Below the pieces are notes generated by a model. The model had not been told where the DNA came from and did not search any database. It was given only the letters and a program-made list of their open reading frames with translations. From the IMG/VR virus record IMGVR_UViG_3300030117_004414, positions 1 to 22,579 of that record: a stretch of DNA of 22,579 nt; one strand, written 5' to 3'. The translations under genes and the position numbers were made by a program. Source of the DNA: a virus. Below are positions 1 to 22,579 of the stretch, in pieces (positions within the stretch are counted from its first letter, which is position 1; each line of letters starts with the position of its first letter).

Positions 1-83
1 CTCGATGTAAAACTCTTCCCACCTTCATACCCTCTGACTAGGAAATCATTCCCAACCATCTGGACATTGGTGTAATACCTCAT
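1..83 (-). CDS. gp43: DNA polymerase gp43, N-terminal fragment (partial)
   Basis: Only the first 27 codons are inside the window; the gene continues past the left edge. The start codon at 83-81 overlaps the TGA of the radical SAM gene (ATGA). The peptide begins MRYYTNVQMVGN and continues LVRGYEGGKSF. This resembles the first strands of T4-type family B polymerases (T4 gp43 begins MKEFYISIETVGNNI) and the cyanophage forms that read roughly YTNV-MVGN---RGYE-GK. It would be the replicative polymerase with 3'-5' exonuclease, working with the gp44/62 loader and gp45 clamp encoded upstream in the same operon. Position at the end of the regA-gp62-gp44-gp45 cluster fits the T4-type order. The identification rests on a short stretch plus synteny; the catalytic motifs are outside the window. 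Confidence 0.8.
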   Translation of the reverse strand, partial: MRYYTNVQMVGNDFLVRGYEGGKSFTS

Positions 84-1543
84 GCTATAAGTTGTCTCAG
101 TTTGCCTTCTCCTATTCTATCACGTTGTACAGTATTTTCACGGAAGTACTTACCAAAATTATTATACATGTCGTAGATTTCTTTTTTATTCATGTATGGG
201 CGTGGCATATTGAGGAAACTACCTTGATCATCATTAATCATTTCTACAATTAGATCATCACTTATAAAACCTGCATCTACACACATATCTCTCATAGGTG
301 TTCCGTGATATGGTGTGTAGATAAAGGCATTGATGTCACTACAATTCAATTGTGATGCCAACTCCACAGACTTCCAACAATTTTCTAAGGTTTCGTATGG
401 ATATCCTATAATAAAATTGCAAGTAGTAGAAAGACCTGCCTCTGTTGCAATATCAAATGCTTCAATTGCTTTTGTATTTTCATATATCCTACCTATCACA
501 TCTCTACGAAACTTTGGATCACCATGCTCCACACCCATGTTCAGTTTTATACAACCCAATTCCTTCAATGTCTTTGCTTGATATGGTGAAAGAAGTTCTG
601 GTCTTGTTTGTGTAAAGAAAGGTAATTTGTATTTACTATACATTGTAGCCCACTTATCAAACTCTTTCTTTGACATGGTAAGAAATGTGTCTGTAACTAT
701 CCACAGATATTCTACTTCTATAGTGTCAAGCAAATGTTTTATTTCTTCTTCTTGGTGTTCAACACTTCTTTTTCTAAAGAATAAACTATCAGTTTCTTCT
801 TTGTATATTCCAGCATTAGATGGTGAATTGCAAAACTTACATTTGAAAGGACAACCACGTTGTGTTTCTATTGTAGCAATTTTTATTATCTCTCCTTGGA
901 ATGGTCTATACAAAGACCTCTTGTCAAAGATATCATGATCTGTGGACGGTAATGTATTCACATTCAATGCAGGTCTCATCGGATTAGGATGAACGTTTGC
1001 CAGATGATGTCCTGTTTTACCTTCACTTATAAGATCCATCAACTCAGGTATCACCTCATCACCTTCCCCTCTACAAATATAATCAACTTGTCCTTCAAAT
1101 GCTTTGGGATTATATGTGCAAAAAACACCACCTGCAACACTTATAAATTTTTGGTCAGAAACTTTATCAATAAATCTCTTCCAAATATAATATGTGTCTT
1201 CTACGATTGATGATATAACAACATCTGGTTTGAAATCTATTACTTTCTGTCTCCACGCTGTGTACATATCAGTATCTTCAAGCATGAAGAAATCTTTTTC
1301 AACATCATCTCTTTTCCATTCATAGTCAGGAAACATTTGTCTCTTTATTCTCTCATTATCTCTATCCACTAGATGATGTACATCATCATTATCAATTGGA
1401 TACCATGTTGCATCAAATAATTCTATGTTATGATAACCTGCTCTCTTCAAACATGCAGTGATAATAGCAATGCCACCTGGCGGTGTTACTCTCATGTGCT
1501 GGTTAGGATATAACCAAAGTATTCTAAGATTCTTTTGTAACAT
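80..1543 (-). CDS. B12-binding-type radical SAM protein
   Basis: A 487-residue protein with two recognisable parts. Residues about 6-175 look like the Rossmann-type cobalamin-binding domain of B12-dependent radical SAM enzymes: a YPN...TPPGGIAIITACLKRAG opening, a FKPDVVISSIVEDTY strand-turn, VAGGVFCTYNP and a terminal YICRGEGDEVIPELMDLI. Residues about 222-400 are the radical SAM barrel, with the [4Fe-4S] motif CxxxCxxC at Cys231, Cys235 and Cys238, then MGVEHGDPKFRR and IIGYPYET, as in the barrel's later strands. The histidine of the classical DxHxxG cobalamin motif is not evident, so B12 may bind base-off or not at all. Family members mostly methylate or rearrange unactivated carbons; the substrate cannot be read from sequence. 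The gene overlaps the small gene upstream by 20 bases and the gp43 start by four, so it is co-transcribed with the replisome. Confidence 0.85.
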   Translation of the reverse strand: MLQKNLRILWLYPNQHMRVTPPGGIAIITACLKRAGYHNIELFDATWYPIDNDDVHHLVDRDNERIKRQMFPDYEWKRDDVEKDFFMLEDTDMYTAWRQKVIDFKPDVVISSIVEDTYYIWKRFIDKVSDQKFISVAGGVFCTYNPKAFEGQVDYICRGEGDEVIPELMDLISEGKTGHHLANVHPNPMRPALNVNTLPSTDHDIFDKRSLYRPFQGEIIKIATIETQRGCPFKCKFCNSPSNAGIYKEETDSLFFRKRSVEHQEEEIKHLLDTIEVEYLWIVTDTFLTMSKKEFDKWATMYSKYKLPFFTQTRPELLSPYQAKTLKELGCIKLNMGVEHGDPKFRRDVIGRIYENTKAIEAFDIATEAGLSTTCNFIIGYPYETLENCWKSVELASQLNCSDINAFIYTPYHGTPMRDMCVDAGFISDDLIVEMINDDQGSFLNMPRPYMNKKEIYDMYNNFGKYFRENTVQRDRIGEGKLRQLIA

Positions 1544-1790
1544 TCTTAGCAGTCAATGCTTGATACTTATCTAAGTGTGTTTTATCTGGTTCTAAAATTG
1601 TTAGTATACTATCAGAATGGATCATCATCTCACGTTGCATAGAGAATGATGGCCAGTGCTCTAGGTAATCTCCTTTGAGTTCATAGGGTTCTATCAACTT
1701 ACAGTCAGGTTCCCCTAACTCAGTACTTACTTCTTCGATGCGAGCAATGAGTACTAGTGAGTACTCTTTCAACATCAATATTTTAATCAT
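1524..1790 (-). CDS. Small conserved phage protein, possible Lsm/Sm-like fold
   Basis: An 88-residue protein of unknown function. Its start codon overlaps the nucleotidyltransferase stop (ATGA at 1790-1787) and its end overlaps the radical SAM start by 20 bases, so it is translationally embedded. A second start at residue 6 (1775) is possible. The pattern runs: a strand with SLVLIARIEEV, an acidic turn, KLIEPYEL, an aromatic EHW near residue 45, MMIHSDSILTILEP near 56-69, then KTHLDKYQAL. The same order (strand, acidic turn, P, aromatic-W, I..D.I.TI/TL, L..Y) occurs in the gene at 15134-15577. That order is compatible with the five-strand Sm fold often seen in small phage proteins. This resemblance is inference; the gene is real, its function is not known. 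Confidence 0.72.
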   Translation of the reverse strand: MIKILMLKEYSLVLIARIEEVSTELGEPDCKLIEPYELKGDYLEHWPSFSMQREMMIHSDSILTILEPDKTHLDKYQALTAKNVTKES

Positions 1791-2518
1791 AATGAAAGAC
1801 TTCTTGACTTTAAGTTTACCACAGTTGAACGTATTTTGTCAATATAACCTTGGTTTCGTAACTCTTTGAAAACCATATTCTCAAAACCATACTCACCATA
1901 CTTCTGAAGAGATACACCTCTACCAACTCTTAGTTTCTTTACTAAAGATTTGAGTGCCTCTGGATCTTCACTCTGTATAAACGTATCAATCTTATGCTTT
2001 AGATTTTTTACTTTCTTTTCTAATTCTTTTTCATCTAGATCATCTTCCATTTTTTCTGGTTTCTGTATCCATGTTTGCTTCATCAAACTATAGACACCTT
2101 GACTCTTCTTGCGAATCACACCAGGTCTTTCAATATAAGGTTCTGCTTTTGCACCAAGGATAGTTACATTATGAGTCAACTCCCATAAAGTTTTCTTATC
2201 CATATAATAATCATCAATCAATTCTGGATCACACTTAGGAATATACTTAGGATCCACAACAATATGCACATCTAAGTCAGACATAACCGTATAGTTATAA
2301 CCTGCATTACCACCAAGTAATATTATATCTGAAATTGCTCTATCCTCAAGATCTACATATGCAGCAAATGCCTTTGCAAATCTCATCAATGCTTCTCTAA
2401 CCTCAGGACGTAGAGAATCCCCAATCCAGAAGACTGGATTGAGGACATCAGTAAACCTAAGAGATATACTTTCTCTAAGGTCTTTTGGTTTTATATGTTT
2501 TAGAACTCTTGAATACAA
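1787..2518 (-). CDS. Nucleotidyltransferase (DNA polymerase beta superfamily)
   Basis: A 243-residue protein with the minimal nucleotidyltransferase signature: a GG at residues 69-70 (IILLGGNAGYNY), ten residues, then SDLDVHI with Asp81 and Asp83 as metal ligands, and a probable third carboxylate, Glu126, in GAKAEPYIE. Such enzymes transfer a nucleoside monophosphate to RNA, protein or a small molecule. The C-terminal half is charged and helical (about 155-195), perhaps a substrate-binding or coiled region. No ATG exists in frame upstream: an in-frame TAG lies at 2536-2534 and the only plausible start is the TTG at 2518-2516. It lies between hsp20 and the possible Lsm-like gene in the regA-gp43 interval. 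Cyanophages commonly carry a gene of this kind; its substrate is unknown. Confidence 0.8.
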   Translation of the reverse strand: MYSRVLKHIKPKDLRESISLRFTDVLNPVFWIGDSLRPEVREALMRFAKAFAAYVDLEDRAISDIILLGGNAGYNYTVMSDLDVHIVVDPKYIPKCDPELIDDYYMDKKTLWELTHNVTILGAKAEPYIERPGVIRKKSQGVYSLMKQTWIQKPEKMEDDLDEKELEKKVKNLKHKIDTFIQSEDPEALKSLVKKLRVGRGVSLQKYGEYGFENMVFKELRNQGYIDKIRSTVVNLKSRSLSL

Positions 2519-2544
2519 TGGACCATGACAAGTCTACACTATAT

Positions 2545-2982
2545 TTAGAGCCAATCTTTTCGTTGCTGGTGATCAGGAATAACTCTATCAATATCAACTA
2601 AGAGTAATCCATCTTCAAAATTGACAGACTTGACTACTAGATCATCAGGTAATGCCCATGTACGTGTGAACGCACGTTGTGCTAAACCCTTGTGCATGTA
2701 GTTCTTCTCATCACCACTCTTACTTCCTTCGATAATAAGTTTACCTTCTTGGGTGTAGACCTTTAGGTCTTCCTTCTTGAACCCTGCAAGTGCCACCTCT
2801 ACACGGTACTCATGGTTGCTGAGTTTGATCGTGTTATATGGTGGATAATTGTTTGTATTTTTAAAGTGTTGATCGAACTCGGTGAACCAATCATCGAACC
2901 CAATCATATTTTTTCTTACTTTGGCAAGATAGTCCTGAGTTTCAGGTACTGTCAAAGTAATGCTGTTTGCATCGTTAAACAT
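2545..2982 (-). CDS. hsp20: Small heat-shock protein Hsp20 (alpha-crystallin family)
   Basis: A 145-residue ATP-independent holdase chaperone. A short N-terminal arm (residues 1-45) leads into the alpha-crystallin domain starting YPPYNTIKLSNHEYRVEVAL, with AGFKKEDLKVYTQEGKLIIEG typical of IbpA-like proteins, then RAFTRTWALPDDLVV and DGLLLVDI with the I-x-I-like tail reduced to DRVIPDHQQRKDWL. Length matches bacterial class A sHsps. A strong ribosome site, AGAGG at 2992-2988, sits five bases before the ATG. The 60-base gap upstream holds a TATAAT at 3038-3033 without a matching -35, and a seven-pair hairpin at 3009-3027, so separate expression is possible. hsp20 is a standard T4-like cyanophage gene, thought to protect host or virion proteins during infection. 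Confidence 0.93.
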   Translation of the reverse strand: MFNDANSITLTVPETQDYLAKVRKNMIGFDDWFTEFDQHFKNTNNYPPYNTIKLSNHEYRVEVALAGFKKEDLKVYTQEGKLIIEGSKSGDEKNYMHKGLAQRAFTRTWALPDDLVVKSVNFEDGLLLVDIDRVIPDHQQRKDWL

Positions 2983-3043
2983 AGTGACCTCTTTGAGCGT
3001 CTAGTTGAATGTCCCGTTAGGCGACATTACTAATTATATAATA

Positions 3044-3793
3044 TTATCCAATACTAAGGGTTCGGTTGTTTCTATCAAACAATGGGGATTCCTTACCAGC
3101 ATTATAGTGGTGGTGGTCTGACCTACCAGCATCTAACTTCATTTGAATCCTAATCTCAGAATATAAGTCTCTCAAATAATCTAATGCTTCTTGCAATGTA
3201 GTAAGACGTTTACCATCAATCACACATGCAAAATCACCAGGTAGTTCTTTTATATTTGCACTAAACATAGTTTCGATAACTTGTTTTAGTTTAGTTTGAT
3301 ACTGACCATCACCATATATCTCCACCTGTAATTGATCAACACCTCTATAATGTTCTAGTATACATGCATAATATTTCAATACAGTATCCCACTTCTTTTT
3401 CCTAACCTCATATGGATAGAAACCATACTCATCTAAATCAACAGCATATATGTCTCCACGATAATCCTTTATAAAATTTTTTTGATTAGAACCTATAAAA
3501 GAATAATCAGAATCTCTTAGAACTATATCTTCGTATAGAATATTATAATCTTGGATGCTTGTAACAAAATCACCGTTGATAAATTCTGATTCATATATCA
3601 ATGAGTTACCATCCCACTTCAAAGTAAACTTGGGAATCTTTACTCTATTGAAATTTTCTTGTTGCAAACGTTTTAGATCTTCATACTTATCATGCTGATC
3701 CAATCCATCAGCAAAAAGAATTTCTTTTCGCAGAGTTAGAGTATACACAACATTGTCACCCTTTCCATCAATAATTTTACGAGAGTATGTCAA
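3044..3793 (-). CDS. Unknown protein with kinase/APH-like pattern
   Basis: A 249-residue protein not recognised by name. It starts with TTG at 3793-3791, inside the regA stop codon (TTGA); there is no in-frame ATG in the N-terminal half, so translation is probably coupled to regA. The N-terminal part has VYTLTLRKEI and IPKFTLKWDGNSLIYESEFINGDF, shaped like the last N-lobe strands and hinge of a kinase. Next comes YSFIGSNQKNFIKDYRGDIYAVDLDEYGFYP (residues about 98-127), recalling the N...D / viDxD metal-binding turn of aminoglycoside-phosphotransferase-like kinases. No glycine-rich loop or HxD is obvious, so it may be degenerate or a pseudokinase. The C-terminus has a HHH run near residue 227. 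The kinase relation is inference from pattern only. Confidence 0.7.
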   Translation of the reverse strand: MTYSRKIIDGKGDNVVYTLTLRKEILFADGLDQHDKYEDLKRLQQENFNRVKIPKFTLKWDGNSLIYESEFINGDFVTSIQDYNILYEDIVLRDSDYSFIGSNQKNFIKDYRGDIYAVDLDEYGFYPYEVRKKKWDTVLKYYACILEHYRGVDQLQVEIYGDGQYQTKLKQVIETMFSANIKELPGDFACVIDGKRLTTLQEALDYLRDLYSEIRIQMKLDAGRSDHHHYNAGKESPLFDRNNRTLSIG

Positions 3794-4218
3794 TCCTCAG
3801 GTGCTTTCTTCTTACCAATATTATACTTAGTTTCTAGTATCCAGTTACTCTTATCTTTATAAGATATAACTTTGATTTGATTTAGTGGTGCTATGTCAAT
3901 AACCAACTCTGCATCTTTGAGAGTAACTAAACCCCAATCAGAAAGAAGTTGAATAATTCTATTCCTTCTTTGGACATCATTGATACTTAGGTTTGCTTTC
4001 TTACCATCAAGTGCAAACAATTCCTTGAAGTGGACAATATAATACTTGCCCTGCTTATGCAGTATATGACATGATTGATATAACTTCTTTTCTTTTCTAG
4101 ACGCTACGCCAATTCTTGTAAGGGTTTCTCTAACCTTTAAGAAATCATCTGGTTCTGATAATAATACTTCCACCATTTTTTCAGGTGACCACAAGTATTC
4201 AGGTTCCATCCCACTCAT
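3790..4218 (-). CDS. regA: RegA translational repressor
   Basis: RegA binds ribosome-binding regions of early phage mRNAs, including those of replication genes, and represses their translation. The match to T4 RegA is clear along the protein: EPDDFLKVRETLTRIGVASRKEKKLYQSCHILHKQGKYYIVHFKELFALDGKKANLS corresponds to T4 PEDFLKVKETLTRMGIANNKDKVLYQSCHILQKKGLYYIVHFKE. Later come RRNRIIQLLSDWGL and VISYKDKSNW with a closing KYNIGKKK. T4 RegA starts at the residue equivalent to Met15 here (4176). A near-perfect ribosome site, GGAGGATTGAG, precedes the ATG at 4218, which also overlaps the gp62 stop (ATGA), so this protein probably carries a 14-residue N-terminal extension. It sits directly after gp62, as in T4. 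Confidence 0.95.
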   Translation of the reverse strand: MSGMEPEYLWSPEKMVEVLLSEPDDFLKVRETLTRIGVASRKEKKLYQSCHILHKQGKYYIVHFKELFALDGKKANLSINDVQRRNRIIQLLSDWGLVTLKDAELVIDIAPLNQIKVISYKDKSNWILETKYNIGKKKAPED

Positions 4219-4598
4219 CTCAATCCTCCAGTTTCAAGTTTACTTCTAATAAATGTAATCTGTTCTTCGGTTAGAAGGGGGAGAGCTTGTCTTGCTTTTT
4301 CATTACTATAACCATAGTATGATTTAATCAATTCAAGATTCTTCAATTCTTCTTTTTTCAACCAAGGAGAGAATCTCTTCTTAGACCTGAGAGTATTTAG
4401 ATAAAAGTCATATTGTAACTTCTTATCAAGATTAGGATTTATATTCATTTCATTAGCATACATGATGCAATCAAGATGACCTGACATACATCTATTAGTA
4501 ACGTATGGAAGATACTTCTTTTCTAGAAGTGGATCTTCATCAATAAGATTTTTCTTTGTTGAGTTGATTGAGTTCAACCAATCTTTCAATTCAGTCAT
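4215..4598 (-). CDS. gp62: Sliding-clamp loader small subunit gp62
   Basis: A 127-residue protein that with four copies of gp44 forms the clamp loader opening the gp45 ring. It begins MTELKDWLNSINSTKKNLIDEDP and continues KKYLPYVTNRCMSGHLDCIMYANEMN, LQYDFYLNTLRSKKRFSPWLKK and YYGYSNEKARQALPLLTEEQI. These segments match my recollection of cyanophage gp62. It shares with T4 gp62 the YDFY-L-KKRFSPW / HFNYL--RGKRYGKW region and the YGYSNEKAR / YQVNTNDA segment. It is shorter than T4 gp62 (187 residues) but typical for cyanophages. It lies immediately before regA with a four-base overlap, and its start is overlapped by eight bases by the 51-residue gene upstream. Confidence 0.9.
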   Translation of the reverse strand: MTELKDWLNSINSTKKNLIDEDPLLEKKYLPYVTNRCMSGHLDCIMYANEMNINPNLDKKLQYDFYLNTLRSKKRFSPWLKKEELKNLELIKSYYGYSNEKARQALPLLTEEQITFIRSKLETGGLR

Positions 4599-4746
4599 GA
4601 CAATTCCTTAATTCCTCAATTTTATCTCTCCAATATTGACGATCTTCATCAGAAATCCAAGGATTATGTAAATGAACATAAGCATATTGTAACCATTTCT
4701 CACGATCCCAATCTCTTTTTGGTCCTAGGTGATCTTTGAGTGTCAT
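4591..4746 (-). CDS. 51-residue hypothetical protein
   Basis: A small gene filling the gap before gp62. Its ATG at 4746-4744 overlaps the TGA of the previous gene (ATGA) and its own TGA lies inside the gp62 start (eight-base overlap), so it fits the translational chain exactly. The peptide begins MTLKDHLGPKRDWDREKW and has YAYVHLHNPWISDED and a C-terminal RQYWRDKIEELRNC helix. It is rich in Trp, Asp and Arg, with no membrane segment and no recognised domain. The DRQYW..KI.EL ending suggests a helical protein that could bind a partner. Function unknown; the overlaps at both ends are the main evidence that it is real. Confidence 0.7.
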   Translation of the reverse strand: MTLKDHLGPKRDWDREKWLQYAYVHLHNPWISDEDRQYWRDKIEELRNCHD

Positions 4747-5219
4747 CTGTTTATTATACGTTCCTTCATATCCTTTGTCCAGTTATCATAGTAACCAGTC
4801 TTCATCAATTCTTCTCTAGCATCCTCTAAAGGTTTTCTTTTCTGCACTATCATCATACAGAGTTCACCTTCATTTACAACAACACCACCAACATCCTCTA
4901 TAAGATCTGGATGCTCTTCAAGAAATAAAAAATCAGGAAACTCTTCATTGAAAGAAGCAGCTAGTCTCTGCAGTTCACCACATCTAGGTAACATAGATTC
5001 TTGAAAAAGATATATTATAACTTCCTTATCCCATTGCTTTATATCCTTACGTAACTCACGAAAGGATATGAATTCTTTTACTTCTACATTACCATCTAAC
5101 CATGCCTTCTTAGCATAAGGACATGGTGGTAAATTATCAAAAGCAGAATTAGGTTTACTTAGAAAATCAAGTATCCAGTCTTCTATTTTTTGGTTGGATG
5201 ATGATTCTATTGTTGTCAT
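4743..5219 (-). CDS. Conserved hypothetical cyanophage protein
   Basis: A 158-residue protein if translation begins at the ATG at 5219 (MTTIESSSNQKIEDW). An upstream in-frame ATG at 5249 would add ten hydrophobic residues and neither start has a clear ribosome site; I prefer 5219 because the upstream residues lie inside another probable gene read in a different frame. Visible features: WILDFLSKPNSAFDNLPPCPYAKKAWLDG near the N-terminus, an EFISFRELRKDIKQWDKEVIIYLFQ strand-helix, EHPDLIEDVGGVVVNEGELCMMIVQKRKPLEDAREEL and a C-terminal YYDNWTKDMKERI. The PPCPYAKKA segment with a single cysteine and the alternating strands suggest a small alpha/beta domain. I do not recognise a family. Confidence 0.8.
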   Translation of the reverse strand: MTTIESSSNQKIEDWILDFLSKPNSAFDNLPPCPYAKKAWLDGNVEVKEFISFRELRKDIKQWDKEVIIYLFQESMLPRCGELQRLAASFNEEFPDFLFLEEHPDLIEDVGGVVVNEGELCMMIVQKRKPLEDAREELMKTGYYDNWTKDMKERIINR

Positions 5220-5319
5220 AATCAGGAATAAATTCAAGTGGGATATCATGTTGCCAACATAACTCTTCGTAAAGAGTATTCAATTGACGCATGTCATCAT
5301 ATAAATCAGGGACGGTCAT
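5167..5319 (-). CDS. 50-residue overlapping hypothetical protein
   Basis: The ATG at 5319-5317 overlaps the stop of the gene upstream in a TGATG arrangement typical of translational coupling. The gene ends at 5167, 53 bases inside the next gene in another frame. The peptide begins MTVPDLYDDMRQLNTLYEEL, continues CWQHDIPLEFIPDYDNNRI and ends IIIQPKNRRLDT. It looks like a helix followed by two strands and is acidic overall. No domain is recognised. Base composition gives no independent support in so short a frame; the coupling signal and the otherwise empty gap are the evidence. Confidence 0.55.
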   Translation of the reverse strand: MTVPDLYDDMRQLNTLYEELCWQHDIPLEFIPDYDNNRIIIQPKNRRLDT

Positions 5320-5585
5320 CAATAACCACCATAGGGATCATTGATTGTATCGTACTCAGAAAGAAATTGTTTCTCCTTTTGAAAGTATTCTTTCATGGAT
5401 GATGATACATCAGGTGGTGGTGGACTCTTATAACCATTTCTTTTCTTCCACTCATTATACATTGCTCCCATCTGCCATGATTGAGCAAGACTCTTAGGTC
5501 CATTCCTAAGTAACTCTTCTTGTTTTCCTGTGTAATAAGGAATAGATTCTTCTCTCCAATTGGAGTCGTCCCATAGTTTTTCCAT
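5319..5585 (-). CDS. 88-residue conserved hypothetical protein
   Basis: The start chosen is the ATG at 5585-5583 (MEKLWDDSNW), because AGAGG lies nine bases upstream and the ATG overlaps the previous gene's stop as TAATG; an in-frame ATG 27 bases upstream would overlap the earlier gene more deeply. The peptide has EESIPYYTGKQEELLRNG, QSWQMGAMYNEWKKRNGYKSPPPPD and MKEYFQKEKQFLSEYDTINDPYGGY. It is soluble, rich in Tyr and Trp, with a polyproline hinge near residue 65. No enzymatic motif is seen. It is one of a string of tiny genes between dam and gp62. Confidence 0.72.
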   Translation of the reverse strand: MEKLWDDSNWREESIPYYTGKQEELLRNGPKSLAQSWQMGAMYNEWKKRNGYKSPPPPDVSSSMKEYFQKEKQFLSEYDTINDPYGGY

Positions 5586-5764
5586 TAGTGGTCCTCTACA
5601 AAATCGGGGCATAACATTGCACCTGCTAATTCTCTAGCAGATCCATTATGTTCACATAGTTTTTTCATCCAGATTCTTTCCTCTAAGGAAACTGGAACTC
5701 CACCTGTTGTAATAATCCTACAACAAATGTCAGTGAGTTTTAGTCGATACTTAGTTGAGATCAT
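5585..5764 (-). CDS. 59-residue hypothetical protein
   Basis: A compact gene whose ATG at 5764-5762 lies inside the end of the Dam gene (14-base overlap) and whose TAA shares a base with the next start (TAATG). The peptide begins MISTKYRLKLTDICCRIITT and continues GGVPVSLEERIWMKKLCEHNGSARELAGAML, ending VEDH. The SLEERIWMKKL and SARELAGAM segments look like two short helices; a vicinal Cys pair (residues 14-15) and two further Cys could bind metal or form disulfides. I have the impression that similar short proteins with SLEERIWM occur in other cyanophages, but cannot name a family. Overlaps at both ends make it a convincing gene. Confidence 0.75.
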   Translation of the reverse strand: MISTKYRLKLTDICCRIITTGGVPVSLEERIWMKKLCEHNGSARELAGAMLCPDFVEDH

Positions 5765-6593
5765 AGTTGAGCAATACTAACTCTTTTCTATTTTTTTGTG
5801 CTTTAGTATATGTAGATGTGGATCGCATTGTGTATGTATGTTCATACTCAATAGCCTTCCAATCACTGAATCTATCCCTCACTAATTGTGAAGAATTGTA
5901 GCTTACTAAAAGATCTTGACGACACTCACCACATTTTTCAGAGAAGTCATCATGATCAAAGTACCTGTGCATGTCACCCTTCTTACCATACAAATGAGAT
6001 CCTATCTCATAAGGTGGATCAAGGTATATGAATGCGTCCTTTACTTTAGTTTGAACACCACTCAATAAAAAATCATATGAGTAGTTTGTAATCTTCCAGA
6101 ACTTTATTAGTTCTTTATATCCACTAAGCTTTTCAATTCCCCTGATGGAGAAATTTGATTCTGAAGCTTGTGCAGAAAAAGAACTCGACTCAGTGAGACC
6201 AGAAAAACTACACTTATTGACAATATAAAAACTGACTGCACGGTGTTGATCGGATAGTGAACTATCTCCAACTTCTTCTTTAGCAGTTTGAAATAATTCT
6301 TTTGCTTTATCTCTGTCATTGTTTTTTGTTTTGATTTCTAATAATTGTTCCTGTAACAAATCACCTCTGATCTGTACTTGATTCCAAAAATTATATAAGG
6401 GTTCATACAAATCATTTACCCAAACAAGTATATCTGGATATTGTTTTGTTACCCACAAAGCAACAGAACCACCTCCTAGAAATGGTTCTCTAAACTGATA
6501 GTAACCATTCAAGTCAGGAAAGAACTGACTCATCTTGGTTATCGCTCTACTTTTTCCGCCTGGATATCTTAGAGGAGTCTTTAGGCTTTTCAT
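5751..6593 (-). CDS. dam: DNA adenine methyltransferase (Dam family)
   Basis: A 280-residue D12-class N6-adenine methyltransferase. Motif X, TPLRYPGGKSRAI (residues 6-18), and motif I, FREPFLGGGSV (34-44), form the S-adenosylmethionine site. The catalytic motif IV, DPPY, is at 192-195. The central region NKCSFSGLTESSSFSAQ corresponds to the RYN-G-FN segment of Dam enzymes that contacts target DNA. Length matches T4 Dam (259) and E. coli Dam (278). GGAG lies about eight bases before the ATG. The gene probably methylates an adenine in a short palindrome such as GATC, protecting phage DNA from restriction or marking it; the target is inferred from the family. It lies downstream of the epimerase in the replication operon. 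Confidence 0.93.
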   Translation of the reverse strand: MKSLKTPLRYPGGKSRAITKMSQFFPDLNGYYQFREPFLGGGSVALWVTKQYPDILVWVNDLYEPLYNFWNQVQIRGDLLQEQLLEIKTKNNDRDKAKELFQTAKEEVGDSSLSDQHRAVSFYIVNKCSFSGLTESSSFSAQASESNFSIRGIEKLSGYKELIKFWKITNYSYDFLLSGVQTKVKDAFIYLDPPYEIGSHLYGKKGDMHRYFDHDDFSEKCGECRQDLLVSYNSSQLVRDRFSDWKAIEYEHTYTMRSTSTYTKAQKNRKELVLLNYDLN

Positions 6594-6661
6594 TGCTATA
6601 GACTCCAGAGTTCCAAAGAAACACGTTCAACCATAATAAAGATAATAAAAGAATTAGTAAT

Positions 6662-7558
6662 TCAAAGATAGGTATTGGGATCAAAGTAATCCTCCAATGT
6701 AATTTTAGGTTCCCATGATAATAATATATTTGCTCTCTCTATATTAGCAAGAGTTTCTCTTGCTTCACCTGGTCGTTCAGGAATATTTACAGTATTGTCA
6801 GAGATATAAGACGCAACTTCATTGACAGAATGATTTACACCTGTACCAACGTTTACAACCATACCAGAATAATTTGTCATCATGGCATTCATGTTAGCTT
6901 CTACTACATCATTCACATGAGTAAAGTCTCTACGTTGTTCTCCGTCTCCAACTATAGTCAACGGTTCTCCACGCTTTGCTTGTTCCTCGAACAGTCCTAT
7001 CACTGGTGCATACTGTCCTTTTAGAGGTTGACGAGGACCGTAAACATTGAAGTATCTCAGTGTTATAGTTCTCAGTCCATGCAGTTTGAAATACATGTGA
7101 CATAATGATTCAGCTCCTACTTTACTTGCAGAGTATGGATTGAGACAATCAGGTGTCATGTCCTCCTGTAATGGTGGCTCATTTGCCAAACCATAAGAAG
7201 AAGATGTAGATGAATTTATAAATCTACGAGCACCTACTTGTCTAGCACATTCTAACATGTTGTATGTGCCTAGGTAGTTTGTCTCCAAACATTCCCTAGG
7301 ATTCTCCATAGCAACTTGTATTCTACTATGTGCTGCTAGGTGGAAGACATACTCAACGCCATCAAACAAAGGACGGCAAGTATCGAAGTCTCGTATATCG
7401 ACAACATGATTTTGAGCGTAGTCATCATACCAATTAAAAGCGTCGTTTGATTCAGCAGACTCGTTATCTATAACAACAACCTCATGGTTGTTTTGTAATA
7501 ACTTACCTACTATGTGGGATCCAATAAATCCTGCTCCACCTGTAACTAAACATTTCAT
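6662..7558 (-). CDS. NAD-dependent nucleotide-sugar epimerase/dehydratase
   Basis: A 298-residue extended short-chain dehydrogenase. The dinucleotide-binding GGAGFIG is at residues 7-13, with Asp31 ending the second strand as expected for NAD. The catalytic set is visible: STSSSYG near 117-123 and the YxxxK pair Tyr142/Lys146 (PYSASKVGAE). Further family marks are HLAAHSRI, LRYFNVYGPRQ, GDGEQRRDFTHVNDVV and VNVGTG. The pattern is closest to UDP-glucose 4-epimerase and UDP-glucuronate-type enzymes. It would act in the cytoplasm on a nucleotide sugar, possibly for host surface or DNA glycosylation; no glycosyltransferase is in the window. Its start overlaps the previous stop (ATGA). The C-terminal domain is a little short compared with GalE (about 338). 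Confidence 0.9.
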   Translation of the reverse strand: MKCLVTGGAGFIGSHIVGKLLQNNHEVVVIDNESAESNDAFNWYDDYAQNHVVDIRDFDTCRPLFDGVEYVFHLAAHSRIQVAMENPRECLETNYLGTYNMLECARQVGARRFINSSTSSSYGLANEPPLQEDMTPDCLNPYSASKVGAESLCHMYFKLHGLRTITLRYFNVYGPRQPLKGQYAPVIGLFEEQAKRGEPLTIVGDGEQRRDFTHVNDVVEANMNAMMTNYSGMVVNVGTGVNHSVNEVASYISDNTVNIPERPGEARETLANIERANILLSWEPKITLEDYFDPNTYL

Positions 7559-7704
7559 TTTACTAATTCAACCTGTAATGGTTTATTCAAAACATCCACG
7601 ATTCTTATATAGGCATAAGCAGTAAAGACTTGTGGAACAATAAAGGCTATCATTGCAATAACCCAGAAAAAATAGTAATAGTTTTCTTTGTTTTGTGTTC
7701 TCAT
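7555..7704 (-). CDS. 49-residue single-span membrane protein
   Basis: A small gene overlapping both neighbours by the four bases ATGA: its ATG with the gp44 stop (7704-7701) and its TGA with the epimerase start (7558-7555). The peptide begins MRTQNKENYYYFF, followed by one clear membrane helix, WVIAMIAFIVPQVFTAYAYI (residues 14-33), and a short polar tail ending LQVELVK. A charged N-terminus without a cleavage site suggests an anchored inner- or thylakoid-membrane peptide. Its insertion between clamp-loader and sugar genes is conserved in style with other cyanophage membrane micro-proteins, but no function is known. Confidence 0.72.
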   Translation of the reverse strand: MRTQNKENYYYFFWVIAMIAFIVPQVFTAYAYIRIVDVLNKPLQVELVK

Positions 7705-8642
7705 TTGAATTCGCAACTACACATAATTTCAGTTAGTGCTGCCAAAAGATTTATCTCTTGGTCAGCAGCAAAAGCAGATTGATACTGATACTTAGCAATG
7801 ATCAGTACTGCTTCTGGTATGGATTTAGGTTTCATGTATTCATAGACTGAATCATAAACCTTCCTTAGTATAACACTAGGATCATTATCTAGGTTCTGAA
7901 CTATCCATTTCCTAACATTTGGAAACTCTTTTGCTTTCAAGTAACCAACAAGTTCCTTGACGTTTACATTATCTAAGTTGGCAAGTATACCAACATCTAT
8001 CTTTCCTCCTACAGAATATCTCTGACATTCATTTAGAACCCTTCTCCAATCAGGGAAATACTTATTGATGAGTTCCGCTATAACTTTCTTATCACCCTCT
8101 ACATTCTCTTTCTCAAGAATATCATTTATTCTTTTGAAGAACTGTGCTGCGATTGATGGCTTATCCTTTCTACCAATACTAAAGTCAATAACAGAGCACC
8201 TACTATGGAGAGGTTCAATGATCTTGTTCTTATAGTTGCAGGTGAAAATAAATCTACAGTTTTTGTAGAAGGTCTCAATATTCGCTCTAAGGAGGAGTTG
8301 TACGTCGGAAGTGGTATTGTCTGCTTCGTCGATGATGATGACTTTATGCTTTCCTTCAGCAGTAAGAGAGACTGTTGACGCAAAGTTCTTCGCTTGGTTA
8401 CGAACCGTATCCAAGAACCTACCTTCGTCAGAACCATTGATAACATAATAGTCTGCTCCCAACTCTGAACACAATGCTTTCGCAACTGTGGTCTTACCAA
8501 TGCCAGGTGGTCCTGACAATAAAAGATTAGGAATCTCGCCAGTATTTAGAAACTCCTTGAAGGTTTTTTTGATACCTTCAGGGAGAATACATTCATCAAT
8601 TGTCTTGGGTCTATATTTTTCAACCCAAATAAAGTCACTCAT
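7701..8642 (-). CDS. gp44: Sliding-clamp loader ATPase gp44
   Basis: A 313-residue AAA+ ATPase, the large subunit of the T4-type clamp loader that places gp45 on primed DNA. It begins with the typical FIWVEKYRPKTIDECILP. Walker A is GPPGIGKTT (residues 44-52), Walker B is VIIIDEAD (101-108), sensor 1 is FTCN (133-136) and the SRC arginine-finger motif is at 147-149. Length matches T4 gp44 (319). It lies between gp45 and gp62 in transcription order, though here separated from gp62 by the epimerase, Dam and a string of small genes. It overlaps the 44-residue peptide gene by eight bases and the following membrane peptide by four. Confidence 0.97.
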   Translation of the reverse strand: MSDFIWVEKYRPKTIDECILPEGIKKTFKEFLNTGEIPNLLLSGPPGIGKTTVAKALCSELGADYYVINGSDEGRFLDTVRNQAKNFASTVSLTAEGKHKVIIIDEADNTTSDVQLLLRANIETFYKNCRFIFTCNYKNKIIEPLHSRCSVIDFSIGRKDKPSIAAQFFKRINDILEKENVEGDKKVIAELINKYFPDWRRVLNECQRYSVGGKIDVGILANLDNVNVKELVGYLKAKEFPNVRKWIVQNLDNDPSVILRKVYDSVYEYMKPKSIPEAVLIIAKYQYQSAFAADQEINLLAALTEIMCSCEFK

Positions 8643-8769
8643 GATTTAGTTTCTTGATCTGATAAAGATTAGATTTTTGATACTTCTTTATCTTCTTATA
8701 CTTCTTCAAAATATTATCAATCTCTCGTCTCTGTCCTTCAGACCATTCGTACTTCTTTTCTTCATCCAT
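8635..8769 (-). CDS. 44-residue lysine-rich peptide between gp45 and gp44
   Basis: The ATG at 8769-8767 overlaps the gp45 stop in an eight-base ATGGATGA arrangement, and its TGA lies eight bases inside gp44, so the frame exactly bridges the two genes. The peptide begins MDEEKKYEWSEGQRREIDNI and continues as a strongly basic helix, LKKYKKIKKYQKSN. With about a dozen lysines it could contact DNA or the clamp. No family is recognised. Exact bridging by matching overlaps on both sides is the main evidence. Confidence 0.68.
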   Translation of the reverse strand: MDEEKKYEWSEGQRREIDNILKKYKKIKKYQKSNLYQIKKLNHE

Positions 8770-9433
8770 AAGTTGAATCAGGCTCCAATGCTATAAAGTA
8801 TGTTAGTTTATAATCTGGATTATAGAACCTTGCTAAGTTCTTACTACTGATAGCAACCTGATAACCACCAGAAACTAATTTTATATTTTCCATCTTGAAG
8901 TTGAATGAGAAATCCTTATCAGTCTGACTGACAACAATAGCAAACTCATTAGAGGTATCGTTCTTACGATCATTGACAACCAACTTAGTAACACCCTCAG
9001 ATCCAACAACGGATAGATCAGGTAGACCAAGAATAGAAGCAGACTTCATAATCTTTGTCAATTGATCTTCATTCAAATTGAATGTAACCTCTTCACTAGG
9101 AAGAGTCATTTCTTTCTCTGGTGGTGCAATGATTACACTAGGATCAGAAAAGAAATACTTAGATCTCTGATGTGTTCCTGACTTTATATGTGCAAAGTTA
9201 GGATTAGTTGATACATCTATATCAGCATCTTTGTAGAGTGATAGTGTATTCAAAAATTGAGGTAGATCATATATCGCAAAGTCTTTAGGTATAAACTCTT
9301 CTACCTCTGCCTCTGCTAATACATTTTTCATAACAGAGATTGTACGTAACTTCCTACCTTCTCTAAAAGATAGTGACTGATTGATAGTCGTAAAGTTCTG
9401 AAGAATCTTGAGAGTCTTATCAGATAGTTTCAT
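8762..9433 (-). CDS. gp45: DNA polymerase sliding clamp gp45
   Basis: A 223-residue protein if started at the ATG at 9433, giving MKLSDKTLKILQNFTTINQSL, which aligns directly with T4 gp45 MKLSKDTTALLKNFATINSGI; an in-frame ATG at 9451 would add six residues and neither has a good ribosome site. Other matches are DFAIYDLPQFLNTLSLY (T4 DVAIYDLNGFLGILSLV), SDPSVIIAPP and the C-terminal YFIALEPDSTYG (T4 YVVALEADSTHDF). The trimeric ring tethers gp43 to DNA and, in T4, also acts as the mobile activator of gp55-dependent late transcription, linking replication to the late promoters in this window. It is the second gene of the operon starting at the promoter near 9794-9823. Confidence 0.95.
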   Translation of the reverse strand: MKLSDKTLKILQNFTTINQSLSFREGRKLRTISVMKNVLAEAEVEEFIPKDFAIYDLPQFLNTLSLYKDADIDVSTNPNFAHIKSGTHQRSKYFFSDPSVIIAPPEKEMTLPSEEVTFNLNEDQLTKIMKSASILGLPDLSVVGSEGVTKLVVNDRKNDTSNEFAIVVSQTDKDFSFNFKMENIKLVSGGYQVAISSKNLARFYNPDYKLTYFIALEPDSTYG

Positions 9434-9459
9434 AGCAGGTCGCAGTTTCATTGTAAAGT

Positions 9460-9771
9460 TTACTTGTCATAATCAACAGAGAATGCTGTGGGATTCCCTG
9501 AACTGATTTTATTTGCTTTGTCACGTTTATCACTAAAGTGTAAAAGCAGTATAGCATAATGTATAATTTTTACAATATCATTCCTCGCAGTTCCTTTTCG
9601 ATCATACCTTGAAGCATACTTTAGTATATTACTTCTGCAAAATGCTTCTGCATCTCCAACAGAATCTATCAGGTCTAGAGTTTGAACTCCACCTGTACTG
9701 TAATGCCCTTGGTATGTTCTACTGATATAGTCTGAGATCTCTTTCAAGATCTCATTTTCACTGTACTTCAT
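9460..9771 (-). CDS. DUF3310 (SaV-like) protein
   Basis: A 103-residue protein carrying the DUF3310 pattern: HYSTGGVQTLDLIDSV (residues 23-38), then EAFCRSNILKYASRYDRKG and ARNDIVKIIHYAILLLHF. The H-Y, Q-D, N-x-x-K-Y-x-x-R-Y and K-G spacings are typical of this phage and plasmid family, sometimes described as nucleotide-kinase-like though the reaction is not established. It is the first gene after the terminator at 9838-9874 and follows an extended -10 promoter, so it leads the replisome operon. The leader is only about 16 bases and has no clear ribosome site. Confidence 0.82.
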   Translation of the reverse strand: MKYSENEILKEISDYISRTYQGHYSTGGVQTLDLIDSVGDAEAFCRSNILKYASRYDRKGTARNDIVKIIHYAILLLHFSDKRDKANKISSGNPTAFSVDYDK

Positions 9772-9793
9772 ACATATAGGTTTATGGATTTAT

Positions 9794-9823
9794 ATTATAG
9801 CATACCTACTGAGTGTCCTGCAA
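9794..9823 (-). promoter_or_regulatory. Sigma70-type extended -10 promoter of the replisome operon
   Basis: On the minus strand TGCTATAAT (9802-9794) gives an extended -10, with TTGCAG 18 bases upstream (9823-9818). It lies between the terminator of the preceding unit and the DUF3310 start at 9771. The sequence just downstream, TATAAATC (9794-9787), is one base from the T4-type late consensus, so the site may also fire late. Confidence 0.6.
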
Positions 9824-9837
9824 CCCCGACACCACAT

Positions 9838-9874
9838 AAAAAAGCAAACTCCAACAACCCATGTGTTGCTGGAG
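9838..9874 (-). terminator. Rho-independent terminator
   Basis: Arms 9849-9858 and 9865-9874 form a ten-pair stem with one mismatch and a six-base loop. On the minus strand the stem is followed by TTTGCTTTTTT (9848-9838). It ends the short unit carrying the 24-codon gene and the hli cluster and insulates the replisome operon. Confidence 0.85.
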
Positions 9875-9891
9875 GAATTGTTATTATTAGA

Positions 9892-9966
9892 CTACTGATA
9901 AAGATACTGCCCAACATTTGAGTAAGTGTATGCAACTAGAGTGATTAAAAATAAAACTTGATACAT
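9892..9966 (-). CDS. 24-residue hydrophobic peptide
   Basis: A 24-codon frame beginning MYQVLFLITLVAYTYS and ending QYLYQ. Residues 3-14 are a short hydrophobic stretch, so it would be a membrane-associated micropeptide, similar in size to the tiny photosystem and cytochrome subunits, though no specific match is claimed. It is the only frame between a perfect late-promoter box (9996-9989) and a terminator (9874-9838). There is no clear ribosome site. The alternative is that the transcript of roughly 145 bases is a non-coding RNA and the frame is incidental. Confidence 0.45.
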   Translation of the reverse strand: MYQVLFLITLVAYTYSNVGQYLYQ

Positions 9967-9988
9967 GATAGGTAAAAATACTCTCAGG

Positions 9989-9996
9989 TATTTATA
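9989..9996 (-). promoter_or_regulatory. Late promoter, TATAAATA
   Basis: The minus strand reads TATAAATA at 9996-9989, an exact match to the T4-type late -10 element recognised by gp55-containing polymerase. The box is 22 bases upstream of the 24-codon gene, and a terminator follows within about 150 bases. It lies immediately past the stop of the 62-residue gene. Confidence 0.65.
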
Positions 9997-9997
9997 C

Positions 9998-10186
9998 TCA
10001 TGCTCCGTTAGGAGCATAAACTGGTTGTGTTATCCTGATACCTTTACCACGATCATCATCATCGTCATCATTATTAAATGCTCGAAGAATAAGTTCCACC
10101 AACACCAAAGCAGCCATAGGGTAAAAAATCCATATGACTGCTAAGAATGGTGATACTGAATCAGAGTCGGCTATAAAGTCGCTCAT
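9998..10186 (-). CDS. 62-residue membrane protein with poly-Asp tail
   Basis: A small protein beginning MSDFIADSDSVSPFLAVIWI, with one membrane helix, PFLAVIWIFYPMAALVLVEL (about residues 13-32), then a run of six aspartates (NNDDDDDD) and RGKGIRITQPVYAPNGA. The acidic run comes from a GAT/GAC trinucleotide stretch at about 10053-10075. It is downstream of the three hli genes in the same unit, suggesting a thylakoid-membrane role, but no photosystem family is recognised. It has a clear ATG, an untruncated frame and a stop just before a late promoter. Confidence 0.75.
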   Translation of the reverse strand: MSDFIADSDSVSPFLAVIWIFYPMAALVLVELILRAFNNDDDDDDRGKGIRITQPVYAPNGA

Positions 10187-10214
10187 TTGTATTTTGATAC
10201 GAGTAGGTATTTAG

Positions 10215-10316
10215 TTATGTAAAGTATTTGAAATGAGTATATGCACCTACGATTGCCCAAAAAGCAACCATTGCAAACCTTCCATTGGCTCTCTGCCAAA
10301 TTGCTATGTTACTCAT
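10215..10316 (-). CDS. hli: Short high-light-inducible-like protein (HliC in this cluster)
   Basis: A 33-residue protein beginning MSNIAIWQRANGRFAMVAFW and ending AIVGAYTHFKYFT. It is a single Hli/LHC-type membrane helix with the chlorophyll-binding core reduced to QRANGRFAM: Asn11 and Arg13 are present but the usual Glu is Gln8. Canonical Hli proteins carry ExxNGR; the Glu pairs with an Arg of a partner helix. The ATG overlaps the stop of the preceding short hli (TAATG at 10318-10314), so the two are translated together. Hli proteins bind chlorophyll and carotenoid and dissipate excess light energy at photosystem II during infection. It is shorter than typical phage Hli proteins. Confidence 0.8.
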   Translation of the reverse strand: MSNIAIWQRANGRFAMVAFWAIVGAYTHFKYFT

Positions 10317-10423
10317 TAGAATATACCTGGAATGATTTGACCTGTGGTTGCATAAGCACCGAGTGCTGCTGTGATGCCTAGCATAGCCATCCAACCGTTA
10401 AACTTTTCTGCTTCTGGTGTCAT
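10316..10423 (-). CDS. hli: Short high-light-inducible-like protein (HliB in this cluster)
   Basis: A 35-residue protein beginning MTPEAEKFNGWMAMLGITAA and ending ALGAYATTGQIIPGIF. The Hli motif is present as EKFNGWMAM: Glu6 and Asn9 are kept but Arg is replaced by Trp11. Its C-terminus, GQIIPGIF, matches that of the longer Hli upstream (GQVMPGIF), suggesting duplication followed by loss of the N-terminal half. The stop shares a base with the next hli start (TAATG). Expected to insert as one helix in the thylakoid membrane and to act only as a dimer. About 48 bases separate it from the full-length hli gene, and no strong ribosome site is seen. Confidence 0.85.
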   Translation of the reverse strand: MTPEAEKFNGWMAMLGITAALGAYATTGQIIPGIF

Positions 10424-10471
10424 TGTTCTTAGATTTGTAATAGGGATAGAGCGTAAAGAGACCTGTTATCT

Positions 10472-10681
10472 TCAAAAGATGCCAGGCATTACTTGTCCAA
10501 AAAGGACATAGTTGTGTACTGCAGCAAAGAAACCAATCATCGCCATGCGACCATTGAGTTGCTCTGCATTCTTCCAGTACCCTTGATAGTTCTCAACATA
10601 CTGCATAGGTGGCTCAGAACCAAACATGTTCTGTTTGCCATATTCAGTTGTTGTGTACTTCTTGGCAACTGATGAAGTCAT
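10472..10681 (-). CDS. hli: High-light-inducible protein (Hli)
   Basis: A 69-residue photoprotection protein of the LHC superfamily. The membrane helix carries the complete chlorophyll-binding motif AEQLNGRMAMIGFFAAVHNYV, with Glu40, Asn43 and Arg45, followed by a conserved FGQVMPGIF tail. The N-terminal 35 residues are polar with YTTTEYGKQNMFGSEPP, as in many marine phage Hli proteins. It would bind chlorophyll a and beta-carotene as a dimer in the host thylakoid and quench excess energy, keeping photosynthesis running during infection. A TTCACA/TATAAT promoter lies about 30-55 bases upstream, so it leads a unit that includes two shorter hli genes. Confidence 0.95.
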   Translation of the reverse strand: MTSSVAKKYTTTEYGKQNMFGSEPPMQYVENYQGYWKNAEQLNGRMAMIGFFAAVHNYVLFGQVMPGIF

Positions 10682-10708
10682 GTAAATTTTGTAAATTTAT
10701 GTAACAAT

Positions 10709-10738
10709 ATTATATAGCAAATCTAAAGACCATGTGAA
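10709..10738 (-). promoter_or_regulatory. Sigma70-type promoter of the hli unit
   Basis: On the minus strand TTCACA (10738-10733, five of six matches to TTGACA) is followed after 18 bases by TATAAT (10714-10709, perfect). The hli ATG is 28 bases downstream of the -10. Such a host-type promoter suggests early expression by host polymerase. Confidence 0.65.
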
Positions 10739-10751
10739 GGTAAAATTACCT
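10738..10751. repeat. Inverted repeat abutting the hli promoter
   Basis: AGGTAA-AA-TTACCT is a perfect six-base inverted repeat beginning at the outer base of the -35 element, with a further GGTTACC copy at 10753-10759. It could be an operator or a weak hairpin; no U-tract follows, so it is not a terminator. Confidence 0.4.
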
Positions 10752-10790
10752 AGGTTACCGAACAAAATAAAGGAATACTAATAGGGTGCA

Positions 10791-10970
10791 TTAGTAATCA
10801 TTATCATTACCCTCTATAAACTCAGCGTTATTTTTACACCATGCGTCAGCATCTATTTCCATCTGCCAATGAGTAAGGGTGTGAAGAGTCTGTATTAGAA
10901 CAGCACAAAACAATAGTAAAACTGGACCAAACCAAAGTGGATGCATTATTATATCTTCTGTTTTTTTCAT
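10791..10970 (-). CDS. 59-residue membrane protein
   Basis: A small gene beginning MKKTEDIIMHPLW, with one membrane helix, FGPVLLLFCAVLIQTLHTL (about residues 14-32), and an acidic C-terminal tail, DADAWCKNNAEFIEGNDNDY. The ATG lies only three bases after the T-tract of the preceding terminator and has no ribosome site, so translation may depend on read-through or on a promoter I cannot see. It stands between the outer-membrane-type gene and the hli promoter. Function unknown. Confidence 0.6.
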   Translation of the reverse strand: MKKTEDIIMHPLWFGPVLLLFCAVLIQTLHTLTHWQMEIDADAWCKNNAEFIEGNDNDY

Positions 10971-10973
10971 AGC

Positions 10974-11004
10974 AAAAAAAAGACCCCCTACTATGTAGAG
11001 GGTC
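10974..11004 (-). terminator. Rho-independent terminator after the outer-membrane-type gene
   Basis: GACCC-CTAC pairs with GTAG-GGGTC across one mismatch with a three-base loop (10982-11004). On the minus strand it is followed by eight Ts (10981-10974). It lies 25 bases after the stop of the gene at 11029. Confidence 0.88.
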
Positions 11005-11028
11005 GATCCATCTCGAACTCAGAGATAT

Positions 11029-11415
11029 TTAGAAGAGGAACTTAACTCCTGCTTTACCGCCCCAGTTTACTAGGTCGTCACCAGTTGCATCTTCACCAGT
11101 TTGACCTGAGATCTCACCGTAAAGTGCTACGTCTGTAGAAACTGCATAGGTTCCACCAACCTTACCAGAAAGTTCTGTTTCTGTGTCATCAGTTGACTCA
11201 GTATGGTTGATTGAAGGACCACCTTGTACGTAGTATGCTACTTTCTCACCAGATGTACCTTCATATCCAAAGTGGATATCTGTAGTAGCACCTGAATAAT
11301 CTCCATCAGGATATGAAAGATTAGATTCGATATTAACATATGGACCAGCAAAGGCTGCACCAGCTAATAGGAATGGAGATGCTGCAACAGCAGCGATTGT
11401 TGATTTGATTGACAT
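11029..11415 (-). CDS. Secreted outer-membrane-type beta-barrel protein
   Basis: A 128-residue protein from the ATG at 11415 (MSIKSTIAAV); an upstream in-frame ATG at 11436 would add seven residues before the signal peptide. The signal peptide is clear: Lys4, hydrophobic TIAAVAASPFLLAGAAFA, cut after AFA near residue 23. The mature part of about 105 residues alternates polar and apolar residues (YVNIESNLSY, TDIHFGYEG, VAYYVQGGPSI, ELSGKVGGTYAV, DVALYGEISGQ), joined by acidic loops. It ends GGKAGVKFLF. A C-terminal Phe after alternating residues is the signature recognised by the BAM assembly machinery. It should become a small barrel in the host outer membrane, perhaps altering the surface or blocking superinfection. 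It is a self-contained unit with its own promoter and terminator. Confidence 0.82.
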   Translation of the reverse strand: MSIKSTIAAVAASPFLLAGAAFAGPYVNIESNLSYPDGDYSGATTDIHFGYEGTSGEKVAYYVQGGPSINHTESTDDTETELSGKVGGTYAVSTDVALYGEISGQTGEDATGDDLVNWGGKAGVKFLF

Positions 11416-11533
11416 GTTTTTTATTGTATCTCGCATGGGTACTAAAAAACCCTTGCGGATGATAGCTCCCCCGACATGGGGAACTTTTCAACGCAGGGGT
11501 ACGATCTTTCGATTCCTTTGTATGATACTATTT
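11416..11533 (-). promoter_or_regulatory. Long structured leader of the outer-membrane-type gene
   Basis: About 110 bases lie between the predicted transcription start near 11527 and the ATG at 11415. The leader contains a C/G-rich hairpin (11467-11471 with 11478-11482) and a GGGT...ACCC inverted repeat around a TTTTTT run (about 11437-11452). No ribosome site precedes the chosen ATG. Regulation at the RNA level is possible but unproven. Confidence 0.4.
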
Positions 11534-11562
11534 AGTATAACATAAACTTATGTAACCGTCAA
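11534..11562 (-). promoter_or_regulatory. Strong sigma70-type promoter
   Basis: On the minus strand TTGACG (11562-11557), a 17-base spacer and TATACT (11539-11534), with TG one base before the -10 (TGTTATACT). The -35 lies inside the last codons of gp46, so the downstream gene is expressed apart from the gp46 operon. Confidence 0.75.
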
Positions 11563-13275
11563 GCTTTTTTTCAAACGTGAGAATCCTTTGACCTTTTCAA
11601 ACTCTAAACAGTTGTTGAACTTATCATACAACTCGTTCTTATGACTGATAATAAAGACGTTAGCATCCTTTATAACAAACCGTACTATCTTTAGAAACTC
11701 ATCTGTACCAAACCCATCTAGTGAGGAATCAAACACCTCATCCATAATGAGTAGGTTAGTAGCAACACTGTTCTTGAGTCTAGCAACTTCTCTCCAAGTG
11801 AATAGTAATGATAGATCTATTCTCATCTTCTCTCCTTCTGAGAAGGATGCATAAGAGAACTTCTCGTGAACTGGAGTTTGAATATTTTCATTGAACTCCT
11901 CATCTAATGTAAAGTTGATGAAGAAATCCATACGTTGCAGGTAATCATTTACCTGTTGGTTTATAAGAGGCAAGTACTTTCTTATAATACCACTCTTGAC
12001 ACCATCGTCTTTTAGTAAGGTATTAGCTTGTTGAAAGTACTCGTACTCTTCTTTTAGTTTATTAAGATCCTCTAGGATCTCCTTGAGTTTGTCTTTGTAT
12101 TCAGTTAGTTTTACATTTTCAGCAGTTCGGTTCTCATACTTATCGGTAATGTCCTGAATTTCTGATTCCAAATCCTTTCGGAGTTTGTTTGAGTTAGAGA
12201 TACGAACATTAAGTTGAGAAGTTTCATTCTGTAGGGTAGTAATCTCCTTTTGAAGTTTGAAGAACATAAGTTCTCTTTCCTCTTCCTTGGTAATCGCCTG
12301 TTCTATCTCAGACAGATTAGTTTCGTACTTGGAAATAACTTCTTGGAGGTGGTCAATTTTATTTACACGAAATGTCTCTTCTATATTTTGAGTACAGGTA
12401 GGACAAACCGTATTCTTATTAAAGAAATTTGACTCTGTGACTGAGGTTTGATACTTAGTCTGGAGTTTAGTTCTAAATGTGTTAAGTTGTTTAATGGTAG
12501 CGGTTGATGCAGTATAAGTCTTTATCTCTTCTGATTTGTTATTAGTTCGTAACAATAAATTTTCAATCTTCTTTTGATACTCATCAGTCTCTTGATCACA
12601 TACAACAATCTTCTCTTGCTTATCTCTAATATCATTCTCACCATCTTGTTCTATGGAACGAATAAATTGTTTCTGCATCATTATCTTATCTGCTACAGAT
12701 TCTTTCTTTAGTTCAAGAACCTTCAAAGAGTCTTTAGATGCCTTTATGTTTTCTTTTAGGATGTCAGACATAGAAGAGAACACTTTGATGTCTAGAAGAT
12801 CCTCTATCACTTCTCTACGATGAGGAGCAGATAGTTGCATGAAAGGAACAAAAGAGGCAGACCCAAGAATAACAATTTGAGTGAAGCTCTTATAGTTGAG
12901 TTTGAGTATCTGAGTTTCAAGAGTTTTTTGTTGTTCATTTGCCGAGCAGTCTTCATTAAGTTTTTTTCCATCTCGATATATTTCAAATATATTTGGTTTG
13001 ATACCACGTAGTACTTTGTATTCTGTTTTGTTTATAGCAAACTCTATCTCTACCTTACAGTCTTTTTCATTGACAGAATTTACTAGTTGACCTTTATTGA
13101 TTTTTCTGAAAGGTTTACCAAATAAAGAAAACGTTAACGCATCTAGTATAGTACTTTTACCAGCACCATTCTGACCTACTATAAGAGTATCATTATCCCT
13201 ATCAAGTTGTATCTCTGTAAAATAATTACCAGATGATAAAAAGTTTTTATATTTTATCTTGTGAAAGTTTATCAT
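11548..13275 (-). CDS. gp46: Recombination nuclease subunit gp46 (Rad50/SbcC-like)
   Basis: A 575-residue SMC-like ATPase that with gp47 forms the exonuclease that resects DNA ends and degrades host DNA. The N-terminal Walker A is GQNGAGKST (residues 34-42), preceded by the typical FHKIKYKNFLSSGNYFTEI. A long coiled coil (about 165-440) is broken by the zinc-hook CPTC near residues 291-294, where two subunits dimerise. The C-terminal ABC signature is SFSEGEKMRIDLSLLF, followed by Walker B LLIMDEVFDSSLDG and the switch histidine in FIISHKNEL. Length is close to T4 gp46 (560). The start lies 29 bases inside the DUF3110 gene in another frame. Confidence 0.97.
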   Translation of the reverse strand: MINFHKIKYKNFLSSGNYFTEIQLDRDNDTLIVGQNGAGKSTILDALTFSLFGKPFRKINKGQLVNSVNEKDCKVEIEFAINKTEYKVLRGIKPNIFEIYRDGKKLNEDCSANEQQKTLETQILKLNYKSFTQIVILGSASFVPFMQLSAPHRREVIEDLLDIKVFSSMSDILKENIKASKDSLKVLELKKESVADKIMMQKQFIRSIEQDGENDIRDKQEKIVVCDQETDEYQKKIENLLLRTNNKSEEIKTYTASTATIKQLNTFRTKLQTKYQTSVTESNFFNKNTVCPTCTQNIEETFRVNKIDHLQEVISKYETNLSEIEQAITKEEERELMFFKLQKEITTLQNETSQLNVRISNSNKLRKDLESEIQDITDKYENRTAENVKLTEYKDKLKEILEDLNKLKEEYEYFQQANTLLKDDGVKSGIIRKYLPLINQQVNDYLQRMDFFINFTLDEEFNENIQTPVHEKFSYASFSEGEKMRIDLSLLFTWREVARLKNSVATNLLIMDEVFDSSLDGFGTDEFLKIVRFVIKDANVFIISHKNELYDKFNNCLEFEKVKGFSRLKKSLTVT

Positions 13276-13537
13276 CTTTTGGTCGAGGAGGAATTACAAT
13301 GTCGTCAGATCTTATGATAGTATACTTGGTTCCTGTTCTTTCGCAAGCCCCAATTGCTACTCTATCTTTTACATCCACTACTTCCATGGGTGGATCACCT
13401 TGATCTTCCAACATCATAGCATACCTAACAGCATCATCCTTCTGTTCAAATAAAAACACCACCTTCTCTCCGTACTCATTGAGTACAGCATATGCACCAT
13501 CATCTCTCATTCCTTTTATGGTGATGATGTGAATCAT
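13247..13537 (-). CDS. DUF3110 family protein
   Basis: A 96-residue protein resembling the cyanobacterial DUF3110 family: a strand-turn start, YGEKVVFLFEQKDDAVRYAMMLEDQGDPPMEVVDVKDRVAIGACERTGTKYTII. In host proteins the corresponding text is like VVLMFEEEDDATRFALMLEAQ...P.V...D..E....C...GY. Function is unknown in both hosts and phages. It overlaps the gp47 stop by four bases (ATGA) and gp46 by 29 bases, so it is made with the gp46/47 nuclease and could be an accessory protein of that complex; this is inference from position. A host-derived origin is plausible. Confidence 0.8.
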   Translation of the reverse strand: MIHIITIKGMRDDGAYAVLNEYGEKVVFLFEQKDDAVRYAMMLEDQGDPPMEVVDVKDRVAIGACERTGTKYTIIRSDDIVIPPRPKDDKLSQDKI

Positions 13538-14574
13538 AATACTTCACATGCTGATTGATACACTTCTTTCATAAGACCTTTGATTCTGTTCTTATCTAAA
13601 TCAGTTTCTAGATCATCAACACTAGCAGATAGTAGTGTCATTGTGTCTTCTGTTTGATTATATATTTCACCATCAAAAACCAAGTGATCGGTTTTCTCTA
13701 TAATTTTTACATCATGTGGATTTGCTTTGAATAAAGAATCCATGAATCTATCATACTCTTTCTCATCACTCTTCTGTCTAACAACAACCTTTACTATCTT
13801 ATTAGCATACTCATTAAATTTAGTCAGTTGTCTAGGAGTATCGTTATAGTTAATAACTTTATAAAGTGCGTTAGGATTGTTTATAGTCTTGAGTTTCAAC
13901 GTTTTAGTATCGTAAATATGAAATCCTCTCTTATCATTCACATCATTCCAGAACATCTCATAAGGATTACCTAGGTAGTATATCCTACCATTGTTAGATC
14001 TCGTATGATAATGACCAGAGAATACCTGCTTGAACTTATCATAACATTCAAAGTCTGCACCATGCTCCATAGTATGACCATGAGTAGCAACAAAACCATT
14101 CAATTCTAAATGACCCATTGCTACCTTACACTTAGATTCTTTTATCTTCTTATATGTTCTAACTGAATTCTCTTGATTTATCCACGGGATGAATAATATA
14201 GGAAGTCCACCTACTTCTAATTCCGCACATTCAGAGAGTATGGTAATATTATCATACTCTCGTAGTAATAAGTTAATAGTATTAATCTCATTTGTATTCT
14301 TATAGTAGGCGGTATGGTTTCCCACGATGCTGATAAGATCAATGCCGAGATTTGACAACCTATCGAAATAAGATGTCTTCGCCCAGTCCAAAGAATAGAG
14401 ATCAACGCCCTTGCGATTGTCAAAAGTGTCGCCAAGGTCGAGTACAGTTGTGATCCCCAACTTTTCAATCGTTGGAAAAAAGACTTCATCATAAAATTTT
14501 TGAAAATAATCCAGATACAACTTTGATCCCTTCTTGAATCCGAAGTGTTGATCTGTTATGATTGCAACTTTCAT
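13534..14574 (-). CDS. gp47: Recombination nuclease subunit gp47 (Mre11/SbcD-like)
   Basis: A 346-residue metallophosphoesterase, the nuclease partner of gp46. The metal-binding motifs are all visible: TDQHFG (Asp8, His10), DLGDTFDNR (Asp49), VGNH (85-87), MGHLELNG and FSGHYHTR. Length matches T4 gp47 (339). In T4 this complex processes ends for recombination-dependent replication. The ATG overlaps the gp55 stop by four bases (ATGA) and its own stop overlaps DUF3110 by four, so gp55-gp47-DUF3110-gp46 form one coupled operon from the promoter near 15065-15093. Confidence 0.97.
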   Translation of the reverse strand: MKVAIITDQHFGFKKGSKLYLDYFQKFYDEVFFPTIEKLGITTVLDLGDTFDNRKGVDLYSLDWAKTSYFDRLSNLGIDLISIVGNHTAYYKNTNEINTINLLLREYDNITILSECAELEVGGLPILFIPWINQENSVRTYKKIKESKCKVAMGHLELNGFVATHGHTMEHGADFECYDKFKQVFSGHYHTRSNNGRIYYLGNPYEMFWNDVNDKRGFHIYDTKTLKLKTINNPNALYKVINYNDTPRQLTKFNEYANKIVKVVVRQKSDEKEYDRFMDSLFKANPHDVKIIEKTDHLVFDGEIYNQTEDTMTLLSASVDDLETDLDKNRIKGLMKEVYQSACEVL

Positions 14575-15041
14575 CTGTTGTTGAATCTATATTGTATTGC
14601 ATCTTTAATTGAATTGTACTCTGATGATTTACCTGCTTCGTCTGCGACGAAAACTTCGTCAAACCCAGATCTTTCTATAATCTTTTGTCTTATCTCCAAC
14701 TGCTTCTTCTCTTTCTGTATCCTACGTAAGAAGGCATAGTGTATAATCTGAGTGAAATATGCAAAAGGATTCTTTGACTTCTCAGGATTGAAATTGTTTA
14801 TGTATTGTACACAGTTCTCTATACCATCACATATCATATCATCCTTGAACATATAGTTCACGAAGTTTGGTTTATATGAGAGGTGTGTAGCAATCTTTAG
14901 AAAGCACTCTCCTAAGTAGTTTGTTATCCTAGGTTTGGGTTGACCAAGACCTTCAGCGTCTACAATAGATTGTTTGTAAGCAACAATGGCAGCAAGAAAC
15001 TCCTTGTTATTTACATAGTGTTCGGATCTTTTACGTACCAT
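14571..15041 (-). CDS. gp55: Late-transcription sigma factor gp55
   Basis: A 156-residue minimal sigma factor that directs host RNA polymerase to TATAAATA late promoters, in T4 with gp33 and the gp45 clamp. The sequence opens MVRKRSEHYVNNKEFLAAIVAYKQS, then ITNYLGECFLKIATHLSYKPNFVNY, and carries a sigma-2-like core FKDDMICDGIENCVQYINNFNPEKSKNPFAYFTQIIHYAFLRRIQKEKKQ, in which NPFAYFTQIIHYAFLRRI corresponds to the promoter-melting region 2.3-2.4. It is slightly shorter than T4 gp55 (185). AGGA lies about eight bases before the ATG. Its own promoter appears host-type, as expected for a gene needed before late transcription. Confidence 0.95.
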   Translation of the reverse strand: MVRKRSEHYVNNKEFLAAIVAYKQSIVDAEGLGQPKPRITNYLGECFLKIATHLSYKPNFVNYMFKDDMICDGIENCVQYINNFNPEKSKNPFAYFTQIIHYAFLRRIQKEKKQLEIRQKIIERSGFDEVFVADEAGKSSEYNSIKDAIQYRFNNR

Positions 15042-15064
15042 TATGTCCTAACTTGTATGTGATT

Positions 15065-15093
15065 ATTATAGCACAGCTTGACAAGATATACAA
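15065..15093 (-). promoter_or_regulatory. Extended -10 promoter of the gp55-gp47-gp46 operon
   Basis: The minus strand has TGCTATAAT (15073-15065) with TTGTAT 17 bases upstream (15093-15088). The nine-base extended -10 is identical to that of the replisome operon promoter at 9802-9794. The gp55 ATG is 23 bases downstream. Confidence 0.62.
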
Positions 15094-15133
15094 TTACCTG
15101 TACACTAACAGTGTTGCTGTTCAGGAAACAAGC

Positions 15134-15577
15134 TTAATCTTTTTTCTTAGTATCTTTAGAAGCATCGTCTCCTCCATATAATTTTTCAATAATATTCCTA
15201 GATTTTTCTACAGAATTAATATATCCCATTTCACGGTTTAGATCTGGATGAGTTCTTTTGAAACCATTTCTTACTATATGACTATAGGTATCTAAAACCA
15301 TTTCATCTTTTATTTCTGATAGAGTAATAACTTTATCAAGATTAAGTATAAAGCATTCTTCATCAGTCAACTTCATCCAAGGTTCAAATTTATATCCCAT
15401 AGGGATATTCGCTCCAGGGGAGCGAACCTCCTGACATATTACAGGATTATCAATCATTATTTTTTGACTATCTTCTGAATCTATTACAACCTTTGACAGA
15501 ATTTCTTCACCACTTACTAACTTTATAGACGCAAGAAACTCGTCATAAGGTTCAGATTCTGATTTGGATGATGTCAT
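15134..15577 (-). CDS. Conserved cyanophage protein, possible Lsm/Sm-like fold
   Basis: A 147-residue protein from the ATG at 15577 (MTSSKSESEPYDEF), which has GAGG 12 bases upstream and overlaps uvsW by 26 bases; an ATG at 15616 would overlap it by 65. The core reads FLASIKLVSGEEILSKVVIDSEDSQKIMIDNPVICQEV, then MGYKFEPWMKLTDEECFILNLDKVITLSEIKDEMVLDTY. The pattern of a first strand with SGEEI, an acidic turn, a NP strand, P-W, and a final I.L..VITL strand is what an Sm/Lsm-like barrel would show, and it parallels the 88-residue gene at 1524-1790. The C-terminus is a charged helix plus a lysine-rich tail. The fold is inference. Position between uvsW and gp55 suggests a role in RNA or replication control. 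Confidence 0.82.
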   Translation of the reverse strand: MTSSKSESEPYDEFLASIKLVSGEEILSKVVIDSEDSQKIMIDNPVICQEVRSPGANIPMGYKFEPWMKLTDEECFILNLDKVITLSEIKDEMVLDTYSHIVRNGFKRTHPDLNREMGYINSVEKSRNIIEKLYGGDDASKDTKKKD

Positions 15578-17000
15578 AATTAAATTTTTCCTCGTTGTAG
15601 TACTTGATGCGTTCAATAAGATGGTTCAAAGTATAGTTTTGTTTTGACCCCTTCTTAGTATCATCAGCTATATCATAAAGAGTTGCTAGAGATTTTCCCT
15701 CACCTTTTCTTAGGACTCTACCGATGGACTGGAGGTTTCTAATTCTGGATTTACTGGGACTAGCAAAGATGATGTTATGCAACCGCTTAATGTTAATGCC
15801 AGTACTGAAAGTACCATAAGACGCAACGATAATTGCATTGTTCTCCCTCTCGGTGATTGTCCTTACTTGCTCACGTTCTTCAACATCCACACCACCGTGG
15901 ACGAAAAAAACTTTACGTGTATTTGTATTTATTAGATCATATAGTACTTGACCATGGGTTTCCACCCTACTGTAGAGTATCAAAGTATTACCTTTTAGAT
16001 CTAATGCTAGGTTTTTTATAAACTTATTTCTCTTTTCATGAGTTATAATATACTGAACCTCATCCTCATAGATATCAAATTCTTTGGGATTATGTTTTAG
16101 TAATAGTATTTTTATGTTTAGTCTAGCAAGGTATCCTGCATCTTGAAGATCTTTAGTATTGATAATTTTATACGAAGGTCCGAATAGTCCTTCTAATACC
16201 CACTTATGTGTTTGAGTACCATCAAGTGTTCCTGTAAATCCGTATCTATACTTAGCATCATCTAGTTTAGTCATGATACTAACCAATGATTTGGACTTGA
16301 ACTGATGTGCTTCATCACCTATTACTACACCAAACTTACGAAACCATTTCCTATCTTGCTTGTATATTGATTGCCAAGTTGATATAATAACAGGACAATC
16401 ACTTAGCATATCCTTACCAGCATATATTCTATGAGCAATGTTTTCGACATCCCAACCATAATCCACAAAATCCTTATACATCTGTTCTACCAGAGAGGTA
16501 GTAGGAACAACTATTAGTATCTTTCTACCTTGTTCCTGATGATATCTAGTGACAGCATATATCATCAGAGATTTACCACTACCAGTTGGTGATATTATAA
16601 GTCTTCTATTACGTTTCAGGGCATCGTAGACACCTTCTATCTGATACCCTCTAGGTTTATACTTAGATATTGCTGTTACGTAATCTTTAACACCTTCTTC
16701 AGATACCTTATCGTTCTCTTCGTATGGTAATCCAAAATACTTAGTGTCTAAAAATTCAAATTTATAATCATACCTCTTACAGAAAGAAGTTACCTTATCA
16801 AGTAACCCAACATATATTTCATTCTTTTGTAAATTATATAATCTTATCTTACCATCCCAGTACTTGCTTCTGTACTGTGGCATAAACTTTGCACCAGGTA
16901 CATCAAAAGTAAATTCATCTTGTAACTCATGCCTTATATGAGGATCGCATTCTATCTGAAGATATACTTCATTCTTCTTTTTTATAACAAGATCAGCCAT
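15552..17000 (-). CDS. uvsW: DNA/RNA helicase UvsW
   Basis: A 482-residue SF2 helicase from the ATG at 17000 (MADLVIKKKNEVYLQIECDP), which matches the T4 UvsW start; an in-frame ATG at 17033 would add 11 residues inside uvsY. The N-terminal domain has PQYRSKYWDGKIRLYN, as in T4 (FRYGNWDGRIRLLD). Helicase motifs: Q/motif I ISPTGSGKSL, motif Ia VVPTTSLVEQM, motif II GDEAHQFK, motif III YGFTGTLDG, motif V TFSTGINIKRL and motif VI QSIGRVLRKGEG. In T4 it unwinds R-loops and recombination intermediates and shuts off origin replication late. It overlaps the uvsY stop by eight bases (ATGGCTGA). Confidence 0.97.
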   Translation of the reverse strand: MADLVIKKKNEVYLQIECDPHIRHELQDEFTFDVPGAKFMPQYRSKYWDGKIRLYNLQKNEIYVGLLDKVTSFCKRYDYKFEFLDTKYFGLPYEENDKVSEEGVKDYVTAISKYKPRGYQIEGVYDALKRNRRLIISPTGSGKSLMIYAVTRYHQEQGRKILIVVPTTSLVEQMYKDFVDYGWDVENIAHRIYAGKDMLSDCPVIISTWQSIYKQDRKWFRKFGVVIGDEAHQFKSKSLVSIMTKLDDAKYRYGFTGTLDGTQTHKWVLEGLFGPSYKIINTKDLQDAGYLARLNIKILLLKHNPKEFDIYEDEVQYIITHEKRNKFIKNLALDLKGNTLILYSRVETHGQVLYDLINTNTRKVFFVHGGVDVEEREQVRTITERENNAIIVASYGTFSTGINIKRLHNIIFASPSKSRIRNLQSIGRVLRKGEGKSLATLYDIADDTKKGSKQNYTLNHLIERIKYYNEEKFNYDIIQIRI

Positions 17001-17439
17001 AGCCTGAGGAGAACCTACGCCATTCAATAGCATTCTTTATTTGATAGGTTCTATTAGAAACTTGTCTTAGTATCTCTTCAAGATACTTGAGCATAGCATC
17101 GTAGTATTCTAACTTGAGTTTAGTCTTACTCAATTTTTCATCAGAGTCAAGATACAACTTTAAGTCATCCTTGTCTCTAACTTTATATGGAAATGGTTCT
17201 TCTGCATATATGTCTGCAGTAGCCTTCCCAGTGTAATACTTTCTACGATCTAATAGAATAGAAGAATACTGTTGCTCATCACGTTTCCGCATAAGCAGTA
17301 TCGTATTATATAGGTCGTAATATTTGGCATGTAGTTGTGGTATACGTAAGGATTCGTTATCAAGTTCATCTTGATTCATTACCGAATCTTTACCCCACAT
17401 GTCTTGTATAGCTTCAATAGTACATGGATTAGATTTCAT
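16993..17439 (-). CDS. uvsY: Recombination mediator UvsY
   Basis: A 148-residue protein that in T4 loads the UvsX recombinase onto gp32-coated single-stranded DNA. The family pattern is clear: an N-terminal EAIQDMWGKDSVMNQDELDNESLRIPQLHAKYYDLY, the central LLDRRKYYTGKATADIYAEEPFPYKV, then DSDEKLSKTKLKLEYYDAMLKYLEEILRQVSNRTYQIKNAIEWRRFSSG. The LxxxxNRTYQIKNAIEW ending is the strongest mark. It is slightly longer than T4 UvsY (137). Its ATG overlaps the oxygenase stop (ATGA) and its stop overlaps the uvsW start by eight bases. Confidence 0.93.
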   Translation of the reverse strand: MKSNPCTIEAIQDMWGKDSVMNQDELDNESLRIPQLHAKYYDLYNTILLMRKRDEQQYSSILLDRRKYYTGKATADIYAEEPFPYKVRDKDDLKLYLDSDEKLSKTKLKLEYYDAMLKYLEEILRQVSNRTYQIKNAIEWRRFSSGYG

Positions 17440-18098
17440 TGTGGTCTACCCAATATTTTGTCACCAGACCTAACAGTCTCATGACCAGTCACATAGTTTA
17501 GGAACGTACCTAGTATATACTTTGCATACCCATTTGTACACTCACTACCTTTATGAAGATAACTCCAAGTGCATGGAAACAATAGTATACTGCCTTTTGA
17601 TGGTTTGAACTTTTGATCAAACATTGGAAACAAAGTATGACCACCATCAAAATCATCATTCAAATAGCATATAATAGAAAAGAATCTTTTTGCAGAATCT
17701 TTATTAATTACATCAGAATGAAAGTCATGCTGTTGATTACTATCACATAAGTATCTTTTGATTCTTAGATTTTCAAATGCATATTTTTCAGGCCACTGTG
17801 TATGATGCATATCTACATCTATCTTATACTGTGATAGTGTAGATTGTATACCTTTTATTACTAACTTGAATGGTTCCTTGAATTCTTTATGCTGCATGAT
17901 GTCAAGTCTTTGACAATCACATGCACCACAAGTTTTTACACCCTTATCAGTATAACATAGACTTAATTTTTTTAGAAGATCTGACTGTTCTTTCCAAAGT
18001 CTTTCGTATGTGTTCACTAACGTGTCACATAGTTTACTGTCAAAGACATTCTTATATTCTCTGACGTAAATTGATTCTCCTTTATACTTCTTTTCCAT
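17436..18098 (-). CDS. 2OG-Fe(II) oxygenase (prolyl 4-hydroxylase-like)
   Basis: A 220-residue iron and 2-oxoglutarate dependent dioxygenase from the ATG at 18098 (a TTG three codons upstream is also open). The double-stranded beta-helix motifs are complete: HDFHSD gives the HxD pair (about His127, Asp129), FFSIICYLNDDFDGGHTLFP is the typical YLND-F-GG-T-F strand pair, the distal histidine is in SYLHKG (about 182) and YAKYILGTF supplies the basic residue that binds 2-oxoglutarate. An upstream CGACDC cluster is unusual. Such enzymes hydroxylate proline or other side chains, or oxidise nucleic acids; the substrate is unknown. Oxygenases of this group are common in T4-like cyanophages. It overlaps the upstream structural gene by 17 bases. 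Confidence 0.9.
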   Translation of the reverse strand: MEKKYKGESIYVREYKNVFDSKLCDTLVNTYERLWKEQSDLLKKLSLCYTDKGVKTCGACDCQRLDIMQHKEFKEPFKLVIKGIQSTLSQYKIDVDMHHTQWPEKYAFENLRIKRYLCDSNQQHDFHSDVINKDSAKRFFSIICYLNDDFDGGHTLFPMFDQKFKPSKGSILLFPCTWSYLHKGSECTNGYAKYILGTFLNYVTGHETVRSGDKILGRPQ

Positions 18099-18681
18099 CA
18101 ATGTCAATCACATCAAACATAGTATACTTGAAAGTTGCAGCAGCTGTGTAAAATTCTTGACTTTCCTTAGTATTATCAAAAGGTATTCCACTCAAAGAAA
18201 CTGGGAATAAATCTCTAAACTTTACTTTTACTGTAGGGTTGAAAGAATTGCTTAGTATCAATAGTGTTCCGTCTGATCTATCAGTAGCAGGATCACCAAC
18301 GTCTGCTGCTGTTCCTATAGTTTCTAATTCTGGTAAAAGTCTTTCTTTATCACCTAGTCTAGAATACTGTGCCATCTCTTCTGGATATCCTAATGAAGTC
18401 ATCCAACGATAAAGTTGCAAGTAATTCTCCATGTTCTCATCGACCATGAATGCAATACGCAAATCATCGTATGCCAACTTATCACCAGGAACAGGAATGT
18501 TTCTTAGGTAGGTTGGTTGTACAGCATGACCTAAAGTAATCTCTGGTAAGTTAGCACTATTGCAATAAAAATCTACCTTAGGACAACGTTCTAAGGCAAA
18601 CTTAAATCCTACAACAGAAAGAAAGTTACGGTTAGTAACTTCCTTCCACTTACTTGGGTGCAACGACTTTCGTGTTGGCAT
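18082..18681 (-). CDS. Tail-tube-fold structural protein (gp19/gp54-like; may be the gene called gp3 in cyanophages)
   Basis: A 199-residue virion protein. The pattern VGFKFALERCPKVDFYCNSANLPEITLG, followed by RNIPVPGDKLAYDDLRIAFMVDENMENYLQLYRWMTSLG, follows T4 gp19 (FQCKATALP ... VAGDRTFDDWTVTVMNDE ... FVDWQSIAAG). The C-terminal half, LLILSNSFNPTVKVKFRDLFPVSLSGIPFDNTKESQEFYTAAATFKYTMFDV, also fits the closing strands of that fold. It is longer than gp19 (163) and shorter than gp54 (320). From its position after gp23 and before uvsY, genome annotators may call it gp3 (tail terminator); I cannot settle the name. A near-consensus late promoter box lies 18 bases before the ATG, fitting a late structural gene. 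Confidence 0.8.
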   Translation of the reverse strand: MPTRKSLHPSKWKEVTNRNFLSVVGFKFALERCPKVDFYCNSANLPEITLGHAVQPTYLRNIPVPGDKLAYDDLRIAFMVDENMENYLQLYRWMTSLGYPEEMAQYSRLGDKERLLPELETIGTAADVGDPATDRSDGTLLILSNSFNPTVKVKFRDLFPVSLSGIPFDNTKESQEFYTAAATFKYTMFDVIDIDGKEV

Positions 18682-18699
18682 TACATGATTACTTTTTTA

Positions 18700-18707
18700 T
18701 ATTTATG
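18700..18707 (-). promoter_or_regulatory. Late promoter-like box, CATAAATA
   Basis: The minus strand reads CATAAATA at 18707-18700, seven of eight matches to the T4-type late element, 18 bases before the ATG of the tail-tube-fold gene and overlapping the stop codon of the 54-residue gene upstream. This would leave a leader of about 12 bases. Confidence 0.5.
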
Positions 18708-18867
18708 CCCAATACTCATCAAGAGTATCCATTGCTTTGTTCATATATTTTTTAGCACCAATGCATTCCCATTCTCCCATCTCACCTATTTCACATTTAT
18801 AATCCAATTCTCTTTTAAGTTGAAATAACTTATTTGTCATATCAACTTTTGAAAGTCTGCCATTCAT
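18703..18867 (-). CDS. 54-residue hypothetical protein
   Basis: A complete short frame beginning MNGRLSKVDMTNKLFQLKRE and continuing LDYKCEIGEMGEWECIGAKKYMNKAMDTLDEYWA. It is soluble, mostly helical, with two cysteines and a MGEWECIGAKKYMNKAMDTLDEYW segment. The start lies 11 bases after the stop of the preceding 54-residue gene. An internal ATG at residue 10 is an alternative start. No domain is recognised; proteins with a GAKKYMNKAMD-L-EYW ending appear familiar from other cyanophages, but I cannot confirm it. Confidence 0.68.
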   Translation of the reverse strand: MNGRLSKVDMTNKLFQLKRELDYKCEIGEMGEWECIGAKKYMNKAMDTLDEYWA

Positions 18868-18878
18868 TGTTCTTTAGG

Positions 18879-19043
18879 TTACCTTCGTATAGTAGTTAGG
18901 TAATTCAGAACCTGTTCTCGCACTTCCATGAGCTCATGATAACATTTCTGGTTGTGAGCACAACTCCTAAGTCTAGGATCTGGTTTATGAACGCTCTCAG
19001 TAAAAATAGTAAGAGCATCATTCCACTTCTGATCTTTATCCAT
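18879..19043 (-). CDS. 54-residue hypothetical protein
   Basis: A short frame beginning MDKDQKWNDALTIFTESVHK and continuing PDPRLRSCAHNQKCYHELMEVREQVLNYLTTIRR. Two cysteines and three histidines in CAHNQKCYH could bind a metal ion. It appears helical and soluble. It is the first minus-strand gene after the plus-strand gene, and its ATG lies 35 bases from an extended -10 (TGTTATAAT) at 19086-19078. No family is recognised. Confidence 0.62.
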   Translation of the reverse strand: MDKDQKWNDALTIFTESVHKPDPRLRSCAHNQKCYHELMEVREQVLNYLTTIRR

Positions 19044-19071
19044 TGACAATTTCAAAATTTCCTGTTACTAT
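19043..19071 (+). promoter_or_regulatory. Sigma70-type promoter of the plus-strand gene
   Basis: Perfect TTGACA at 19043-19048, a 17-base spacer and TACTAT (four of six) at 19066-19071. The predicted transcription start is only a few bases before the ATG at 19086, so the message may be nearly leaderless. Confidence 0.5.
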
Positions 19072-19077
19072 ATACTC

Positions 19078-19086
19078 ATTATAACA
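19078..19086 (-). promoter_or_regulatory. Extended -10 facing the 54-residue gene
   Basis: The minus strand reads TGTTATAAT at 19086-19078 with no matching -35. It overlaps the start codon of the divergent plus-strand gene and lies between its own gene and the opposing promoter, so the two promoters would compete. Confidence 0.42.
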
Positions 19087-20180
19087 TGTCTATACCGCTA
19101 ACGCACCTTAGACAAACAATCGCTAACGCAACAATGATTACTATCAAAAAACAGGACATAGTAGGTCCTAATAAACTACCAGGCTTTAACGGAGTAGGAG
19201 AGATAAATTTAGAAAACTTCATAGGTATGGAGATAGAGATACCACAAGGATATGAGTTTGAATCTTTAGGTTCTCTTGATTTAGATACTGAAGTAAATGA
19301 ACTAGATGATATGTGGTCGAATGCTGGTGTAAGAGATGAAGGTAACACTGAAGATAGAATCCAAGCATTACAAAATGGGTTTTTGGTAAAAGGATATCTA
19401 GTAAAACACACACCAGGTATGGGATCTAAAGAAGGTCCAGTAGAAGGTAGAGGTAGATCTCTAGCATCAAAACGAAATGGTGAGAAAAAATTACCTTGGA
19501 TCAATCTTACAAAAATAGAAGATGGTGAAACATCTAGAGTTAGTGGAGGTGTTGAAGAAAACTTAAAGCACGATCCTGCTACTAAAGGAACTAGAGAAGA
19601 TGTTATAACTGCTGGTTTGTACCTAATAGGTAAAGGAGAATTAGAACCAAATGAAGTTGATATAAGAGACTGGTTAAAAGATAGAATACATATTCACAAA
19701 TACTTTATTCAGGCAAATGTTACTATTATTGTAAATGATATAATTAGGAGACATGCTGAAGGTGATAATGTAGTTCTTATCAAAGAAAGAAAACCTTGGA
19801 TGGAAGTCTTAGATAAAGAATTCCATATTCCAGTTGACAACAAAACAACTTTCCTATTTTCCATGGATTCCCACACATATTCATGTCGTTGTTTTTGTGA
19901 AGCAGTATTAGAGTATGGGACAAAAGCTCCAGTAGATATTATACTTTATACAAAAAAGAAATTACCATCAGAAGCAAGAAAGAATCTTGAGATTTTTATA
20001 AGAGATCTTGAAAAATATACTAGACTTACATACAAAGCAATTGGTAATAAAAGAGGTATGAAATTTGAAAATGTTGATATAAAGGAGCATTATAAAATTA
20101 GGGGTTGTATACCACAGTTTATTGAGGATCATAAAGATGAATGGAACTCAAAAGAATTAGTTGATATAGATTCTTACTAA
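19086..20180 (+). CDS. ParB-like nuclease-fold protein, lone plus-strand gene
   Basis: A 364-residue protein, the only plus-strand gene here. Residues about 88-140 resemble the ParB/sulfiredoxin core: EDRIQALQNGFLVKGYLV, a loop, then EGRGRSLASKRNGEKKLPWINL, comparable to the DGxxRxxAxxxNGxxxIPV strand-helix-strand of ParB-like nucleases. The rest is unassigned: LENFIGMEIEIPQGYEFESL near the N-terminus, DVITAGLYLIGKGELEPNEVDIRDWLKDRIHIHKYF in the middle, and SMDSHTYSCRCFCEAVLEYG and LEIFIRDLEKYTRLTYKAIG toward the end. There is no ribosome site before the ATG; an in-frame ATG at 19134 is an alternative. It converges with gp23 across a terminator that serves the gp23 direction. Its strand, own promoter and isolated position suggest later insertion. 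The ParB relation is inference. Confidence 0.85.
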   Translation: MSIPLTHLRQTIANATMITIKKQDIVGPNKLPGFNGVGEINLENFIGMEIEIPQGYEFESLGSLDLDTEVNELDDMWSNAGVRDEGNTEDRIQALQNGFLVKGYLVKHTPGMGSKEGPVEGRGRSLASKRNGEKKLPWINLTKIEDGETSRVSGGVEENLKHDPATKGTREDVITAGLYLIGKGELEPNEVDIRDWLKDRIHIHKYFIQANVTIIVNDIIRRHAEGDNVVLIKERKPWMEVLDKEFHIPVDNKTTFLFSMDSHTYSCRCFCEAVLEYGTKAPVDIILYTKKKLPSEARKNLEIFIRDLEKYTRLTYKAIGNKRGMKFENVDIKEHYKIRGCIPQFIEDHKDEWNSKELVDIDSY

Positions 20181-20184
20181 GCAT

Positions 20185-20213
20185 AAAAAAAGAGGATCCC
20201 GAAGGATCCTCTT
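20185..20213 (-). terminator. UUCG-capped terminator of gp23
   Basis: A perfect ten-base stem (20190-20199 with 20204-20213) closed by the four bases CGAA, read on the minus strand as C(TTCG)G, an exceptionally stable tetraloop. The minus strand continues into seven Ts (20191-20185). On the plus strand the stem is followed by GAAAAAA, not a T-tract, so it should end gp23 transcripts rather than those of the plus-strand gene. Confidence 0.92.
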
Positions 20214-20234
20214 GAAAAAATATAAGCGTCTTGC

Positions 20235-21644
20235 TTACATAAGGTTGGTAACCTTAACTCTTCTGTAGTATCTGTTGCTGTTAGCAGTGATACGTCCAAG
20301 TCCCTGAGTTGTACCTTCAGCGAATGGGTTGGCAACCATACCATATCTGGTCTTGAAGCCAATTTTTGGTTGGAATGTGTCCTGACCAACTGCACGAACC
20401 ATCTGTAGTGGAACGTAAGGGCAGTAGAATATTCCAGCATCATAAGGAGATGAACCCTTATAACCCATAACGTAGTACTGGTTAGCGTCTAGGTTAGCAG
20501 CGAATGGATCGATGTAAACCTTATAGCGTCCGTTAAGTGTACCAGCGAATGTATTACCTGTGTCATCAACATTCAAGTTGCTGTTGAGTGCAGGTGTATA
20601 ATCTAGTTGTCCAGCAGCAGTAAGTGCAGAAGCAACGTCAGCAGAGCAAAGGATAATGTTGCCCTTTCCACGACGAGTTCTTTGTGCGATAGCGTTAGCA
20701 TCACGCTCTAGCTGGAAGATCATACCTTTGAACTTCTCAACCATCCAACGACCATTACTGTCGGTGTCTAAGTCAAACGCACCTGTTGTAGCAGTGTTTG
20801 TTTGAGCACCTGGTTCAGCAACTTTGTAGATTGTACGAACGATCTCTCTGTTGATTTCCGCAAGGATCTCAGTAGAAAGAATGTTTGCTAACTCAGCTTC
20901 TGCGTCTAGACCATGAATTGCCTTCAAGTCTTGAGCAAGTTCTAGTGAGTACTCAGCTTTCAACGCACGAGACTTAGCAGTAACGCTAACTTTCTCGATG
21001 GAGAATGCCATCTCACGGAAGTCGTTAGTAGAAGTATTATCTCCTAACTTTTCCAAATCTTGTGTCTTGAAACCTTGTCCAAGTGAGAATGCATTGTCAG
21101 AACCACCGTTCAAGATTGATGGGTTAGTACCACCTTGAGCAGTTGTACCAAAACCAACGTCTGTACCACCGTCAGTAGCCCCTGTGTAATCACCCTGAGT
21201 GAGTGATGCAGCAGAGTTCTGAGCAGAGAACGCTGAATCTGGTTCGTTGAATAATGCTTCCGTTCCGTTCTGGTTGTCGTACTTAGATCTCATTGCGAAG
21301 ATCAAACCAGTAGGTCCGTTCATTGGCTGAACACCTGCTAGGTCATAAGCGACCAAGTTAGGCATTGCACGACGGATAAGGCTGATCAACACAGGGTCGA
21401 AACCAGCAACGGGACCACCTGTAGCAGCAGAACCAGAGAAACCTGGGTTACCTGTGCCTGAAGGGTCTGTGTTTACTGTAGGAGGTGCTTCTGATAAGAA
21501 TGCTCTCTCCTCTCTTAAAAATCTTTCTTGGTTTTCTAGAAGTTGTGCGGTAACTGCTTTCCTATGGTTGTCCTTGATATTATCAAGTCCTTCTGCCTCT
21601 AGGAGAGGAGCCCACTTCTTCTGGAGTTGTCCAGAGTTAAACAT
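20235..21644 (-). CDS. gp23: Major capsid protein gp23
   Basis: A 469-residue HK97-fold capsid precursor; T4 gp23 is 521 and cyanophage forms are near this length. The N-terminus LQKKWAPLLEAEGLDNIKDNHRKAVTAQLLENQE aligns with T4 LLNKWKPLLEGEGLPEIANSKQAIIAKIFENQE. The prohead protease site corresponds to FLSE|A (after Glu52), matching T4 FLTE|A. Then comes LISLIRRAMPNLVAYDLAGVQPMNGPTGLIFAMRSKY, the family's most conserved stretch (T4 MVRRAIPNLIAFDICGVQPMNSPTGQVFALR). The C-terminus has GYKGSSPYDAGIFYCPYVPLQMVRAVGQDTFQPKIGFKTRYGMVANPFA. AAGG lies about nine bases before the ATG. Base use is noticeably more G/C-rich than in neighbouring genes, as expected for a highly expressed late protein. A strong terminator follows. 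Confidence 0.98.
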   Translation of the reverse strand: MFNSGQLQKKWAPLLEAEGLDNIKDNHRKAVTAQLLENQERFLREERAFLSEAPPTVNTDPSGTGNPGFSGSAATGGPVAGFDPVLISLIRRAMPNLVAYDLAGVQPMNGPTGLIFAMRSKYDNQNGTEALFNEPDSAFSAQNSAASLTQGDYTGATDGGTDVGFGTTAQGGTNPSILNGGSDNAFSLGQGFKTQDLEKLGDNTSTNDFREMAFSIEKVSVTAKSRALKAEYSLELAQDLKAIHGLDAEAELANILSTEILAEINREIVRTIYKVAEPGAQTNTATTGAFDLDTDSNGRWMVEKFKGMIFQLERDANAIAQRTRRGKGNIILCSADVASALTAAGQLDYTPALNSNLNVDDTGNTFAGTLNGRYKVYIDPFAANLDANQYYVMGYKGSSPYDAGIFYCPYVPLQMVRAVGQDTFQPKIGFKTRYGMVANPFAEGTTQGLGRITANSNRYYRRVKVTNLM

Positions 21645-21682
21645 GTGAGTTTACCTTGTAAAGTGAAAAGGTTGAAGTTAAT

Positions 21683-22579
21683 TTATTGGAACTTATGAAG
21701 TGCCTGAAGATATGCGTCCATTGCTGGGCTTACGTCTTCGTTGATAGAAGTCTCTTCAGTGACTTCTTGGGACTCAGATACAGGTTTCTTAGCAAAGTAA
21801 GATTCCTTCAGAGTATTGAGTTTTTCCCTGTATTGTTCTTCACTCTCAAACTCAACACCTTTAGCTAGTTCAGCAAGCTTCTCCTTTTGGGATAATGCTA
21901 GACCTGCACTTGCTTCGTCAAGGATGTTGTCTGATACAGATACTGATAGACGCTTGGTCAAAGCCACATTACTATCAATCTGCTCATTTAGTTTATTCTC
22001 CATTTCATCTAGTTTAGTGACCATCGCCTCTAAGACATCATATTTTTCTTCAGGGATTGAAACATAATGTTCTTCAAAAAGACCTTTGAGGCCAGTCATA
22101 AAGGACTCAGAGAGTTCCCCTCTGATTCCCGACTCTACCTGAAGAGCATTCTCTTCAATCCACTCAGTCGCAACATAGTGGAGGTAGTTGTCTACTCGCT
22201 CTTGAAGTTCAGTCTTGATTGCAGCAACTGATTCTACAAGTTGCTCATCATACTTCGCCTCAAGCGATTCTTTTACGCTAACAATCTTCGACTTTACAGT
22301 CGCTTCAAAGATTGTACGTGCTTTTTCTTGGAATGTGTCAGATAGTTCTTCGCCTTCAAATAATGCTTTTACATCATCTGTAAGGTCGATGTCTAATTCC
22401 TGAACTTCTGCTACGGTCTCGGTAGTCTCTTCGGTAGATGCTTCTACTTCTTCGTTAGCACCTCTACCATAACCAGATGACTTCATGCCAACTGGTCCAA
22501 GAGGACCATCTTGCTGAACTGTACCTGCAGTCCCTTTAGTTTGTACATCGCCAGTCTGAGCAAATGCAGCATTAGGTGT
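21683..22579 (-). CDS. gp22: Prohead core scaffolding protein gp22 (start outside or near the edge)
   Basis: The internal scaffold around which gp23 assembles, later degraded by the gp21 protease. The C-terminal 230 residues match T4 gp22 in order: FQEKARTIFEATVKSKI (T4 TFGTVFEATVKQHA), VDNYLHYVATEWIEENALQVESGIRGELSESFMTGLKGLFEEHYVSIPEE (T4 LDHLAKEWLAENKLAVDKGIKAELFESMLGGLKGLFVEHNVVVPAE) and LALSQKEKLAELAKGVEF. The frame stays open without a stop to the window edge, reading a Gly/Pro/Gln-rich linker (GTAGTVQQDGPLGPVG) upstream of an ATG at 22486. No ribosome site precedes that ATG, so I treat the gene as partial with its start beyond the window; the shorter form of 267 residues is the alternative. 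Highly charged and helical, with Glu-rich segments, as expected for a core protein. Confidence 0.92.
   Translation of the reverse strand, partial: TPNAAFAQTGDVQTKGTAGTVQQDGPLGPVGMKSSGYGRGANEEVEASTEETTETVAEVQELDIDLTDDVKALFEGEELSDTFQEKARTIFEATVKSKIVSVKESLEAKYDEQLVESVAAIKTELQERVDNYLHYVATEWIEENALQVESGIRGELSESFMTGLKGLFEEHYVSIPEEKYDVLEAMVTKLDEMENKLNEQIDSNVALTKRLSVSVSDNILDEASAGLALSQKEKLAELAKGVEFESEEQYREKLNTLKESYFAKKPVSESQEVTEETSINEDVSPAMDAYLQALHKFQ

Follow-up and report, generated by a model that had tools for sequence, protein, structure and literature searches.

ORF-A, a 24-codon frame in a cyanophage genome fragment, is by sequence comparison a real conserved gene. Its overlap with ORF-B, a gene shared with the host, together with the adjoining light-stress genes, indicates that it probably acts on the photosynthetic membrane of the infected cell and is neither a stand-alone RNA nor a lysis unit. 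The explanation that we favor, at somewhat better than even chances, is that ORF-A encodes a phage-specific micropeptide of the photosynthetic membrane, made along with ORF-B from within a host-type light-stress cassette, and that its translation is gated by the promoter in front of it. The stretch analysed (hereafter the window) is a virus record of 22.6 kb that we assign to a T4-like cyanophage from its gene matches, which comprise the gp45 clamp, the clamp loader, SbcC/D-like nuclease subunits, a DNA helicase, the major head protein and hli genes. The features around ORF-A are the following:

10472–10681, minus strand: second hli gene, further upstream (phrog_178, E 3.3e-23)
10215–10394, minus strand: hli-type frame upstream of the 62-aa gene (phrog_20629, E 6.7e-10)
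9998–10186, minus strand: conserved 62-aa gene (P0002; family of PSSM2_278 / PSSM4_181) directly upstream of ORF-A, its translation matching phrog_7843, of unknown function (E 4.8e-23)
9989–9996, minus strand: late box TATAAATA, a plausible late promoter (exact match), one base past the stop codon of the 62-aa gene
9988–9997, minus strand: upstream arm GTATAAATAC of an inverted repeat, containing the late box (sequence comparison, RNA folding)
9972–9981, minus strand: downstream arm GTATTTTTAC of the inverted repeat, ending 5 nt before the ORF-A start codon
9892–9966, minus strand: ORF-A, a 24-residue hydrophobic uncharged micropeptide, MYQVLFLITLVAYTYSNVGQYLYQ (exact frame match, conservation)
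9795–9917, minus strand: ORF-B, a 40-residue small membrane protein in another frame than ORF-A, with a 26-nt overlap
9849–9874, minus strand: terminator-like hairpin inside ORF-B, formed by the codons for PPATHGLLE (folding, frame position)
9460–9771, minus strand: DUF3310 gene (phrog_480), next after ORF-B and starting 23 bases past it

A preliminary description of this region, made from the letters alone, had reported the exact TATAAATA box and the 24-codon hydrophobic frame, and both are present as described. It had also placed them between two operons with nothing else in the unit, which does not agree with the layout: the 62-aa gene, ORF-A, ORF-B and the DUF3310 gene follow one another on a single strand, from a stop codon immediately before the box to a start codon shortly past ORF-B, and ORF-B is a second conserved frame that overlaps the first. 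What follows the pair in the window is not psbA but replication genes (DUF3310, gp45). Elsewhere the window carries a radical-SAM protein (80–1543, minus strand; Pfam), a 2OG-Fe(II) oxygenase domain protein (17436–18107, minus strand; Pfam) and, on the plus strand close to the major head gene, a 364-aa frame (19086–20180) for which neither PHROG nor Pfam gave a match at E 0.01.

It is conservation that establishes ORF-A, since the frame by itself is weak evidence: the window holds 77 ATG frames of 20–30 codons, and four of them, two being the tails of hli frames, are uncharged and at least 70% hydrophobic. Through the 62-aa gene, which has 198 related stretches in viral_contigs, 80 viral loci were gathered, from which three (L011, L036 and L073) were left out for having less than 200 nt downstream. 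A member of the ORF-A family was present in 75 of the remaining 77 syntenic loci, a count that is partly circular because the profile was built from peptides of those same loci, with P-SSM2, P-SSM7 and ten hand-picked 26-residue peptides added. The two exceptions (L030 and L035) have ORF-B with no ORF-A detected. Independent of the profile are a DNA-only promoter scan, described below, and the isolates P-HM2, P-TIM68, P-RSM6 and P-SSM4.

Members of the family are 23–27 residues long and mostly uncharged: of 84 distinct peptides, 79 lack K, R, D and E altogether and the other five have a single charged residue each. Among the unique 24-codon genes, Phe6 is found in 72/72 and Asn17 in 67/72; in the sets used below for dyad spacing, covariation and openness, Phe6 was required by the candidate filter and is no evidence. 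The window's peptide falls within the family by its length, a Phe at or adjoining position 6, few or no charges, and its place downstream of the 62-aa gene. Comparison of synonymous with nonsynonymous change, which had been proposed as a check, gave a pN/pS of 0.28 (95% interval 0.20–0.34; 33 closest pairs) for ORF-A against 0.83 and 1.81 in the off-frames, and of 0.26 for codons 2–16, ahead of the usual overlap with ORF-B (values are uncorrected and the closest pairs were matched greedily). The earlier proposal of a membrane micropeptide is thus borne out at the level of sequence by a hydrophobic, mostly uncharged frame that is conserved under purifying selection, and the product would be a phage-specific peptide spanning the membrane once.

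ORF-A lies unannotated, in annotation gaps, in P-SSM2, P-SSM4, P-SSM7, P-HM2, P-TIM68 and P-RSM6, and was probably missed because it is shorter than gene callers accept. A gene carried by nearly every related cassette examined is therefore absent from the annotation of six named isolates, and as it fills a gap in the photosynthesis region of model phages already under RNA-seq study, it can be sought there directly. No Pfam or NCBIfam model matches ORF-A, the window's copy has no match to PHROG or to a lysis family, and the one weak PHROG match, which a relative gave at E 0.19, concerns a family with no assigned function; the searches of solved structures and of plasmids returned no ORF-A match, and no description in print was found in the literature searched. 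ORF-A was not found in S-SSM7, P-RSM1 or MbCM1, all three of which have ORF-B. Since ORF-B occurs without a detected ORF-A in these isolates as well as in L030 and L035, ORF-A is not obligatory for it.

ORF-B is itself under purifying selection, with a pN/pS of 0.18 outside the overlap. Its match to the phrog_17067 profile is weak for the window copy (E 0.044) and strong for the P-SSM2 copy (E 8e-18); the same syntenic slot and graded intermediates tie the two together, so that by graded similarity ORF-B can be regarded as phrog_17067-like. That family (phrog_17067 / T4-GC 594, with P-SSM2 PSSM2_279.1 and P-HM2 PHM2_203) is unannotated in several isolates and has no assigned function, and a search of solved structures with ORF-B gave one match, at E 2.4. 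ORF-B starts inside ORF-A in most cases, with an overlap of 26 or 32 nt in 72 of 122 ORF-A entries and of 4 nt in 14 of 122, an arrangement that would also be expected if ORF-A were a leader peptide that brings ribosomes to ORF-B and matters little in itself. We consider this unlikely: selection on the peptide extends outside the overlap (the codons 2–16 above), ORF-A is still kept in the 27 of 122 entries in which the two genes lie 27–486 nt apart, and in L034 and L037 it is followed by psbN and not by ORF-B. A programmed frameshift from ORF-A into ORF-B was set aside, as ORF-B has its own start codon and the spacing of the two reaches hundreds of nucleotides.

The strong terminator of the preliminary description exists as a stable hairpin (−15.2 kcal/mol; z −3.9 relative to dinucleotide shuffles) that is followed by a T-rich tail, but it ends no unit. 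Both stem and tail consist of ORF-B codons, which is not the position of an intrinsic terminator after a last gene, and since the frames run on through it we rejected a terminator closing a free-standing transcript, and with it the dedicated terminator and the transcript of about 145 bases that had been envisaged. Compared with synonymous-codon versions of itself, the hairpin is more stable in phages (32 representatives; mean z −1.05, p 0.008) and not in hosts (28 representatives; mean z −0.15, p 0.46). Among 14 sequences from the window's clade there is little variation in the stem codons, and several codons outside the stem are equally constant. An attenuator within ORF-B is possible. The same stability beyond what synonymous codons predict in phages, and the distance of about 140 nt between the late box and this T-tailed hairpin, would suit a small RNA standing alone between a late promoter and a terminator. 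Two overlapping frames under purifying selection nevertheless fill the unit, most relatives that retain the two frames lack the box, and covariance models at gathering score returned 0 Rfam matches in the window; this leaves the small RNA with hardly any credibility, and on the strength of the codon-level selection and the Rfam result we rejected a phage non-coding RNA, the other product that had been suggested.

To place the pair relative to the host, we turned to bacterial genomes. The scan of GTDB genomes with ORF-B yielded 45 loci, all Prochlorococcus-titled, and ORF-B was found in 120 of 151 Prochlorococcus genomes (E<=0.001), whereas ORF-A was found in 0/151 at the same threshold, its best match reaching E 0.007 over 14 columns. 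Twelve genomes carrying ORF-B gave one ORF-A match, at E 0.35. The same profile detects ORF-A in 6 of 10 phage records, so that divergent members, that of P-HM2 for example, escape it. A host origin of ORF-A was rejected on the result for the 151 genomes at E<=0.001. Prochlorococcus hosts have up to three ORF-B-like genes each, in some loci beside hli-type frames, and these homologues (e.g., those of L258 and L285) are a candidate light-stress micro-protein family.

In a Prochlorococcus single-cell genome (L258), three genes follow one another with no ORF-A: hli, a gene that visual comparison of its acidic run and its ending marks as a homologue of the 62-aa gene, and ORF-B, 15 nt separating the last two. 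The cassette of the hosts comprises hli, the 62-aa-gene homologue and ORF-B, and that of the phages the same genes plus ORF-A. The 62-aa gene belongs to the PMED4_15491 / PSSM4_181 / PSSM2_278 family, as PSSM2_278 and PSSM4_181 lie under its tblastn matches. Steglich et al. 2008 reported this family from many Prochlorococcus as well as from P-SSM2 and P-SSM4, in the vicinity of genomic island 5 (PMC2518516). The family is shared with the host, whereas ORF-A has no host homologue at E<=0.001, and the passages of that paper on the family make no mention of ORF-A. The cassette of phage isolates is surrounded by hli genes, and in several of these isolates psbA comes after it. Two loci additionally carry a gene for PsbN (L034:487–726 and L037:1762–2001, at 28.1 and 30.6 bits against a Pfam PF02468 cutoff of 25), which overlaps the last 4 nt of ORF-A and precedes ORF-B. 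A possible PsbN of Prochlorococcus T4-like phages has already been described as T4-GC163 (PMC3037559). PsbN and the Hli proteins of these phages are therefore neighbors of ORF-A in the same cassettes; unlike them, it matches no domain model. Given the hli, psbA and psbN context and a host cassette that lacks ORF-A, the cassette looks like a host-type light-stress set to which ORF-A, apparently a phage-only addition, was joined.

This context also bears on the lysis or assembly role that the preliminary description had raised, and speaks against it: the surrounding genes are hli, psbA and psbN, and the gene pair is shared in part with the host. A short hydrophobic span and, in the window's clade, a late box are what a small holin-like or lysis-timing peptide made late would show. 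But where relatives have a spacer, the promoter is mostly of the sigma-70 type, the neighbors are photosynthesis genes, the partner ORF-B is a common host gene, ORF-A matches no lysis family, and with hli, DUF3310 and gp45 around it the window's copy does not have the setting of a holin; we regard such a function as very unlikely. On the reading that we prefer, the ORF-A peptide, encoded within the host-type cassette (hli, 62-aa gene, ORF-B) of T4-like cyanophages next to ORF-B and often overlapping it, would insert into the photosynthetic membrane, would serve as a small accessory subunit in concert with ORF-B, Hli proteins or PsbN, and may in this way help photosynthetic electron flow to continue during infection. 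The gene pair is unannotated and widespread; its general kind, small membrane proteins in cyanophage light-stress cassettes, is known, and its dedicated promoter is unusual.

The promoter takes two forms. TATAAATA occurs once in the window, and since chance predicts 2.9 copies this count is no evidence by itself; the evidence is its position and its strand bias in relatives, in which 170 copies lie on the cassette strand and 5 on the other (counted over 796 kb of related loci, some of them overlapping), in many cases a few tens of nucleotides ahead of the 62-aa gene or of another phage gene. By this bias and position it behaves as a late promoter, in agreement with NATAAATA of S-PM2 (PMC2984593), and it conforms to the T4 type (TATAAATA/NATAAATA) in lying upstream of genes on the coding strand. 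Directly before ORF-A, in a short-loop repeat, the box is confined to the window and its close relatives (eight distinct sequences), and a late promoter of ORF-A is plausible for this clade only. At other loci, ORF-A either follows the 62-aa gene by 2–7 nt with no dedicated promoter or is preceded by a spacer with TTGAC, the palindrome GGTAnnnnTACC, TATATA/TATAAT and a second dyad ending a few nucleotides before the start codon. This spacer element is a sigma-70-type promoter and is found in most relatives that have a spacer. The dedicated promoter put forward earlier is accordingly supported in principle, its late form in the window's clade only, and of the conservation that was anticipated, the frame is kept across the syntenic loci while the box at this place is not. 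Running the pattern of the sigma-70-type element alone against 2.9 million viral contigs, the DNA-only scan found 82 sites, 81 of which lead into an ORF-A (66 of 67 unique contexts); the single site preceding another gene (L231) stands before an hli-type frame.

Close inspection reveals that both promoter types sit within an inverted repeat, with two dyads around or within the promoter, and that the downstream arm GTATTTTTAC is conserved in relatives with either type. The arrangement recalls T4 genes e, soc, 49 and I-TevI, in which the start is hidden in a helix, and gene e in particular, whose late promoters are placed so that late RNA lacks the 5' strand of that helix (PMC3014915). As in T4 e and soc, the window's late box is contained in the 5' arm, and, as in gene e, the ORF-A start is predicted to be hidden in read-through RNA only: this RNA folds at a predicted −11.7 kcal/mol (z −2.25) with the ORF-A AUG paired, whereas RNA started at the late box is predicted to be nearly unfolded (−0.9 kcal/mol), the corresponding openness of the start region in the window (L001) being 0.46 and 0.72. 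Across loci, the predicted openness in read-through RNA is 0.38 for 8 late-type, 0.28 for 74 sigma-70-type and 0.51 for 33 loci without the element, these last being controls selected for GGAG close to the start; 51 further candidates of a mixed 'other' class, not all of them ORF-A, give 0.49. We infer that in the window's clade, where the late promoter lies in the 5' arm of the hairpin, read-through RNA would fold and hide the ORF-A start, and that RNA started at the promoter, lacking this arm, would be translated, as for T4 genes e and soc. The likeness of this predicted gating to the T4 cases has its limits, since covariation does not support the window-type pairing and many relatives have a sigma-70-type promoter at the same place. 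The locus nonetheless offers a precise test case for promoter-in-hairpin control outside T4.

Compensatory change in the repeat is slight. In 69 sigma-70-type elements, 693 of 828 cells are paired against 686 in shuffles, a degree of pairing that 16 of 2000 shuffles attain when relatedness is left uncontrolled; in 11 short-loop elements there is no pairing excess over shuffles. With covariation this weak, we did not accept that the two dyads are proven to form a fixed RNA stem. The weakness would be expected if the dyads flanking the promoter were operators, with a repressor that binds both GGTAnnnnTACC, which lies between the −35 and −10 boxes, and the second dyad, which lies at the start point; ORF-A and ORF-B would then be controlled at transcription and the read-through hairpin would be a by-product of two inverted copies of one site. 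Each dyad is palindromic and occupies a classic operator position of a sigma-70 promoter, and in four loci the upstream dyad has been replaced by another palindrome. Against operators, the element occurs once per genome, at ORF-A, in P-TIM68 and P-RSM6, so that no regulon is seen; the spacing of the dyads varies (13–17 nt in the sigma-70-type and 3–4 nt in the short-loop elements), which is unusual for cooperative binding; and the repressor is a hypothetical one. We judge operators less likely than not, yet a serious rival to hairpin gating, and both may apply.

A more far-reaching version of the membrane reading, which we put forward tentatively and consider doubtful as a whole, is that cyanophages invented a 24-residue thylakoid micropeptide that hosts lack and placed it in a light-stress operon captured from the host, in which it would modify ORF-B or the Hli/PsbN photosystem-repair machinery, its synthesis being switched by promoters placed inside a start-hiding hairpin and swapped, late for sigma-70, between lineages.

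With respect to timing, auxiliary metabolic genes, with hli among the labelled ones, are expressed in the middle cluster during P-HM2 infection (PMC5082946), which fits mixed early and late control and says nothing on ORF-A itself. Lastly, the four loci with a different upstream arm (L032, L050, L075 and L152) retain the downstream arm; just upstream of ORF-A, the palindrome between their −35 and −10 boxes is swapped for a AAACCTTAAGGTTT-like one, a replacement that suggests an exchanged operator.

Follow-up and report, generated by a model that had tools for sequence, protein, structure and literature searches.

Adjacent short Hli genes of a T4-like cyanophage lack the Arg and the Glu of the chlorophyll-binding motif, respectively, and may encode an asymmetric heterodimer

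A T4-like cyanophage encodes two adjacent short high light inducible proteins (Hlis), A and B. The complete ExxNxR motif is absent from each of them (ExxNxW in A, QxxNxR in B), and all three residues are present jointly. The best-supported reading of the pair, to which we would give about an even chance on the sequences at hand, is an asymmetric A:B heterodimer. The two genes end a minus-strand run of three, full-length Hli, gene A and gene B (Table 1), on a 22.6-kb virus record, which was analysed over its whole length (the window). The record was assigned to a T4-like cyanophage by its gene content, which includes a clamp loader, a sliding clamp, SbcCD-like subunits, a helicase and the major head protein; a cyanophage outer-membrane-like protein is also encoded. 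An earlier note on this DNA had described two genes of 35 and 33 residues that share a TAATG stop/start, the residues EKFNGW in A and QRANGR in B, and an upstream full-length Hli keeping both Glu and Arg, all of which was confirmed. The N-terminus of this full-length Hli (TTTEYGKQNMF) resembles that of HliA, HliB and Psb34, although the match to the Psb34 NCBIfam profile is weak and below the cut-off (E=0.064). HliA and HliB are known to share the Psb34 N-terminus (PMC9458560). Seven promoter-like sites were found against 6.4 expected, so that the one preceding the hli run is weak evidence for a promoter. The hli region of phage P-SSM2 holds a protein (PSSM2_278) similar to the 62-aa product of the ORF downstream of B.

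Table 1. Features of the hli region in the window.
Feature	Position	Strand	Match or remark
Promoter-like site TTCACA-18-TATAAT (11/12), 5' of the hli run	10738..10709	-	consensus match only
Full-length Hli, 69 aa, AEQLNGR (complete ExxNGR motif)	10681..10472	-	phrog_178, 3.3e-23
Gene A, W-form short Hli (hli03 type), 35 aa	10423..10316	-	phrog_178, 2.4e-18
TAATG stop/start overlap, A/B junction	10314..10318	-	one A shared at 10316
Gene B, Glu-less short Hli (hli04 clade), 33 aa	10316..10215	-	phrog_178, 2.5e-4
ORF after B, 62 aa, including an acidic run (NNDDDDDDRGKGIRI)	9998-10186		phrog_7843
Terminator-like hairpin, well downstream of the hli run	9874..9849		consensus match only

Protein A (MTPEAEKFNGWMAMLGITAALGAYATTGQIIPGIF) carries E6, N9 and W11, with Trp11 at the Arg position, and protein B (MSNIAIWQRANGRFAMVAFWAIVGAYTHFKYFT) carries Q8, N11 and R13, with Gln8 at the Glu position. 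Both match the PHROG family 'high light inducible protein', and neither reaches the Pfam Chloroa_b-bind profile. Relatives were gathered with a joined A+B query and with DNA patterns. pN/pS was computed on 25 distinct homologous A/B pairs. The in-frame values are 0.12 (A) and 0.22 (B), whereas the two remaining frames of that strand give 1.1-1.9. Purifying selection thus acts on the reading frames of A and B, which shows that they are real genes and rules out chance ORFs. A sequencing or ORF-calling artefact might be suspected since these ORFs are very short and often unannotated, as in P-SSM5 and NATL1A-7; this reading is refuted by the in-frame selection on both genes and by the existence of more than 200 distinct copies, which leaves it a negligible probability. 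In the 25 pairs, B-type proteins are invariant at I6, W7, R9, A10, N11, G12 and R13 and further at F19, W20, Y26, T27, F29, Y31 and F32; position 8 is Q in 24 of them and N in one. The TGQxIPGxF signature that ends phage and Prochlorococcus Hlis is gone from B and a conserved YTHFKYF stands in its place. Other Glu-less forms combine QRANGR with a TGQIIPG end. The TAATG junction recurs in relatives of A/B, and Glu-less Hlis mostly overlap their upstream gene by 1 nt (at least 217 copies). A had been taken for a half-size form, but the W forms, the widespread family to which it belongs, normally have 35 aa, and A is not a degenerate half.

In order to follow the loss of Glu, we surveyed all viral loci fetched, counting copies as distinct on 120 nt around the motif; counts from the IMG/VR scan are those of samples. 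At least 216 distinct Glu-less genes were found. Among the matches listed, Arg is kept in 216 of 216, and the residues found in place of Glu are all uncharged (Q, L, F, N, I, V, S, W or T). None of the 216 listed is solitary: eight lie at contig edges and the remaining 208 directly follow a Glu-bearing Hli, which supports the earlier note on the Glu-less side. At the Arg position, the upstream neighbour has W in 162 of the 208 listed, Q in 18 of them and R in the other 28. Arg is thus replaced by W or Q in 180 of them (87%) and present in about 13%, a strong association that is clustered by descent. Neighbours were called with ATG starts, and some pairs with other starts therefore appear uncoupled. 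At five loci a Glu-less gene coupled to a W form has Trp in place of Glu (FWRSNGR or FWRANGR). Exact Glu-less patterns, which can miss variants, were found in none of 300 Prochlorococcus-family genomes, and a host origin of the Glu-less form was rejected on this count. A relative with EIR or DIR is present in 5 of the 300 genomes. At five Prochlorococcus loci the cassette runs from a W form through EIR to ENY; this hli04 relative keeps Glu and Arg and has Ile for Asn.

A is the W form of hli03, and B groups in the hli04 clade (T4-GC 270), which is widespread among marine cyanophages. In a tree of 73 Glu-less and EIR sequences and 18 complete Hlis, which rests on about 35 columns and is rough only, the 73 all fall in one clade (support 98/96), within which the B type of the window and hli04 proper form two separate subclades (100/98 each). 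As found for this clade, B lies directly after a Glu-bearing Hli, the TAATG overlap being usual. Asn is also often lost in the clade (LQR, EIR). The gene hli03 is a core cyanophage gene, while T4-GC 270 and 271 are sporadic (PMC3037559). In the annotated hli03-hli04-hli05 cassette of P-SSM2 and P-SSM7, the last hli03 is a W form (EKFNGW) that runs via TAATG into hli04 (FLRANGR), followed by hli05 (AEKWNGI). The cassettes of P-SSM2, P-SSM7 and P-SSM5 (T4-GC 267, 270, 271) thus resemble A/B in their W form, their TAATG and their Arg-keeping, Glu-less hli04. They differ in that hli04 has Leu at the Glu position and retains a TGxxIPG end, and in the presence of the third, Arg-less gene. In P-SSM5 the W-form hli03 and hli04 are present and unannotated, as is the Glu-less Hli of NATL1A-7. 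hli04 is already annotated as a gene cluster. In a literature search that covered few subscription papers, no account was found of cyanophage Hlis that have lost Glu or Arg, nor of a division of the two residues between adjacent genes.

The loss of Arg was analysed in 80 viral contigs picked by the W-form motif alone, regardless of neighbours. The W gene is solitary in 25 of these and coupled to a complete Hli in 29, to a Glu-less Hli in 20 and to an EIR gene in one; three lie at contig edges, and in two contigs the neighbour is uncoupled. Arg is present in each of the 50 coupled partners. W forms are common to phages and hosts: P-SSP7 has one (HliP) alone at its hli locus, beside psbA, and Prochlorococcus has solitary ones at 37 loci away from contig ends. 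These proteins belong to the sequence family of A but, unlike A, have no Glu-less neighbour. Since the W form is an old family of hosts and phages, its Trp did not evolve as a counterpart of Q. Dependence is one-sided: B is always beside a Glu donor, whereas A needs no B. The description of the pair as an obligate two-part Hli was accordingly abandoned, the W form being often found alone or with a complete Hli; it is the Glu-less gene that never occurs alone among the matches listed. The expected co-occurrence of the W and Q changes may hold in the loose sense of W or Q upstream of most Glu-less genes; its strict version was rejected by the W-form scan and by the Arg-bearing partners. In hli05, the third gene of the cassette, a lost Arg is replaced by I, Q, Y or A, and by L in one host gene. 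After hli04, 64 hli05 genes are Arg-less and 11 Arg-bearing; directly after a W form without hli04, none of the genes in the hli05 position is Arg-less and 77 are Arg-bearing. Arg loss in hli05 is thus confined to cassettes with a preceding hli04, P-SSM5 being one example. In P-SSM4, an Hli with Gln in place of Arg has no Glu-less gene beside it.

Both losses were then compared over 660 unique phage Hli cores, of which 146 lack Arg and 123 lack Glu. No core lacks both, against 27 expected if the losses were independent. In a sample of coupled pairs, chosen by their stop/start pattern regardless of E or R, an Arg-less upstream gene is followed by a Glu-less gene in 28 pairs and by a Glu-bearing one in 43, while an Arg-bearing upstream gene is followed by a Glu-less gene in one pair and by a Glu-bearing one in 104 (Fisher p 4e-12, ignoring descent). 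The E and R traits follow a few gene families, which implies few independent events, and p-values that ignore descent are thus no proof of co-evolution. The overlap is also common among all phage Hlis in the sample (81 ENR-ENR pairs), so that adjacency alone is weak evidence. The complementary loss proposed in the earlier note stands in that no core lacks both residues and that Arg loss and Glu loss are associated; it fails in the strict sense, as 28 Glu-less genes, some encoding proteins of the B type, follow an Arg-bearing Hli. No natural A-B fusion protein was found, three flagged ORFs each having a single Hli core.

Pigment binding by Hlips takes place in dimers and relies on ExxNxR, which has been described as a buried dimerization zipper (PMC8617258). 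In an A:B heterodimer, whose subunits would probably be translationally coupled, one ion pair would link the helices, with its Glu from A and its Arg from B. The other site would have an uncharged contact between Gln of B and Trp of A instead of Glu-Arg, leaving no buried charge unmatched; A:A would bury two Glu without Arg, and B:B two Arg without Glu. In A, E6 and N9 would still serve as chlorophyll ligands; in B, N11 would do so, and perhaps the neutral Gln8 as well. Like other Hlips, the complex would scavenge and quench chlorophyll near photosystem II during infection. One-helix chlorophyll-binding heterodimers like the proposed one are known in Synechocystis (HliC/HliD, HliA/C and HliB/C), and the plant one-helix LHC-like proteins OHP1 and OHP2 also form a heterodimer (PMC12142464). 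Unlike A and B, HliC and HliD both carry the chlorophyll-binding motif and each also homodimerizes, and OHP1 and OHP2 both keep Glu, Asn and Arg (EIWNSR and EISNGR; Table 1 of PMC9916820). A sequence search for a solved Hli structure listed LHC-type antenna proteins as matches.

The A:B heterodimer is favoured by the constant Arg of Glu-less genes, their place next to a Glu donor and the absence of cores without both residues, by the association of upstream Arg loss with downstream Glu loss, by the Arg-bearing partners of the W forms, 20 of which are Glu-less, and by the restriction of hli05 Arg loss to the vicinity of hli04. It is also favoured by the fact that Hlips and OHPs act as dimers, including heterodimers, and that a single change of Glu or Arg abolishes dimerization of LIL3, while chlorophyll binding is merely weakened (PMC6320596). 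The frequent W forms that are solitary or next to a complete Hli argue against it, as do the minority of Glu-less genes that follow an Arg-bearing Hli, the Prochlorococcus EIR gene, whose Glu is left unmatched after a W form, and P-TIM40, in which the hli05 that goes with a Glu-less hli04 bears Arg. Moreover, LIL3 E171A or R176A alone does not interact even with the wild-type protein (PMC6320596), so that one remaining ion pair may not suffice. Alternatively, A and B would not pair mutually, each being a small HliC-like partner of the operon's full-length Hli or of a host Hlip, which would supply the missing Glu or Arg together with a CP47-docking N-terminus; each such dimer also keeps one ion pair. 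This reading accounts for solitary W forms and agrees with the known HliA/HliC and HliB/HliC heterodimers (PMC12142464), with the weak resemblance of the YGKQN-type N-terminus to Psb34 and with the ENQ-QNR viruses, in which the Glu-less gene directly follows a full-length Hli with Gln for Arg. A full-length Hli lies upstream in at least 146 Glu-less cassettes, but at least 38 lack it despite having room. This reading leaves unexplained why the Glu-less gene is mostly immediately adjacent to a W form and why Arg-less Hlis cluster beside it; we regard it as the main rival of the A:B heterodimer and as the less likely of the two.

B could also be a partly degenerate Hli that binds no chlorophyll at the Glu site and has another role, such as contacting a carotenoid or PSII or acting as a Psb34-like competitor, the E/R pattern then reflecting the history of a few families. 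The frequent loss in the hli04 clade of Asn, a residue that LIL3 needs for chlorophyll binding (PMC6320596), the exchanged C-terminus of B and the small number of independent events are compatible with this reading. Psb34, a small one-helix protein with an HliA/B-like N-terminus, provides a known relative from which the motif is wholly absent (PMC9458560), but it resembles the full-length Hli, and weakly, rather than A or B. An Arg kept without exception, the invariant NGR core of the window type and nine different uncharged substitutes for Glu are not what a lost interface would be expected to show, and degeneration of B appears improbable.

Extending the A:B heterodimer beyond this pair, we propose tentatively, and at somewhat less than an even chance, that cyanophages split the Glu-Arg pair of the Hli/LHC family between neighbouring genes, giving heterodimers with one ion pair in which hli04 and the window type would be Arg donors and the W form and hli05 Glu donors. 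To our knowledge, no such division of labour is known for the Hlips of cyanobacteria or the OHPs of plants. The light-harvesting antenna of plants, in which two helices of the same chain share two Glu-Arg pairs, is regarded as descended from Hlips. With hundreds of adjacent one-helix proteins from which one side of the pair is missing at a time, nature offers a mutational experiment on the part that the ion pair plays in dimer formation and in the binding of chlorophyll; it also bears on the question why phages have hli genes in such numbers.
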